A program made the position numbers and the translations under genes. Below are positions 1 to 64,000 of a DNA stretch of 64,000 nt, in pieces. The notes under the pieces are model-generated. The model was not told the DNA's origin, did no database searches, and saw only the letters and a program-made list of their open reading frames with translations. Positions within the stretch are counted from its first letter, which is position 1. The number at the start of each line of letters is the position of its first letter. The DNA is from Paenibacillus sp. MBLB1832 (GTDB lineage Bacteria; Bacillota; Bacilli; Paenibacillales; NBRC-103111): NCBI RefSeq assembly GCF_032271945.1, contig NZ_CP130319.1, positions 1,941,001 to 2,005,000 on the forward strand, in the 5' to 3' direction.

Positions 1-1322
1 AATACAAAGCTTCTTTTGTCAAAATGACGAGCCTCTATCAAGAGCAGCCGAAACTGCTTGGGAAGTTCGCGGCGTTAAATGAAGAAATTTCAGCTAAAAT
101 CACTAGCTTGAATACCTATTTGAAAACAGAAACAGATGCTTCCATAGCCAGTAAGTCAAAGCTAAAATCGACGATGCAAGTCATTCTCCTCCTTTTCACG
201 TTTATGATGACGGCAGCGATGATCACCATAGGCACGATGTTGGCAAGCTCGATGAATCGCTCCCTGCGAAAGCTGCAGGAAGGTACACGTATTATTGGCG
301 GGGGTAATTTGGCTTATCGTGTTGATGTACAATCGTCCGATGAAATTGGCCAGCTGGCTGCAACGTTTAATGAAATGGCTGGTGAAGTGCAGAAGGCTTT
401 CAAATATGTGGTGGATGTATCGGGGCAATTATCCGAAGCTTCAAGTAACCTTCTCGCTATTTCCGAGGAAACTTCGGCACATACCCAGGAAGTAAGCCGT
501 ATAGCAACGACAGTAGAAGAAGGTACGGTTGATCAAGCGGATCAGATCGCGCTAGGCTTCCATTTGCTTCGTGATATGAACCTCCAAACGCAGCAGGTGA
601 AAGAAGCTGTTGCTGAAATCGCCTTGCAGGCCGATCGGTCTACAGATAAAGGTGCGGAAGGTATGGCGGTTGTGGCTGATTTGGAAAAGGTGTACCTCGA
701 CTATATGGGTGTGGGTAAATCGTTGTTTAAACGTGTCGAAGGTGTGGAACAGCATATCAGTCAAATGGTAAAAATGATTGCAGGTATTGAGGAGTTTTCC
801 AGTCAAATAGGGCTCATTTCCTTGAACGCATCCATCGAAGCGGCTAGAGCAGGTTCGTTTGGACGCGGCTTCGCCGTTATCGCGGAAACCGTGAAGGATT
901 TGGCGGAACGGACGAAGGCGCAAAGTTTGGATATGCGCAGAATGTCCGCACTTATGCTTGGAATGATGAATGAGCTCGAGCAGGATACAAAAAGGCTGGA
1001 AGCGGGCGGAAAGATTCAAGGAGAAGCTGTTCTTCAAACACGGGTTGCCTTTGTTCAAATTGCGGAGCAGCTTGAACGGATTCGAGAGCATGTTGGCCGT
1101 GTACAGGACTCCCTGAAATTCGTTACGAATTCCACCAATGAGCTTACAGACGCGATGAACGGCGTACAGGTTGTCTCTCATCAATCCAAAGAGGCTGCCA
1201 AAGAAGTTGCCGCATCAAGCCGCGAGCAGTTAGTAGCTATGGAAGAAATTAATGAGGCCGCTGTGCAGTTGGAATATTTTTCGGAACACCTACTACGCAA
1301 TATTGAGCAGTTTACTCTGTAG
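1..1322 (+). CDS. Methyl-accepting chemotaxis protein, 5' part missing
   Basis: Signalling half of a membrane chemoreceptor that controls the CheA kinase. The frame stays open to the left edge of the window, so the sensor domain and true start lie outside. Counting from the Met at 24, a membrane segment lies at about residues 50-72. A HAMP linker follows (DEIGQLAATFNEM), then a long coiled coil with the conserved tip ([11 protein letters not shown], then GRGFAVIAETVKDLAER) that contacts CheA/CheW. The ligand cannot be told because the sensor is missing. The stop lies about 20 bp before aspA, so the two may share a transcript. The family call is firm; only completeness is uncertain. Confidence 0.93.
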   Translation, partial: YKASFVKMTSLYQEQPKLLGKFAALNEEISAKITSLNTYLKTETDASIASKSKLKSTMQVILLLFTFMMTAAMITIGTMLASSMNRSLRKLQEGTRIIGGGNLAYRVDVQSSDEIGQLAATFNEMAGEVQKAFKYVVDVSGQLSEASSNLLAISEETSAHTQEVSRIATTVEEGTVDQADQIALGFHLLRDMNLQTQQVKEAVAEIALQADRSTDKGAEGMAVVADLEKVYLDYMGVGKSLFKRVEGVEQHISQMVKMIAGIEEFSSQIGLISLNASIEAARAGSFGRGFAVIAETVKDLAERTKAQSLDMRRMSALMLGMMNELEQDTKRLEAGGKIQGEAVLQTRVAFVQIAEQLERIREHVGRVQDSLKFVTNSTNELTDAMNGVQVVSHQSKEAAKEVAASSREQLVAMEEINEAAVQLEYFSEHLLRNIEQFTL

Positions 1323-1342
1323 ATAAAGGAACGGTGTTTATA

Positions 1343-2761
1343 ATGGTGTATCGGGTTGAGAAAGATTTCATAGGTGAAAAACAAGTGCCAGCAGATGCAT
1401 ATTACGGTATTCAAACGATGCGCGCTGTAGAGAATTTTCCTATCTCAGGTGTCAAAATTCATGCAGAGCTGATCACAGCTTTGGCCGAGGTGAAACAAGC
1501 GGCTGCACTGGCAAATATGGATACCCATATGCTGCCCAAGAAAATAGGGGAGGCCATTGTAAAAGCTGCTGTTGAAGTGAGAGGCGGACGCTGGCTGGAA
1601 CAATTTATTGTCGATTCCATTCAGGGTGGGGCGGGTACCTCCATTAACATGAATATGAACGAAGTATTGGCGAATCGTTCCTTGGACATGTTGGGTCAAG
1701 AGAAGGGCAGCTACTTTCACTGCAATCCGAACAATCATGTGAACATGTCCCAATCAACGAATGATGTGATCCCCACTGCGATTAAAATCGCAGCTTATCG
1801 TTTAACTGAGGATCTAATCGAGGCGCTTTCGTCACTCCAACGTGCTTTTGCTAAGAAGGAAGCCCAGTTTGACGATGTGATTAAAATGGGGCGTACTCAT
1901 CTCCAGGATGCTGTTCCGATTCGAATGGGACAAGAATTTGGCGCATATGCGCGCGTTTTGCAGCGCGATATCAATAGAATTAAGCAAGCTTCGGTAGGGC
2001 TGTTGACCGTGAACATGGGAGCTACGGCCGTTGGAACGGGCTTGAATGCGAAACCAGAGTATGTGGAGCGCGTCATGTTCCACTTGCGTGAACAAATTGG
2101 TATCCCTATTGAGAATGCGGAACATCTCGTAGATGGGACGCAGAATATGGATGCCTACACAGCGTTATCGGCCTCGTTGAAGGTATGCGCAGTGAACTTG
2201 TCCAAAATCTGCAACGACATCCGATTGATGGCATCAGGACCGCGTGTTGGTTTAGGTGAAATTAAGCTGCCGCCTCGACAGCCTGGCTCGTCCATCATGC
2301 CAGGGAAAGTAAACCCGGTAATGCCAGAAGTTGTGAACCAAGTGGCCTTCCAAGTCATCGGTAACGATCACACCATCTGCCTAGCCTGCGAAGCGGGGCA
2401 ATTCGAGCTGAACGTAATGGGACCTGTTCTGGCATTTAACTTGCTCCAGTCACTCAAAATACTGCGCAACGCAGCCGACGTCTTCGAACGCTTCGCGATC
2501 GAAGGCTTGGAAGCTGACCGCGAACGTTGCAAAACGTACGTCGAGCAAAGCTTTGGCATTGTCACCGCCTTAAACCCGCACCTTGGCTACGAAGTGGCTG
2601 CGCAATTGGTGAAAGAAGCGGTGAACACGGGTATGACGCTGAAAGAGCTAATCCTTGAGCGTGGTCTGCTCACAGCCCAGGAAATCAATGAAATCCTAAA
2701 TCCGATTCAGATGACCACACCGGGCATCGCTGGTGAGCGATTGTTAAGTCCGGCGGAATAG
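1343..2761 (+). CDS. aspA: Aspartate ammonia-lyase
   Basis: Cytoplasmic enzyme converting L-aspartate to fumarate and ammonia. It has the full length of the aspartase/fumarase superfamily (472 residues), with the signature GSSIMPGKVNP at about 315-325 followed by VMPEVVNQV, the form typical of aspartases rather than fumarases. The start is the ATG at 1343: AAAGGA at 1325-1330 sits 12 bp ahead of it and only 3 bp ahead of an in-frame GTG at 1334. A strong hairpin follows the stop. With arginase, cyanophycinase and malic enzyme nearby, it fits a local pathway from aspartate via fumarate and malate to pyruvate. Class II fumarase is the only realistic alternative. Confidence 0.93.
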   Translation: MVYRVEKDFIGEKQVPADAYYGIQTMRAVENFPISGVKIHAELITALAEVKQAAALANMDTHMLPKKIGEAIVKAAVEVRGGRWLEQFIVDSIQGGAGTSINMNMNEVLANRSLDMLGQEKGSYFHCNPNNHVNMSQSTNDVIPTAIKIAAYRLTEDLIEALSSLQRAFAKKEAQFDDVIKMGRTHLQDAVPIRMGQEFGAYARVLQRDINRIKQASVGLLTVNMGATAVGTGLNAKPEYVERVMFHLREQIGIPIENAEHLVDGTQNMDAYTALSASLKVCAVNLSKICNDIRLMASGPRVGLGEIKLPPRQPGSSIMPGKVNPVMPEVVNQVAFQVIGNDHTICLACEAGQFELNVMGPVLAFNLLQSLKILRNAADVFERFAIEGLEADRERCKTYVEQSFGIVTALNPHLGYEVAAQLVKEAVNTGMTLKELILERGLLTAQEINEILNPIQMTTPGIAGERLLSPAE

Positions 2762-2790
2762 CTGGTGGTAAGAAGGAAAGGTATTTACTT

Positions 2791-2820
2791 AAGGAGCCTC
2801 CCTAAATGGGAGGCTCCTTT
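2791..2820 (+). terminator. Terminator-like hairpin after aspA
   Basis: The arms AAGGAGCCTCCC and GGGAGGCTCCTT pair perfectly around a loop of about five bases, 29 bp after the aspA stop. The T tract after it is short, so termination may be partial. Confidence 0.75.
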
Positions 2821-2901
2821 GGGTATGCGCCCATGGGCTTAATTAATTATAGGGTTTAAGTGCCGAATGGGCTATGCGGTATAGAGGGTATTGTTGGGAT
2901 A

Positions 2902-2917
2902 TGGTATCATCCATGCT
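2902..2917 (+). promoter_or_regulatory. Weak sigma-54-like promoter before the esterase gene
   Basis: TGGTAT, five bases, then ATGCT keeps the GG and GC pairs at the sigma-54 spacing but misses other consensus positions. It lies about 53 bp before the start codon. It overlaps an 8-bp inverted repeat (ATGGTATC at 2901-2908, GATACCAT at 2930-2937), which may instead be an operator. Confidence 0.3.
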
Positions 2918-2969
2918 AGGAGATAGAAGGATACCATCTCATAGTTTAAATCAGGAGGCATCGTAGTTC

Positions 2970-3662
2970 ATGCATTTATTTTTATTAATCGGCCAATCGA
3001 ATATGGCTGGAAGAGGCGAACTGAGCGAAATCCATCAGCAGCCTAAAGTAGAAAAACATATTTACATGCTGGATGCGGACATGAATTGGCAGACTGCGTG
3101 TGAACCCATTCATTTTGACAAGCCTGAACTTGTTGGCGTCGGTCCTGGGCTTTCGTTTGCCAGAACAATTAAGCCCTTCATGGATGGAGAATCGATCGGA
3201 TTGATTCCCTGTGCTGTTGGGGGGACGAAGATTGAACGGTGGATCTCTAAGGGAGACTTGTATAGGGAGGCCGTTTCGCGTGCAAGATCAGCTATGCAGC
3301 GTGGTAAGCTAAGTGGCATATTATGGGCACAGGGGGAGAGTGATTCTGCAGATTTCCTTGATGCTAAGTCCTATAAGGAAAGATTATTTAGCCTAATATC
3401 TGACTTGCGTAATGATTTACAAGCGCATAATGTTCCATTTATTGCTTCCAAGTTGGGTGGCTTTATTTTACCGGACTCCTATCCGTATACAAACCTTGTT
3501 AATGAAGCACTTGCAGCAGCGAGCGATTCATTTGCCTTCTATAGCCTCGTAGTCTCAAAGGGGCTTTCTCACAAGGGCGACCACTTGCACTATGACACGG
3601 AATCCGCAGAGGAACTGGGAAGACGCATGGCGGAAGCATGGTTAAAGGTTGTTAATAAATAA
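2970..3662 (+). CDS. SGNH-type carbohydrate acetylesterase (CE6/SASA-like)
   Basis: Predicted cytoplasmic esterase of 230 residues, resembling the sialate O-acetylesterase/CE6 group that removes acetyl groups from sugars. Block I is GQSNMAGRG with the nucleophile at Ser10. A WAQGESDS block lies at about 118-125. The catalytic Asp-X-X-His is D204-H-L-H207. There is no signal peptide. SD AGGAGG lies about 11 bp before the ATG. It is convergent with the cyanophycinase gene and has its own upstream region, so it is probably monocistronic. The fold call is good; the substrate is unknown, and it could serve any acetylated glycan imported by the cell. Confidence 0.8.
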   Translation: MHLFLLIGQSNMAGRGELSEIHQQPKVEKHIYMLDADMNWQTACEPIHFDKPELVGVGPGLSFARTIKPFMDGESIGLIPCAVGGTKIERWISKGDLYREAVSRARSAMQRGKLSGILWAQGESDSADFLDAKSYKERLFSLISDLRNDLQAHNVPFIASKLGGFILPDSYPYTNLVNEALAAASDSFAFYSLVVSKGLSHKGDHLHYDTESAEELGRRMAEAWLKVVNK

Positions 3663-3736
3663 ACCGCCACCCGAGCCAGCGTGTGCTGAGCTTGGAGAAG
3701 CGGTGTTTGATATACATCCTATGTCTAAGCAGTCGC

Positions 3737-4696
3737 TCAGAAGGCGCGCGGTTCCCGCGCGCGCCCCTGTGCGTCTCGAGCGACGCACAGGTCAAAATCA
3801 AACGTATCCCCTGCGCTCAGGGGATACCCCATGCCTAGCTGGCCGTGGGCCTGCTCGTTGGCGATAATCAGTACCTGATTATCGCCAACGACATGCCCTT
3901 GTCCAGCCCGAATCAAGATCGCCGTGTTCTCGTCCACGCCGATCCCGTACCGGCTGTTCAGCGAGCGAACAGCCAAGGGCAGCCGCACTTCCCGGCTTCG
4001 CTCGCGGAAGTGCGTATCCACGCAAGCATTAAGCTCGCTTGCGAAGCCAAAGCCCTTCATGCAGCCGCCGGCATCGGGCTGCCCCTCGACGACGAGCGTC
4101 GCGCTGGCAATCGGCTTTCGTACTAACTCCAACCCTGCACGATAACCGTTCAGGGTTCCCTCCCCATACGTCCACGTACCTTGGATGGCCGCACCCGCAC
4201 TGGACCCCCCAATTACCCCTCCGCGATGATAAACCTCGCGGACTGCCTGGAGCAGAGGGGTGTCCTCGCCTTCATCGGTAAGAAGGCAACGCGCATGCTT
4301 AGCCTGATCCCCGCCGTTTAGCCAAACCGCTTGCACATTGGCGAGCTGCTCGATGTTTTCATCATCATAAGCAGCCCGCTGATAGTTATCAATGGCGATT
4401 GGAATGAACAGCGGTTCAAAGCCATACTTCCGAAACAGCTTGCCATAGCCCGAAAAACCGTCATCATCTACATGATAGGCAAGGCTTGCGGCCCGCAGGC
4501 TTGGAGCAGCCGAGCAGAACACAGCAATTTGCGGTCTTTGGTTTGCTTTCGTTGGATGCTCTGCGCCTATGCTAGACAAACCGCCTCCCACTGCGGCATC
4601 GTAAAGCGCGCCCCAAACGGCTTTGTTGTCGTCCAATAAGTGGCCTCCTCCAAGGAGGATACTGCCTGATCTTATATGTTTCATAGCATCGTCCAT
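3737..4696 (-). CDS. cphB: Cyanophycinase (peptidase S51)
   Basis: Serine peptidase that splits cyanophycin (poly-Asp with Arg side chains) into beta-Asp-Arg dipeptides. The nucleophile elbow GGSSAGA places the catalytic Ser at about 166; WLNGGDQ precedes it and GIGVDENTA follows, in family order. At 319 residues it is somewhat longer than classical intracellular CphB, and it has no signal peptide. It is the last gene of an M20-arginase-cyanophycinase operon, starting 1 bp after the arginase stop, so it is probably translationally coupled; a second ATG lies at codon 5. The last 300 bp consist largely of consecutive inverted repeats. The family is clear; the physiological substrate is inferred from family and neighbours. 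Confidence 0.85.
   Translation of the reverse strand: MDDAMKHIRSGSILLGGGHLLDDNKAVWGALYDAAVGGGLSSIGAEHPTKANQRPQIAVFCSAAPSLRAASLAYHVDDDGFSGYGKLFRKYGFEPLFIPIAIDNYQRAAYDDENIEQLANVQAVWLNGGDQAKHARCLLTDEGEDTPLLQAVREVYHRGGVIGGSSAGAAIQGTWTYGEGTLNGYRAGLELVRKPIASATLVVEGQPDAGGCMKGFGFASELNACVDTHFRERSREVRLPLAVRSLNSRYGIGVDENTAILIRAGQGHVVGDNQVLIIANEQAHGQLGMGYPLSAGDTFDFDLCVARDAQGRAREPRAF
3743..4043. repeat. Chain of inverted repeats inside the cyanophycinase 3' end
   Basis: Consecutive, mutually different inverted repeats with short loops. Perfect arms: 3744-3751/3755-3762 (8 bp), 3766-3775/3782-3791 (10 bp), 3804-3813/3818-3827 (10 bp), 3855-3871/3875-3891 (17 bp, 3-base loop), 3952-3959/3967-3974 (8 bp), 3984-3992/4006-4014 (9 bp) and 4021-4027/4037-4043 (7 bp). 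Arms with one mismatch: 3837-3844/3848-3855 and 3917-3926/3935-3944. The reading frame stays open through all of them. Confidence 0.9.
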
Positions 4697-4697
4697 C

Positions 4698-5615
4698 TTA
4701 TAAAATTTGCTTTCCTAACAAAGAGCTAATTAAGCCGACAGCTAATTGGGAGGTTTTATTATTCACATCGAGCAGTGGATTGACTTCTACGAATTCAGCG
4801 GAAGTGACAATACCGGCTTCATGCAGCATTTCTACAGCAAGATGGGCTTCACGGAAATGCAGTCCGCCATTCACCGCGGTACCTGTTCCTGGCGCTTCGT
4901 TCGGATCCAATGAATCGACGTCGTAGCTAACGTGCAGGCCATCCGTGCGGTCTTTGAGGTAATCAATGGCTTCCTGCATCACATGTGCCATTCCTTTGCG
5001 GTCGATATCATACATGGTAAAACATTTAATACCCAGTGATCGAATAAGCTTTTTCTCCCCTTCATCCAGGGAACGACAGCCGATAAGGACAATATTCTCA
5101 GGCTTCAATTTTGGCTGTAAGCCTTTCATATTCGTCAGCAACGGATGTCCAATGCCTAAACTAACAGCGAGTGACATACCGTGAATGTTGCCTGAGGGAC
5201 TTGTATCTGCTGTGTTTAGATCGGAATGCGCATCGATCCAAATGACCCCTAAATTCGTGTAATGTGAGGAAAGCCCAGCAAGTGTGCCAATAGCGATGCT
5301 ATGATCGCCGCCAATGATCAGCGGGAAATCGCCTCGTTGGGCGGCTTGAGAAACTTGTTCTGATAGTCGAGTGTTGATCTCTATAACCTCTGCCAGATAA
5401 TTCAGATTGGTAATATCTTGTTCGGCATCTATAGCTGTTGCGGTTACTTCGCCTAAGCTGATGTCCGTTATGGAATCGATGGTCAAATCCATCTGCTGGA
5501 TACTACGAATTAAGCCCGCTTGCATGATGGACTTGGGGCCTTGGCTGGCACCGCGACGACCTGCCCCTAGATCAAAGGGAACGGTAATAGCTGCGATTTT
5601 CTGTTGAATGCTCAT
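4698..5615 (-). CDS. rocF: Arginase
   Basis: Manganese enzyme hydrolysing L-arginine to L-ornithine and urea in the cytoplasm. It has the normal length (305 residues) and all six metal ligands in family motifs: GGDHS (H105), DAHSD (D128, H130, D132) and SYDVDSLDP (D232, D234). The substrate-loop motif SGNIHG is also present. The start ATG shares a base with the stop of the M20 gene (TAATG) and has a strong GGAGGAG site, so the pair is co-translated. Agmatinase is the main alternative but fits less well. Between a peptidase and a cyanophycinase, its likely job is to use arginine released from dipeptides. Confidence 0.92.
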   Translation of the reverse strand: MSIQQKIAAITVPFDLGAGRRGASQGPKSIMQAGLIRSIQQMDLTIDSITDISLGEVTATAIDAEQDITNLNYLAEVIEINTRLSEQVSQAAQRGDFPLIIGGDHSIAIGTLAGLSSHYTNLGVIWIDAHSDLNTADTSPSGNIHGMSLAVSLGIGHPLLTNMKGLQPKLKPENIVLIGCRSLDEGEKKLIRSLGIKCFTMYDIDRKGMAHVMQEAIDYLKDRTDGLHVSYDVDSLDPNEAPGTGTAVNGGLHFREAHLAVEMLHEAGIVTSAEFVEVNPLLDVNNKTSQLAVGLISSLLGKQIL

Positions 5616-6802
5616 TAGATCTCCTCCTTAAGTGTGGTTATCGTTGCAAGGAACTCGTTACGAATCTCAAGCAATATATCTGGATTGCTCAAAAGATCAT
5701 ATCCAGTCCATGCGAGTGACTTGGCACCTAACAAAAGAGCCTGCATGCCATCCTCGCTCCCAGCTGCCTCTTTGAATTCAATGGTGTGACCGCCATAGGG
5801 GCTATTGGGGATTTGGATATAGGGATGTATGGCGGCTGTCCGTTGACTCACATTCCCAATATCAATGGAACCGTGGTCTAGTCCGTGATGGATCTGTGTG
5901 GGATCCACACCGAGCTTAATCAGATTTTGAACGAAAGCTTCAGATAAAGCTTCATTGGTAATTAGATTATCATATCCGAGCTCATAATTAGATATCTGTA
6001 ATTGCGTCCCTGTCGCAAGCGCGGCTGCGCGTGCGCAGTCTTTGACCTTTTCAACCGTGGTCGCGAGTGTGCTCTTCGTGCGAGTTCGCACATAAAATTG
6101 CGCCTGTCCGTGGTCGGGAACGATATTCGCAGCAGTTCCTCCTTGCGTGATAATGCCGTGGATGCGGACATCAGATGAAAGATGCTGGCGAAGGGCATTG
6201 ATGGCGTTGAACGATAGAATAACCGCATCCAGCGCATTAATACCATCTTGAGGTCTTGCCGCAGCATGGGCTGTTTTTCCGATAAAGTCAAACTGGACAG
6301 CTTCCATGGCCATGGATACACCACTTCGCTCATAGAATTGAGAAGGATGCGCCATGAGGGCAGCATCGACGCCATCGAAGAGACCTTGCTCCGCCATCGT
6401 TACTTTCCCGCCGCTGGTTTCTTCCGCGGGAGTACCAAAAACAATGACGGTACCTCCGAATTGATCAACAGCTTTCTGTAACGCGATTGCAGCGGTTACG
6501 CTCATCACACCAATGAGATTATGTCCACACGCATGTCCAATCTCAGGCAGTGCATCATACTCGGCTAAATAAGCAATGGTCGGTCCAGGAAGTGAAGAGG
6601 CATATATGGCTTGAAAGGCAGTCGGTAAGCCGGCTGTGCCAATCTCAACGTGAAATCCATAAGACTTTAATAATTGAGTGAGCAGCTCGCACGCTTTAAA
6701 TTCTTGGTGTCCGAGCTCTGGATTTTCCCAAATCGTTCGGGAGGCATGAATCCAGATGTCTTTATTTGTTTCAATAAATGAAGCTATGCTTTCCTTTGTC
6801 AT
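5615..6802 (-). CDS. M20-family metal-dependent amidohydrolase/dipeptidase
   Basis: Predicted cytoplasmic zinc/manganese hydrolase of the M20D (aminoacylase/AbgB-like) group, which cleaves amide bonds of N-acyl amino acids or dipeptides. At 395 residues it is full length. Metal-site motifs are EYDALPEIGHACGHN (C92 and H94 likely ligands) and TPAEETSGGK (E127/E128, catalytic base and ligand), followed by the small lid domain and a return to the catalytic domain. It is first in the operon with arginase and cyanophycinase, under an exact sigma-54 promoter. Context suggests beta-Asp-Arg dipeptides as substrate, in place of the isoaspartyl dipeptidase absent here; that is inference. An N-acyl-amino-acid or indole-amide hydrolase remains possible. 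Confidence 0.82.
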   Translation of the reverse strand: MTKESIASFIETNKDIWIHASRTIWENPELGHQEFKACELLTQLLKSYGFHVEIGTAGLPTAFQAIYASSLPGPTIAYLAEYDALPEIGHACGHNLIGVMSVTAAIALQKAVDQFGGTVIVFGTPAEETSGGKVTMAEQGLFDGVDAALMAHPSQFYERSGVSMAMEAVQFDFIGKTAHAAARPQDGINALDAVILSFNAINALRQHLSSDVRIHGIITQGGTAANIVPDHGQAQFYVRTRTKSTLATTVEKVKDCARAAALATGTQLQISNYELGYDNLITNEALSEAFVQNLIKLGVDPTQIHHGLDHGSIDIGNVSQRTAAIHPYIQIPNSPYGGHTIEFKEAAGSEDGMQALLLGAKSLAWTGYDLLSNPDILLEIRNEFLATITTLKEEI

Positions 6803-6859
6803 GCATTTTTCCTTCTTTCTGTAGGCAAATGAGGGAGGGGACTGCTCTATACATTCCCT

Positions 6860-6875
6860 AGCAAAAAGCGTGCCA
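6860..6875 (-). promoter_or_regulatory. Sigma-54 promoter of the M20-arginase-cyanophycinase operon
   Basis: On the minus strand the sequence reads TGGCAC, GCTTT, TTGCT: the consensus -24/-12 element with the required 12-bp step from GG to GC. Transcription would start near 6850, about 48 bp before the M20 start codon. Confidence 0.85.
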
Positions 6876-6910
6876 GAAGGAACTTGTGTTTTTTTATTTA
6901 TTTGCGATGT

Positions 6911-6959
6911 TCTTTAATGGTGGTTGCTCACTATTAACAACCAATAATCACCATAAAGA
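6911..6959. promoter_or_regulatory. Inverted repeat, candidate enhancer site for a sigma-54 activator
   Basis: TCTTTAATGGTG and CACCATAAAGA are complementary apart from one extra A. The centre is about 85 bp upstream of the predicted minus-strand start and about 135 bp upstream of the plus-strand one, in the range where sigma-54 activators bind. Confidence 0.4.
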
Positions 6960-7043
6960 GGCTATTCCATCTACGTGGAGATTTCATACGATGGAGAATG
7001 AATCTTTCAAGTAATTCTGCCTTCTTATCGCGATCCACGTTGT

Positions 7044-7059
7044 TGGCATCGTTTTTGCT
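7044..7059 (+). promoter_or_regulatory. Sigma-54 promoter of the malic enzyme-rpoN operon
   Basis: TGGCAT, CGTTT, TTGCT matches the -24/-12 consensus except for one base, with correct GG-to-GC spacing. Transcription would start near 7070, ahead of the AAGGAGG site and the ATG at 7112. Confidence 0.75.
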
Positions 7060-7111
7060 TAGAAGTAGTTAAGGCTATCCTTGCCTACATCTAAGGAGGA
7101 ATCGAGATAAA

Positions 7112-8542
7112 ATGGAAAAGTCACGGACAACGAACTATAGGGGAAATAGTGTTATTATTCGGTTAGAAATGAAGGTCGACCGCATGGCCTTCGGTGAAGT
7201 CGTTACTTCCTTGGCAGCGGTTGGCGGCGATATCACAGCGATCGATATCATTAGTAATGGCGGAGGCGTTACCGTTAGGGATATTACCGTCAATATGCCG
7301 GATTCCGTTACTGCGACAGACTTGACCGATGCTTTGAAAAAAACGGCTGGCGTCAGAGTCGTTCATATCTCAGATCGTACGTTCCTACTGCATCTAGGCG
7401 GGAAGATTTCCGTTATCCCCAAAACACCGATCCAGAACCGGGATGATTTATCACGTGTGTACACGCCGGATGTAGCGAGAGTCAGTATGGCGATTTATGA
7501 GGATCCCAATAAAGCTTTTAGTCTTACGATCAAGCGTAACATGGTTGCTGTCATTTCAGATGGCAGTGCGGTTCTAGGACTTGGCAATATTGGACCTAGA
7601 GCGGCTATGCCTGTTATGGAAGGAAAAGCGATGCTTTTTAAACAACTAGGAGATGTTGATGCGTTCCCGATTTGTTTGGAGACCCAGGATACGGAAGAAA
7701 TTATCACCACCATCAAACATATTTCAACAGCCTTCGGAGGCATCAATTTGGAGGATATTTCGTCTCCGCGGTGTTTTGAAATTGAAGAGAGACTCCGTAA
7801 GGAACTCGATATTCCAGTCTTTCATGATGATCAGCATGGGACGGCCGTCGTGGTCTATGCGGGTTTAATTAACGCACTGAAACTAGCGAAGAAATCGATT
7901 CACGATGTGCGTGTTGTTGTTGCTGGGATTGGCGCAGCAGGCATCGCTGTCAGTAAAATTTTACTAGCAGCAGGGGTGAAGGATTTGGTGGGGGTAGACG
8001 TCGAAGGAATACTTATCCGCACGCAAACCTATGCGAATCCTATGAAACAGTGGTATGCTGAACATACGAATCCATTCTTACGTGAGGGAAGCTTACAGGA
8101 TGCTTTAATGGGTGCTGATGTGTTTGTCGGTGTTTCTGCAGGTGGTATTTTGAAAAGGGAACATGTACAAAGTATGGCAGAGGATCCAATCATCTTTGCA
8201 ATGGCCAATCCTACGCCGGAAATTATTCCTGATCTCATCGAAGATATTGTTGCGGTCGTAGCGACTGGCCGTTCTGATTATCCGAATCAGATTAATAATG
8301 TGTTATGCTTTCCAGGGATGTTCCGAGGCGCACTGGATTGCCGTGCATCAGATATCAATGAAGAGATGAAGCTTGCAGCTGCGGAAGCCATCGCTTCCAT
8401 TGTCACTGCGGATGAGCTGAGTAAACAATATATTATACCGAGTGTTTTTAATGATCAGGTTGTCAAAAGAGTACGCGATCGCGTCGTACAGGCAGCTATT
8501 GCTACAGGAATAGCGAGACGAATTCCGAGGGAATTCCGCTAA
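7112..8542 (+). CDS. NAD(P)-dependent malic enzyme with N-terminal ACT-like domain
   Basis: Oxidative decarboxylation of malate to pyruvate and CO2. Residues about 10-90 look like an ACT regulatory domain; the malic-enzyme catalytic and Rossmann domains follow. Visible landmarks are LGLGNIGPRAAMPVMEGKA, FHDDQHGTAVV (metal-binding Asp pair) and VVVAGIGAAGIAVSKI (nucleotide-binding Gly motif). The length of 476 residues fits the small bacterial type with an ACT extension. Cofactor preference cannot be read reliably. The near-consensus sigma-54 promoter upstream and rpoN 49 bp downstream with no terminator suggest one operon. It would draw fumarate-derived malate from aspartate breakdown towards pyruvate. 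Confidence 0.9.
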   Translation: MEKSRTTNYRGNSVIIRLEMKVDRMAFGEVVTSLAAVGGDITAIDIISNGGGVTVRDITVNMPDSVTATDLTDALKKTAGVRVVHISDRTFLLHLGGKISVIPKTPIQNRDDLSRVYTPDVARVSMAIYEDPNKAFSLTIKRNMVAVISDGSAVLGLGNIGPRAAMPVMEGKAMLFKQLGDVDAFPICLETQDTEEIITTIKHISTAFGGINLEDISSPRCFEIEERLRKELDIPVFHDDQHGTAVVVYAGLINALKLAKKSIHDVRVVVAGIGAAGIAVSKILLAAGVKDLVGVDVEGILIRTQTYANPMKQWYAEHTNPFLREGSLQDALMGADVFVGVSAGGILKREHVQSMAEDPIIFAMANPTPEIIPDLIEDIVAVVATGRSDYPNQINNVLCFPGMFRGALDCRASDINEEMKLAAAEAIASIVTADELSKQYIIPSVFNDQVVKRVRDRVVQAAIATGIARRIPREFR

Positions 8543-8591
8543 TTCTTCAACTAGAGTCCCTACCCACCCGACACAAAGGAGGATGAGCGTG

Positions 8592-9905
8592 ATGTCCATG
8601 AGCATGCAGCAGAAACAGTCGCAGCAGGTCAAATTAGCGATGACACCGGAATTGAGGCAATCTATTCATATTTTGCAGCTATCCGGGTATGAGCTGAATC
8701 AGTTCTTGCTGGAACAGTCCGTAGAAAATCCGATACTTGAAGTGGAAGAGTCCCCTTATTTGTATCGTCATATACGTTCCACTGGTTCTATGGATGCTTC
8801 ACAGACAGATCCGCTGCTTCTCCTTCGGGCGCATGAGCAGTCGCTTCAAGACTATGTATGTTCACAGTTGCGAGTCCAAAAACAACTGACGACGAAGGTG
8901 CGTAAATTTGCTATCTTTCTCGCGGGGAATCTGGATGAGAAGGGGTATCTCAGTCTGAAACTGGAGGAATGCTGTGACATTCTGGGAGAGACCATGGAGG
9001 TTGCCTTAGAGGCGCTTTCAGCACTGCAAGCGCTGGATCCTGCAGGTATTGGTGCTCGAGATGTTCGAGAATGCTTGCTTATCCAAATTCGGAAGGATAG
9101 TCGGGCTTGTTCAGGCGCTTTGGCCTGTGTAGAACATTACTTGCCCCAGCTTGCTCAAGGGAAATATAAAGAGGTCGGAGTGAAGCTGAAGCGATCAGAG
9201 CAGCAAATTGCGGAGATTCATTCCTATATCAAAACATTAAATCCATGGCCTGGAGGGTTGTACCCCTCCTCAGTTCAGCCGGCTTATATTATTCCCGATG
9301 CCTATATTCGCAGGGATCCCAACGGGTTTTCCATTCAGGTGAATACGAAGTATACGCCGCGTGTTTCGATGAATCCCGACTATACACAATGGGTGAATGA
9401 CAGGCAGGCAGATGCCTCCATGTATCTCAAGGATAAATTTAAATCAGCCAGCTGGCTTATCAAAAGTTTAGAACAAAGGAATGTCACACTGCATCGTGTA
9501 CTTCAAGTATTGATTGATGAACAATCGACCTTCTTACATATGGGGTTGGAGCACCTCAGGCCCTTGAATCTTAAGGCTGTCGCTGAAAAGTTAGGGCTGC
9601 ATGAATCCACGATTTCTCGTGCCGTCCAAAATAAATACATTCAAACCCCGCAAGGGTTAATTGAAATGAAATTTCTTTTCTCAACGGGACTTCAGACGCC
9701 GCAAGGCAACATGGTTTCCATTTCTATGGTGAAACATAAAATGAAAGAAATTGTGTCGCAAGAGTTGAAAACAAATCCCTACTCGGACCAGCAAATATCA
9801 GAATTTCTTGTTGCACAGGGAGTTCCCATTTCGCGAAGAACTGTTGCTAAATATCGAGAGGAGCTGTCTATTCCGGTGGCCTCGATGCGTAAGCAAAGGG
9901 TGTAA
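8592..9905 (+). CDS. rpoN: RNA polymerase sigma-54 factor
   Basis: Alternative sigma factor (SigL of Bacillus) that reads -24/-12 promoters and needs an ATP-driven activator. Region I is Gln/Leu-rich at the N-terminus (LRQSIHILQLSGYELNQF), the core-binding and helix-turn-helix parts follow (LHESTISRAVQNKY), and the C-terminal RpoN box reads SRRTVAKYREELSIP. It is full length at about 437 residues. Start choice: AAAGGAGG at 8575-8582 directly abuts the in-frame ATG at 8583, so the ATG at 8592 (spacing 9) or GTG at 8589 is more likely. Co-transcription from a sigma-54 promoter would give positive feedback. No activator gene lies in the window. Confidence 0.95.
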   Translation: MSMSMQQKQSQQVKLAMTPELRQSIHILQLSGYELNQFLLEQSVENPILEVEESPYLYRHIRSTGSMDASQTDPLLLLRAHEQSLQDYVCSQLRVQKQLTTKVRKFAIFLAGNLDEKGYLSLKLEECCDILGETMEVALEALSALQALDPAGIGARDVRECLLIQIRKDSRACSGALACVEHYLPQLAQGKYKEVGVKLKRSEQQIAEIHSYIKTLNPWPGGLYPSSVQPAYIIPDAYIRRDPNGFSIQVNTKYTPRVSMNPDYTQWVNDRQADASMYLKDKFKSASWLIKSLEQRNVTLHRVLQVLIDEQSTFLHMGLEHLRPLNLKAVAEKLGLHESTISRAVQNKYIQTPQGLIEMKFLFSTGLQTPQGNMVSISMVKHKMKEIVSQELKTNPYSDQQISEFLVAQGVPISRRTVAKYREELSIPVASMRKQRV

Positions 9906-9915
9906 GTGGAGGCAA

Positions 9916-9984
9916 GTTGTAATAGGGGCTGTCAAGAAAGTCATGTGAGATGACTTTCTTGACAGCCCCTATACGTGTTACAAC
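9916..9984. terminator. Very long palindrome between convergent rpoN and chemoreceptor genes
   Basis: A perfect 23-bp arm pair (9922-9944 and 9950-9972) flanks a 5-base loop. An outer pair, GTTGTAA/TTACAAC (9916-9922, 9978-9984), is separated by a small bulge. The outer arm includes the stop codon of the chemoreceptor. There is no T tract on either side, so it is an atypical bidirectional terminator or mRNA 3'-end stabiliser. Confidence 0.7.
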
Positions 9985-12077
9985 TTAAACTGGGCTAACT
10001 GATCGTTTAGATTTCCAGCTAGCTTCTCCAAGTCATGAGAGAAGCCGACGAGCCGCTCGCTTACATGGAGCTGCTCTTGACTTAAGGAGGATACCTGCTC
10101 GGAGGTGGCAGCAGCTTCCTGCGAGATCGCACTGACCGTGGACATGGTCATAAAGAGCTCCTGCTGGACCTTCTCCAGCTCGGCATTCGAGGTTGTACAG
10201 GTCCGGAGATGGGCCATCAGCTCATTCATTTGCTCGTGGATGTGCCGGAACAGCTGCTCAGCCTGTTTGACGGAAGTGAACTGTTTCGCAAAGACAGGTG
10301 AGACGCGTGTTAGTGCGGTCACAGAGTGATCCACATCACTCCGAATGGCCATTGTGATGTTGGCGACTTGGTCGATAGAGTCGCGTGATTGATCAGCGAG
10401 CTTGCGAATTTCCTCGGCAACAACCGCGAATCCGCGTCCAGCGGTACCTGCGCGTGCTGCTTCAATGGAGGCATTCAGTGACAGGATGACGGTTTGCTTG
10501 GCGATTTGATTCAGAACATCGACAATCTTGTCTATGGATGAGGTACTGGTGGATAACCGGTGAATATTAGTGGTCATCACATTGGTTAAGCTTTCCAAAT
10601 CGGAGCTCGTGGCATTGAGTTCACTCATGAAGCTTGTACCTTGTTGGCTAACGTGTTGGGCACTTGCAGCGGTTTGGCTCATTTGCTCATTGGCAAGTGT
10701 GACTCGCTGCATGCGCTCATTCATATCCTGTGCAAGCAAATTGCCGGTTTCTGCTTCCGTTGCAAGGCCAGTTGAGCCATGAGCAATGTTCTCATTGGCC
10801 ATGGCAATTTCGCTGGCCGTATGCGTCGTTTGGTTTGACGCATGAAGGAGCGTCTCAGCGGTACTTAGTACTTCGGCTGTTGATTGTTTTGTTTGACCGA
10901 CTAAACGGTGGATTTGAGCCATCATTTGATTAAAACTGGCACCTAATTGCGCGATCTCGTCTCTTCCTTTGGTGAAAGTGGTTTGGAGCTGTAGATTGCC
11001 GGATTCGCCTAATTGCATGAGATCCCGCAAGTGAACGAGTGGACGGACGATCGTTCTAAACACCCAGAAACCAACGAGTGAAGCAGCGATGATTGCCAGT
11101 AAGACCATCAGCCAGGTTAAGTGCAGCATGTCTTTCGTCTCGCTTACGAGCTCTTCGACTGGCGTTGAGGCCACGACCGTCCAAGGGACGGTTTGCATTT
11201 TTTTGCTAATATACAAGGTGTCCTGTTCGGATTGAATGGTGGCATCCTTGCTTGTTGTATGAGGCAAATAGAAGGTTGTTCCCAATTGATCCAGGTTGCC
11301 TGAACGAATAAGGTGTCCCTGCTCATCTATAATGACGACGGGATGCTGGTCGCCTAATGTGAACTTCTGAAGCGACTCATCCAAGGAGCTAAGCTTTAGT
11401 TCAATAAGCAGAATAGCGCTAACCACCGTGTTATTGCCGCTATCCAATACGCGTCCAAGCGCAAAGCTTGGTTCGCCGGCAGCATAATATCCTGTTTTCA
11501 ACGTAGGTAACCAAAGCGGTGTCCCCCCTGCGGTGACAATACGTTGGAACCAATCCATTTTAGAAATAGCAGAACTCGTAGGAGCTGCTTTCGTCGCATC
11601 ATAAGAGAGAAGTGACTCGCCAGTTTGAGAATTGAAGAGCGTCATGTTGCTCAATGTCGGCTTATCAATGACAAGTGCAGTCAATTTATCGGTCAACAGA
11701 CGCTTGGCATTTTGCTTATCTAGGGCAGATGCTTTGGGGTTCGTTAAAGCCGTGACGCCTGTCATGAAATCCGTATCGAGCAAGAGTTGATTACTCATCG
11801 CATCAAATTCGGAGAGTTGGGCCTCGGTTTTGTCACTTAGCAGCTGAATGGTGTCTTGAGTGGCGGTGGCCACTTTATTCTCAATTAGTTTGCGAGATTG
11901 GGCGTAACTGGATAAGCCAACAATAAGAACGAGGGCTAGCGAACAACCTGCGATGGCAAGCAACAATTTGAAGCCGATAGAGCGAAATAGGGTGCGGCGA
12001 TGCACGATTGTTTGCGGTGGTTTGGATAAAATGGAGCCAGCATTACGGATTTCATGGATCCATGATGAAACTTTCAC
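9978..12077 (-). CDS. Methyl-accepting chemotaxis protein, full length, dCache-type sensor
   Basis: Transmembrane chemoreceptor of about 699 residues. A short cytoplasmic N-terminus leads to membrane helix 1 (about 35-55). An extracellular dCache-like sensor follows (about 60-320), then helix 2 (about 328-350), HAMP, and the signalling coiled coil with tip [31 protein letters not shown]. The GTG at 12086 overlaps the AGGAGGTGA ribosome site, so the GTG at 12077 (reading MKVSSWIHE) is the likely start. The ligand is unknown; dCache receptors commonly sense amino acids or other small solutes. It is separated from the gene upstream on the same strand by a clear terminator, so it has its own promoter. 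Confidence 0.92.
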
Positions 12078-12103
12078 GCGGTTCACCTCCTGAGTATGGT
12101 TTG

Positions 12104-12143
12104 AAATGAAAACGGACTAAGCTAGAGCTTCCAACTTAGTCCG
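12104..12143 (-). terminator. Terminator of the secreted-protein gene
   Basis: Read on the minus strand, CGGACTAAG and CTTAGTCCG form a 9-bp stem followed by TTTTCATTT, a normal intrinsic terminator. Confidence 0.85.
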
Positions 12144-12153
12144 CTTATCGCGA

Positions 12154-13353
12154 TTAATTATTAACAGTAATCGATTGCTGCAGATCCCCTGCACTAGGTC
12201 CGCCTAGAATGAAGCGGGCATCATAATTCACCGTCGATCCTGCTGGAACCGTCATAGAGTAATACTGCACATTGCTGGCTGGTGTTAATTGAAGGCTGCG
12301 CCAAACACCATCACTGCCACGGTAGGAAAGGAACGCATTCTGTGTTGGATGGCCTTTTAAATTGATTGACACAGTACGTGCTGTGGTTCCTGTATTTGTA
12401 ATAGCGCCAGAAACGGAGTAAACAATACCCCAGTTGCCTAAGTTTGCATATTTTCCTTCACCGTCTGAGAGGGAAAGAGCGGAAATATTTCCCCAACCTG
12501 GCATGTTAAAGTCGATCATATCTGAGGTAATCGCATTGGCGTCTGGAGAAGGACCAATATTCGCAATCCAGCCATTCCGTACAATAGGACTTCCATAGCT
12601 CGAAGTGGAGAGATCATAGTTCGGATATTCAACGGCTAGAGCGCCAATGGGGGTTGCATTGTTGATCGTGAAGTTCACGTTGTTGGCTTTTACTTCTGAA
12701 TAAGGGCTGGAGCCCTTATACATCCGCGCTTCATGTGTGCCGTCTGTTTCAATGCGCTGAATATAACCCATATAAGTCCGGGAAGCATCTAGCGCTGCGA
12801 AGGAATTATAAGCGACATTACTTAGAATGACTTGACCTGTTGTATCAAAATCAATGACACCGCTAAAGAATGTACCATTGGTAATGGATGCGTCCTTTCG
12901 CATGACCCATAAGGAAGCTCCTGCATTAAGGGTGTAAGTTGTACCTGTTGTTGAGTAGCTATTGAAGAGGGAAGTGAAGATACGTCCGCCTTGAACACTA
13001 GCTTCTTGATTGCTGCCATGAACGGTAATCGTAATTGCAGATGCGGTAGGGTTATACAACTGAATACCGTAGCCGATGGTGGAACCGCTGCGATTGACAT
13101 GCTCGTAGAAGTTGCGGTAGTTACCAGCAGATAATGTTTCTCGATATATAGCTTTATCGCCAAGCGTTGCGTCTCCGAGATCCTCATTGAAGATTTGCTC
13201 TGGATTATTCACAAAAAGTAGTGTGCGTGATGCAACTTTCGTGTAAGAAACGGCGGTAGCGGCACTAGCTGAAGATGCATAAGAAGCAAGGCTTGCTGTT
13301 GCAATGGCGGTGACGAAAGAAGTAAGAAGGAGCTTACGAAGGCCTAGGTACAT
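12154..13353 (-). CDS. Secreted protein of unknown function
   Basis: I do not recognise this family. The start is the ATG at 13353 with a GGAG ribosome site; upstream in-frame Met codons give a poor N-terminus. About 399 residues remain, with a clear signal peptide (MYLGLRKLLLTSF, then Ala/Ser-rich, ending SASAA). The mature part is rich in Ser, Thr, Asn and Gly with alternating hydrophobics, suggesting beta-sheet. It has no lipobox, LPXTG, SLH motif or obvious catalytic signature. It is divergent from the mannoside operon, with its own sigma-A-like promoter and terminator, so it is transcribed alone. A surface or matrix protein is a guess only. Confidence 0.75.
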   Translation of the reverse strand: MYLGLRKLLLTSFVTAIATASLASYASSASAATAVSYTKVASRTLLFVNNPEQIFNEDLGDATLGDKAIYRETLSAGNYRNFYEHVNRSGSTIGYGIQLYNPTASAITITVHGSNQEASVQGGRIFTSLFNSYSTTGTTYTLNAGASLWVMRKDASITNGTFFSGVIDFDTTGQVILSNVAYNSFAALDASRTYMGYIQRIETDGTHEARMYKGSSPYSEVKANNVNFTINNATPIGALAVEYPNYDLSTSSYGSPIVRNGWIANIGPSPDANAITSDMIDFNMPGWGNISALSLSDGEGKYANLGNWGIVYSVSGAITNTGTTARTVSINLKGHPTQNAFLSYRGSDGVWRSLQLTPASNVQYYSMTVPAGSTVNYDARFILGGPSAGDLQQSITVNN

Positions 13354-13669
13354 AATAATGACACTCCATTCATGGAATAGTGGTGTTCTCAAACTTGTGC
13401 GCACAGTTGGAGAATGATTCCAATATAAACAATGTAAATGAAATATTCAATCAATTATTTTCGGGAATGTGGAGTGAAAGTGGAATCATAGCGTTAACGA
13501 AGTGTTTTTTTGTAATTTTCATCATAAAAAAGGCTCGTTATTTGTGCTAAAAAACAGTTTTAGAAAATATACTCCAAAAAATAAAAAAATAGTGGCGCAA
13601 CATTCCGAAAGGTGCTATCATAGCATTTGTAAGCAAGTCTACTTTGTGTGAATCGAAAGGGGAAGCAAT
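13354..13669. other. Divergent promoter region before the mannoside operon
   Basis: No gene seen. The minus-strand promoter at 13422-13450 serves the secreted-protein gene. For the operon, TATACT at 13568-13573 is a possible -10 without a good -35. A short palindrome, TGCTATCATAGCA at 13613-13625, lies 45 bp before the operon start and could be an operator, for instance for the operon's RpiR regulator. Confidence 0.5.
13422..13450 (-). promoter_or_regulatory. Sigma-A-type promoter of the secreted-protein gene
   Basis: On the minus strand, TTGAAT and TATATT are separated by exactly 17 bp, placing the transcript start about 60 bp before the ATG at 13353. Confidence 0.55.
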
Positions 13670-14986
13670 ATGACAGTGAATTATAAAAAGTTGATGATGG
13701 TAGGTATGACAGGTGTTGTTGCATCAGCGATGGTTGTTGGTTGTGGTAAAGCAGAAGATAAGAAAACAGCAAGTACATCAGCTCCAAGTGCAGCAGCGAC
13801 AGCAACATCGGCAGCCAAACAAGAGCCTGTTTCTCTCGAATTTTGGACCATTTCCCTTCAACCGAAGTTCAACGATTATTTCAACAAATTGATTGCTGAT
13901 TACAAAGTTATTCATCCTAATGTAAGCATTGACTGGAAAGACTTTCCCTACGATGCTCTGCAAAGCAAACTCCTTACTAGTGTTGCAAGTGGGAATACAC
14001 CTGACGTTGTCAACTTAAATACAGAGCTTGGTAATCAAATGGGCTCCAAAGGCGCATTAGTTGACTTCAATCAATATTTGAAGCCGGAAGAGAAAGGCCT
14101 GTACTTCGACGGGATCTTCAACTCCACGGTACTAAATGGCAAAGCATATGGCCTTCCTTGGTACACAGGCTTGAGCTTGATGTTCTACAACAAGAAGCTT
14201 GTTGAGAAAGCTGGCTTGGATCCGAAAAACCCACCGAAAACGATGGATGAGTTGATTTCTTGGGCAACTCAAATTAAAGCAAAAACAGGCGCTAGCGGCT
14301 GGGCTGAGCAAGTTGGTGCAAAATTCTTCACACTTGAAGGCGTTCCAATTCTATCCGCTGACAAGAAAAAAGCTGCATTTAACGATGCCAAAGGTATTGC
14401 AGCAGTTGAAGCGAAAGTGAAGTTATACAAAGATGGCATCAACCCGAAAGAAGATGCGAACTTCGACAAACAAGTTCAGTACTACTCTTCTGAGCAAGTG
14501 GCATTCCAACTGTCGGGATCAACTTTCATTAACCGTATTAAGACAGCCGCTCCTGAAATTTATGCAAACACATTGGCTGCACCAATTCCAACTGGTAAAG
14601 CAGGTGACCGTACATCCAACACGATGAACATTGCTGTTCCTGCGAAATCCAAGAACGTGAAAGAAGCAGTTGAATTCGCGAAATTCGTAACGAATGCGAA
14701 AGCACAGCTGGACTTCTCCAAAGCTGCTAACACATTGCCTTCGACAAAAGATTCTGCGAAAGACGTGTTCTTTACACAAACAGACGGTACGCTTGAAGCA
14801 CAAGCGAAATTAGCTTCTGTTCAAGGATTGGATAAAGCAACTGATGCGTTGCTAGGTGTTGAGAAAGCAGCTGACGTGAACAAAGCTGTTCAAAAGCATT
14901 TGCAAAACGTGTTCTTGAACAATGCTGATGTGAAAACAGAATTAGACGCTGCTGCGAAAGAAGTTAATGACCTTCTAGCACAATAA
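13670..14986 (+). CDS. Sugar-binding lipoprotein of an ABC importer (family 1)
   Basis: Extracellular solute-binding protein anchored to the membrane by a lipid, delivering an oligosaccharide or glycan fragment to the two permeases encoded next. The signal peptide ends in a lipobox, MVVGC, with the lipidated Cys at about residue 25, followed by an Ala/Ser/Thr linker. The body has the MalE/UgpB-type pattern (LEFWTISLQPKF near the start of the mature part; YGLPWYTGLSLMFYNKKL). The length of 438 residues is normal. It is first in a nine-gene operon with GH38, NanE and a ROK kinase, so the ligand is probably a mannose- or ManNAc-containing glycan; that is inference. Confidence 0.9.
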   Translation: MTVNYKKLMMVGMTGVVASAMVVGCGKAEDKKTASTSAPSAAATATSAAKQEPVSLEFWTISLQPKFNDYFNKLIADYKVIHPNVSIDWKDFPYDALQSKLLTSVASGNTPDVVNLNTELGNQMGSKGALVDFNQYLKPEEKGLYFDGIFNSTVLNGKAYGLPWYTGLSLMFYNKKLVEKAGLDPKNPPKTMDELISWATQIKAKTGASGWAEQVGAKFFTLEGVPILSADKKKAAFNDAKGIAAVEAKVKLYKDGINPKEDANFDKQVQYYSSEQVAFQLSGSTFINRIKTAAPEIYANTLAAPIPTGKAGDRTSNTMNIAVPAKSKNVKEAVEFAKFVTNAKAQLDFSKAANTLPSTKDSAKDVFFTQTDGTLEAQAKLASVQGLDKATDALLGVEKAADVNKAVQKHLQNVFLNNADVKTELDAAAKEVNDLLAQ

Positions 14987-15018
14987 GATCTTTTAGAGAC
15001 ATATACGGGAATCAAGGA

Positions 15019-15036
15019 GCGGGCTGCTTAGCCCGC
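15019..15036 (+). terminator. Hairpin between binding-protein and permease genes
   Basis: GCGGGCT, four-base loop GCTT, AGCCCGC. There is no T tract, so it probably stabilises the upstream message or partly attenuates, giving more binding protein than permease. Confidence 0.6.
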
Positions 15037-15073
15037 CCTATTCTCTTCAACGGACTGGAGATGAGTGTTCACC

Positions 15074-15967
15074 ATGCGCAAGTGGTTTCAGAAGGAGTCG
15101 TTAACGGCGTGGATGTTTATGTTTCCAGGCCTGCTGCTTATCGGAATTTTCGTTTTCTGGCCTATTATTTATAGCGTACCGTTATCCTTTACAGATTACT
15201 CGGTTATTAGTGACACCCACTATATTGGGTTGAAAAATTTCCGACGAGCTTTTCATGATCATGATTTTCTTATCTCTCTATGGCACTCCATGGTGTATAT
15301 CATTATTGTGCCGTTCATTCAGATTTTTGCCATTCTAATGGCTGTTCTCATGAACAGCAAGCTGCCGGGGGTAAAGTTTTTCCGTACGGCTTATTATTTA
15401 CCTGTTGTGACTTCGATGGTGGCAGTAGCGATTATTTGGGGTTGGTTATATAGTCCAAACGGCATTGTGAACTATGTGCTCATGAGTACGGGGATTATCT
15501 CGGATAAAATCGGTTGGCTCTCATCGCAGAAAACAGCATTAGCTTCGATTATGTTCGTGACCATGTGGAAGGGTCTCGGTTATTATATGATGATTTATTT
15601 GGCTGGGCTGCAAGCAGTTCCCAAAGATCTGTATGAGGCAGCATCGATTGATGGGGCTACGCGATTGCAACAGGTTGTGAAAGTGACGATTCCTATGCTT
15701 AAACCTTATGTGTTCTTCTGTACCTTAATTTCGATGATGTCTGCAATCCGAGTTTTTGATGAAGTATTTGTCTTGACGAATAGTTCGTCCCTTGGCGGGC
15801 CTGGGACAGCCACGTTAACATCCAGTGTGTATATTTATGATCGTGGATTTAAGCAATTTGATTTCGGATATGCGTCTGCGATGGGTCTCATTGTGAGTGC
15901 GATTATTCTTGTCTTTAGCATTTTCATCTTCCGCTTTAATAAGAAAGGCGGTGTCAATCCATATTGA
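15074..15967 (+). CDS. ABC sugar permease, MalF/UgpA type
   Basis: One of two membrane subunits of a CUT1 sugar importer. Six hydrophobic helices are visible, beginning with AWMFMFPGLLLIGIFVFW. The coupling-loop motif YEAASIDGATRLQQVVKVTIPML (EAA motif, about 190-212) contacts the ATPase. The start is uncertain: GGAG at 15057-15060 is 4 bp before a GTG at 15065 and 13 bp before the ATG at 15074; the N-terminus MRKWFQKESL supports the latter. The next permease gene overlaps its stop. No ATPase gene is in the operon, so a shared MsmX-like ATPase encoded elsewhere is expected. Confidence 0.93.
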   Translation: MRKWFQKESLTAWMFMFPGLLLIGIFVFWPIIYSVPLSFTDYSVISDTHYIGLKNFRRAFHDHDFLISLWHSMVYIIIVPFIQIFAILMAVLMNSKLPGVKFFRTAYYLPVVTSMVAVAIIWGWLYSPNGIVNYVLMSTGIISDKIGWLSSQKTALASIMFVTMWKGLGYYMMIYLAGLQAVPKDLYEAASIDGATRLQQVVKVTIPMLKPYVFFCTLISMMSAIRVFDEVFVLTNSSSLGGPGTATLTSSVYIYDRGFKQFDFGYASAMGLIVSAIILVFSIFIFRFNKKGGVNPY

Positions 15968-16779
15968 AAAAGCTGCGTTTGATTCCAACTTATGTCCTGA
16001 TGATTATGTTTGCCTTATTTATGACGGGGCCTTTCCTGTGGCTGCTGAGTGTATCCCTAATGCCAGGGGAAAATGCTTTCTCATTTCCACCGAAGTTTCT
16101 TCCAACCACGATTAAGTTCGATAACTATGTGCAAGTATGGCAGTTCATGGACTTTCCCAACTATATTTTGAACACGCTCATTATCGTTGTGATCGGCTTA
16201 GTTTTAAATACGTTGTTATCCTGTTTAACCGCGTATCCATTAGCCATGCTGATGTTCAAAGGCAAAAATCTTATCTTTAGCCTACTCGTTGCGACCATGA
16301 TTATCCCAGCGGCAGCAGGGATGGTTGTTCACTACTTGACGATCCAAGCCTTTGGCTTAACGAACACCTATCTTGGCGTTGTATTGCCATCCGCAATTAC
16401 CGTGTTTAATGTGTTTCTGATGCGTCAATCGTATATGGGTATGCCAGGTGAGATAAGGGATTCAGGGAAAATGGACGGGGCCTCGGAGCTGCGCATCTGG
16501 TTCCAACTGGTAACACCGCTTGTGAAGCCTTCAATCGCGGTCATTTCTTTGCTTGAATTCATGGCGATGTGGAATAACTTCTTATGGCCAATGATTATTT
16601 TGGAGGATCCGAAGAAATATCCACTGGCGTCAGCACTTACTTTTTTAAATGGACAATTCTCCTATAACTTTGGCTGGATTGCCGCAGGGACTGTGATTTC
16701 GGTACTTCCCATCATTATCGTGTTTCTGTTCACACAGCGTTATTATATGGAAGGCATTAGTGGATCGGTGAAAGGATAG
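15964..16779 (+). CDS. ABC sugar permease, MalG/UgpE type
   Basis: Second membrane subunit of the CUT1 importer, 271 residues with six predicted helices. A degenerate EAA loop (RDSGKMDGASELRIWFQLVTPLVKP) lies at about 160-185. Translation starts at a TTG that overlaps the preceding stop by four bases (TTGA), a sign of translational coupling; no ATG is available near this point. Loops and the C-terminus (YYMEGISGSVKG) are typical of the family. Substrate is set by the binding protein encoded upstream. Confidence 0.92.
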   Translation: MKKLRLIPTYVLMIMFALFMTGPFLWLLSVSLMPGENAFSFPPKFLPTTIKFDNYVQVWQFMDFPNYILNTLIIVVIGLVLNTLLSCLTAYPLAMLMFKGKNLIFSLLVATMIIPAAAGMVVHYLTIQAFGLTNTYLGVVLPSAITVFNVFLMRQSYMGMPGEIRDSGKMDGASELRIWFQLVTPLVKPSIAVISLLEFMAMWNNFLWPMIILEDPKKYPLASALTFLNGQFSYNFGWIAAGTVISVLPIIIVFLFTQRYYMEGISGSVKG

Positions 16780-16816
16780 TGTTAATCAAGAAGAGAAGAG
16801 AGGGGAGAGAACCGAA

Positions 16817-18349
16817 ATGAAGCGAAAAATCATCTATATTCCGCTCGACGAACGACCGTGCAATTATGAATTCCCGCAAAAACTGGTCCAAGGAAGTGGC
16901 ATCCAGTTGGTTGTCCCGCCTATGGCACTGATGGGTCAGAAGAAAACGGCAGGACAGATTAATAAGCTTTGGGAGTGGTTGGAAAAAGAAGGGGCGGACG
17001 CGGATGGGGCTATCCTTGCGATGGATACGCTGCTTTACGGTGGTATCGTTCCTTCACGATTGCATGAAGATACGCTCTCCAAGATTCAAGCTAGGATCAA
17101 TCGCCTGAAAACTTGGAAGCAAGGGCTTCCTAATTTGAAGCTGTATACCTTTCAGTTAATCATGCGTTGCCCGAAATATAATTCCAATGATGAGGAACCA
17201 AATTATTACGAGTTATGGGGCGAAGACATTTTCAAATCGGGCTACTTAGGGCACCGCGTACAATTGGGATATGCAGATGAGGCCGAGAAGCAAGAATTGG
17301 CTGTGATTTATGATCGCTTGCCAGCGGGGGTTCGTCGCGACTATTTGGAGCGTCGTCATATCAACATGGAAGCGAATCTGTCGTTCCTGCATGTCGTTAA
17401 AGAAGAAATCGTCGATTTCCATATCATTCCACAAGATGATTCCGCGCCATTCGGCTTAACAGCCATAGATCAACAGCGTATCCGCGACGAAATTCGCAAA
17501 CAAGGCTTGGAACTTCAGGTCTATATGTATCCAGGTGCTGACGAAGTAGGAAGCACATTATTGGCAAGGATGGTCAACCACTTTGCTGAGCGTACACCAG
17601 CTATTTACCCGCGACTTGCGAGTGTGCAAGGACCCTATCTAACACCTTTATATGAAGATCGAGCTTTCTATGAGAGCTTAAAATATCAAATTTTAGCTGC
17701 AGGTGGGATGCTCGTGGAGTCTGTGTTGGAGGCAGATCTCGTGCTTCTGGTCAACACGCCAGGTGAAACGATGCTAGAAGCAGCAGAACAGTTAACAACG
17801 ACAGCGGGCATGAATGTTTCGCGCAATATAGTCGAACTGGTTGAATACGGCCGTTATGCGAGCCGTAAATATAAGTTGCCTATTGCCGTGGCAGATGTCG
17901 CATTTGCAAATGGCGCAGATCTCCAATTGCTAGATATATTGCGGCGAGCAGGCTATTTATTCGATTTGGCAGGGTATGCCGGTTGGAACACGAGCTCGAA
18001 TACTCTGGGAACGGTGATTGCGCAAAGTATGCTCTTCACCATATTCGGTGAGACAGAGGCCCATCGGAATTTCCTAGCGCTGCGATTTGTAGAGGATGCA
18101 GGCTATTGTTCGAAGGTTCGGAAAGAAGTAACCGAAGGGCTCGTTCGAGAGCTGGGTTACACTTATTTTAGCGTGGACGGTCAGCGTGGTCAGATTGCAG
18201 GCAAGGTGCAAGAACGATTGGAACAGTTTATTAGGGATCATCTTTCGATTGACGAGTACCGCATAACGATCCAAGATTGCCTGCTGCCGTGGAATCGGAT
18301 GTTTGAAGTTGGTTTAACTATAGAGGTTGTAAGGAGCGAAGAGGCATGA
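16817..18349 (+). CDS. DUF4127 family protein
   Basis: Cytoplasmic protein of 510 residues from a family without an established role. The N-terminus IIYIPLDERPCNYEFP is its hallmark, followed by DTLLYGGIVPSRLH at about 71-84. A probable nucleotide- or sugar-binding alpha/beta core continues through YMYPGADEVGSTLLARM and ANGADLQLLDIL. No signal peptide or membrane segment. It overlaps nanE by four bases (ATGA), so the two are co-translated, which argues for a catabolic role on the same imported glycan. A new glycan-processing enzyme is a reasonable hypothesis; no catalytic motif I can name supports a specific reaction. Confidence 0.85.
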   Translation: MKRKIIYIPLDERPCNYEFPQKLVQGSGIQLVVPPMALMGQKKTAGQINKLWEWLEKEGADADGAILAMDTLLYGGIVPSRLHEDTLSKIQARINRLKTWKQGLPNLKLYTFQLIMRCPKYNSNDEEPNYYELWGEDIFKSGYLGHRVQLGYADEAEKQELAVIYDRLPAGVRRDYLERRHINMEANLSFLHVVKEEIVDFHIIPQDDSAPFGLTAIDQQRIRDEIRKQGLELQVYMYPGADEVGSTLLARMVNHFAERTPAIYPRLASVQGPYLTPLYEDRAFYESLKYQILAAGGMLVESVLEADLVLLVNTPGETMLEAAEQLTTTAGMNVSRNIVELVEYGRYASRKYKLPIAVADVAFANGADLQLLDILRRAGYLFDLAGYAGWNTSSNTLGTVIAQSMLFTIFGETEAHRNFLALRFVEDAGYCSKVRKEVTEGLVRELGYTYFSVDGQRGQIAGKVQERLEQFIRDHLSIDEYRITIQDCLLPWNRMFEVGLTIEVVRSEEA

Positions 18350-19062
18350 CACAAGATTTATTCTCACATCTATTCGGGGGCCTCATCGTATCTTGTCAGG
18401 CATTAGAGGATGAACCATTGCATGGTGCAGATACCATGATGAAGATGGCACAAGCGGCTGAACTAGCTGGTGCAGTCGGTATTCGGGCGAATGGGGCAGC
18501 GGATGTCAAAGCGATACGAGCGCATACGCATCTGCCTGTTATTGGGCTCATCAAGCGTGAATATGCCGATAGCGAGATCTATATTACGGCAACCCGCCGT
18601 GAAGTCGATGAATTGATTGAAGCGGGAGCGACGATGATCGCGATTGATGGAACTTGCCGCCCGCGGCCGCAAGGCGAGACGCTAGAAGGATTAGTTAGCT
18701 ACATGAAACTACGGGGTGTACCCGTGATGGCGGATATCTCCACTTTTGAAGAAGCCAAGTATGCGGAAGAGATTGGCGTAGACTGTGTATCAACCACAAT
18801 GTCAGGATATACATCCTATTCTTCCCAACAAGAGGATCCTGATATAAAATTGGTGAAAGAAGCTTCTGAAGCGCTTCGCATTCCGGTGATAGCCGAAGGA
18901 CGTATTTGGCACCCAGATCAAGCTGCGGGGGCGTTAAAGGCCGGAGCTTTTGCCGTCGTGGTAGGTTCAGCAATTACGAGACCCCAGTTGATCGCAGAGC
19001 GTTATGTTCAGGCCATTCGAAAGGTGGAACCGAAGCATGGATATGAGATCCCGCATTCATAG
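18346..19062 (+). CDS. nanE: N-acetylmannosamine-6-phosphate 2-epimerase
   Basis: TIM-barrel enzyme interconverting ManNAc-6-P and GlcNAc-6-P in the cytoplasm. It is full length at 238 residues with the family patterns GGLIVSCQALEDEPLHG at the N-terminus, GIRANGAADVKAI, PVIGLIKR, ATMIAIDGT and VIAEGRIWHPDQA (phosphate-binding end). It begins inside the DUF4127 stop. There is no sialate lyase (nanA) or sialate transporter nearby, so it probably serves ManNAc released from another glycan rather than sialic acid. The ROK kinase two genes downstream could supply the 6-phosphate. Confidence 0.92.
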   Translation: MTQDLFSHLFGGLIVSCQALEDEPLHGADTMMKMAQAAELAGAVGIRANGAADVKAIRAHTHLPVIGLIKREYADSEIYITATRREVDELIEAGATMIAIDGTCRPRPQGETLEGLVSYMKLRGVPVMADISTFEEAKYAEEIGVDCVSTTMSGYTSYSSQQEDPDIKLVKEASEALRIPVIAEGRIWHPDQAAGALKAGAFAVVVGSAITRPQLIAERYVQAIRKVEPKHGYEIPHS

Positions 19063-19864
19063 TTATTTTCCTTCTTTATCAAAGTCTGAACAGAAAGTAG
19101 CTAATGTGGTTTTGGAGCAGGAAGGAGAGCTCATTTATCACTCCGTGACAGAGCTTTCCGAATATGCGCAAGTTGGTGAAGCGACCATCATGCGTTTTTG
19201 CCGCAAAATCGGTTTCAAAGGCTATCAGGATTTCAAGCTTGCCCTTGCGCAAGAAGGGGGCCAAAAGAGAGATGAAGCAGCCGTAGCCGTAGATTCAGAT
19301 GATTACGTGTCGCTGCTTTATCAAAATGCACAAAAAGTGATTGAAGCCAGTTTAAATGTTATGGACCGAGACAAGCTGCAAACAGCGGTTGATCTCTTAG
19401 ATGGCGCCAAAAACATTCAATTCTTCGGCGTTGGATCTTCTGCAATTACCGCACAGGATGCCAAGAATCGGCTGCTTCGCATTGGGCGTCGTTCGGAGGC
19501 TGTTGTTGATTCCCATATGCAGGCGATGCTGGCTGTTACTCTAGGTCCTGGCGATGTAGCGATTGGGTTCAGTGTATCCGGGAGTACGCTCGATACGATC
19601 GGCTTATTGGATAAAGCGAAGCAGGCTGGTGCACAGGTGATAGCGATAACGAACCATGCGAAAAGCCCTATTACGGGGATTGCTGACGTTGTTTTGCTGA
19701 CGGCAGGAAGAGAGAGCCCGCTGGAAGGCGGTTCGATTATGGCGAAAATTTCCCAATTGTTCGTTGTGGATCTTCTGTGTACAGGACTTGCACGTAAAAA
19801 TACAGAGAGCGACATGCTTATGCGCGGCTTGACGGCGCGTGCGGTTATAGATCGCATGCATTAA
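19037..19864 (+). CDS. RpiR/MurR-family transcriptional regulator
   Basis: Sugar-phosphate-responsive regulator of about 275 residues. An N-terminal helix-turn-helix domain (about 1-77, with the typical GEATIMRFCRKIGFKGYQDFK) is joined to a SIS sugar-isomerase-fold domain (about 115-250; FFGVGSSAITAQDAKNRLLRIG, GFSVSGSTLDTIGLL). It overlaps the end of nanE by 26 bp. The ATG at 19037 is preferred because AAAGGTGG lies at a proper distance; an upstream in-frame Met would extend further into nanE. It most likely controls this operon in response to a hexose- or HexNAc-phosphate, perhaps at the palindrome 13613-13625. Confidence 0.9.
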   Translation: MDMRSRIHSYFPSLSKSEQKVANVVLEQEGELIYHSVTELSEYAQVGEATIMRFCRKIGFKGYQDFKLALAQEGGQKRDEAAVAVDSDDYVSLLYQNAQKVIEASLNVMDRDKLQTAVDLLDGAKNIQFFGVGSSAITAQDAKNRLLRIGRRSEAVVDSHMQAMLAVTLGPGDVAIGFSVSGSTLDTIGLLDKAKQAGAQVIAITNHAKSPITGIADVVLLTAGRESPLEGGSIMAKISQLFVVDLLCTGLARKNTESDMLMRGLTARAVIDRMH

Positions 19865-19912
19865 TGAATTGAGGCAGCAAGCCATGTAGGTTGTGAAAGG
19901 GATGACGGCAGC

Positions 19913-20833
19913 ATGAAGGGGAAGGCGATTGGTGTAGATATTGGCGGGACTTCCGTTAAAGGTGTTGTCTGCAATACTTCGGGCGAGGTTCTTATGACAA
20001 CGAGGGTGCCAACGGATGCCTCCCTCGGAAAAGACGCCATTCTTAGAGCAGTTAGTCAAGTGATCCTTGAGCTTAAGACGCAGCATCCGGATGTTGGAGC
20101 CATTGGTATTGGAACTGCGGGGCAGGTTAACGTACAAACAGGACAAGTCGTCTATGCGACGGATAACTTACCTGGTTGGCATGGGTTCATGCTAGCCGAC
20201 TGGGTTGAGGAGCAGTTCTGCTTGCCCGTAGCTGTTGATAACGATGCCAATGTGGCACTGGTTGGCGAAGCATGGACAGGAGCTGCGCGCGGGTTAACGG
20301 ATGTAGGTATGCTCACGCTGGGTACAGGTGTTGGCGGCGCGCATATTATTGAGGGAAATGTGCACCGCGGCGCGACTTGGCGCGGTGGTGAGTGGGGCCA
20401 TGTGACCTTAATCCCAGGAGGACGACCATGTAATTGTGGACGTAAAGGATGTATGGAGCAGTATTTGTCAGGCTCGGCATTGGTGCGAGATGCGTCGGAG
20501 GCAGAGGGGAAGACATATGATCACGGAGAAGAGGTCTTGCGGGCAGCTGCTGATGGGGCGCTGGGTGCTTCTTCGGTGTTGCAACAATTCCAGCAACATC
20601 TAGTTATTGCCGTGATGAACATGGCGTGGATTATTAATCCACAAGCCATTGTTATCGGTGGCGGCGTGGTAGACGCGAAGTCGTACTGGTGGGATGATTT
20701 CCTTATGAAGCTGAAAGAAGAAGGACTAGAAATCGATGTGCGCTGGGCTACGCTAGGCAATTATGCAGGGTCCATAGGTGCCGCTAAGTTAGGTTTAGAG
20801 AAGTTAGGCCTTATGAAGGAGACTCATCTATGA
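19913..20833 (+). CDS. ROK-family sugar kinase
   Basis: Cytoplasmic ATP-dependent kinase of 306 residues. The phosphate-binding loop GVDIGGTSVKG lies at about 7-17, the catalytic Asp in VDNDANVALVGE, and the ROK zinc site CNCGRKGCMEQYLSG at about 174-188. The family includes glucokinase, NanK (ManNAc kinase) and GlcNAc kinases, which cannot be separated safely from sequence read by eye. Next to nanE and GH38, a ManNAc or mannose kinase is the best contextual guess. The stop overlaps the GH38 start by four bases. Confidence 0.9.
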   Translation: MKGKAIGVDIGGTSVKGVVCNTSGEVLMTTRVPTDASLGKDAILRAVSQVILELKTQHPDVGAIGIGTAGQVNVQTGQVVYATDNLPGWHGFMLADWVEEQFCLPVAVDNDANVALVGEAWTGAARGLTDVGMLTLGTGVGGAHIIEGNVHRGATWRGGEWGHVTLIPGGRPCNCGRKGCMEQYLSGSALVRDASEAEGKTYDHGEEVLRAAADGALGASSVLQQFQQHLVIAVMNMAWIINPQAIVIGGGVVDAKSYWWDDFLMKLKEEGLEIDVRWATLGNYAGSIGAAKLGLEKLGLMKETHL

Positions 20834-23517
20834 AGACGGAACAGGATGTTTCAATAGCAAGGAAACCTATCGTCTCCATTGTGAATCAGACCCACTGGGA
20901 TCGCGAGTGGTATGAACCACTGGAGACGTTTCGATATCGGTTAACAGAAGTGATGGCACGGATCTTGGATGGCTTGGATAAATCAGAGATGACGCGGTTT
21001 GTACTCGATGGGCAGGTTGCCGCATTAGAGGATTACTTAGAAGTGTGTGAACCTGAGGATAAGGAAAGAGTGCTGGCGTTCATTGCAGACGGCAGACTGA
21101 TTATTGGCCCCTGGTATGTCCTAGCGGATGAGTTCCTTGTTCATGGTGAAGCTTTGGTGCGAAACTTAGCGATTGGCATGAAAGCGTCAGGTACATTCGG
21201 TCAACCGCAAATGATCGGCTATTTACCAGATACGTTCGGCCATATTGGTCAAATGCCACAGTTACTGCGTCAATTCGGTATCGATAATGCGATATTGTGG
21301 CGCGGGCTGGCTGGGCATAAGGCAGAATTGGTGTGGCAATCACCCGATGGTTCGAAGATCGACACGTTCTTCTTGCCGGAAGGCTATTATCAGCCAATTG
21401 TGGATCGTCCAACGTATGAGCAGGATATGAAAACCTATGTGGATAAAGTTGTTCCTTATGCGACCACAGAGCATGTACTGTTAACGAACGGCGGCGATCA
21501 CTTGATGCCGCAGTATGGCTCGTTAACGGAGCGGATTGCCAAGTTGAATGAACGTTTTGAAGGCAAAGTTGAATTCGTTGAGAGTGACTATTCCGACTAT
21601 GTAGCGAAGGTTCGTGAAGCTGCGGCAAAGTCTGGTGTGAAATGGGAGACGCATAGTGGTGAAATGCGAGATAATGCGCACATTTATGTGCTGCCGAATG
21701 TCTTATCCACGCGCAGCTATCTCAAGGAACAGAATCAACGGGTTGAGGATGAATTGCTTGGATTCACAGAGCCTTTATGGGCAGTAGCAGCAGCATTCAG
21801 CTCAGCGGCATACCCGCAGGCGTATCTTACCAACACGTGGAAATCTCTGCTGCATAATCACCCGCATGATAGCATTTGTGGCTGTAGTGTGGATGCCGTT
21901 CATCAGGAAATGGAAACGCGTACGATGAAACTTGAGCAACGGTTATTATCTATGCAAAATGGTGCCCTGAGCCGACTAGGCTTGAAGGATCGGGCAGCGA
22001 GCGGTGATGGCATCGTGAAGCCATTTCAAGATATGACGTCATTTACAGTTTTTCAACCTCACGCGCAACCGTACACGGGAATCGTTCAGGGGCGCATTTG
22101 GTTACAAAAAGAAAGCAATCTCGCCACAAACGGATTTAAGGTTGTGGATGCGGACGGACAAGTTGTACCTTGTACAATTGTTCGGAGTGAGGCTTCGCGT
22201 TATTTTAATTCACCACTGGATGATTTCCCGCAGTTTCAAGATGCTCGGTGGTTTGAACTAGCAATGGAAGTTAAGGATTTACCAGGTGTTTCCCTAACCT
22301 CTTACAGTTTGCAGGAAGTTGAAGCTGAGGCGAAAGGGAAAGCAGGCGAACTTGTCACAAGTACAGGTCGAACCATTCGTAATGCCTGGGGCATTTGGAC
22401 ACTTACAGATCAGGGGACATTGCATGTTGTCGACCTCCAAACAGGGACCACTTATACAGATTGGAATCGGCTTTACAGCGTTTCAGATGCAGGGGATTCC
22501 TATAACTTCTCCCGCTTGCAGGATGAAGTTACAAGCTACGGCGAGCTTGTCGGTGAACCATCTATTGAGGTTTCTGAGCATGTACAAATCATGAAGTATT
22601 GCTTGAGAATATGGCTTCCAGAGAGCTTGAACGCGGATCGATTATCTGTTAGTGACGTCAAAGTAAAAACAGAACTTAACTTCGAGATTCGTTTGGGGAA
22701 CAACAGTCCGTTTGCCGAAGTTCGATTAACCGTGGCTAATCGTGCCAAGGATCAACGTCTGCGGCTTCAGTTTCCAACGGGAGCTATTTTAAAGGAAACG
22801 CTGAGTGATTCCGCTTTTGATGTTGTAGCTCGCCCCGTGAAGCGGGAAGAAAAACGGAAGGCAGAGAAACAGAAGGAAGTGCCTGTCGTTGTGGAGCCTA
22901 CCCTGTCTCTAATTCGTGCCGAAGCGGAAGAAAACGGGCAAGGCATTGTTGTTCTACAGCGTGGGCTACAGGAATATCAGGTTGTTTCTGGCGGGGACGG
23001 CGATGTTGTGGAACTTACTGTGCTGCGGAGTGTAGGTTGGCTGTCACGAGATGATTTCGCCTCACGTGGAGGCGGAGCGGGCCCGCAAATGGAAACGCCG
23101 GATGCGCAATGTATCGGCACATATACGTTCGAATACGCGATGCGGCCTGGTAATGCGGCTATAAGCAACGGCGAGGTGTTGAATGAAGCACTGCGCTTCC
23201 GCCGCAAGCCTCGTATTGTTGAGGGGAGCTTTGGTCAAAAAGATACGTATCAAACAACGGGAATTCAGTTCATCGAAATCGATAATCCCGCGATCGTAAT
23301 GACGGCTTTATATCGGCAAGATGGACAGACACTCCTGCGAGTAGTCAATGTCGGTGAGAGAAGCGAGACGTTCCGTCTGCGCACTGGATTAAAGCTTGGG
23401 TCCCTTCATCATGTTCAGCTCGATGGAACTATGGTATGCAAGCTTGACATTAATCAAGGAATTCTCGTAGGTCCGAAGGAAATTGTAACGCTAGCTATCA
23501 CATGGGTGAAAGGATGA
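20830..23517 (+). CDS. GH38 alpha-mannosidase
   Basis: Zinc-dependent retaining alpha-mannosidase, cytoplasmic (no signal peptide), 895 residues, the size of bacterial MngB-like enzymes. Zinc ligands and nucleophile are visible: THWDREWY (H22, D24), LPDTFGH (nucleophile D134) and HPHDS (H346, D347). The C-terminal half is the usual beta-sandwich. It would cleave alpha-mannosyl residues from an imported glycan, or a phosphorylated mannoside as MngB does. It is tightly coupled to the ROK kinase gene upstream and to the oxidoreductase gene downstream (5 bp gap). The family is certain; linkage specificity is not. Confidence 0.95.
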   Translation: MKTEQDVSIARKPIVSIVNQTHWDREWYEPLETFRYRLTEVMARILDGLDKSEMTRFVLDGQVAALEDYLEVCEPEDKERVLAFIADGRLIIGPWYVLADEFLVHGEALVRNLAIGMKASGTFGQPQMIGYLPDTFGHIGQMPQLLRQFGIDNAILWRGLAGHKAELVWQSPDGSKIDTFFLPEGYYQPIVDRPTYEQDMKTYVDKVVPYATTEHVLLTNGGDHLMPQYGSLTERIAKLNERFEGKVEFVESDYSDYVAKVREAAAKSGVKWETHSGEMRDNAHIYVLPNVLSTRSYLKEQNQRVEDELLGFTEPLWAVAAAFSSAAYPQAYLTNTWKSLLHNHPHDSICGCSVDAVHQEMETRTMKLEQRLLSMQNGALSRLGLKDRAASGDGIVKPFQDMTSFTVFQPHAQPYTGIVQGRIWLQKESNLATNGFKVVDADGQVVPCTIVRSEASRYFNSPLDDFPQFQDARWFELAMEVKDLPGVSLTSYSLQEVEAEAKGKAGELVTSTGRTIRNAWGIWTLTDQGTLHVVDLQTGTTYTDWNRLYSVSDAGDSYNFSRLQDEVTSYGELVGEPSIEVSEHVQIMKYCLRIWLPESLNADRLSVSDVKVKTELNFEIRLGNNSPFAEVRLTVANRAKDQRLRLQFPTGAILKETLSDSAFDVVARPVKREEKRKAEKQKEVPVVVEPTLSLIRAEAEENGQGIVVLQRGLQEYQVVSGGDGDVVELTVLRSVGWLSRDDFASRGGGAGPQMETPDAQCIGTYTFEYAMRPGNAAISNGEVLNEALRFRRKPRIVEGSFGQKDTYQTTGIQFIEIDNPAIVMTALYRQDGQTLLRVVNVGERSETFRLRTGLKLGSLHHVQLDGTMVCKLDINQGILVGPKEIVTLAITWVKG

Positions 23518-23522
23518 ACGGC

Positions 23523-25103
23523 ATGCTGCTACATCGCGAATATGACTTGATTATCATCGGAGGGGGGCTTGGCGGCTGTGCGGCAGCTATGGCTGCTGTA
23601 CGACGCGGTTTGCGCGTATTGATGACCGAGGAAACCGATTGGATTGGCGGTCAATTGACCTCGCAAGCGGTGCCCCCAGACGAACACCGCTGGATCGAAT
23701 CCTTCGGTTGCACGCGATCATACCGCACGTTTCGCGAGCGTGTTCGCGCCTATTATCGCGATCATTATCCGCTCACAGATGAAGCGAGGAATAACCCAAC
23801 GTTGAATCCAGGCAGCGGTTGGGTTAGTCATATCGCGCATGAGCCGAGAGTTGCGCTGCGCGTGCTTGAAGATATGTTAGCGCCGTTTGTGAACAGCGGG
23901 AAATTGACCTTACTGCTGGAACACCAGCCGGTGCAAGCCGAGGTCGAAGGTGACACGGTGAAAAGTGTTACCGTTGCTTCCGTCATGGATGGCAGCCGCA
24001 TCCGACTTGAAGCACCCATGTTTCTAGATGCGACAGAAACCGGTGAGCTTTTGCCTCTGGCTGGGATTGAGCATGTCACTGGTGCTGAATCGCGTGATGA
24101 AACCGGTGAACCGCATGCGCTGAGCGTAGCAGATCCACTCGATATGCAATCGATTACCCACGTAGTGGCTGTGGATTATGTCGAGGGTGGCAATTTTACC
24201 ATTGAGAAACCAGCGATGTATGAGGTGTGGAAGGAATATATACCAAGCTTCTCGGACTACTCTATTCTTAGCTGGCAGGCGATGGATCCCGATGATACAA
24301 CGGTTATTAAAGCGTATACGATGTTTCCCAATGATCAAGGCATTGTTTCATTATGGGATTATCGGATGATCCTTAACCCCGCGCATTTAGCGGATGGGTC
24401 GCTGTATGAGGGTTCTTTAACCCTTTTGAATTGGCCGCAAAATGATTACTATGTCGGTCCGATTATTGGTGTCACCGAGGAAGAGAAACGTTACCATCTT
24501 GAAGGTGCGCGTCAGCTTAGCCTATCTCTCGTGTATTGGTTGCAAACGGAAGCTCCGCGACTGGATGGAGGCTTTGGTTATCCAGGTGTTCGGCTTCGGG
24601 GAGATGTACTCGGTACCGAGGACGGCTTGGCGAAGGCAGCCTATATTCGAGAGTCCAGACGGATTCGAGCCTTATATACAATTACAGAAAATGATGTGAG
24701 TCGCGAAATTCGCGGGGATCAAGGGATTCTACGCTATGCGGATAGCGTTGGCGTGGGCAGCTACCATTTGGATCTGCATCCGACAACGGTGTCTCAGCGG
24801 GGCTTTTATATACCAAGCTACCCGTATGAGATTCCATTGGGCTCGCTCATCCCCGTTCGTGTTACGAATGTACTTCCTGCTTGTAAAAATATCGGAACCA
24901 CTCAAATCTCCAATGGTTGTTATCGACTGCATCCTACCGAGTGGAATATTGGCGAAGCTGTAGGCTATTTAGCTGCTTATGCACTTCAGAACGGGTTAAC
25001 TGCTCGTGAAGTTAGAGAGAATAATGAGCATTTGAAATCGTATCAGCAATGGTTGACCGATGCCGGTGTGGAGATGCATTGGCCAGATGAGATGGTAGTA
25101 TAA
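23523..25103 (+). CDS. FAD-dependent oxidoreductase
   Basis: Flavoprotein of about 526 residues. The dinucleotide-binding motif DLIIIGGGLGGCAAAMAAVRRG is at the N-terminus, followed by TEETDWIGGQLTSQ, and a C-terminal FAD-contact stretch (LPACKNIGTTQISNG) matches the FAD_oxidored (PF12831-like) group. Starts upstream at 23502 and 23514 overlap the ribosome site; the ATG at 23523 sits 8 bp after AGGA. No signal peptide is obvious. It is last in the mannoside operon and followed by a terminator. Members of this group often occur in glycan loci but their reaction is unknown. It may oxidise or reduce a modified sugar; that is inference. Confidence 0.85.
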   Translation: MLLHREYDLIIIGGGLGGCAAAMAAVRRGLRVLMTEETDWIGGQLTSQAVPPDEHRWIESFGCTRSYRTFRERVRAYYRDHYPLTDEARNNPTLNPGSGWVSHIAHEPRVALRVLEDMLAPFVNSGKLTLLLEHQPVQAEVEGDTVKSVTVASVMDGSRIRLEAPMFLDATETGELLPLAGIEHVTGAESRDETGEPHALSVADPLDMQSITHVVAVDYVEGGNFTIEKPAMYEVWKEYIPSFSDYSILSWQAMDPDDTTVIKAYTMFPNDQGIVSLWDYRMILNPAHLADGSLYEGSLTLLNWPQNDYYVGPIIGVTEEEKRYHLEGARQLSLSLVYWLQTEAPRLDGGFGYPGVRLRGDVLGTEDGLAKAAYIRESRRIRALYTITENDVSREIRGDQGILRYADSVGVGSYHLDLHPTTVSQRGFYIPSYPYEIPLGSLIPVRVTNVLPACKNIGTTQISNGCYRLHPTEWNIGEAVGYLAAYALQNGLTAREVRENNEHLKSYQQWLTDAGVEMHWPDEMVV

Positions 25104-25165
25104 CCGCAACCACAATAAATAGGACAAAATACCACGTGATACCAGACCATTTTCTATATTTTCTG

Positions 25166-25206
25166 AAGACGCCTATTCCTATAATGGAGTGGGCGTCTTT
25201 ATTTTC
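25166..25206 (+). terminator. Terminator after the mannoside operon
   Basis: AAGACGCC pairs with GGCGTCTT, with an inner ATTCC/GGAGT extension, then TTTATTTT. It lies only 27 bp before the next start codon. Confidence 0.85.
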
Positions 25207-25232
25207 ATCAATAAGAGGGAGGGGAAATCACC

Positions 25233-27437
25233 ATGATATCTCAAAATGATGCCAACATACGCTACAAATGGGCCCAATCCCGTGTTGGCGGGGGAGGTTA
25301 TATTACGGGGCTGCTTCAGCATCCCGACCTGCCTGGCATGCTATTTGCAAGATGCGATGTGGCAGGAGTTTTGGTCAGCAGAGATGGGGGAGAGAGCTTT
25401 GAGGCAATCAACCATGGGATGTCGGAGTCTTCCCATCACAGCGTGGAAAGTTTTGCAACTAGCCCCCACGACAGTAACGTTTGGTTTCGCTGTTCGGGTG
25501 AAGCAAGAGATCGGCGAACTTTCGGCTTTATTCATAAGAGTACGGACGGAGGTTTCACTTGGAGGTTGGTTACCAGGGAACCAGATTATATTGGAAACGG
25601 CAATCATCGATATTTCGGAGAAATGATTGCCGTTGATCCGAACGACCCGAATAATGTTGTGGCAGCCAGCTTCTCCATGGGACTGTTCCGTAGTGAGGAT
25701 CTTGGTGAGACATGGCACTCTGTTGGTTTGAAAGGGGAACCGTTTAAGGCGGTCGCGTTTCATCCCGATCTTCCAGGTAAAGTCTATGCAGGTACGATGA
25801 CGGAGATGGCCCACTTGGATTATTTGAATCCCCAGTTCTCGCCTCGCAAGCACGGAGGGCGATTATACGTATCCGAGGATCATGGAGCAACGTGGTCATT
25901 GCTATATGAACGGGAGGATATCGCTTTCGCGGATTTGGCATTTTCACGCGGGCTGATGCTTGTGGCAGGAGGTGAAACGGGCATTTGGAGGAGTACGGAC
26001 GGGGGGCTGAGCTTCGAGAAGGCGTCAGCCGGGCTCCCGTTACCTGCCGTCTGTTCCAATATCGCAGCGGACCCGTTTCAGCCAGGCACGTTCTATACGG
26101 GAATTTGCCGTTGGCCGGATCAGGTTCACATTCCGGTCATACCTTTGTACGTAACTCGTGACGATGGCGAAAGCTGGCACCTGCTGCGCGACTACGACCC
26201 GGACAATTTCAGCCAATACCCGTTTGCGCAAGGTGATATTCGGCCGATCGGCTGGGCCATTGCCAAGCTGAAGCCAGATGTGCACGTGCCGGGACGGCTC
26301 TATATGTGCAATTGGTACGGCGTGTCGGTGAGTGAGGACGGGGGCAGGACCTGGAGCGGGAATAGGTTCCAAGGGATCGAAAATATTTGCATCGAAGCAA
26401 TAGCGGCGGACCCCCTGGACCCGGATACGTTTTACTACGCTCCAGCGGATAAGCAGATTGAGATGACGAGGGATAACGGCAGATCTTATAAAGAATTTGT
26501 TTATATACATTCGGCCCATACGTACTTTTGCAGTACTGCGATAGCCCCATCCCGGCATAGGAAAGGACTCGTCGTATACGGGGTAAGCAACAGCCACGCA
26601 AGACAAAGCGCGATCTACCGAACGGAGGACAGCGGGCTAATGGCGGAGGCCGTATGGGAACTTCCGCAAGGCTGCTTCGTGCAGGCGTTGCGAGACGATC
26701 CTTTTGATTTCAGCGTCTTCTACGCTGCTGTAGACGGAAAACAGGGGGGCGGTGCTGGCTTGTATCGTTCCAATGATGAGGGACTCACCTGGCAAGAGCT
26801 GCGCTCTCCCTACCCGCCGCACGTCGAGACCGTTCCTCACCGTAGAGATCTGGTGGAACGTGAGATATTGTCCGTTGTGTTTTATCAAGAGAAAAATGTT
26901 TGCGGATCGAATCAGCTTCTCTACGTTTCACCGCATTCCCGCTCTACCTTCTACGTCGGAGAGTGGACGGAGGGAATCTTTGTGACCCGCGATGGAGGCG
27001 CCAGTTGGACAAAGATATCTGACCAGTTGCCGTTTTTAGCAAGTCCCAGCTCAATTCTGGTCAATTTAAATGGCGACGATCAACGGCCTGGCGTCCTGTA
27101 CGCAGGATTTATCAGGGAAGGATTATGGAGAACCGAAGATGACGGGCGGACTTGGACGAAACTGTACCCGCTGGGAGATGGCGCTTATAACGCTAGCGCC
27201 TTAGCAGTCGGCGGGGTTACGCCGGATGAACTTTACATGGCCTGCGAGCCGCTGGCGTGGAGCCCTTGCCCGTCCTCTGTGCTGTACAGTCCTGACCGTG
27301 GGCGATCGTGGTCGGAGATCTACGATGAATCGCTTGGTGCTATACGTTGGAAAGGAATTGCAGTCAACCGCAAAACGGGAACCGTCCAAGCGGTCAGTTG
27401 CGGGAACGGGGCCTTCTATGCGGAGAGATGTATATGA
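25233..27437 (+). CDS. Asp-box (BNR) beta-propeller protein, GH74- or sialidase-like fold
   Basis: Protein of 734 residues with many Asp-box repeats (S-x-D-G-G-x-T-W type): SRDGGESF, STDGGFTW, SEDHGATW, STDGGLSF, TRDDGESW, SEDGGRTW, SNDEGLTW, TRDGGASW, TEDDGRTW and SPDRGRSW. That number suggests two seven-bladed propellers, as in GH74 xyloglucanases and sortilin-like proteins. There is no signal peptide, so it is predicted to act inside the cell or to be exported another way. Catalytic residues cannot be assigned. It is followed 55 bp later by a GH28-like gene, probably in one operon. The fold is confident; enzyme activity is unproven. Confidence 0.82.
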   Translation: MISQNDANIRYKWAQSRVGGGGYITGLLQHPDLPGMLFARCDVAGVLVSRDGGESFEAINHGMSESSHHSVESFATSPHDSNVWFRCSGEARDRRTFGFIHKSTDGGFTWRLVTREPDYIGNGNHRYFGEMIAVDPNDPNNVVAASFSMGLFRSEDLGETWHSVGLKGEPFKAVAFHPDLPGKVYAGTMTEMAHLDYLNPQFSPRKHGGRLYVSEDHGATWSLLYEREDIAFADLAFSRGLMLVAGGETGIWRSTDGGLSFEKASAGLPLPAVCSNIAADPFQPGTFYTGICRWPDQVHIPVIPLYVTRDDGESWHLLRDYDPDNFSQYPFAQGDIRPIGWAIAKLKPDVHVPGRLYMCNWYGVSVSEDGGRTWSGNRFQGIENICIEAIAADPLDPDTFYYAPADKQIEMTRDNGRSYKEFVYIHSAHTYFCSTAIAPSRHRKGLVVYGVSNSHARQSAIYRTEDSGLMAEAVWELPQGCFVQALRDDPFDFSVFYAAVDGKQGGGAGLYRSNDEGLTWQELRSPYPPHVETVPHRRDLVEREILSVVFYQEKNVCGSNQLLYVSPHSRSTFYVGEWTEGIFVTRDGGASWTKISDQLPFLASPSSILVNLNGDDQRPGVLYAGFIREGLWRTEDDGRTWTKLYPLGDGAYNASALAVGGVTPDELYMACEPLAWSPCPSSVLYSPDRGRSWSEIYDESLGAIRWKGIAVNRKTGTVQAVSCGNGAFYAERCI

Positions 27438-27492
27438 GTGCTGTTGGCACATTCAGAACTAGGTTCATATAACAACAAGGAGGTAGCTTTTG

Positions 27493-28815
27493 ATGATAAC
27501 AAGCAAATTTACAAGCGGGATGCCCGCATCGGAAATCGTAGCTTCAATAGACTACAAAGTGCGTATTAACGGAACGGATTGTTTCGTTTATGTGTGTGAG
27601 TCAGCTAGCTATGTGATAGGAAGTGGAGAAGGACCAGTGACAGTGGAGATCGAAACCCCACTCTGTGTGGAGCAGGTGAAGGTACGTCCCTTGAGCAAGG
27701 GAATCCAGCCTAAGCCAGCGAATGGGAGCATCACATTGGAGGTGCAGGCCCCCATCAAGTTGTCTATCGAGTTCGGAGGAGATATTCGGAAGCCGCTGTT
27801 CCTTCTGATCAACCCGCCGGAGAACAACCGGCCGGATCCGTCGGACCTTAGCGTCAAGTACTACCGAGGCGGAGCGGTCTATGATGCGGGCGAAATCATC
27901 TTAAACTCTGGTGAAACTGTGTATATCGAAGAAGGGGCTGTGGTGCGCGGGCATATTACGGCTCCGGAATCAAACGGCGCTAGGATAGCGGGCCGTGGCA
28001 TCTTGGACGGATCGGGCTGGCGGACGACGGGACTGCAACCTTACGAGAAACGCAAGCAAATGATCAAAGCGATTTCCTGCAATGACCTAGAAATCGAAGG
28101 AATTACGGTAGTCGACGGTTCAAACTGGCATGTCGTACCGATCGGCAGTCATAACGTAACGATCCGCAACCTCAATGTCATCACGTTTGAAGGGACCGGG
28201 GACGGCTGCGATATTGTCGGGTGCGAGAATGTAGTGGTTGACAATTGCTTCATACGGGCCAAAGACGATTGTCTAGCCGTTAAGGCAGTCGATTACCACC
28301 ACGAAGCCGGTCTTGCCAATGTGAAGAACGTGTTGGTGCAGAACTGCGTGTTCTGGAATGCGGAGTGGGGCAATTGCATGGAAATCGGCTACGAGACTCG
28401 CTGTGACACCATTAGCGGTGTCACATTCCGGAACATCGATGTCATGCGTTGCGAGTTTGAAGGGCATCAGTCTGGCGGCGTGTTCACGATCCACAATGGG
28501 GACAGAGCCGTCATTCAGGACATCTTGTACGAGGATATCCGGGTGGAGGACGCGCAAGAGAAGCTGGTCGACATCAAAGTGCTCGATTCCAAATATTCAC
28601 GGGACACCATCAGAGGGCAGGTGGACGGCGTAACCTTCCGGAATATCCAGGTGATCGACGGTTTATTCCCGGTTTCTATCATTCGCGGATGGAGTGAGGA
28701 GCACATGATCCGCAACATCCGCTTCGAAGGACTCACTGTCCATGGAGAGCCTGTGAAATCGGCCAACGACGCCAGAATGGTCGTGGAGTTGGCCGTGGAT
28801 GTCAGTTTTCAATGA
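27493..28815 (+). CDS. GH28-like right-handed beta-helix protein
   Basis: Protein of about 440 residues with an N-terminal beta-sandwich (about 1-120) and a parallel beta-helix. Rungs are visible as repeated NVTIRNLNV, NVVVDNCFI, NVLVQNCVF, GVTFRNIDV and GVTFRNIQV. The motifs GTGDGCDIVG and AKDDCLAVK resemble the catalytic Asp strands of GH28 polygalacturonases, but the classical GHG and RIK signatures are not clear, so substrate and activity are open. There is no signal peptide. The ATG at 27493 fits AAGGAGG at 27477-27483; a TTG directly before it is less likely. It may trim oligosaccharides in the cytoplasm together with the propeller protein. Confidence 0.8.
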   Translation: MITSKFTSGMPASEIVASIDYKVRINGTDCFVYVCESASYVIGSGEGPVTVEIETPLCVEQVKVRPLSKGIQPKPANGSITLEVQAPIKLSIEFGGDIRKPLFLLINPPENNRPDPSDLSVKYYRGGAVYDAGEIILNSGETVYIEEGAVVRGHITAPESNGARIAGRGILDGSGWRTTGLQPYEKRKQMIKAISCNDLEIEGITVVDGSNWHVVPIGSHNVTIRNLNVITFEGTGDGCDIVGCENVVVDNCFIRAKDDCLAVKAVDYHHEAGLANVKNVLVQNCVFWNAEWGNCMEIGYETRCDTISGVTFRNIDVMRCEFEGHQSGGVFTIHNGDRAVIQDILYEDIRVEDAQEKLVDIKVLDSKYSRDTIRGQVDGVTFRNIQVIDGLFPVSIIRGWSEEHMIRNIRFEGLTVHGEPVKSANDARMVVELAVDVSFQ

Positions 28816-28909
28816 CGTTGCGAAGTAATCGCCGAATCCCATATTCCTTCGGAGTTAAGGAGAAATAATTAGTGGAAGCTAACTAAGGCAATGACTCGTC
28901 ACGAAGCAA

Positions 28910-28955
28910 AGGCCACCTCCACTGAAGCCTCAACGGCTTCATGTGGCAGTGGCCT
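28910..28955. terminator. Hairpin between convergent genes
   Basis: Arms of about 20 bases (AGGCCAC...TGAAGCC against GGCTTCA...GTGGCCT) with small internal mismatches. It sits between the GH28-like and GH5 genes and could end transcription from both sides; the T-rich tail is weak. Confidence 0.6.
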
Positions 28956-28970
28956 ATTTGCTGGTACGGC

Positions 28971-30488
28971 TTACTGCTCAGTCAACGTAATGTTGTCAGC
29001 ATTAAATTGTACGCCGCTGTCTGCTTTCCAAATATACAAGATCATATCGCCCATTTCGCTGTTCGGCGTTGTGAACGTCACTTCTTTATAATCCCAGCTG
29101 CTGGAGGTGAAATTGAGCGGGTAGTTGGTTTCCACTCCGCCGACTGTCCATTTAATGCCGAGGGCCGTAGCGGTACTTGCAGTTGCGCTGTGTTTGCCCC
29201 GAGCGGTTAATTTGTAAGTTTTGTTTTTCTTTAGGACGGCAAATTGGCCTGCACCTCCGGCGCTGCCGGAAGCGATCTTCAACGAATGGTAGCCAGCGTA
29301 TTTCAAAGATGTATCATCGCTCGATCCGCTCCAATTGTTCCAGTTGCGTAAGCCTCCTTCGAAATCACCGTTGTCCAGTGGAGCGACCCAAGTATAAAGA
29401 GGAACGGAAAGGGTGCCTCGATTGTCTTTCCAGGTTTTGTCGCCGAACCAGCTGAGATTGGTCGGGCTCGTCGTGCTGTTGATTTCATAGCCGCCGCCTT
29501 GCGTGGTTCCAGTCGTGAGGTCGAAAATGTCATCGCCTGTCCATGCCCAAGCGATTCGGCCGACATTATTCGGCACCGCCACGGCAAACATGCTGTCCAC
29601 GACGGAAACGTCCGCATTGTTACCGACCCCGTATTCCCCGACGATAATCGGCAATCCTTTCGTCCTGATTGTGTTCACATAGTTGTTGAAGCGAGTTTCT
29701 CCAGAGGTCCATTTTTCATACATGTGAACGGAAAAAACAAGGTTTGTATACTTGCTCTTTAGCTGTGTGCCTTTGCTGACGATGGCGCTGTCGTTGCTGC
29801 TCGCACCATTGACGAAGCCGTTGCCTTGACCGTAGTCATGATCGTCGACGACGATGATATTGCTCGGAGCCACGCTGCGAATCGCGCCGATCAGCGTGTC
29901 GTTAGTGCTATACCACTTGTTGACGGAGTCTGCGAGTGAATAGGTGCCGATTCCCGGTTCATTCATTGGGTTAAACCAAACGCGGTCGTTGTCTTTAAAG
30001 CGAACCGCCATGTCCTTCCACCAGGTAACCATTTCGCTTAAGGACGGATAGCGGTCGCTTCCCTCGGTCACCGGGCTGGCCTCTGGATAGCGGCCAGTCA
30101 CATCGTGGTTCTCAATGATCACAATAGCGCCTTTTGCTGTATACGCATTAACGATCGCACTAATATCCTGTGTTTTGGCTACACCATTGTAAGCCAGTCG
30201 CGGGTACATGTTCACCCGAATCGTGTTGAATTTCCAGTTATCGACGATTAGGCCCGCGTCGTTTGCGGTATTGCGAGTCCACGGCCAGTACTCTCCGTTG
30301 ACGTTGACTCCCTTCACGACGAATTCAGCTCCGTTTCGATCTACAATTTTCGTTCCCGAAACGCTGAAGGTACCGGCGCCTAGGGCTTTGCCGCTCAGTC
30401 CGGGGAAACCGAAGGCCAATGTGGATAGGGCAATCATAAAGGCTAGCAGCAAGTAAAAAGTGTTCCTGTTCACTCTGTAAAGATTCAT
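28971..30488 (-). CDS. Secreted GH5 glycosidase with C-terminal carbohydrate-binding module
   Basis: Extracellular retaining endo-glycosidase, 505 residues. The signal peptide covers about 1-38 (cleavage near KALGA). The GH5 domain covers about 40-365, with acid/base E177 in FNPMNEPG and nucleophile E285 in VGEYG; the strand-3 region reads RVNMYPRLA. A CBM of the CBM4/9-like jelly-roll kind follows (about 370-505, NGDFEGGLRNWNNWSG). The catalytic domain closely matches that of the divergent S-layer protein. The subfamily, and so mannanase versus endoglucanase, cannot be decided by eye. SD GGAGG precedes the ATG, and a cre-like site lies 28 bp upstream. Confidence 0.9.
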   Translation of the reverse strand: MNLYRVNRNTFYLLLAFMIALSTLAFGFPGLSGKALGAGTFSVSGTKIVDRNGAEFVVKGVNVNGEYWPWTRNTANDAGLIVDNWKFNTIRVNMYPRLAYNGVAKTQDISAIVNAYTAKGAIVIIENHDVTGRYPEASPVTEGSDRYPSLSEMVTWWKDMAVRFKDNDRVWFNPMNEPGIGTYSLADSVNKWYSTNDTLIGAIRSVAPSNIIVVDDHDYGQGNGFVNGASSNDSAIVSKGTQLKSKYTNLVFSVHMYEKWTSGETRFNNYVNTIRTKGLPIIVGEYGVGNNADVSVVDSMFAVAVPNNVGRIAWAWTGDDIFDLTTGTTQGGGYEINSTTSPTNLSWFGDKTWKDNRGTLSVPLYTWVAPLDNGDFEGGLRNWNNWSGSSDDTSLKYAGYHSLKIASGSAGGAGQFAVLKKNKTYKLTARGKHSATASTATALGIKWTVGGVETNYPLNFTSSSWDYKEVTFTTPNSEMGDMILYIWKADSGVQFNADNITLTEQ

Positions 30489-30790
30489 TAATGTTCTCCT
30501 CCAAAAGTAATTATTTGTATGCGGTTACAAAAAGCGAATAAAACGCGATCTTTCCGGTACACCCATCACCCCCAAACCAGTAATAAGCCTAGTATATGAT
30601 AATGAATCCGTTTTCATAGAGAGGATGTTGTTCAACCCCAGGGTGAAAATCGTATGATGGGTGAATGGTGAGGCTGTACATCTGACAAAAATCAACCTCC
30701 ATCTTTGTGTTTATCTATCCTTCGTTACCGTTGCGATAGGTACAATAATAGCGGGAGTTATCTTATTTTACGGGGAGGAAATTAGACACT
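30489..30790. other. Divergent regulatory region between the two GH5 genes
   Basis: 302 bp without a gene. It holds a cre-like site near the minus-strand gene. TACAAT about 40 bp before the plus-strand ATG is a possible -10 without a recognisable -35. Nothing else clear is seen. Confidence 0.5.
30516..30529. promoter_or_regulatory. cre-like CcpA site before the secreted GH5 gene
   Basis: TGTATGCGGTTACA matches the CcpA consensus TGWAANCGNTNWCA at all fixed positions but one. It lies in the leader of the minus-strand gene, where repression by roadblock is common. Confidence 0.5.
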
Positions 30791-33700
30791 ATGATCTATA
30801 ACAGCTGGAAGCACCAAAGTCGTATGTGTATGCTGCTTGCCCTAATGATGCTGGTCTCGCTGCTGACCGTTGCGATTCCAATCGCACCGCAAAAGGCGGA
30901 AGCGGCGGCTCTGCTGTATGGGGAAGATTTTGCCGATAATCTAGCAGAAGGCTGGTCGCAAAGCGAGGGGGTTGTTGTCGAGCAAGGGAGCCTGAGGGTG
31001 ACGGAAACGTCTCAGTCCCGACTCAGCGTCTATGAATCCGTTTATTTCGGCGGAGACGAGCCCTATACGTACGCTGTAGATGTAAGCGCCGTCAAGCATG
31101 GCTCGAACTGGAACGCAGGACGAATTATTTGTAACTATAATGATGGAAGTTACTACGCGTTGCTAATTCCTTTCTACGATGGCGGAGGAGCAGGCGATTA
31201 TGTGGAGCTGCAAAAAGTGACCGGCGGGAATGAAGTCTCCAGCATTCGCTCCAATGCGCGATATGCTTTTTATACCGGGAACGGCTCGCCTACCACCGTC
31301 CGCTTTCAAATAAGCTACAATCCTGTTGGGAGTAAAATAACTGTTGCAGCTACTCCGCAAGGCGGAACTTCGGTTGTCGTGTTCAGCGATGTTGAACTCA
31401 GTGATCAGCTAGGCGGCTACATTGGAATCGGTAATCGAAGCGGTGTAGGCAGCTTTGACAACATTACCGTGACCAGCAGTCCAACACCTGAGCTGACAGT
31501 TGGTGCGCCTACTTTACCGACGCCGACACCGACGCCGACACCGACACCGACGCCGACACCGACTCCGACGGAGCCGACAGTAACCAGCCCCCCTACTGCC
31601 GACACACTGATTAGCAACGCCAGCTTTGAAAGCAACGCAAGGCTGACTTACCCAGCGCAGGCGTGGATGGTTTGGGCTAACGCCGAGATTGGCAGCGATG
31701 CCAAGGCTGGCGCACATTCGCTGAAAATTACGGATGTCGGCAGCGGCGGTGCAGGACAATTCGTGTCGCTGGAGCCGAACAAGACATACAAATTAAGCTT
31801 TTGGGGGAAAATTACGTCCGGTGATGCCTGGGTTATTGTTAAGCTGAAGCGGAAAGATGTCGCTCAAACGTCAGATTTTCAAACGGTAACCGTCTCGGGC
31901 GGAAGCTACACTCACTATGAAACGACGTTCACGATGCCCGCCGATGCGGAGAACGGTGCGGACAATGCGGCTAAATCGCAGATCGGCATCTGGAAGAACG
32001 GTACGGCGGTTCTCACACTAGACGAATTCTCGCTGACGGAAATTCCGTCGACTTACCCGATCGTACCAGCGCCCACGGAGCCTGTTGGAGACGTGCCGAC
32101 GATGGCTAACGGGAACTTCACGACCGCGGACAGCCGAATTCTCGACCCGCAAGGACATGAGTTTCTCATTAAGGGAGTGAACGTGAACGGTCCTCGCTGG
32201 CCGTGGTCACGCGATACGCTGCAGGATATGGATCTCATGACAGATACGTGGAAATTCAATACGGTGCGGGTCAACATGTTTCCGCGCTTGGCCAGGAACG
32301 GTGTGCCGAACAATAACGGCGATCTGGACAAGCTCGTGACGTGGTTTACGAAGAAAAAGGTAGTGGTCATTTTAGAAGACCATGATTTCACGGGACAATA
32401 TCCGAAAGATACCGCGTTTCAAACGACGGAACAAGACGGTACCGTCAACTATTATCCGAGCATGACCGAATTGACCGACTATTGGAAGAGCTTGGCCGAG
32501 ACGTACAAAGATAATCCTTACGTATGGTTTAATTTCTTGAACGAACCGGGGGTAGGCGGCCTTTCGAAGCAAGATTCAATCGAGCGCTGGAATACCGTCC
32601 ACACACAGCTCATTCAAGCGGTACGCGCGCAGGGTGCAAACAACTTGATTATGCTGGACGAGCACAATTGGGGACAAGGGTACGGCTATAAGAATGGCGA
32701 TGAGGACAGCGCGGTCATTCGCAAAGGGCCGGGGCTGACCTCGCAATTCGGCGGAATTGTATACGCCTTACATATGTATGGGGAATGGAATCAAGCTTCC
32801 GAGCGGCTAGCCCGTTATATCGATAAGATTCACAGCTTGAACCTGCCGATCATCATCGGAGAATTCGGCACGGAGGGGACTCCGGCGAACACCGGTGCTG
32901 TCAAATCGATGTTTGACGCTGCGGTATCCCGTCATGCAGGCCGAATGTTTTGGCATTGGGACGGCGAAGACCGATTTAACCTGACTACCGGAGGAGAAAA
33001 GTCGGGCGGCTGGCGAGTGAACCGGATCAATGGTGCGGAGCCTACGAATTTATCCTGGCAAGGCAAGTTGATTTGGGACGACACGCATGGGCTATACAAC
33101 ACGGATGGGATCGACCTAAGCCTTGAATCCATATCACTGCATTCCAGCTCGCCAGGTACTTCCAGCAGCAACATGCAGGCCGTTGCAGTCGTACGCAATT
33201 TGGGACGAGAAAATCTGCCGGAATCAACGGCGTTCACGGTAAAATTTTATGTTAACAACGCTCTAGTCTCCAGCAAAACATACACGGGTCCGATTCGATT
33301 CCTAGACGGCGCCAGCGTCGTGTCGGATGAGTGGGTCATGCAAGGTCAAACCGCTGCGGTTCGCGCTGTTCTGGCATATGCCCAAGATACGAAAGTGGCG
33401 AACAATGAGCAAACGGTGAGCTATTCCACGTCACAGCCGAGCTCAGGGGCAGACCTTGTCATCTCGGATATTGGCACTGGGACAGAGGCGGTTGCTTCCG
33501 GAAATTCATTAACCTTGACCGCAAAAGTAACGAATAGGGGCCTCACGGCGTATTCGGATAAGAATGTCCATGTCGGTTTCAAGGTGGACGGTATTCCTGC
33601 AGGGTGGTCCATCCAGCTCGCTTCTATTCCGGCGGGCGGGGAGATGACGGTGACCTCAGTGGTCCCTTACAAAGTGGAACAAGAACGCGATTTTGTGATC

Positions 33701-36448
33701 ACTGCCGAATTAATCTCGAATGACGATGCGAATCCGGACAACAACACGAATTTCCGGCAAGTGACTTTGCAGAACGATTCGCCGAATGTGGTGATGAACG
33801 GAAGCTTCGAGAACGGCTTGACCGGTTGGAGCAATTGGACGAACTCCATCAGCGTCGATGAAACCAATGGGCAAGCAGGCCCGCACTCGCTCAAAGTCGG
33901 TCATACTGGCAGCAACGGTGACGGAGGCGGTCAAAGCGTCCAGCTGAAGCCGAATACGACGTATGTCCTCGGCGCCTGGGGGAAGAACACGGCTGCCGCA
34001 CCAGCGGGTATGGAGACGGAAGTCGGAGTCAAATATACCGTTCCCGGTGTGAGCGAAGAAGTGCACCACCGGTTGTGGTTTGCAGAAGACAGCTACACGT
34101 ACAAACAGATCACATTTACGACTCCAAATGAGCTGAGCGGAGGAACGTTTTTCATTTGGAAGAAAGCCGCAAATCCGGGGTATGATTTCTATGTTGACGA
34201 TATCGTCTTGAAGGAAGTTCGCAGTCTGGTGGCGAACGGCAGCTTCGAGAACGGTTTGACTGGCTGGGGCAACTGGACGAATTCCAGCACGATCGTAACT
34301 GGAACGTCTCCCGTCGGGAATGCCGCCGTCCAAGTCGGTTTCACCGGGGGGAATGGTGACGGGCTGGGTCAGTCCGTAACGCTCAAGCCGAACACAACTT
34401 ACGTGCTGGGTGTATGGGGTAAAAACGACGGTGATGCGGCGGCGGGACAAGAAACGGAAGTCGGGCTGAAATATCCGGTGCCGGGGCTGTCCGACGAAGT
34501 TCACCATCGGGTGAAGTTTACCGAGAAGGCATACACATACAAGCAGGTTGTATTTACGACGCCCGAGCAATTAGCGGGTAATGGAACGTTATTCATTTGG
34601 AAGCCAAAGAGTGAACCCGGCTTTCATTTCTACGCGGATGGTGTTGTCGTTACTGAACTGAAAAATGCCGTAACCAACCCCGATTTCGAGAATGGGTTGT
34701 CCGGCTGGAACCTGTGGACGCCTACCTTATCGGCGGTATCTGGGTCGGAGCAAGTCGCAAGCGGTGCGAAAGCGCTTCGAATCGGTACGGGGGGCAATCC
34801 CGAGGCAGGCGATGGCGGGGGAATGGATGTCGTTCTCAAGCCGAATACGACCTATTATTTGAGCGCGTGGGGCAAGCACGATCAAGCTATCGGTGCGGCG
34901 AATCCGACGGAGCTCGGCTTCCAATACATGGTCGCAGGCGTGAAGCGGCAGCATAAGCTCTCATTTACGGAAGGGCAGTATACATTCAAGCAGTTGGTGT
35001 TCACAACACCGGCTGAAATGTCGGCGCCGCAGTTTTTCATTTGGAAGGACGAAACGTCAGCGCCTAGCTTCTACGTGGACGACATCGTGCTTACGGAAGC
35101 GCCGAATGCCGCGATCCTCAATTCGGAAAGGCAGCTCGGAACAGAGCTCCCTCCTGTAGAAGAGACGCCTGGCGAGGATCCGCCTCCTGTAGAAGAGACG
35201 CCTGACGAGAGTCCGCAGGTCGAACCGCCGTTTCATGAACCGCTTCCAACCCCCGCACAGGCTTCGGTTAAAGTCGTGAAGCGTGCGGACGGCAGCGTGG
35301 GTATTATATCGTCCTTGCCTGGGAAAGCGGTGAAGGGAAGATCGAAACTGACGATTTCGTCCGACCTAATGGAGCAAGCGCTCGGGCAGCTTAGCGGCCA
35401 AGAGAAACGGTCGCACGTCTTTATTGAGCTCCCGAAAGCGGACGGTGCACGAGTGTATGAGGTGGAACTCCCGATTCAAGCGTTGCCTGCTGGCCAAACG
35501 GTGGTCATTCGCACGGAACTCGCTTCGCTAACGCTTAGTAGTGACCTGCTCCGCGATCAAACGACAACGGCAGATAGTGTAATCTCCCTCCAGGTCAAAG
35601 CCGTGCAGTCGGTGGAGCTCTCGCAGGAATTGTCGTCCCGGCTAGGCAACCGTCCTGTCGTGGATCTAGAGCTGGCAGTTGGCGGCCAGCGCTTGGAATG
35701 GAATAGACCCGGCGCTAAAGTTGAGGTGCACATTCCTTACAAGCCCAATGACAAAGAAATGCAGCAGAAGGAGAAGCTGACCGTATGGTTCATCGATGAC
35801 GCCGGCAAGCCAGTTCCCGTACCGAACGCCTCTTATGAGGATGGCGTCATTCGTTTTAGCACGAGCCACTTTAGTCGTTATGCGGTCGCGTTTGTGGACA
35901 AGACCTTCACCGATCTAACTCAAGCCGAATGGGCACGACAAGACGTCGAGATTATGGCTGCCAAAGGCTTGATCGATGGGAGATCCGAAACAGCTTACGA
36001 TCCCAGCGCCTCAATTACAAGAGCCGAGTTCGTACAGCTACTCGTCCGGGTGATGGAACTGGAAGGGACGGCGGAAGCAGATTTTGTAGACGTTAGCACT
36101 GGCGCTTATTATGCGCGCGCTGTCGGCTTAGCCAAAACCGCAGGTCTGATCGACGGGGTTGCGGCAAACCAGTTCGAGCCAGACGCGTTGATCAGTAGAC
36201 AGGATATGATGGTCATCGCAGCGCGTGCTCTGCGCCTAGCCGGAGCGGCACCTGCCGTGCATGGAGAGATCGGTTTGCAGGCATTCGCCGATGCGGACCA
36301 AGTCGCCGACTACGCGAAGGTAAGCGCCGAGGCGCTCATTCGTGGCGGCTACCTAGAAGGGGATTCGCAAGGGCTCCATCCGGAACGATCGTTCAGCCGA
36401 GCGGAAGCCGCTGTGCTTCTCTACAGGCTGTACCGAAGTATTCAGTAA
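30791..36448 (+). CDS. S-layer-anchored multidomain GH5 glycosidase
   Basis: Cell-surface polysaccharide hydrolase, 1885 residues. Order: signal peptide (about 1-38); LamG/DUF1080-like jelly roll (about 43-235); Pro-Thr linker (about 243-262); CBM (about 270-415); GH5 (about 442-775; acid/base E585 in NEPG, nucleophile E691 in IGEFG); two CARDB-like beta domains (about 776-995); three tandem CBMs (about 1000-1437); Pro/Glu linker; an unrecognised beta-rich domain of about 210 residues; and three SLH domains (from about 1706, 1766 and 1832, with TRAE, SRQD and SRAE motifs). SLH domains bind secondary cell-wall polymer. The GH5 domain is closely related to the divergent free enzyme. The gene is intact. 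Confidence 0.93.
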   Translation: MIYNSWKHQSRMCMLLALMMLVSLLTVAIPIAPQKAEAAALLYGEDFADNLAEGWSQSEGVVVEQGSLRVTETSQSRLSVYESVYFGGDEPYTYAVDVSAVKHGSNWNAGRIICNYNDGSYYALLIPFYDGGGAGDYVELQKVTGGNEVSSIRSNARYAFYTGNGSPTTVRFQISYNPVGSKITVAATPQGGTSVVVFSDVELSDQLGGYIGIGNRSGVGSFDNITVTSSPTPELTVGAPTLPTPTPTPTPTPTPTPTPTEPTVTSPPTADTLISNASFESNARLTYPAQAWMVWANAEIGSDAKAGAHSLKITDVGSGGAGQFVSLEPNKTYKLSFWGKITSGDAWVIVKLKRKDVAQTSDFQTVTVSGGSYTHYETTFTMPADAENGADNAAKSQIGIWKNGTAVLTLDEFSLTEIPSTYPIVPAPTEPVGDVPTMANGNFTTADSRILDPQGHEFLIKGVNVNGPRWPWSRDTLQDMDLMTDTWKFNTVRVNMFPRLARNGVPNNNGDLDKLVTWFTKKKVVVILEDHDFTGQYPKDTAFQTTEQDGTVNYYPSMTELTDYWKSLAETYKDNPYVWFNFLNEPGVGGLSKQDSIERWNTVHTQLIQAVRAQGANNLIMLDEHNWGQGYGYKNGDEDSAVIRKGPGLTSQFGGIVYALHMYGEWNQASERLARYIDKIHSLNLPIIIGEFGTEGTPANTGAVKSMFDAAVSRHAGRMFWHWDGEDRFNLTTGGEKSGGWRVNRINGAEPTNLSWQGKLIWDDTHGLYNTDGIDLSLESISLHSSSPGTSSSNMQAVAVVRNLGRENLPESTAFTVKFYVNNALVSSKTYTGPIRFLDGASVVSDEWVMQGQTAAVRAVLAYAQDTKVANNEQTVSYSTSQPSSGADLVISDIGTGTEAVASGNSLTLTAKVTNRGLTAYSDKNVHVGFKVDGIPAGWSIQLASIPAGGEMTVTSVVPYKVEQERDFVITAELISNDDANPDNNTNFRQVTLQNDSPNVVMNGSFENGLTGWSNWTNSISVDETNGQAGPHSLKVGHTGSNGDGGGQSVQLKPNTTYVLGAWGKNTAAAPAGMETEVGVKYTVPGVSEEVHHRLWFAEDSYTYKQITFTTPNELSGGTFFIWKKAANPGYDFYVDDIVLKEVRSLVANGSFENGLTGWGNWTNSSTIVTGTSPVGNAAVQVGFTGGNGDGLGQSVTLKPNTTYVLGVWGKNDGDAAAGQETEVGLKYPVPGLSDEVHHRVKFTEKAYTYKQVVFTTPEQLAGNGTLFIWKPKSEPGFHFYADGVVVTELKNAVTNPDFENGLSGWNLWTPTLSAVSGSEQVASGAKALRIGTGGNPEAGDGGGMDVVLKPNTTYYLSAWGKHDQAIGAANPTELGFQYMVAGVKRQHKLSFTEGQYTFKQLVFTTPAEMSAPQFFIWKDETSAPSFYVDDIVLTEAPNAAILNSERQLGTELPPVEETPGEDPPPVEETPDESPQVEPPFHEPLPTPAQASVKVVKRADGSVGIISSLPGKAVKGRSKLTISSDLMEQALGQLSGQEKRSHVFIELPKADGARVYEVELPIQALPAGQTVVIRTELASLTLSSDLLRDQTTTADSVISLQVKAVQSVELSQELSSRLGNRPVVDLELAVGGQRLEWNRPGAKVEVHIPYKPNDKEMQQKEKLTVWFIDDAGKPVPVPNASYEDGVIRFSTSHFSRYAVAFVDKTFTDLTQAEWARQDVEIMAAKGLIDGRSETAYDPSASITRAEFVQLLVRVMELEGTAEADFVDVSTGAYYARAVGLAKTAGLIDGVAANQFEPDALISRQDMMVIAARALRLAGAAPAVHGEIGLQAFADADQVADYAKVSAEALIRGGYLEGDSQGLHPERSFSRAEAAVLLYRLYRSIQ
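31517..31570 (+). repeat. Six-base tandem repeat coding the Pro-Thr linker
   Basis: Repeated CCGACG/CCGACA units encode alternating Pro-Thr between two modules of the S-layer GH5 protein. The reading frame is kept; copy number is likely to vary between strains. Confidence 0.85.
33785..35098 (+). repeat. Three tandem CBM-coding repeats in the S-layer GH5 gene
   Basis: Three units of about 430 bp, each opening with NGSFENGLTGW-type sequence (third copy NPDFENGLSGW) and sharing LKPNTTYVLG/YYLS, then FTTP and FIWK. The first two copies are closest to each other, which suggests recent duplication. Confidence 0.8.
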
Positions 36449-36551
36449 GCTGTCTCGGCTGAAGAGAAGACAAACGAACAAAATTACACTGTCGATCGGA
36501 CAAAAACACCCCCACAGGCCACCCGTGCGATAGACAGGCATCCTACTTCAG

Positions 36552-36579
36552 TTGTACGATTTACACACCATGTTATACG
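36552..36579 (+). promoter_or_regulatory. Possible sigma-A promoter of the first Lpl-type operon
   Basis: TTGTAC, 16 bp, TATACG, ending about 65 bp before the ATG. The match is moderate. The rest of the 195-bp gap holds an imperfect inverted repeat (36489-36498/36528-36537) and nothing else clear. Confidence 0.35.
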
Positions 36580-36643
36580 AAGCTTCATGCTAAGATAAAG
36601 TTGTCAAGCAGCTCAACACTATAAATGAAAAGGGGCTAAAACC

Positions 36644-38356
36644 ATGAAAAAAGTTATCATCAGCGCTTTCGCCTTGACGCTGACACTTTCGCTATCAGGA
36701 TGCGCCAGCAAGGATTCAGGAAGCAGCAATACGACAAGCCCGGCACCGTCATCTTCCTCGACGCAAACGCCGGTCCAGAAAGGTCCTTTTGCTAAATATG
36801 ACAAGACGGTTGAATTCACAGCCGTTATGGGCGTTAACCAAGACCCCAAGTTCCCTGCGGGTCAATCGTATGAGAACAACCCATTTCTGAACTTCGTCCA
36901 AGACACGCTGAATGTTAAGCAAAAGTTGCTGTGGACGGCTCCAACGGATGGCGAGCAATATTTCAAGAAGCTGAGCATATCGTTCGCGAGTGGTGATCTG
37001 CCGGACATTTTCTCCATCGATACAGACAAGGCTCCAGCTTTACTGAAGCAGCTCATTGATGCGGGCCAGATCGAGGATTTAACGCAAGTATACAAAGATT
37101 ATGCTTCCGATGATGTCAAGAAAAACTTCGAACTCGGACAGAACAACGCCTTGAACAGCGCGACGTTCGGCGGCAAGCTGATGGCGATCCCGAACAGCAG
37201 CGATGCTGCGCAGACGAACGTCATCTGGGTTCGCCAAGATTGGCTCGACAAGCAAGGGTTGAAGCCGCCGCAAACACTCGATGATCTCAGAGCAATCGCC
37301 AAAGCGTTCGCAACCGGCGATCCGGACGGCAACGGCAAGAACGATACGGTTGGTCTGTCCGTAGCAGGAGTAAACTCATTAACGGCACCGTCCGGTTCGA
37401 TGCACTCCTTGGATGTGATTTTCAACTACTTCAACGCATACCCGAGCATTTGGCTAAAAGATAAAGACGGTAAGCTCGTGTGGGGCGGCGTTCAGCCCGA
37501 AGTGAAAGACGCTTTGGCCGTTATGGCGGACATGTTCAAGAACAAAGAGCTTGACCCCGAATTCGGCGTTAAAGATAACGGCAAGACGACCGCTGATCTT
37601 GGCGCAGGTAAATCGGGTCTAGTCTTCCAGCCTTGGTGGGCACCGCTTTATCCGCTAGGCAACACGCTGCAAAATAACCCGAACGCGAACTGGAAAGCGT
37701 ATAGTCTGCCAGGTAAGGACGGCAAGATACACGCAACCTTCGATAAGCTGGCGACGCAATACCTCGTAGTCAAGAAGGGGTTTAAGAATCCGGAGCTTGC
37801 TGTCAAGCTGGCTAACCTGTCGACCGCTATGAAGATGAACAAGTATCCCGACATTTCGAAGAAGCGCTTGGAAGATTACAGTGCGGCTTCCTCGAGCGCA
37901 CAGTGGGGCTTCGTAGGCGGCGGAGCGCAAGTCATCGATCCGTTTACGGTAGAATCAACACAGAAGAAAATTACGGATGTTATTGGCGGCAAGCTGGACG
38001 TGTCCAAGCTGGACCAAGAAGAGAAGTCCATTTACGACAAAATCAAGAAGTTTGAGCCGAACGTCGGAAAACCGGTTGCGAAGGAGCTAGTCCCGGATTG
38101 GCAGCAACATGCGGCTTGGATGTACGGTCTTGCACCGACGACGAAAACGCCGACATCGATCATCTACAATGGATTTAACGGTACGACGGATTCCATGTCC
38201 AAGAACTGGACGTCGCTGCAGGACTTGACCAAAGAAAGTTATTTGAAAATTATTATGGGTCGCGAACCGATCAGCTACTTCGACACTTTTGTGAAGCGCT
38301 GGAACGAAATGGGCGGCGAAGCGATTACTAAAGAAGTACAGAACTATAAACAATAA
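36644..38356 (+). CDS. LplA-type extracellular solute-binding lipoprotein, importer 1
   Basis: Lipid-anchored oligosaccharide receptor, 570 residues, the larger size typical of LplA/YtcQ proteins. The lipobox SLSGC puts the lipidated Cys at about residue 20, followed by a Ser/Thr/Pro spacer. Conserved patterns include LPDIFSID, WVRQDWLDKQGLKPPQTLDDLRAIAKAFATGDPDGNGKNDTVG and the C-terminal RWNEMGGEAITKEVQNY. It heads an operon with two permeases; a hairpin lies just after the stop. Downstream YesM/YesN genes probably sense its substrate. Together with GH5 and GH130, a plant-type polysaccharide fragment is the likely ligand (inference). Confidence 0.9.
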   Translation: MKKVIISAFALTLTLSLSGCASKDSGSSNTTSPAPSSSSTQTPVQKGPFAKYDKTVEFTAVMGVNQDPKFPAGQSYENNPFLNFVQDTLNVKQKLLWTAPTDGEQYFKKLSISFASGDLPDIFSIDTDKAPALLKQLIDAGQIEDLTQVYKDYASDDVKKNFELGQNNALNSATFGGKLMAIPNSSDAAQTNVIWVRQDWLDKQGLKPPQTLDDLRAIAKAFATGDPDGNGKNDTVGLSVAGVNSLTAPSGSMHSLDVIFNYFNAYPSIWLKDKDGKLVWGGVQPEVKDALAVMADMFKNKELDPEFGVKDNGKTTADLGAGKSGLVFQPWWAPLYPLGNTLQNNPNANWKAYSLPGKDGKIHATFDKLATQYLVVKKGFKNPELAVKLANLSTAMKMNKYPDISKKRLEDYSAASSSAQWGFVGGGAQVIDPFTVESTQKKITDVIGGKLDVSKLDQEEKSIYDKIKKFEPNVGKPVAKELVPDWQQHAAWMYGLAPTTKTPTSIIYNGFNGTTDSMSKNWTSLQDLTKESYLKIIMGREPISYFDTFVKRWNEMGGEAITKEVQNYKQ

Positions 38357-38365
38357 GCGGCAGAA

Positions 38366-38398
38366 CAAGGGGCGTCGAGTTTGGCTTGGCGCCCTTTG
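38366..38398 (+). terminator. Hairpin between binding-protein and permease genes
   Basis: CAAGGGGCG pairs with CGCCCTTTG (one G-T wobble) around a 15-base loop. There is no long T tract; a likely partial terminator or 3' stabiliser that raises binding-protein levels. Confidence 0.55.
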
Positions 38399-38419
38399 TC
38401 TATCCGAGGAGGGAAACGT

Positions 38420-39352
38420 ATGGAAGCCGTCGTCGTTCGAAAATCCATGGACAGAAAAAAAACTATGCTGCGAACCAATACCTTTCATTATTTGCTGATG
38501 CTGGCTCCAGGCTTTATCGTCATTGCTCTTATTAATTTGTTGCCGATGTACGGGATTCTCATTGCATTTAAACATTTTAACGTAGGTCTTGGCGTGTGGA
38601 AGTCTCCTTGGACAGGATGGGAAAATTTCGATGCCGTCTTGCGCAATCCGTCCAGTTTCAAGGTGATAAAGAATACGCTTGTGATTGCGGTGATGAAAAT
38701 TATTGCAGGTCAAATCGTACCACTTGCATTTGCTTTGCTGCTGAACGAAGTAAGGATTAGATCGTTCAAGCGGATAGTCCAAACCGTGGTCTATCTTCCC
38801 CATTTTTTATCTTGGGTTATTCTTGCCGGCATTATCCGCGATATGCTTTCGCTTGACGGTCTCATCAACAAGTTAGTGATCGCTCTCGGACTCCAGCCCA
38901 TCATGTTTCTTGGCAGCAACACGTGGTTTCGGCCGATTATTATCCTTACCGATGTTTGGAAGGAATTCGGTTTTGCGGCCATCGTCTATCTCGCTGCGTT
39001 GACGGCGATCAATCCATCTCTCTATGAAGCAGGGGATATGGACGGGGCCACCCGCATGCAGAAGCTTCGTTTCATTACACTGCCGAGTCTATCCCCTACG
39101 ATCGTTCTACTAGCTACCTTAAGCTTGCAAAATGTATTAAACGCTGGCTTCGACCAAGTGTTTAACTTGTACAACAATTTGGTCTACGATACAGGAGATA
39201 TTATCGACACGTATGTGTACCGGATGGGTCTGGAAAATTTGCAATACGAAATCGGGACCGCTGTTGGCTTAATTAAATCCGTAATCAGTATGGCATTGAT
39301 CATAATCGCCTATAAATTGGCTTCCAAATATGCAAACTATCGGATCTTTTGA
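38420..39352 (+). CDS. LplB-type ABC permease, importer 1
   Basis: Membrane subunit of an oligosaccharide importer, 310 residues with six helices. The LplB signature ALLLNEVRIRSFKRIVQTVVYLPHFLSWVI and the EAA loop YEAGDMDGATRMQKLRFITLPSL are both clear, and the C-terminus ANYRIF is typical. The start is set by GGAGGG just before the ATG at 38420; the frame is open further upstream but without a ribosome site. It is 15 bp before the partner permease. No ATPase gene is present. Confidence 0.93.
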   Translation: MEAVVVRKSMDRKKTMLRTNTFHYLLMLAPGFIVIALINLLPMYGILIAFKHFNVGLGVWKSPWTGWENFDAVLRNPSSFKVIKNTLVIAVMKIIAGQIVPLAFALLLNEVRIRSFKRIVQTVVYLPHFLSWVILAGIIRDMLSLDGLINKLVIALGLQPIMFLGSNTWFRPIIILTDVWKEFGFAAIVYLAALTAINPSLYEAGDMDGATRMQKLRFITLPSLSPTIVLLATLSLQNVLNAGFDQVFNLYNNLVYDTGDIIDTYVYRMGLENLQYEIGTAVGLIKSVISMALIIIAYKLASKYANYRIF

Positions 39353-39367
39353 CAAGGAGGTTCAACC

Positions 39368-40261
39368 ATGAGTACCGCAACCGCGCTTAGCCGCAAAAAA
39401 ACGTCTACCGCCGACCTCGTCATTATAGGCGCCATGATCGTGATATCAGCCCTGTGCATGTTTCCGTTATTGCATAATTTAGCCGTCTCTTTTAGCTCGC
39501 AAGGGCCTGCCAATGCCGGTCTAGTCACGGTGTGGCCAGTCCAACCTACGCTGTCGTCCTATCTGGAAATTATCAAGGACGAGAAATTTTTTCAAGCGCT
39601 GTGGGTGTCGATCGAGCGGGTGTTCTTTGTAACAGTGCTCGCCTTTCTGCTTACCGTTCATATCGCTTTCCCTCTGTCACGGGACGCGAAACAGTTTCCC
39701 CTGCGAAGCGTCTTCGTATGGCTGCTCGTGTTCGTCATGATGTTTAACGGCGGACTGATTCCGTTCTACCTCGCGATGAAAAAGCTTCACTTAACGAACA
39801 GCTTCTGGGGGCTTGTAATACCGCTCGTCATCAACGTCTTCAACGTTATCCTGGTCATTAACTTCTTCCGGAATATCCCGAAGGAGCTGGACGAAAGCGC
39901 CAGTATCGACGGAGCGGGACCGTGGAAAGTGCTGTATGCCGTATACCTCCCGCTATCGGTGCCAGTGCTTGCGACTATTACCTTATTCAATATCGTGAAC
40001 ACGTGGAATGAATATTTTCTAGGATTGATTATGGTGCAGAATCAAGCGCAGATCCCTCTACAGACCTATATTCAACAAATTATCGTGCAGATCGACCCGA
40101 CTCGTATCGCCAGCGGTGATACGGCGTATTTAGCGAACATCTCCAACAAGACACTGAACGCCGCTAAAATCATGGTTACGATGATTCCTATCATGCTCGT
40201 TTACCCGTTTCTGCAGCGCTATTTTATTAACGGCATCATGCTTGGCTCCGTCAAGGAGTAA
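39368..40261 (+). CDS. LplC/YtcP-type ABC permease, importer 1
   Basis: Second membrane subunit, 297 residues, six helices. The EAA loop reads ELDESASIDGAGPWKVLYAVYLPLSVP and the C-terminus YPFLQRYFINGIMLGSVKE is diagnostic. AAGGAGG sits 7 bp before the ATG. A terminator-like hairpin follows the gene before the sensor kinase, so kinase and regulator may be expressed separately or at a lower level. Confidence 0.93.
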   Translation: MSTATALSRKKTSTADLVIIGAMIVISALCMFPLLHNLAVSFSSQGPANAGLVTVWPVQPTLSSYLEIIKDEKFFQALWVSIERVFFVTVLAFLLTVHIAFPLSRDAKQFPLRSVFVWLLVFVMMFNGGLIPFYLAMKKLHLTNSFWGLVIPLVINVFNVILVINFFRNIPKELDESASIDGAGPWKVLYAVYLPLSVPVLATITLFNIVNTWNEYFLGLIMVQNQAQIPLQTYIQQIIVQIDPTRIASGDTAYLANISNKTLNAAKIMVTMIPIMLVYPFLQRYFINGIMLGSVKE

Positions 40262-40267
40262 TGTGAT

Positions 40268-40325
40268 ATCCCTTTCCGATCTTGGGTAGCAGGCCTCTCC
40301 ATAGACTGGGAAGGGATGCTTTTTA
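40268..40325 (+). terminator. Terminator between importer 1 and its two-component genes
   Basis: ATCCCTTTCC and GGGAAGGGAT pair with one mismatch around a loop of about 30 bases, followed by TTTTTAT. Probably an intrinsic terminator, possibly leaky. Confidence 0.55.
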
Positions 40326-40385
40326 TATCGAATAATGTCATAATAGGGACAGCATCGCCATTTAAACGAACGGTAGGGGATCAGC

Positions 40386-42137
40386 TTGGGTAAACTCTCC
40401 ATAAGGCCGCCATACACACTTCGCAGCCGGTTCTTTTCCATTCTTATTGTGAGCGCCTTGATACCGCTCCTTCTGCTAGGTCTAACATCCTATTATACAA
40501 TCTATATGCTTCTCGAGAACAAAGTGGAGCGGGGCATCCGCAACTCACTTGAGGTGGAAAGGTTGAACGTGGAGAACTTAATCAGTAATTTGGACTTCGC
40601 TTCCAAACAGCTGGTGTACGGTTCCATCGGCAGCAGAATTAATTCCTATCTTAGTTCCTCCAGTTACGATCAGTACGAATTTACCAAAAATATTACAGAA
40701 TCGCTCGAAACAACAACGTATACGAACCCGCTGATCGGCACGATGTTTTATTATTTGCCAGCCACCGGTGAAGAATTGTTTAATTTTTTCCAGTTGAAGA
40801 ACATCAACCCCCTGCAATTCGACGAGCTGGGCAGCGGTCAGGATGTCGCTTATTATGCTCCGCATCCGCCAATGAATGTGATCGAGACCAAGCCGCTCGT
40901 GCTCTCGATTACCAGAAAGTTGAAACTGTCCGATGGGGATAAGAAGAGAGAAGTTTATGCGTATTTGGAGACGACAGGGGCGGCATATCAAGGCGTCTTC
41001 CGCAACGAGCAATACGGATTTAACGCCGTTCGGGCACTGCTCAGCTCGGAGGGGAAGGTCGTATACTCCGAAAATATGAAGCTTCTTCCTGTGGGACTTA
41101 CCTCGGACGAGCTGTCGGAGAAAATCGGAGACAGTCATTATATATTCAAGGATAAGGGCAAGCAAGGTTGGCAAATAGCCGTTTTCGTCAAGAAAAATGA
41201 AGTCAACGCCGAAATCAATCAGTGGATCGTCTCTTATAGCCTCATTGCCTTTTTTTCGTTGACGATCTCCTTAATTCTCGCTTATGCATTGTGGAGGACG
41301 ATTTACAGGCCGCTCGTGAACGTCAAGCGCGAGATTCAGCTGCTGTCCAACAATCAGTGGGACAGTCCGGTCAAAAAGATGGGGATTAGGGAATTCGACG
41401 AATTGCTGAGCAATTTCATGAATATGAAGCTTCGGATCACCGATTTGCTGCAGGAAGTGCAGGAGAAGGAGAAGAAAAAGAAGCAACTGGAAATCGAGAA
41501 GCTGCTGTATCAGATCAATCCGCATTTTCTATATAACACGCTGAATACCATCCAGTGGTACGGCATGATGATCGGGCATAAGGAAATCGTCACGTTAGCC
41601 AAAGCGTTCTCACGGGTGCTGCATTACAACCTGGGCAAAGAAGGGACGATCGTGACGGTAAGTGCGGAAATCGAAGCGTTGAAAGATTACATTCAGCTTC
41701 AGCAGATTCGGTACAATTACAATTTCCAAATTGACATTGAGGCGCAGCCTGAAACGCTAACGAAAAATTTGCCCCGATTCATCTTGCAGCCACTTGTCGA
41801 GAATGCGCTGTATCACGCCTTTAAGGATGACGGAGGACGTATTCTCGTGCGCTGCGTGCTGCTGCCGGATGGTTTCCTGCAAGTGACGGTTGAAGATAAC
41901 GGGCAAGGCATTTCCGAAGACAAGCTGCGAACGCTGTTTGAGGAGCAGTCGGATTCGTCCAAGCGGGGTATGGGGATTGGACTCAGCTTCGTCAACAACC
42001 AGTTAAAGTCCCACTACGGAGAGACTTATGGACTTCAGGTTACGAGTACGCTCGGCGAAGGCACCGTGATGATCATTCGGGTCCCTTCGGAAATTAAGGA
42101 GGAACAGAGCCATGATAGAAGCATTAATCGTCGATGA
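40386..42137 (+). CDS. YesM-type sensor histidine kinase
   Basis: Membrane sensor kinase, 583 residues. Helix 1 lies at about 17-40, an extracellular Cache-like sensor at about 45-275, helix 2 at about 280-303, then a HAMP segment and coiled coil. The His_kinase domain has phospho-acceptor H380 (QINPHFLYNTLN), and the ATPase domain shows QPLVENALYHAF and VEDNGQGIS. Translation begins at TTG, preceded by AGGGGAT; no ATG precedes helix 1. The stop overlaps the regulator gene by 26 bp. It likely senses oligosaccharides, directly or through the LplA protein, and activates importer 1 and the adjacent secreted enzymes. Confidence 0.93.
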   Translation: MGKLSIRPPYTLRSRFFSILIVSALIPLLLLGLTSYYTIYMLLENKVERGIRNSLEVERLNVENLISNLDFASKQLVYGSIGSRINSYLSSSSYDQYEFTKNITESLETTTYTNPLIGTMFYYLPATGEELFNFFQLKNINPLQFDELGSGQDVAYYAPHPPMNVIETKPLVLSITRKLKLSDGDKKREVYAYLETTGAAYQGVFRNEQYGFNAVRALLSSEGKVVYSENMKLLPVGLTSDELSEKIGDSHYIFKDKGKQGWQIAVFVKKNEVNAEINQWIVSYSLIAFFSLTISLILAYALWRTIYRPLVNVKREIQLLSNNQWDSPVKKMGIREFDELLSNFMNMKLRITDLLQEVQEKEKKKKQLEIEKLLYQINPHFLYNTLNTIQWYGMMIGHKEIVTLAKAFSRVLHYNLGKEGTIVTVSAEIEALKDYIQLQQIRYNYNFQIDIEAQPETLTKNLPRFILQPLVENALYHAFKDDGGRILVRCVLLPDGFLQVTVEDNGQGISEDKLRTLFEEQSDSSKRGMGIGLSFVNNQLKSHYGETYGLQVTSTLGEGTVMIIRVPSEIKEEQSHDRSINRR

Positions 42138-43506
42138 TGAATATATTGTCCGCAAAGGTCTCGTGCACATGTTCCCGTGGGAGGAATTCGGCATCCGGAT
42201 TGCCGGAGAAGCGCCCAACGGGGCCAAAGCTCTAGAATTCATGGAGAATCATACGATTCAGCTGTTGATCACCGACATTTCAATGCCGATTATGGACGGC
42301 TTCGAGCTAATCAAAGCGGTTAAGCCCCGCTACGAACATTTGGCCATTGTTGTGCTGACCTGCCATCAAGATTTTCACTATGTTCAAGATGCCCTGCGTT
42401 TGGGGGCGATTGACTATATCGTAAAGACAGAGCTAGAGAACGACACGCTGCATCAATCGATATCGCGATTCGTCATGCGGGTGAAGGAGCAGGCTGCAAA
42501 TCGCAACGAAGTGGGGCCTGCTCAAGAGCCCGAAGTACCGATACATTCGGAATCTTGGGGCTTGTTGTTGACCCCTTTGCGTAAAGGGGCAGGGCTGAGC
42601 GAAGTACTGGCACTCACCCTAGAAAGCGCAGCGCCTCTTATGCTGCCAGATGGCGGATGCTTTATCCCGAGTCATGAACTGAAGCTAGGATATCGCGATA
42701 AGGAGCGAATTCTTGATCTGGTGGACGGCTCAAGCTGGGTAATCACAATTCTCCACAATCTGCGCCGTAATGCCGACAAATCTACACTGGATAAGCTGAA
42801 CGATTACTGGAAAAATAAACTGTTCTACGAGTACACCTGCCATACGCCTGTGTATGAGGTCGATTGGCATTCGCTGAATGGCGAGCGCAAGCCATCTCCC
42901 GAAGCCAATCAGGCGCTGCATCAGCTGACTCAGCAGTGGAAATCATTCCTGTGGGTATATGACGACAATCTGTTTCGGCAGATGGTGCAGGACGTGAAGG
43001 AGCGCCAGTCGCCAGCTGCTGCCTGGAAAGAAGTTCTGCAGCAAACAGTCAGCTTGTGGAGGCACCTAGTTGCAATTGACGGCTCCGCCAACTGGCACGT
43101 GGAAACGAGCGCTTTGTATTATTGGGAGCAATGGGTTGATTGGCTCAGCCTTATACGTCCGAAGCTTCGCCGCCAGGAATTCTCGGATGAAGTGTGCATC
43201 AGCATCTTGCGAGCGATACATATGATACGGCAAGACATCCACCTTGGGATTAACCAGTCGGAGGTTGCTGCAAAGGTAAAAATTACCCGCAGCTACTTCA
43301 GTCACTGCTTTAAGCAATACGCAGGACAAACCTTCCAAGAGGTGATTAATGACATCCGAGTAGAGCGTGCGTGCGAGTTGCTGCTTAGTACCCAAGAGCC
43401 TGTGTATCGGATTGCCGAGCAAGTGGGCTTCGATGACGACAAATATTTCAGTAAATTTTTCAAGCAGCAGACGGGTATGCTCCCGAGTAATGTCCGAAAA
43501 GTTTAG
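42112..43506 (+). CDS. YesN-type response regulator with AraC DNA-binding domain
   Basis: Cytoplasmic regulator, 464 residues. The receiver domain covers about 1-120 (VDDEY acidic pocket, phospho-acceptor Asp in LLITDISMP, Lys in YIVKTE). A middle region of unknown role follows (about 125-360), then two AraC helix-turn-helix motifs at the C-terminus (KITRSYFSHCFKQYAGQTFQEVI; PVYRIAEQVGFDDDKYFSKFFKQQTGMLPS). It overlaps the YesM gene and has its own AAGGAGG site. It probably activates the importer 1 operon and the large secreted genes that follow. Confidence 0.93.
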   Translation: MIEALIVDDEYIVRKGLVHMFPWEEFGIRIAGEAPNGAKALEFMENHTIQLLITDISMPIMDGFELIKAVKPRYEHLAIVVLTCHQDFHYVQDALRLGAIDYIVKTELENDTLHQSISRFVMRVKEQAANRNEVGPAQEPEVPIHSESWGLLLTPLRKGAGLSEVLALTLESAAPLMLPDGGCFIPSHELKLGYRDKERILDLVDGSSWVITILHNLRRNADKSTLDKLNDYWKNKLFYEYTCHTPVYEVDWHSLNGERKPSPEANQALHQLTQQWKSFLWVYDDNLFRQMVQDVKERQSPAAAWKEVLQQTVSLWRHLVAIDGSANWHVETSALYYWEQWVDWLSLIRPKLRRQEFSDEVCISILRAIHMIRQDIHLGINQSEVAAKVKITRSYFSHCFKQYAGQTFQEVINDIRVERACELLLSTQEPVYRIAEQVGFDDDKYFSKFFKQQTGMLPSNVRKV

Positions 43507-43619
43507 AGCAGACTAGCAGTAGGCGATGGAAGTAGGGAGCAGGCATGAAACTAAAGTCTGCTCTACTTGTTCCCCCCTCAACAATATCACCTTACAGAAC
43601 CTCGTTTTTCTCTACTTTT

Positions 43620-43649
43620 CTTAAAATAGTACAATACATCTTGAATTCG
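43620..43649 (+). promoter_or_regulatory. Conserved promoter-region motif, copy 1
   Basis: CTTAAAATAGTAC followed 9 bases later by TGAATTCG. The same two words occur upstream of the second LplA-type gene. It may hold the -10 region (TAAAAT or TACAAT) of an activator-dependent promoter. Confidence 0.4.
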
Positions 43650-43803
43650 TATGCTAGATGACGCGCCGAAGTGACGCTTATAATACAGATGAGACGGAAG
43701 TGAAACCATGCGCTGTCTCGCATGCTCGGAGTGGTCAACATTGACTTTATGTGGAAAGTTATGGGGAGGAAGGAGCGTTGATAAGCGAGTTCACATTTCT
43801 ATT

Positions 43804-43817
43804 TGTAAGCGCTTACT
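43804..43817. promoter_or_regulatory. cre site (CcpA) before the first HGLGWW paralogue
   Basis: TGTAAGCGCTTACT fits the CcpA consensus TGWAANCGNTNWCA at every position but the last, around a perfect 12-bp palindrome. It overlaps the leader just ahead of AAAGGAGG, suggesting carbon catabolite repression. Confidence 0.8.
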
Positions 43818-43834
43818 AAAAAGGAGGACAGAAG

Positions 43835-46800
43835 ATGAGAGCATGGTCCAAACGAATCGCCATTTTGCTGCTCGTCGGCATTACGGCTATGGGCGTCATA
43901 CCGTTCGTACTGCAGCCTAAACAAGCCGATGCCGTCACTTGGCAGCCGACGGAAGAAGCCGAATATCGGCACTACCATGGGCTTGGCTGGTGGCAGGAGC
44001 CTGAGAACGAGCTGAGGTATGCGCATGCGATGGGGTACAAGTATGTATTTCTCGAGAAGAGTCAAGCGAAGCAGATCTCGAACTCACCTTACAAGAAGAA
44101 TCTCAATTGGTATTACAACGACGTTTACAAGCATGTGCGCCCTCTCTCCTCCATGAGCTTGAGTGCCGGAACGCTGAGTGACCTCAAGTCCCGCTACCCG
44201 AATACGTTCGTGGATTGGCCAGAAATGTCACGTGCGCTGAATATTCCGGAGCTCAACAGCCTGAAGTCCTACAACAATGCCGTCTATATGGAGATAAAGA
44301 ACCTCTATGAAACCTACTTCACCATTTCCAACACAACTAAGTCATTCCCAGACAATCTGCTCGGCTTACGTTGGTCAAGCGAAGCGTATGAGCCTTTTTA
44401 CGATTTTCAGAAGCAGAGCGTGATCACGTTCCTGATCAATCGGATCAAGGAGGACGTGACGGCGTACGATGACCCGGCCAACAATTTTTTGTTCACCGGC
44501 ATCATGCAGGACGTGCCGGAGATGTACAAGGAAGCGGATTACAACGTTCTTCCGGCTAACAATACGACGTATAAGGCGGGCTGGTTCGAGTTTCTGCGGC
44601 AGCTCAAAGACGATCTGATCGCCAGCTATCCGACACGTTCGATCAAGTTCGTGTTCGAACCCTACCGGGTCCTGGATTGGGTGAATGACGTAAACGGAAC
44701 GAGCTACAGTAGTGCGGATAAGAAGAAAATACTTGGCGATTATCTGTCAGCTGAGTCCATTCAGGATGTCGTCACGAACCCAGCCATAACTGGTACGGGC
44801 CTGCTGGCTAACGAGGACGTTGGCAGCTCGACGCCGGATTTTAACCCGACAGAACTGAATTATACGCCTTATGCGCTGCCGTTGCTTGGAGAACTTGCTA
44901 GTAACGGAAAGTTTTTTAATTGGTACGGGAGGCCAGGACCAGAGCCGTATTCGACCTCGAAGGCAGACCACGATGCCTCGATCATGCTGTTATCCGATGC
45001 GATGAAGCTGGCCCGTATTCTTCCGAATTGGGAGAACCTGAACGGTGTCTTGCTTAGCGGACGCTCCTGGAACAAGACGACGCTCAGCTATAGCAGCTCG
45101 AAGAGCGTAGCGAACAAGAATGTGATTGCCGCAAGACGGCCGGGGACGAACATGATCTACGCTCACTTCCTGAACAGTTCAGGGACGATCCCGTTGCAGT
45201 CAGGGGAGTCGGTTGTGAAGGTCATGAGGGTGAACGAGTACATGGAACCGACGGTTAGCGGCGCAGCCGACTTAAGCGTCAGTGGTTCGACGGTCAGCAT
45301 CAACTGGGCTTCGGCATATGATCGTAAGACGTATATCATTTACACGTCTGTCGGCAACGAGCTGTTAAGTAACGGCTCCTTCGAGGATGGCGTGACCACG
45401 GGCTGGACATATGCGGGAGGTTCGCAAGCGGCCATAGACGGTAGCACATATGACAATAAGGCGCTGAACGTAACGGGCCGAACGAGCGCTTCCTCAGGCG
45501 TTACGCAAGTTGTGACGGCCGCCCTTCAAGCAGGAGGAATGGCTAATTATAACGTGAGCGCTAGGGTCAAGATGGGGACTGGGTCCGATACGATGAAGCT
45601 GGGCTTCACGCTTACGACCAGTGCGGGAACGGTCGACCGCAGCGTGACCGTTCCAGTCGGCTCGAGCTGGACTACGCTCATCGAGACGATTCCGGTCACC
45701 TGGAGCGGGACGCTCACCGATGCGAAGTTTTATATCCAGACGACGGGGACGACGAACGATTTTCAGATTAATGAAATTACGGTTAAGAAGGATACGGGAG
45801 GAGACGTGGTCAGTAACGGTGATTTCGAGAGTGGAACCTCAGGCTGGTATGTCAGCGGCGCTGGAACTATCGCGGCGGGCGCAGAGGGGCCAAAGCAAGG
45901 AAGCGGTTACGTGACCTTGACTGGACGGCAATCGGCGTCTGCTGCCGTTAACATGACCATCTATAAGAAGCTGCTCGAGCTCGGTATGGGGACGTACAGC
46001 TTCTCCGGCTGGTCCCGAATGTCGGCAGGTACGGATAATGTGAAGCTGTCCGTGGCCATTACCGATGACACCGGCTGGCACAAGGTAAACGGCCCGACGT
46101 TCTCGGCGGATACATCGTGGAAGTCGATGTCAGGCACGATCGCTCTGAGTTGGACGGGGACGCTGAAGGATGCGTATGCCATTGTGGAGACGACAACAAC
46201 GACGAACGACTTATCGCTAGATGACCTCAGTCTAGGCGGCAATGAGCTGCTGACGGACCGGGATTTCGAGTTCGGCGTGAACCAGTATTGGTGGAAGACC
46301 GGCACGGGCGCTGTCTTGAAATATGATACGGAGCCACGCACGTTCCTCAAACATACGGGACGCACCATCACCTGGCATGGGCCGTCTCAGGACATACAAG
46401 ATATGCTGCTTACGAACGGACAAGGGAACTATACGCTCAGCTTCGAGGGAAGAGTGGACAGCGGGACACCAACGATGACGGCGAAGGTGAAGCTTGTGGA
46501 TGCGAACGGAAGCCGAATATTCCCATTGACCTTGAATGCGACAACTGCATGGGGCAAAGTGACGGGAAGCGTCAACTTGACATGGTCCAACCTGACGTAT
46601 GGCCAGTTGTATATCGAGAGCAGCTCGGCGACAGCCGATCTGTATGTGGACCAGGTTTCGCTCACCAAGACGACGGTTGCCGCCACGCTGCTCGGTTACT
46701 CGGACTTTACGGGAGGAACGGGGGGCATGACGGCGAACGGCAGCAGCATCTCCACGTACGACTCGGTTTACTTTGGCAACAAGGCGCTTCGCATCAGTGG

Positions 46801-47125
46801 CAGGACGCAGAACTATCAAGGGGCCTATCAGTCGGTGTTGAATACGCTGCAAGCAAGCGGGAGCGGAAATTACAAGGTGGCGTCGTGGGTGAAGTTGGGG
46901 TCCGGCACCGATACGGTTAGGGTGACAATTAAGCTGCAGTATGGGACGGGATCACCGGTGTACAAGTCGGTAACGGTATCAGCGGATACGGAATGGAAGG
47001 AGCTTGCGGGAATGATCAGCAATGTGAACACATCGGGACTAACAGCGGCCGACCTATATTTCCAGACCGATACCCTGAATACAGCGGATCTGTATATCGA
47101 TCAGGTAAGCCTAGTGAAGGGGTAA
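43835..47125 (+). CDS. Secreted HGLGWW-family protein with four CBM22-like modules, paralogue 1
   Basis: Large exported protein, 1096 residues. The signal peptide covers about 1-32 (ends QADAV). Residues about 33-505 form a domain I do not recognise, starting EYRHYHGLGWW and ending in a beta-sandwich-like stretch (VNEYMEPTVSG, YDRKTYIIYT). Four modules of about 145 residues follow, resembling CBM22/CBM4_9. Acidic residues shared by all three paralogues are D226 (DVPE), E275 (FEPY) and E327-D328 (EDVGSS); also shared is NWYGRPGP from N362. With sugar-binding modules and two importers, it is probably a polysaccharide-degrading enzyme of an unnamed family. No wall anchor is seen. Confidence 0.85.
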   Translation: MRAWSKRIAILLLVGITAMGVIPFVLQPKQADAVTWQPTEEAEYRHYHGLGWWQEPENELRYAHAMGYKYVFLEKSQAKQISNSPYKKNLNWYYNDVYKHVRPLSSMSLSAGTLSDLKSRYPNTFVDWPEMSRALNIPELNSLKSYNNAVYMEIKNLYETYFTISNTTKSFPDNLLGLRWSSEAYEPFYDFQKQSVITFLINRIKEDVTAYDDPANNFLFTGIMQDVPEMYKEADYNVLPANNTTYKAGWFEFLRQLKDDLIASYPTRSIKFVFEPYRVLDWVNDVNGTSYSSADKKKILGDYLSAESIQDVVTNPAITGTGLLANEDVGSSTPDFNPTELNYTPYALPLLGELASNGKFFNWYGRPGPEPYSTSKADHDASIMLLSDAMKLARILPNWENLNGVLLSGRSWNKTTLSYSSSKSVANKNVIAARRPGTNMIYAHFLNSSGTIPLQSGESVVKVMRVNEYMEPTVSGAADLSVSGSTVSINWASAYDRKTYIIYTSVGNELLSNGSFEDGVTTGWTYAGGSQAAIDGSTYDNKALNVTGRTSASSGVTQVVTAALQAGGMANYNVSARVKMGTGSDTMKLGFTLTTSAGTVDRSVTVPVGSSWTTLIETIPVTWSGTLTDAKFYIQTTGTTNDFQINEITVKKDTGGDVVSNGDFESGTSGWYVSGAGTIAAGAEGPKQGSGYVTLTGRQSASAAVNMTIYKKLLELGMGTYSFSGWSRMSAGTDNVKLSVAITDDTGWHKVNGPTFSADTSWKSMSGTIALSWTGTLKDAYAIVETTTTTNDLSLDDLSLGGNELLTDRDFEFGVNQYWWKTGTGAVLKYDTEPRTFLKHTGRTITWHGPSQDIQDMLLTNGQGNYTLSFEGRVDSGTPTMTAKVKLVDANGSRIFPLTLNATTAWGKVTGSVNLTWSNLTYGQLYIESSSATADLYVDQVSLTKTTVAATLLGYSDFTGGTGGMTANGSSISTYDSVYFGNKALRISGRTQNYQGAYQSVLNTLQASGSGNYKVASWVKLGSGTDTVRVTIKLQYGTGSPVYKSVTVSADTEWKELAGMISNVNTSGLTAADLYFQTDTLNTADLYIDQVSLVKG
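45355..47122 (+). repeat. Four CBM22-like modules in paralogue 1
   Basis: Modules start near LSNGSFEDG, VSNGDFESG, TDRDFEFG and GYSDFTGG. Each carries a GR-T/Q motif and ends with a YIQT-or-similar strand and a (V/I)DQVSL-like close. The same order of module types recurs in the other two paralogues. Confidence 0.75.
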
Positions 47126-47149
47126 CGAACATTCTAGGAGGCAGAATGA

Positions 47150-50100
47150 ATGATAAAAAAATGGATAAGGCAAACTGTGATCGGAGCAGCGGCCATGTGC
47201 CTGCTCTTGGGCATCTCACCTAGCGGCTTCAAGCCCAATAAAGCGGAAGCCGTTGCTTGGCAGTCATCTATGGATACGGAATATCGCAATTACCACGGGC
47301 TCGGTTGGTGGTCGGAGCCGGAACCGGAGTTGCGCTATGCGCAGGCAATGGGCTTAAAGTACGTCTTTTTCGATCGACCATACGTTGAAAAAATACAAAA
47401 TTCTCCTTACAAGAAAAATTTGAAGTGGTACTATAACGATTTTCATAAGAATGTGCGTCCTGTATCCACCATGTCACTTAGCGCAGCTACGCTGCTCGAT
47501 TTGAAAGCCAAATTCCCCGGAACATTTGAGAAATGGCCGGCGATGAACCGAGGCGTCAACATACAGGAGCTACGAGCGCTTAAGAATTACAACCTTGCTG
47601 TTTATAATGAAATTAAATCGCTATATGAGAATGTGATGGCGATTGCCGATTCCAGTAAAGAATTTCCCGAGAACATGCTGGGTCTGAATTGGGGTAACGG
47701 TTCGTTTGAGCCTTACTATGACTTCCAACAACAGTCTGTCATAACGTTCATGATCAATCAAACCAAATCCGAAATTCTGCAGTACGATGATACGGCGAAC
47801 AATTTTCTGTTTGCGGGCCTGATGATCGACGTTCCGGAAATTTACGAGGAAGCCAGTTACAATAGCTTTACGAACGGTGGAACGCCGGTTCCTGGGGGGA
47901 AGACACATGAGTACGCAACCTATAAGGACGGTTGGTTCGATTTTCTCCGCCAATTAAAGAATGCCCTGAACACGCAGTTTCCAAGCCGATCAATCAAGTA
48001 TATATTCGAGCCTTATAATCCAATTGCTTGGGTGAACGATGTGAATGCAACAAGCTATAACCTCGCAGACAAGAAGCTGATCGCAGGCGATTATCTTGCA
48101 GCCGAGTCCATTCAGTATGATTATATTGATCCGCAAATTACAAGCACAGGACTGTTTGCGAGCGAGGATCTTGGATCGTCGACGCCAGATTTTCGCCCAG
48201 AAGCCCCCTACTATGTGCCTTATGCATTGCCGCTGATCGGTGAGGCGGGAAAAAATGGCCGTTTCGTCAACTGGTACGGTCGGCCGGGGCCCGATCCTTA
48301 CTCGACATCGAATGCTCCCCACGACAACCCGATTTACATGCTGCCAGACATGATGAAGTTGTCTAAGGTTGTGGCGAATTGGGATAACATCAATGGCGTA
48401 CCGCTTGGAAGCAGATCGTGGAATAATGTGTCTTTAGCGTATTCCAGCACCATGAGTCGAGCGGACCAGAATGTCATTTATTCACGAAGACCTGGTACTA
48501 ACATGATTTATGTTAATTTCTTGAATAGCTCCGGACAGGTGACGCTGAATGCCGGAGAATCCGTAGCGAAGGTGATGCGTGTTAACGAATTTATGGAGCC
48601 TACCGTAAGCGGGGCGTCTGATTTGACGGTGTCAGGAAGCACGATTAGCATTAATTGGAGCTCAGCCTATGATCGTAAAACCTATATTATCTATACGTCG
48701 TCCGATAATGAGATCCTAACGAATAACTCTTTCGAGAACGGTACTGGAAGCGGCTGGTGGTACCCGTCGGGCCCTTCTGTCAGTCTCCTTGACAAGTATA
48801 CGTACACGGGGAAAGCACTCAAGGATTCCAGTCGCACAAGCAGCACAGCCGGTATTACGCAGGACGTTACCAGCGGCCTCAGCGCAGCGGGAATGGGGCA
48901 ATATACGCTCTCGGCCCGGGTTCGCATGAGTACTGGAAGCGATACCGTGAAAATCGGCCTGACGATGACAGACTTAAGCGGAACCGTTGACTTCAATACG
49001 ACCGGCGTAACCGGTACGGATTGGACCACCATTTACGCTACCCTCCAGTCACATGGACGGGATCGCTGAGCAACGCCAAATTGTATATTCAGACAACAAG
49101 CACCACGAATGACTTCTATGTGGATCATGTTGCAGTGAGTCGTGCAGAGTCCGGAAGTGTGGTCAAGAACAACACGTTTGAGAACGGCACCTCTTCCTGG
49201 TATACGAGCGGCACGGGTACCATAACAAGCGAGTCCATTTCGTCCCAAGGCGGGTCGGGCTTCTATCGCCAGTCCAATCGCACGGCGGCGACGCATTCCA
49301 TTAACGCCAACGTACCGAAGAAACTGCGGGAACTTGGTACCGGAACGTATACGCTTTGCGGCTGGGTGAGGCTGTCGTCCGGGACGGGAACGGTGAAGAC
49401 GGCAGTGTCTCTCCAGCAAAGCTCGGGGACGACCGTTGTGAATGGTCCGACCTTAGCGGCGGATACGACATGGAAGGCCTTCACGGGGACGGTTAACCTG
49501 ACTTGGTCGTCGACGCTTCAGGACGCATACGTTACCATCGATACGGTCGGCACGACCGCAGATTTGCTGATAGACAGTATGACGTTAAACAAGAACGGAG
49601 CGGAGGCGCTCGCCGATCGGGACTTCGAATTCGGCAACGCGCAATACTGGTGGAGGAGCGGAACCGGGTCCGTTGGTCGTTATTTGCCAAGGGGCTACAC
49701 CGGGATCGTGCATACGGGAAGGTCCGGCACCTGGAACAGCCCGGCGCAGGACATCACAGCCCTGATCAAGGATAACGGACCAGGCGAATACACGCTTGGC
49801 TTCTGGGGGAAGGTCGGAACGGGCACGGATACGATCCAAGCGGTGGTCAAGATTGTGGATAGCAGCGGAACGAATTACTATCGTCTCCCTGCTGGGCTGG
49901 CCGCAACGAACTCTTGGAAGAGCGTATCGGGCAAGGTGACGATCCCCTTCAGCGGCTTGACGAACGCTCAGCTCTACTTCGAGACGACGAATGCTACAGT
50001 CGATTTGTATGTGGATGACGTTACCCTGAGCAAGCCGATGATCGGCAGGTTATTGGTGACGAATGGAGATTTCGAGAGCGGCACATCGGGATGGACAGCC

Positions 50101-50487
50101 GCCAGCAGTGCCATCTCCATTGTAGAAAATACGCTCAGCGGTAACAAAGCGATCAAGATGAGCGGGCGTACGCAAGCGTACCACAGCCCGAATCAGACCG
50201 TGACGACCGCCATCCAGAGCAAGGGGAGCGGGGACTACATCTTCTCCGGCTGGGTGAAGTTGGGCTCTGGGAGCGAGGCGGCCAAAGCTACTCTCAAGCT
50301 GAGCTACAGCGGTGGGTCCGTCATTTACAAGGATATTCAAATTCCATGGGCGAACACCCAATGGCAGGAGATTAAGGGGACGTTCTCAGGGGTGAATGCG
50401 ACCGATTTAGCTGACGCCCAGCTTTATTTCCAGACGACGACGTCCACTGTGGATTTGTATGTTGATCAAGTAAGTTTGTCGAAATAA
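47150..50487 (+). pseudogene. HGLGWW-family protein, paralogue 2, split by a frameshift
   Basis: Second copy of the same architecture, 24 bp downstream of paralogue 1 with its own AGGAGG, so in the same transcript. The first frame runs to 49069 (639 residues: signal peptide, unknown domain, most of module 1). The rest continues in another frame to 50487. Protein similarity to paralogue 1 (TIPVTWSGTL) shows that one base is missing near 49041-49049: inserting a single base restores ATLPVTWTGSL. If real, the first product would keep the N-terminal domain and lose three binding modules. A sequencing error is equally possible. Conserved DVPE, FEPY, EDLGSSTPDF and NWYGRPGP are all intact. Confidence 0.8.
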
Positions 50488-50495
50488 TCGGTTGT

Positions 50496-50540
50496 CCCTC
50501 CTTTTCAAGGATTATGAAGGGGAGGGTTAATTATTTTATA
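50496..50540 (+). terminator. Terminator after paralogue 2
   Basis: CCCTCCTTTTCA and TGAAGGGGAGGG pair (two G-T wobbles) around a short loop, followed by TTAATTATTTTA. Confidence 0.75.
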
Positions 50541-50637
50541 TTTAGAAAGTGCAATCGATCTTAAGAATGTCAAATATTCAAACGCGGGAGCAGACGGTAC
50601 AATTAGACTTAAGCATAGAAAGAGGAGGATCCAACAT

Positions 50638-51681
50638 ATGCCGCCAATACGACATACCGATAATCCAATTATCAAGCCGAGCGACGTTGTGCCGTCCCGG
50701 AGTGACTTTGAAGTTGTTTGCGTATTCAATGCGGGAGTAGCCAGACTTGGAGAGGAGGTCATCCTGTTACTCCGAGTTGCCGAGCGACCTCGCGGCTCGA
50801 GAGCAGACAGGCATGACGCGCCGATCTATAACCCGCAAACAGGCGAAGTCGAGGTGAAGTCGTTCCACGCTTCCATGCCGGGATGCGACTTCTCGGATTC
50901 GCGTTTTTTTCGAACACCAGAGGGGACCTACCTGACCTCCCTGTCTCATTTTCGTGTGGCCCGCAGCCGGGATGGCATTCGTTTCGACATCCCCGAACAA
51001 CCATCCCTGTTTCCTGCCAACGAGTACGAGGAGTTCGGTATTGAAGACCCCCGGGTTACGAAGATCGGAGACACATTTTACATTGTCTATGCGGCAGTAT
51101 CGCGCATGGGTATAACTGGGTATATGGCCTCCACGAAGGACTTTGTTGCCTTTGAGAGGCATGGTGTGATTTTCCATCCGACGAACAAGGATATCGCGAT
51201 CTTCCCCGAGAAGATCAACGGAAAATACTATGCGCTTCATCGGCCGTCCCCTGTTTTCCTGGGCAAGAAGGACATATGGCTGGCGGAATCGCCGGATCTG
51301 CATGCTTGGGGCAATCACCGCCACTTGATCGGTCGTGCTGTCGATGGCTGGGACAGTGGCCATGTAGGCGGCAGTGCCGTCCCGTTCCGCACAGAGCAAG
51401 GTTGGCTCGAAATTTACCACGGGGTAGACTCGAATCAGGAGTATAGTCTAGGGGCGCTGTTGCTAGATCTTGAAGAGCCATGGCGCGTGCTGGCCCGCAG
51501 CAAAAATCCGATTATGAAACCCGAAGCCTCGTATGAGAAGGAAGGGTTCTTCGGCAATGTCGTTTTCACTTGCGGCGTCTTGGTTGAAGACGGTGTGGTG
51601 AAGCTTTACTATGGCGCATCCGATACCTACATAGCCTACGCCGAGCTTTCGTTGGACGAGATCTTGGAATCGCTGGTGTAA
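50638..51681 (+). CDS. GH130 glycoside phosphorylase (beta-mannoside type)
   Basis: Cytoplasmic enzyme, 347 residues, five-bladed propeller family GH130. Members usually phosphorolyse beta-mannosides to mannose-1-phosphate plus a shortened sugar; a subset are hydrolases. The catalytic Asp lies in IEDPRVT (D137). The stretch FPEKINGKYYALHRPSP carries basic residues expected for phosphate binding, which favours phosphorylase. No signal peptide; strong AGGAGG before the ATG. It sits between two terminators with its own upstream region. It would process oligosaccharides brought in by the Lpl-type importers. Linkage (beta-1,4 or beta-1,2; Man or GlcNAc acceptor) cannot be read. Confidence 0.9.
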   Translation: MPPIRHTDNPIIKPSDVVPSRSDFEVVCVFNAGVARLGEEVILLLRVAERPRGSRADRHDAPIYNPQTGEVEVKSFHASMPGCDFSDSRFFRTPEGTYLTSLSHFRVARSRDGIRFDIPEQPSLFPANEYEEFGIEDPRVTKIGDTFYIVYAAVSRMGITGYMASTKDFVAFERHGVIFHPTNKDIAIFPEKINGKYYALHRPSPVFLGKKDIWLAESPDLHAWGNHRHLIGRAVDGWDSGHVGGSAVPFRTEQGWLEIYHGVDSNQEYSLGALLLDLEEPWRVLARSKNPIMKPEASYEKEGFFGNVVFTCGVLVEDGVVKLYYGASDTYIAYAELSLDEILESLV

Positions 51682-51691
51682 AAATACGGAT

Positions 51692-51738
51692 AGAGCCCGT
51701 AACAGGCTAGCTTAGCCTGTTTACGGGCTCTTATTTTG
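51692..51738. terminator. Terminator after the GH130 gene
   Basis: AGAGCCCGTAACAGGCTA pairs with TAGCCTGTTTACGGGCTCT (one bulged base) and is followed by TATTTT. It also lies at the 3' side of the convergent regulator gene. Confidence 0.9.
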
Positions 51739-51770
51739 CGTGAAGCAGGTATTCATGGACCCTTATTCCC

Positions 51771-53408
51771 CTACGAACCGCGAAACTCCTGCGGAGTCAC
51801 GCCATAGAACTTCTTGAAGATCCGGATAAAATAGGGCGAGCTCTGATAGCCGAGCATCGTCGAGATCTGATAAATCCGCTCTTCCGTCTGCTTGAGCAGA
51901 AACGCAGCTTTCTCCATTTTGAGCCGAGTGATGTAATCACTTAAGTTCTCGCCGGTTCGGTCCTTGAAAATCTTGGACAAATAAACCGGGTGCATATAGA
52001 TATGGTCGGCGATGTCCTGGAGTGAGATCGGATCAGACAGCTTGCCCGTCACGAATTGCTGGATTTGTAGAATGCAAGCGGTCTTTGCATCAACCATCTC
52101 CCGATTCAAATCTTCGAACAGCAGATTCGTTACTTTGAACGCCCACTCCTTCAACTGCCGTACGCTGAGGAAGGGTTTGCGTGTAAAGAACAGTTCATAA
52201 TCTTGCCCGATCAGCTCCTCAAGCAGCCTCCCGTTTCGATGGGAGGCGTAGGTGAACACGGAACCGAGATAAAGGAACACTTCGAGCAGATGCTCCTGTG
52301 ACTCGTCCCATAGCTCTTCCAATTCCTCGATAATGGATTCGAGCTTTGCCAGACATTGCTTATGCTGGCCCATATCGAGCAGTTGGATCAAGGTAGGTGT
52401 CTCGTATAAAGACTTCAGCGACTTGACTGGCTTGCTGGTATGCGGTGATTGCAGTGTAAGGAACATGTTCCGATCGTTTCCGACTTTCCGTCGGATCGCC
52501 GATATCGACTCCTGATGAAGCTCTGGGATATCATATGGGAACAAACCGTCCGTACTGATGATCAAGGAAATATTCCCTTTCAGAAAACGTTTTACGTTTT
52601 CCTGGAATTTGGCTGCGGTCTGCTCCAGCAGTGACATGTAAGAGTTTTCTCTTACGCCAAGCGCCTTCAGCTCCATGGATTTGGATTCCTTCAGCTTCGC
52701 AATCAGAATCAGGTAGTCGTAGGGGTCACGTCCGCTTAGCACATCGAAATGATCCCCGAGGGTCTCCTCTGCGATGTTCACGATGGCGTATTCGTACAGC
52801 GCGATGCTCTGCGCGTCGAGGCTCGAGATGCCCTCCTCCAAACGGATGACGATCAGCGCCATCTGATCCTTGGCGTTGAACGGGAGCTGCATCATGGTCA
52901 GCTTGCTGGCAAACTCCTCCTCGCTCCACCGCCTTCCCTTGATCAGCTCCATGACAAATTGCGATCGCATCAGCGGGATTTGCTCGCGCACCGCAGATGT
53001 CAGGTTTTGCAGAGAATATTGAGCGATTGTTTCCTCATTAAGAGCCTCTAGCATCCGCCTTACGGCCGCCATTACTTCGAGGTCACGTGCTGGCTTAATA
53101 ACATATTCCGTCACATGAGAGGACATCGCCTGCTTCGCATATTCAAAATCCGCATAGCCGGAGTGAATGATGCACTTCGTCTTTCCGCTTAGCTCCCGAA
53201 TGCGCTGGATCAGCTCAAGACCGCTCATTTCAGGCATTCTGATATCCGTAAGGACAACATCGATCGAATGCGTGGCGAGCAACTGCAATGCTTCTTGTCC
53301 CGAATACGCGCGATAAATATGGCTGATGCCGAGCTCCTCCCAAGGCAGCGAGTCCGCCAGTGTATTCACGACTACTCGCTCATCATCGACAAGTAATAAT
53401 TGTGCCAT
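51771..53408 (-). CDS. YesN-type AraC response regulator, importer 2
   Basis: Regulator of about 545 residues. The receiver domain is N-terminal (LLLVDDERVV; phospho-acceptor in DVVLTDIRMPEMSG; Lys in YVIKPA), followed by a long middle region (about 130-440). The C-terminal AraC domain has two helix-turn-helix motifs (HPVYLSKIFKDRTGENLSDYI; QISTMLGYQSSPYFIRIFKKFYGVTPQEF). AAGGAGG directly abuts the in-frame ATG at 53417, so the ATG at 53408 (spacing 9) is the likely start. It follows the sensor kinase gene in one operon, divergent from importer 2, which it most likely activates. Confidence 0.92.
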   Translation of the reverse strand: MAQLLLVDDERVVVNTLADSLPWEELGISHIYRAYSGQEALQLLATHSIDVVLTDIRMPEMSGLELIQRIRELSGKTKCIIHSGYADFEYAKQAMSSHVTEYVIKPARDLEVMAAVRRMLEALNEETIAQYSLQNLTSAVREQIPLMRSQFVMELIKGRRWSEEEFASKLTMMQLPFNAKDQMALIVIRLEEGISSLDAQSIALYEYAIVNIAEETLGDHFDVLSGRDPYDYLILIAKLKESKSMELKALGVRENSYMSLLEQTAAKFQENVKRFLKGNISLIISTDGLFPYDIPELHQESISAIRRKVGNDRNMFLTLQSPHTSKPVKSLKSLYETPTLIQLLDMGQHKQCLAKLESIIEELEELWDESQEHLLEVFLYLGSVFTYASHRNGRLLEELIGQDYELFFTRKPFLSVRQLKEWAFKVTNLLFEDLNREMVDAKTACILQIQQFVTGKLSDPISLQDIADHIYMHPVYLSKIFKDRTGENLSDYITRLKMEKAAFLLKQTEERIYQISTMLGYQSSPYFIRIFKKFYGVTPQEFRGS

Positions 53409-53424
53409 GTGTGCCATCCTCCTT

Positions 53425-55161
53425 CTATTTGGTTGCCGGCCAGTGGAGAGAGATTTTGAACCCGCCTAATTCCGACTCTTCTATCGCGACGCTCGCAGCT
53501 TCCCCGTAATGCAGTACCAGCCGCTGAGCTACATTCCACAACCCGCACATATTGTGCTCGTTGTCTGAATTCATAATTCTGCCGAGGAGCTCTGCTCGTT
53601 CTGCCTTGGAAAGTCCAGGACCATTATCCTCTACGGATATCCGATATCCGGATTCGGTTTGTTCAGCGACGATCCGAATCTCGCCCGGGTGATTGCGTTT
53701 GGAGATGCCGTGAACAATCGCATTCTCGACAAGTGGCTGGACGATCAAACGCGGTACCTCCAGCTGTCCCAATGTAGATTCCAATTCGATCGAATACTGC
53801 ATACCGTGCATGCGCAGTTTATGGATCTCCAGATAGCTGCGAATGAGCTTCAATTCCTCGTCCAGCGTGGTGAGCGGCTGCTCCAGCCGGGTTGCGGCCC
53901 GGTAGTAGTCTCCCAAATGAAGAGCCATGGAGATAATCGCCTCCTCGTCTCCACTGCGTGCACTGTATTGGATGAAGTTAAGACTGTTGTAAAGGAAATG
54001 AGGATCGATTTGAGATTGCAGCTGCTTTAAGGAAGCTTCTTGGAGATGTATCCTCGACTGATATACGGTCTCAATTAATTCCTTAATATGCGAAGCCATA
54101 TGATTGAATTGGGAGATGAGAAAATAAAACTCATTCTTGCTGTGATACGTAACCTTGGAGGTGAAATCCCCTCTCGCAATCGCACGAGCGCTGCTTACGA
54201 GAAGCATGATTGGAGCTTGAACGTGACGATAGATGAAGTAAGACAGCGTCAGTCCGAGTGCAATCAGAATCACGACTGAACCGATGAAAATACGGCTCGA
54301 GCGCTCCATCGGAGCGAGAGCCTCGCTAAGAGGAACGTAGTCGACCATGTACCAGCCAAGTGTCTCCGAGAGCTTATAGGTGATGAGAAAACTGCCCTTA
54401 CCGACCCTAATCGTTTCGCTGCCAGAGTTTTGGAGCTGCCACTCGGGCAAATGCTGCTCTAGCTCAGCAATCATTCCGGTATCCGAGGTGTTGCTCAAAA
54501 TTGGTTTGTAACCAGGCTTGAACAGGAAGGGGTCATGCACATTGCCTTTGGTCTTGAATTCATCCAGCATTTTCACAAGATTATAGCTGGTGAAGCTCGC
54601 TTCCGTAATAACTTGATAGTCCCTAATCGGCTGATTGCGAACATACATGGGGTCGGCCAGATGGCGAATAAAGTATGGCTGCCCATAGCGGTAATCGCTC
54701 GGGAGGTACGTCCATGAAGGGGAAAAGTTGTTTTGAATAAATTGCTCATCGTAGAGGACCCCTCCAGTAGTCGAAACGACCTCTTTAGAAGATGGGAAAT
54801 AAATGGAAATCTGATTATTCCACAGTAAAGAAGAGCCGTTCAATTGCAACTTCTCATTAATAGTTGACATTAAATGGAGCTTATCATAAGGCTGCTGCAG
54901 CTCTTGTTGATTGCGGTACGTGCGAACGCTGCTGTCGCGAATCATCGTCAGGGCAAAAACCGAAATTTGATCGGCCATATGGTCGATTTGATTTGTCAGC
55001 AGTGCCAAATTCGTCTCGCTTGAGCGGAGAATCTCACCTCGCACCACCTTATTCCCGGTATGGTTGGAATAATAGTTCAGTAACACCAGCGGTGTGAGCA
55101 TGACGAGCAAAATAACATTAATTTTGGCGAAGGTGCTAAGCCCGTTAAATTTCTCCAGCAA
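53425..55161 (-). CDS. YesM-type sensor histidine kinase, importer 2
   Basis: Membrane kinase of 578 residues. Helix 1 lies at about 12-30, the extracellular sensor at about 35-285, helix 2 at about 290-310, then HAMP (QAPIMLLVSSARAIARGDF). The phospho-acceptor is H388 in SQIDPHFLYNSLNFIQY, and the ATPase motifs are QPLVENAIVHGI and VEDNGPGLS. Translation starts at TTG with GGAGGG seven bases ahead; there is no earlier ATG. Partner of the regulator gene just downstream. Divergent from the importer it probably controls, across a 187-196 bp region with a short palindrome. Confidence 0.93.
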   Translation of the reverse strand: MLEKFNGLSTFAKINVILLVMLTPLVLLNYYSNHTGNKVVRGEILRSSETNLALLTNQIDHMADQISVFALTMIRDSSVRTYRNQQELQQPYDKLHLMSTINEKLQLNGSSLLWNNQISIYFPSSKEVVSTTGGVLYDEQFIQNNFSPSWTYLPSDYRYGQPYFIRHLADPMYVRNQPIRDYQVITEASFTSYNLVKMLDEFKTKGNVHDPFLFKPGYKPILSNTSDTGMIAELEQHLPEWQLQNSGSETIRVGKGSFLITYKLSETLGWYMVDYVPLSEALAPMERSSRIFIGSVVILIALGLTLSYFIYRHVQAPIMLLVSSARAIARGDFTSKVTYHSKNEFYFLISQFNHMASHIKELIETVYQSRIHLQEASLKQLQSQIDPHFLYNSLNFIQYSARSGDEEAIISMALHLGDYYRAATRLEQPLTTLDEELKLIRSYLEIHKLRMHGMQYSIELESTLGQLEVPRLIVQPLVENAIVHGISKRNHPGEIRIVAEQTESGYRISVEDNGPGLSKAERAELLGRIMNSDNEHNMCGLWNVAQRLVLHYGEAASVAIEESELGGFKISLHWPATK

Positions 55162-55253
55162 AAAAATCCCTCCTGGCTGCGAGTTGTAGCTTGTTCTCTC
55201 ATGCTAAACGAATTCCAAGGGGCTGTAAATACAAGAGGCGATTTCATTGAAAT

Positions 55254-55268
55254 AAGATAGCCTATCTT
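55254..55268. promoter_or_regulatory. Palindrome in the divergent region before importer 2
   Basis: AAGATAG, one base, CTATCTT: a perfect 7-bp-arm palindrome about midway between the sensor kinase and permease starts. A possible binding site for the YesN-type regulator or another factor. Confidence 0.4.
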
Positions 55269-55357
55269 GAATCCTTACTCTATAAGGGGAGGGATCGGAT
55301 ATAGTATAGTCGGGATAAGAAGCCAGTTGAGAGATTTACAAATAGGAGATGAGTGTG

Positions 55358-56248
55358 ATGAGAATTAAAACAAATTTGGCGCTGTACGGGATGCTCGTTC
55401 CCGGTATTATCCTTACCATCGTGTTTCACTATCTGCCGATGGCCGGTCTCGTGATTGCCTTTCAGGACTATAAACCGTGGCTCGGGTTCAGCAGATCGCC
55501 TTGGGTAGGTCTCGACCATTTCAGGACGGCATTTACTCGGCCGGATGCGCTTCAGGTCATCTGGAATACCTTCATCATTGCGTGCATGAAAATTATCGTC
55601 AATCTTGCGGTTCCCGTGCTGTTTGCCCTGCTGCTGAATGAAATTCGCAAGGTGGCATTTAAACGAACGGTACAAACGCTCGTATATTTGCCGCATTTCC
55701 TGTCCTGGGTTATTCTGGGGGGAATTATTACGGATATGCTGTCTTCGCAGGGAGTGATTAACAAACTTCTCATGCCACTGCTGGGGCTTCAGCCTTATCT
55801 GTTTCTAGCTGACGGCGATTGGTTCCGTGCCATTGTCGTGGTGACGGAGAACTGGAAGGAGTTTGGCTTCTCGACGATCATCTTCCTTGCGGCGCTCTCG
55901 AACGTCGATCCTTCCTTATATGAGGCAGCAGAGGTAGATGGAGCAAACCGCTGGCAGCAGACGCTAACGGTAACCCTTCCGGCAATCGTTCCCATCATTG
56001 TGGTGATTGGCACACTGGCCATGGGCTCAATTCTGAATGCAGGCTTCGATCAGATCTTCAACTTGTATAACCCCCTCGTTTATGAAAAAGGGGACATCAT
56101 CGATACGTTCGTTTATCGGGTCGGTTTGCTCAGCAGCCAATTCGGTCTTGCAACCGCAGTCGGACTGTTTAAATCAGGAGTAGGCTTCGTCATGATCGCC
56201 TTAGCGTATTTTCTGGCCAAACGTTTGGCCAACTACCGAATTTTCTAG
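55358..56248 (+). CDS. LplB-type ABC permease, importer 2
   Basis: Membrane subunit of the second Lpl-type importer, about 296 residues, six helices. The signature ALLLNEIRKVAFKRTVQTLVYLPHFLSWVI, the EAA loop YEAAEVDGANRWQQTLTVTLPAI and the C-terminus ANYRIF are present. AGGAG directly abuts an ATG at 55349, so the ATG at 55358 (MRIKTNLALYG), nine bases on, is the likelier start. Strong similarity to the importer 1 permease points to an old duplication. Unlike importer 1, the permease genes come first and the binding protein last. Confidence 0.92.
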   Translation: MRIKTNLALYGMLVPGIILTIVFHYLPMAGLVIAFQDYKPWLGFSRSPWVGLDHFRTAFTRPDALQVIWNTFIIACMKIIVNLAVPVLFALLLNEIRKVAFKRTVQTLVYLPHFLSWVILGGIITDMLSSQGVINKLLMPLLGLQPYLFLADGDWFRAIVVVTENWKEFGFSTIIFLAALSNVDPSLYEAAEVDGANRWQQTLTVTLPAIVPIIVVIGTLAMGSILNAGFDQIFNLYNPLVYEKGDIIDTFVYRVGLLSSQFGLATAVGLFKSGVGFVMIALAYFLAKRLANYRIF

Positions 56249-56259
56249 GAGGGGTATCC

Positions 56260-57129
56260 ATGTATTACAAATCAACAGGCTATCGTATCTTTAACGTTGC
56301 CAATATTGTGTTCCTGAGCATTATCTCCATCGCCTGCATTCTTCCCTTAATTCACGTGCTGGCGATTTCGTTCAGCAGCGGGTTAGCGGTCGATGCCAAC
56401 AAGGTTACGTTCTGGCCGGTCGAATTCACAATCGATTCGTATAAAAGAACATTCGCCGACTCCGATTTCGTCGGATCTTTCATCAACTCGTTGCTCCGCA
56501 TTGTACTCGGAGTCAGCATCGGTATTATTGTTACAGTTCTGACGGCTTACCCGCTTTCCAAAATGGAAAAACTGAAGGGCGGTAAGCCTCTGGCTTGGTT
56601 CTTTGTCTTTACGATGCTGTTCAGTGGAGGCTTGATTCCGACCTACATCGTTATTCAGAAGCTTCACCTCATGAATACAATCTGGGCGATTGTACTGCCC
56701 AACGCGCTAGGCATTTATAATATGATTCTCATGTTGAACTTCTTCCGGGGCATTCCTAAGGAATTGGAAGAAGCAAGTCTGATTGACGGCGCTGGCCACT
56801 ACGCCACCTTGTTCCGTATTTATGTACCGGTCTCAATGCCCTCAATCGCGACCATCGTGCTTTTTATCACCATTACACACTGGAATGCTTGGTTTGATGC
56901 TTTGATATATCTGAAGAAGGAGCAGTGGCCAATGAGTACGCTGTTGCAAACGTTGGTCAAAGCGCCAGATCCCAGCCAACATATGACTGCGGAGGAAGCG
57001 ATGATGCTGACGGAGCGCACCCTGAAGGCGGCAAAGCTATTTGTCGGCACGGCCCCAATCCTGTTAGTTTATCCGTTCCTTCAACGGTATTTTGTGAAGG
57101 GGATGGTTCTTGGCGCGGTGAAGGGATAG
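56260..57129 (+). CDS. LplC/YtcP-type ABC permease, importer 2
   Basis: Second membrane subunit, 289 residues with six helices. The EAA loop ELEEASLIDGAGHYATLFRIYVPVSMP and the C-terminus YPFLQRYFVKGMVLGAVKG are diagnostic. AGGAGG lies ahead of the ATG, 11 bp after the previous stop. The binding-protein gene follows after 118 bp that carry their own motifs, so it may have an extra promoter. Confidence 0.93.
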   Translation: MYYKSTGYRIFNVANIVFLSIISIACILPLIHVLAISFSSGLAVDANKVTFWPVEFTIDSYKRTFADSDFVGSFINSLLRIVLGVSIGIIVTVLTAYPLSKMEKLKGGKPLAWFFVFTMLFSGGLIPTYIVIQKLHLMNTIWAIVLPNALGIYNMILMLNFFRGIPKELEEASLIDGAGHYATLFRIYVPVSMPSIATIVLFITITHWNAWFDALIYLKKEQWPMSTLLQTLVKAPDPSQHMTAEEAMMLTERTLKAAKLFVGTAPILLVYPFLQRYFVKGMVLGAVKG

Positions 57130-57161
57130 AGCGCAAACAAACTTGAAATTAGTCAAGCTAG

Positions 57162-57186
57162 CTTAAAATAGTACTCTATGAATTCG
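57162..57186 (+). promoter_or_regulatory. Conserved promoter-region motif, copy 2
   Basis: CTTAAAATAGTAC followed 4 bases later by TGAATTCG, the same pair of words as at 43620-43649. TTGAAA at 57143-57148 could be a -35 element, though the spacing to TAAAAT is only 15 bp. Confidence 0.4.
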
Positions 57187-57192
57187 GTTACA
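57179..57192. promoter_or_regulatory. cre-like CcpA site before the second LplA-type gene
   Basis: TGAATTCGGTTACA differs from the CcpA consensus TGWAANCGNTNWCA at one fixed position, the same position as the site at 30516. Confidence 0.45.
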
Positions 57193-57247
57193 ACTCAATT
57201 ACGATGAAGTAGTAGCTTGATCCAAAACAATGAGAGGGGCAGAATCT

Positions 57248-58951
57248 ATGAAGCGTTCATTTTTAAAGGCTACCGTCTTGCTCATGGCGGCGACTATGAC
57301 GATCACGGCATGCAGCACGAAGGAGGGAGGAGCGACGGCTTCACCAACCGGAGTGAAAGCAGACAACGGTTTCAGTAAAGGGAAATTCGATCCGCCGATT
57401 ACCATGACGACGGTAGGAGCCATCAATTCGACGTTCAAGTTTAAGAATGGGGAGTCGCTTGAGAACAACGTTCACACCAAGTGGGTCAAAGATAAACTGG
57501 GGATCGACATCAAGTACAACTGGGTGACGTCGGACGATCAGTTTGCGACGAAACTTCGCTTGGATATGGCGGCAAACAACAAGCTGCCGGACGTGACCTA
57601 CATTGATGGTAAAAACGTGCAGTTGATTAGCGACCTTATTGATTCTGGCGCTATGATGGATATTAAAGCGGCTTTCGATAAGTACGCATCGCCGAAGGTG
57701 AAGGAGATTTACAATCAGGATCCGAGCAACTGGTCCCAGGTCATGAAGGGTGGCAAAAATTATGGCCTACCGATGCTGACCCGGGCTCAACAGAACGACC
57801 CGGTCTTGTGGATTCGCACCGACTGGCTGCAGAAGATAAATCTGCCTGAACCGAAGAACTTCGACGAGTTGGAGAAGGTCATGGATGCGATGTTGAAGAC
57901 CGACTTCGGCAAGGGAGCGATCGGCGCTCCACTAGCGGCAAGCATCAAGGATCCACTCATGCCGTTTGCGCAGTGGCGCGGAGATTTAAGCTGGGTATTC
58001 GGCGGTTACGGCGTGATGCCGCACTTCTGGAATAAGTGGAAAGGCGACAAGCTTGAATACGGCTCCATCCAGCCGGAGACGAAACAAGCACTTGCGCGTC
58101 TTGCGGATTGGTTTAAGAAGGGGTACATTGCACAAGACGTGGGCATGATCGACGTCGGTAAGTCCGAAGATCCTTTCCGCAATGAAAAGGCGGGTATCAC
58201 CGCAGGTCCTGTGTTTGCTGGCGGATCAATCCGGGGGAATCTGAACAAGAACAATCCGGCCGCCGTTGCCAAGCCGATTCCGATTCCGGCTGGTCCATCC
58301 GGCAAGGCGGGCAGACACGGCACTACGGCTACGAACGGAGCGTTCTTGATCAATAAGGATTTCAAAAATGTAGAGGCGTTCTTCCTATACATTAACAAGA
58401 TGTACGAGATTGGCGATCCAGCCAAGGGCAGCGAGTTTGAGAACGGCGGCTTCGAAGGCTACGATTACATCATGAAGGATGGCAAGGCTAGCTTTGTTGA
58501 AGCAGATTTCCCTGATAAGTTAAAGGCATCCTCCTTCAAGTATTATATCGGCAACCAGTTGTTCCAAGATCCTTATTTGGAACTGAAGACACAACTTAAA
58601 TTCTATAACGGTGAGCAGCCAACTACTCCGTACGAAATCAACACATTCGCTGGTGTACCAGAAGCGGATCGGAAAAGTCCGAAGACGGTATACGAATGGA
58701 ACGCGGCTAAGGTCACTTTGGATCAGAAATCGGCCTCCATTCAAAATCTGTTCAACGGTCCGCAGACGGAGACAATGAAGTCCAAATGGGAATCGCTTGT
58801 GAAGATGGAGAGCGAGACGTTCCTCAAGATCGTCTACGGTAAAGAGCCGATCGACGCATTCGACACATTTGTGAAGAATTGGAAGTCGATGGGCGGCGAC
58901 AAGATTACGGAAGAAGTCAACGCTTGGTATAAGGCTTCGACAGGGAAGTAA
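57248..58951 (+). CDS. LplA-type extracellular solute-binding lipoprotein, importer 2
   Basis: Lipid-anchored oligosaccharide receptor of about 567 residues. Start at the ATG 57248, because GAGAGGGG precedes it and it gives a clean signal peptide (MKRSFLKATVLLMAATM) ending in lipobox TITAC. Family patterns: LPDVTYIDG, LWIRTDWLQKINLPEPKNFDELEKVMDAML, and the C-terminal FVKNWKSMGGDKITEEVNAWY. It belongs with the two permeases upstream. It is only moderately similar to the importer 1 receptor, so the ligands probably differ. It is followed by an attenuator-like hairpin and paralogue 3. Confidence 0.9.
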   Translation: MKRSFLKATVLLMAATMTITACSTKEGGATASPTGVKADNGFSKGKFDPPITMTTVGAINSTFKFKNGESLENNVHTKWVKDKLGIDIKYNWVTSDDQFATKLRLDMAANNKLPDVTYIDGKNVQLISDLIDSGAMMDIKAAFDKYASPKVKEIYNQDPSNWSQVMKGGKNYGLPMLTRAQQNDPVLWIRTDWLQKINLPEPKNFDELEKVMDAMLKTDFGKGAIGAPLAASIKDPLMPFAQWRGDLSWVFGGYGVMPHFWNKWKGDKLEYGSIQPETKQALARLADWFKKGYIAQDVGMIDVGKSEDPFRNEKAGITAGPVFAGGSIRGNLNKNNPAAVAKPIPIPAGPSGKAGRHGTTATNGAFLINKDFKNVEAFFLYINKMYEIGDPAKGSEFENGGFEGYDYIMKDGKASFVEADFPDKLKASSFKYYIGNQLFQDPYLELKTQLKFYNGEQPTTPYEINTFAGVPEADRKSPKTVYEWNAAKVTLDQKSASIQNLFNGPQTETMKSKWESLVKMESETFLKIVYGKEPIDAFDTFVKNWKSMGGDKITEEVNAWYKASTGK

Positions 58952-58959
58952 GCAAGTAA

Positions 58960-59018
58960 CGGCAGGTGAAGAGCAAATCCCATAAGGGGGACAACTGGAC
59001 CTGCCGCTTCTTTTTTTA
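58960..59018 (+). terminator. Attenuator-like terminator between LplA-type gene and paralogue 3
   Basis: CGGCAGGT and ACCTGCCG close a 31-base loop that holds a second small hairpin (TCCC/GGGGA), then seven T residues. The paralogue 3 start is only 32 bp after it. Confidence 0.75.
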
Positions 59019-59049
59019 TCTCTATTTTAAGCTTGAAGGGGGATTATTC

Positions 59050-62000
59050 ATGAATTGGAAGAAGCTGGCCCGGATCGGATCGCTTATTACGTGCTCACTT
59101 TCTCTACTTGTTGGGGTTACAACCCAAGCATTCGCAGTTCCGTATCAGTCGCTCTCCTCAGAGTATCGCAATGTCCATGGCCTCGGCTGGTGGCAGATCG
59201 GCGAGCAGGAGTTGCGCTACGCGCAGTCGATGGGTTTCAAGTATGTATTCCTCGATCAGTATTACAAAAATGCGGCGTCGACTTACAAGAAGGGCTTGAG
59301 GTTCTACTACAACGATCCCCACAAAAATATAAGGCCGCTTCTGAACTACTCGCTTACGGCCCAGCAACTGGCCAACTACAAGGTCAAATACCCTGCTACG
59401 TTCGCCAACTGGCCGGAGGCGTCTCGCAGTATCCGGATCGACGAGTTAGACGAGCTTCAGCAGAATGACAACGCTCTTTGGTCATATTTAAAGACGGAAT
59501 ATTTAAAGTGGTATGCGGTTACAGATACCTTGAAACCATTCCCGCAAAATTTGATGGGCTATCGTTGGGGATCTATTGAGTTTGAGGCGTTCTATGACTT
59601 TCAACAGCAATGGGTCATTGACAATCTGGTCAATCGAATGAAGACCGTCATCTCGCAGACCGAGAGCGCCGACGACGATTTCCTGTTCGCCGGCATCTCG
59701 ATTGACGTACCCGATCACGACAAGGAAGCGAACTACAACCCGATGACTGGCGGGACCACGCTGCTCCACGATTCCATCACCCATCAATATACGACGTTGA
59801 AGGAAGGCTGGGAGCGCTTCCTGATCAAGCTGAAGAACGATCTGAGCGCCCAGTACCCGACCCGCAGCATGAAGTACTGGTTTGAGCCTTATCGCGTCAT
59901 GACCGATTGGATGGCTAACGTCAATGCCAGCAGCTATTCGAGCACGGACAAGAAGACGCTCATGGGCGACTTCTTGACTAGCGAAGCGATTACGGACGAT
60001 TTCCTGAACCCGCAAGTGACGTCCTCCGGCATTCTTAGTTTGGAGGATGTAGGCGTGTCGTCCCCTGATTTTGTACCTGATGCGCAAGGGTACGTGTCAT
60101 ACGGGCTGCCTCTGCTCGGCAAAGCTGCAATAAACGGCCGCTTCATGAACTGGTTTGGCCGTCCCGGTCCTCCAGGCTTCAAGGGGAATATTCCGAATCT
60201 CGATGATTCCGGCAAGCTGACGCGCGTCCTTGCGAACTGGGACAATGTCAATCAGGTGCCCCTTGCAAGCCGCTCCTGGAATCTCAGCACGTTGACTTAC
60301 AATAGCACCAAGAGCCATGCAGATCCTCATGTCATCTACACGAGAAGACCGGAGACGAATATGCTGTATGTTCATTTCCTTGACTCAACCGGAACGGTGA
60401 CGCTGAATGCCGGGGAGTCCGTGGCGAAGGCAGTACGGGTGAACGAATATATGGAGCCAACGATAGATGCCGGCTCCGACCTGACGATCAGCGGTTCTAC
60501 GGTTTCGATCAATTACCCCCAAGCCTATGATCACAAAACATATATTCTGTACTTGAACAGCAACTCAGAGCTTCTCACCAACAACTCCTTCGAGAATGGT
60601 TCTAGTAATTGGTATATACAAGGCAGCGGCACGGGTACCGGGACGTTTGTTCTCGATAATCCTGCCTTTAACAGCGGATATGGCGCCAAGGTGAAGTCAA
60701 GGACTGCAGTGACGGACGGCATCAGTCAGGACATTAAGCAAGGCTTACTCGACAACGGTAAGGGACAATACACTGTCAGCAGCCAAGTGAGAATGTTGAG
60801 CGGAAGCGATACAGTAAAGCTAGGTGTGCAACTGGTGGACAGCACTGGAACGAAGGTTATTTTTACGAACAAGAACGTGGATACGAGCTGGACATCCGTG
60901 GGAGATACGCTCGATATCGTATGGAGCGGTACGCTTCAGAGTGCTTCTTTCTTTATTCAAACCACATCGACGACAAACTCCTTCGATGTTGATAGTGCTT
61001 CCGTGAAAAGCACCGGATCGATCAATCTGGTCCAAAACGGGGCAATGAATGAGGGATCAAACAAGTGGTTCCCTTCTGCGGGTACAGTCTCTGCAGCCGC
61101 CAATTCGACGCATTCCGGAAATTATATGCTGCGACTTACTGGCCGAGCCGGCGCGACCGATTCGCTTCAACAAGATGTAACGGCGCGGTTGACGGAATTT
61201 GGTCAGGGAACGTATACACTAAGCGCGTGGGTGCGGCTCGTATCCGGAACGGACACCGGCAAGCTTTATGTAAAATGGACGGATAGCGGGGGCACACACA
61301 CGTCTACCATTTTCTTTGGCGCGCTCAGTACAGGTTGGACACAGCTATCCGGAAGCCCGTCGCTGACATGGACCGGAACCTTGAGTTCCGCCAAGGTATA
61401 CCTCGAGACAACGAACACGAACGTGGACTTCTATGCGGACGACGTCTACCTCTCAAAGAGTCAAGCGGCAGCGACGCTCGATTCCACCTTCGAATCGAAT
61501 TCGCAGCAATATTGGTTCTCGTCGAGTCCGTCGAAACGGTCCTACAGGAAGGACGGTGATCAAGAGCTTGTAACAACGGGAAGAACAGCGAACTGGTACG
61601 GTCCCATGCAGGATATCACCAATATGCTAGCGACGTATGGCAGCGGTGATTATCAATTAAGCTTCTCGGCAAGGCTTGCCTCAGGAACAGATACGATCTA
61701 TGGCCGAATCAAGATCGTTGACATCAACGGGACGAATTATTACCAAGACGTTCAGCTAAGTGGCGATACTTCCTGGAAGAGCGTTTCCGGAACGCAGACG
61801 ATCCCTGCCCTGAACGGACTGCAGCAAGCGTACTTCATGGTGACGACCGCGAGCTCAACCGCAGACCTCTATGTCGACGAAGTGAAGCTCACGAAGTCGG
61901 CGATTCCCCGTCAGCTCCTGACGAACAACGAATTCGATCTGGCCGTTACCGGATGGGTTGGCAATCTGTCGATCGATCCGACGGTGTATCGCGGGATGAA

Positions 62001-62337
62001 GGCACTGAAGCTATATGGGCGAACGAATACATGGACCGCTCCAGCACAAGATGTGACAACTATTCTGACGAACAAGGGGCAGGGCACGTACACGTTATCC
62101 GCCGCCGTCAAGCTGGAGTCCGCCACCGACACCGCATCGGTTACGCTTAAGCTCGTAGATGGCTCAGGAACCCGCTACATTCGCGCAACCGGCCTGGCGA
62201 GTACCGTCTGGAACCGAATCAGCGGCTTGCAGTCGGTCACTTGGACCGGAACCTTAACGAGCGCGACGCTTCTGGTCGAGACGACAGCTTCAACCGACAA
62301 CTTGTTTATTGACGATGTGAGCTTGTTGAAGAATTGA
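59050..62337 (+). CDS. Secreted HGLGWW-family protein with four CBM22-like modules, paralogue 3
   Basis: Third copy, about 1095 residues, intact. The ATG at 59050 is preferred: AAGGGGG precedes it and it gives a normal signal peptide (MNWKKLARIG...TTQAFA); the frame is open further upstream without a ribosome site. The unknown domain covers about 25-500, with EYRNVHGLGWW, DVPDHDKEANYN, FEPYRVM, EDVGVSSPDF and NWFGRPGP. Four CBM22-like modules follow. It lacks the PEPYST-type stretch after the NW(Y/F)GRPGP motif found in the other two and is the most divergent copy. It follows importer 2, as paralogues 1 and 2 follow importer 1, so each importer seems paired with its own secreted proteins. Confidence 0.85.
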   Translation: MNWKKLARIGSLITCSLSLLVGVTTQAFAVPYQSLSSEYRNVHGLGWWQIGEQELRYAQSMGFKYVFLDQYYKNAASTYKKGLRFYYNDPHKNIRPLLNYSLTAQQLANYKVKYPATFANWPEASRSIRIDELDELQQNDNALWSYLKTEYLKWYAVTDTLKPFPQNLMGYRWGSIEFEAFYDFQQQWVIDNLVNRMKTVISQTESADDDFLFAGISIDVPDHDKEANYNPMTGGTTLLHDSITHQYTTLKEGWERFLIKLKNDLSAQYPTRSMKYWFEPYRVMTDWMANVNASSYSSTDKKTLMGDFLTSEAITDDFLNPQVTSSGILSLEDVGVSSPDFVPDAQGYVSYGLPLLGKAAINGRFMNWFGRPGPPGFKGNIPNLDDSGKLTRVLANWDNVNQVPLASRSWNLSTLTYNSTKSHADPHVIYTRRPETNMLYVHFLDSTGTVTLNAGESVAKAVRVNEYMEPTIDAGSDLTISGSTVSINYPQAYDHKTYILYLNSNSELLTNNSFENGSSNWYIQGSGTGTGTFVLDNPAFNSGYGAKVKSRTAVTDGISQDIKQGLLDNGKGQYTVSSQVRMLSGSDTVKLGVQLVDSTGTKVIFTNKNVDTSWTSVGDTLDIVWSGTLQSASFFIQTTSTTNSFDVDSASVKSTGSINLVQNGAMNEGSNKWFPSAGTVSAAANSTHSGNYMLRLTGRAGATDSLQQDVTARLTEFGQGTYTLSAWVRLVSGTDTGKLYVKWTDSGGTHTSTIFFGALSTGWTQLSGSPSLTWTGTLSSAKVYLETTNTNVDFYADDVYLSKSQAAATLDSTFESNSQQYWFSSSPSKRSYRKDGDQELVTTGRTANWYGPMQDITNMLATYGSGDYQLSFSARLASGTDTIYGRIKIVDINGTNYYQDVQLSGDTSWKSVSGTQTIPALNGLQQAYFMVTTASSTADLYVDEVKLTKSAIPRQLLTNNEFDLAVTGWVGNLSIDPTVYRGMKALKLYGRTNTWTAPAQDVTTILTNKGQGTYTLSAAVKLESATDTASVTLKLVDGSGTRYIRATGLASTVWNRISGLQSVTWTGTLTSATLLVETTASTDNLFIDDVSLLKN

Positions 62338-62366
62338 TTAATTGAAAAAAGAGTAAGCAGCCGATT

Positions 62367-62409
62367 ATAGATGATTCCTGTATTGAATCAGGGGTCATCT
62401 ATTTTTATT
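62367..62409 (+). terminator. Terminator after paralogue 3
   Basis: ATAGATGA/TCATCTAT closes an inner CCTG/CAGG stem, followed by TTTTTATT. The next 200 bp to the convergent regulator gene show no gene and no clear element. Confidence 0.85.
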
Positions 62410-62615
62410 GGGGGTTAAACCAATAATCCTCATTCCGATGGAAGACATGAATGAGATGTGGATAAAAGAATGCAAAAGTGTCAATTTCCAAAGGGTGCAC
62501 CTTCTTTAGAAATAAGGATGATGGATGGTTAACCTACTACCATTATATTTGAATATTGTGCAGTACATAGGGAGATAAATTTTGAAAATATGCAGAATTC
62601 AACGATCCGCACATC

Positions 62616-64000
62616 TCAAAGACTTTCTCTATATTTCCCGGGAATTAATCCGGTAATTTTCTTGAATACGCTCGTGAAATAGGTCGCATTTTCGAAACCA
62701 ACCATCTCAGCAATCACAAAGATTTTTAAATCTGGTGATTTTAATAGCTCCTTCGCCTTATCGATACGTACTTTCGTTAGATACTCGATAATAGTCTCAC
62801 CAGTCTCTTGCTTGAAGATTTGACACATATAGGTTGGGCTGAGAAAGACTTCCTCGGCTAGTAATTGGATCGTAATATTGTTCATATAGTTTTGGTCGAT
62901 ATACTGTTTGATGCGTGAGATAACCTTTTGGCTTTTGCTATTATGTTTATTCTGCATGTAGCGTGCGATATCTTCAATCATGCTTGTCATAAAGCTACGG
63001 AGACTGCCAATGTCCTTAGTATTCTGAATGATCTGTATAATCTCAATAGAAGATTTGCCTAGAATAGATTCAAAGGATTCTTCCGTTTCATGAAGTGGGC
63101 GTGCCAATTGGAAAACGAGCTCTGCTGCGTGGAAGTAGACTTGCTCGACCTGGGCACTGTTTGGGAGAATCACTTCATCAAATAGTTTGTTGAGCAAGAC
63201 CGTTACACCTTGAGAATCGCCAAGCTTCAGCTGCTGAATCAGTTGTTTTTCAAGCTCATAAAGCTGCAAGTGAAGCTTGGACTCCGTGTTATTATGTTCA
63301 ATATCACCAATGGTAACGACGGATTCTGTTCCTGTGAAGAAGGTGTGCTGGAGAGCTTCCTTGGCTTCTTGATAAGAGTAACTAAGCTGAAGAACAGAGC
63401 TTACCGATGAGCCAATGCCGATGGATGCTGAAACTTTCACATACTGGCGAATGCATCGAATCATTTCCTCAGCGAGATCCATATATTTGTGTCCGATAAG
63501 TGATTTTTCGTTGAAAATAAGGATAAGCTCATTTTCCATGGTATTTGTAAAAGCAAACCCACAAGCGGCGTTTGTTAGAATCTCTGCAACAACATTATGA
63601 ATGGCAAAAAATAATAGCTGCTTATTTTCTTCACTGTAGTGTTGAATCGCTTTCTCAAAATCATCGATTTGCAGGATGCCAATAGCGGCATATTCCCCTT
63701 TAGATAGAGGGATTTGGTAATAGGCAATCTTGTCGTAAATGTCATTCTCATGAGTGTAATAACGCGATAGCAGCTGGATGAGAAGCTTTTCACGCAGTGC
63801 TGGAATACTATCTTGCAGCTGCTGATGGAGCTTCGTGTTCATAGCCTCACTGTCGCGTTCTCTGGTAATTTTGTTTGCTACCTGCCCAAAGACTTCGGTT
63901 AATTCATGGAGCTTAACAGGCTTCAATACGTAAGCTTCGGCATGCATGCTTAGTGCTGTTTTGGCATAATGAAAGTCCTGAATACCGCTAATAATTACGA
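62616..64000 (-). CDS. YesN-type AraC response regulator, 5' end outside window
   Basis: Response regulator of the same class as the other two, cut by the right edge. The frame remains open to 64000, and the first visible residues (VIISGIQDFHYAKTALSMHAEAYVLKPVK) are the second half of a receiver domain with its conserved Lys. A variable middle region and an AraC domain follow (VFLSPTYMCQIFKQETGETIIEYL; IAEMVGFENATYFTSVFKKITGLIPGKYRE). By eye it is AT-richer than the island genes before it. Its sensor kinase should lie beyond the window, as may its target; an Lpl-type importer is typical. Confidence 0.92.
   Translation of the reverse strand, partial: VIISGIQDFHYAKTALSMHAEAYVLKPVKLHELTEVFGQVANKITRERDSEAMNTKLHQQLQDSIPALREKLLIQLLSRYYTHENDIYDKIAYYQIPLSKGEYAAIGILQIDDFEKAIQHYSEENKQLLFFAIHNVVAEILTNAACGFAFTNTMENELILIFNEKSLIGHKYMDLAEEMIRCIRQYVKVSASIGIGSSVSSVLQLSYSYQEAKEALQHTFFTGTESVVTIGDIEHNNTESKLHLQLYELEKQLIQQLKLGDSQGVTVLLNKLFDEVILPNSAQVEQVYFHAAELVFQLARPLHETEESFESILGKSSIEIIQIIQNTKDIGSLRSFMTSMIEDIARYMQNKHNSKSQKVISRIKQYIDQNYMNNITIQLLAEEVFLSPTYMCQIFKQETGETIIEYLTKVRIDKAKELLKSPDLKIFVIAEMVGFENATYFTSVFKKITGLIPGKYRESL

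Follow-up and report, generated by a model that had tools for sequence, protein, structure and literature searches.

Cyanophycin is a nitrogen-storage polymer of other microbes. A 2023 survey (PMC10206079) cites Ben Hania et al. for a locus that serves its utilisation and scavenging. According to that survey, IadA and IaaA do not account for Firmicutes, whose isoaspartyl dipeptidases are still undiscovered (PMC10206079). A further system that resembles the locus studied here comes from Rhizobium etli and Mesorhizobium loti, where NifA and sigma-54 drive a prxS-rpoN2 operon (PMC3538637).

We analysed a 64-kb stretch of the Paenibacillus sp. MBLB1832 genome (the window), in which two divergent operons flank an intergenic region (6803-7111) containing two perfect -24/-12 elements (Table 1). 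Both elements read TGGCAY-N5-TTGCT with a GG-to-GC spacing of 12, which confirms the back-to-back sigma-54 promoters proposed in a first-pass annotation of this DNA. Placing transcript starts about 12 nt past the GC, we predict starts near 6850 (minus) and 7070 (plus), with leaders of about 48 nt to the ATG at 6802 and about 41 nt to the ATG at 7112. Each ATG is preceded by a ribosome site, in line with the earlier view that the promoters stand at a sensible distance from one. In consensus (TGGCAY-N5-TTGCW), spacing of 12 and workable gene distance, both sites belong with sigma-54-dependent promoters, and the genome encodes both rpoN and a sigma-54 activator. The inverted repeat that the same annotation placed at 6911-6959 held up in part – an activator-type repeat does lie between the promoters, but it is imperfect, its 12-nt arms (6914-6925 and 6946-6957) being 83% complementary around a 20-nt spacer. 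The putative UAS that includes it lies about 85 bp upstream of one predicted start and 135 bp upstream of the other. We consider it fairly likely that both elements function as sigma-54 promoters and that their regulon serves the use of external cyanophycin or of beta-aspartyl dipeptides derived from it.

Table 1. Coordinates, within the window, of the divergent promoter pair and the genes around it.
Feature	Position	Strand	Basis or remark
Sigma-54 promoter -24/-12 TGGCACGCTTTTTGCT	6860-6875	minus	Exact consensus; heads the M20-arginase-S51 operon
Sigma-54 promoter -24/-12 TGGCATCGTTTTTGCT	7044-7059	plus	Exact consensus; heads the malic enzyme-rpoN operon
Predicted activator-binding region (UAS)	6908-6957	none	Inverted pair of TGGT/ACCA-type half-sites; inverted repeat and motif scan
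M20 family dipeptidase/amidohydrolase, first operon gene; candidate beta-Asp-Arg hydrolase	5615-6802	minus	Pfam/NCBIfam M20
Arginase	4698-5615	minus	TIGR01229 323.9 bits, cut-off 227.6
S51 cyanophycinase-like protein	3737-4696	minus	TIGR02069 87.5 bits, under equivalog cut-off 126.6; best PDB matches are cyanophycinases
Aspartate ammonia-lyase	1334-2761	plus	TIGR00839 just above cut-off; gene order
Malic enzyme	7112-8542	plus	PF00390/PF03949
Second rpoN (sigma-54), 440 aa	ORF 8583-9905, start probably 8592	plus	TIGR02395 above cut-off; AID, CBD and DBD domains

A search of the 5.85 Mb genome with the strict pattern TGGCAYNNNNNTTGCW returned 28 matches, compared with 10 for a reversed control pattern. 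At this density about 0.03 pairs of strict sites less than 200 bp apart would be expected, and fewer in divergent order; 7 of the 28 matches fall inside the 19 kb around the promoter pair, where arithmetic from the genome count predicts about 0.1. By position, 20 strict matches lie within ORFs, 2 are intergenic without a following ORF, and 6 are intergenic close before a same-strand gene. These six precede a secreted S51 gene with RTX repeats, rocD, a dipeptide ABC transporter (dpp) operon, the M20 operon, malic enzyme-rpoN, and a second secreted S51 gene – all of them fitting one pathway. With relaxed sigma-54 patterns we examined 27 new loci, a set that excludes 18 of the relaxed sites, and none of the 27 held a convincing further promoter. 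At strict-pattern stringency, the predicted sigma-54 regulon that is recognisable in this genome is one pathway.

Chance matches to the pattern would be in keeping with the 10 genomic hits of the control and with the location of most strict matches inside genes, but they would not explain why sites are clustered, positioned and oriented before related genes, nor why the promoters recur elsewhere. A conservation search, suggested by the first-pass annotation, recovered malic enzyme-rpoN behind a sigma-54 promoter in a genome of a different family (G025), with TGGCACAGATCTTGCT about 75 bp before the malic enzyme gene (L101), and an M20 gene with its own sigma-54 promoter in both G025 and Halalkalibacter. 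We regard chance as an extremely improbable source of these sites.

The genes behind the promoters are those that a cyanophycin scavenger might need. The arginase of the minus-strand operon, already recognised in the first reading, scores well clear of its family cut-off (Table 1), and an asparaginase is also among the promoter-linked pathway genes. The aspartate ammonia-lyase gene (aspA) ends a same-strand gene run that starts, upstream of the window, with the dipeptide ABC transporter. A chemoreceptor-type (MCP) gene (24-1322) sits within this run and may link chemotaxis to cyanophycin products; another MCP gene (9978-12086) follows rpoN, and in G025 one stands beside ansA-dpp (L099). Three S51 proteins score 62-88 bits against TIGR02069, below the cut-off of 126.6, so that the assignment of cyanophycin as substrate rests on gene context. 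No signal peptide was seen in the S51 protein of the window. The first secreted S51 protein (L007:6513-8048) closes with calcium-binding RTX repeats, the kind of tail that usually goes with type I secretion in Gram-negative bacteria, and the gene for the second lies 1 Mb away (G000:C1:2980763; L027:1572-2627) behind its own perfect sigma-54 promoter. No cyanophycin synthetase was recognised in the genome, the best match reaching 135 bits against a cut-off of 850, which makes scavenging likelier than storage; we conclude that the bacterium is probably a cyanophycin scavenger. Our literature search on sigma-54 control of cyanophycin use returned nothing relevant.

The M20 protein has HmrA and Xaa-Arg dipeptidase as its nearest solved structures, which fits cleavage before arginine. 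The transporter is clustered with the promoter-linked genes, and the M20 enzyme is a candidate, and only that, for the isoaspartyl dipeptidase that Firmicutes are missing. Close M20 relatives in two other genomes (G027 and G036) occupy unrelated gene contexts. The name CphZ was rejected for this gene, since M14-type enzymes make up the published family of cyanophycin dipeptide hydrolases (PMC10206079). Three loci of other Paenibacillus (L111, L112 and L113, near 10001-10130) carry arginase, aspA and rocD together at 79-90% identity. They have no sigma-54 sites, and ahead of arginase there is just a short stretch resembling M20; perhaps the M20 gene was lost or has diverged in these loci.

Most organisms have a single rpoN. 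This genome has two, the canonical copy lying at 1097193 and sharing 37% identity, over the aligned part, with the copy in the window. The latter starts 40 bp after the malic enzyme gene, across a gap that has a ribosome site and nothing resembling a terminator, and its product has all three sigma-54 domains – bearing out the claim that the plus-strand operon includes a sigma-54 gene with no intervening terminator. As in the prxS-rpoN2 arrangement, a sigma-54 promoter heads the operon in which the second rpoN lies. The malic enzyme has a paralogue elsewhere (1404233; 64% identical). A maximum-likelihood tree built from 43 RpoNs places the window sequence beside a glpX-adjacent rpoN from within the genus (97/89) and, one step further out, beside the malic enzyme-linked rpoN of G025 (94/85). 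A strict sigma-54 promoter stands at the operon head or directly before rpoN in 6 of the 8 members of this clade and in 0 of 13 in the canonical clade, and the two exceptions (L165 and L202) have apparently had the promoter-bearing stretch deleted. From these counts, sigma-54 control of the clade looks old. Paralogues of rpoN lie directly behind perfect sigma-54 promoters at L169, L174, L175 and L182 (same genus, glpX-adjacent) and also at L189, and in four same-genus genomes an rpoN of the window clade does so without a malic enzyme gene. More than one rpoN was present in 15 of the 27 rpoN-bearing genomes of the genus (the source genome included; a few copies are partial); a recent survey put the figure at about 5% of organisms (PMC12316311).

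The promoter at 7044-7059 could serve the malic enzyme only, rpoN being expressed mainly from a promoter of its own or processed separately, without a meaningful loop. That arrangement would call for a site such as the sigma-70-like one upstream of rpoN (8400-8429; 9 of 12), though sigma-70-like sites are as numerous as in shuffles. The short gap without a terminator, the conservation of the gene pair in G025 and the four genomes with a same-clade rpoN directly behind a sigma-54 promoter all count against it, and we think it unlikely. Since the second rpoN lies in the malic enzyme operon, induction would also raise sigma-54, and the regulon probably amplifies its own sigma-54 in a positive loop.

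Only two of the proteins that the genome encodes give strong scores with the sigma-54 activator domain. Our candidate activator is a 699-aa EBP with PAS and AAA domains and an intact GAFTGA; its C-terminus gives weak winged-helix matches, below cut-off. Its gene has the sigma-54 promoter of rocD on one side and that of dpp on the other, and is located 8-10 kb upstream of the window, about 15 kb from the promoter pair. The protein reaches no cut-off among the NCBIfam EBP families, its best match being PrdR-type NF041552 (379 bits against a cut-off of 795); the PAS and AAA core is common to both, whereas C-terminus and gene context differ. Among 300 genomes of the order, only the source genome and G025 (63% identity) encode a high-scoring EBP of this kind, which is absent from the other sampled genomes of the genus, while orthologues at 52-61% identity are scattered across other Bacilli. 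This distribution suggests that the gene was acquired by horizontal transfer.

The neighbours of the EBP orthologues are informative about its likely signal. Transporters of dpp type adjoin orthologues at seven loci (L149, L150, L152, L154 and L156-158), and IadA is another neighbour, above the TIGR01975 cut-off in 4 of 4 tested (L154, L159, L162 and L163). At L149 an AstE/AspA-type (M14-type) enzyme adjoins the EBP and a divergent operon encodes a cyanophycinase that passes the cut-off, and in Halalkalibacter alkalisediminis (L107) the orthologue's locus includes the M20 gene behind a sigma-54 promoter. Intergenic regions at these loci often have a sigma-54 site. That a single EBP family has isoaspartyl-dipeptidase candidates of three unrelated kinds next to it points to isoaspartyl dipeptides as signal or substrate. 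We also observed that an OppC-type permease (L007:14772-16316) has a bacterial Ig-like (Big_2) insertion in mid-protein, and that its counterparts at further EBP loci are of comparable length.

These neighbourhoods also bear on whether the regulon, though real, serves peptides other than cyanophycin that are isoaspartyl or contain arginine, such as those arising from damaged protein. The S51 scores under the cyanophycinase cut-off, the promiscuous-type IadA at several EBP loci and the general contexts of the M20 relatives would suit such substrates. Two secreted S51 proteins under sigma-54, the presence of both arginase and aspartase, and the cut-off-passing cyanophycinase at L149 argue for cyanophycin instead; we judge the other peptides a possible but rather doubtful target.

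For the operator, a motif was trained only on promoters from other genomes that adjoin an EBP orthologue, and was then used to search 84 kb of the source genome. The motif – tandem half-sites like AACCAATAA-AACCA – is low in information content. Its top match in the 84 kb lies ahead of dpp (L007:11889), and between the divergent promoters it scores 12.2 bits at 6939 (rank 3) and 10.6 bits at 6908 (rank 12); when 6876-7043 was shuffled 2000 times with dinucleotides preserved, 9 shuffles reached the observed maximum, a moderate significance. There is a 12.4-bit match upstream of the second secreted S51 gene, no match in the rocD upstream region, and none better than shuffles at the promoter of the first secreted S51 gene (cphE). 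Sharing a motif with the promoters of EBP orthologues, the inverted repeat between the promoters is a probable EBP site.

The first-pass annotation had instead favoured RocR acting with sigma-54 on arginine catabolism, which would make the divergent pair a roc-type, arginine-inducible locus. Arginase and rocD are indeed among the sigma-54 genes, the RocR-like gene it proposed looking for exists (an EBP with a Fis-type HTH, L002, G000:C1:2170262), and in G025 such a gene adjoins sigma-54-rocD, arginase and malic enzyme-rpoN. However, the RocR-like gene lies 222 kb from the promoter pair rather than near it, and the motif of the other EBP has its match in 6876-7043, which contains no recognisable RocR-type operator. 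A roc regulon is also not known to include genes for dipeptide import or secreted S51 proteins. In the RocR-like protein GAFSGS replaces GAFTGA, which also weighs against this activator, though the T-to-S change occurs in active EBPs (PMC3162934). We set RocR aside on distance, operator and gene content, and regard a roc-type locus as quite improbable. RocR and plain arginine catabolism are probably the wrong reading: the pathway looks like cyanophycin or beta-Asp-Arg use with arginine breakdown as one branch, and the 699-aa EBP, encoded among the sigma-54 promoters, is the likely activator of the divergent pair.

From the sites, gene content, clustering, conservation and shared motif, we infer the following scheme. 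The 699-aa EBP would sense the dipeptide or a breakdown product, bind the ACCATTA/TGGTT repeats that lie between the promoters as well as ahead of further target operons, and open the sigma-54 polymerase. Secreted S51 enzymes would cut the polymer, the ABC transporter would import beta-Asp-Arg and the M20 enzyme would split it; arginase and ornithine aminotransferase would then process arginine and aspartase aspartate, with malic enzyme draining C4 acids. Canonical RpoN at basal level would start the response, and inducer-bound EBP would fire all targets, including malic enzyme-rpoN, whose new RpoN would raise output. Points against this scheme are the weak activator motif, the S51 scores, the contexts of the M20 relatives, a possible extra sigma-A promoter for rpoN, and the position of the malic enzyme-rpoN locus of G025, which stands beside the RocR-like gene and not beside the EBP. 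The combined proposal – a pathway-owned, self-amplifying second sigma-54 in Bacillota whose rpoN clade is repeatedly kept behind sigma-54 promoters, together with the M20 enzyme as the undiscovered Firmicutes beta-Asp-Arg hydrolase – is a tentative one, with somewhat more against it than for it.

To our knowledge, a second sigma-54 inside the regulon that it serves is known only from rhizobial symbiosis, and this seems to be a Gram-positive bacterium that has one. It thereby becomes possible to test what duplicated rpoN genes do in Bacillota, and cyanophycin scavenging gains a candidate dedicated regulator. The closest precedent for the proposed loop is the prxS-rpoN2 wiring. Both place a second rpoN in a sigma-54-promoter operon with an activator site (predicted here), serve a single pathway (again a prediction here) and leave the canonical rpoN elsewhere. 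The rhizobial operon belongs to nitrogen fixation in Alphaproteobacteria and has NifA and another operon partner, whereas the one described here is found in Bacillota, with malic enzyme as partner, a catabolic pathway and an EBP that has no name. The SigL/RocR arginine regulon of Bacillus shares sigma-54 control of arginase- and rocD-type genes and a PAS-type EBP; the present system differs in its EBP, which is without a clear Fis-type HTH, in its operator motif, in the additional genes for polymer cleavage and dipeptide use, and in having a sigma-54 gene inside the regulon. Comparison with the cyanophycin scavenging locus of Ben Hania et al., so far as the citing survey describes it, shows cyanophycinase-like genes, a transporter and a dipeptidase (here a candidate) clustered in both, with no synthetase (PMC10206079). 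Here, M20 replaces IadA/IaaA – a concrete candidate for the Firmicutes isoaspartyl dipeptidase called undiscovered (PMC10206079) – and a full downstream pathway and predicted sigma-54 control are added.
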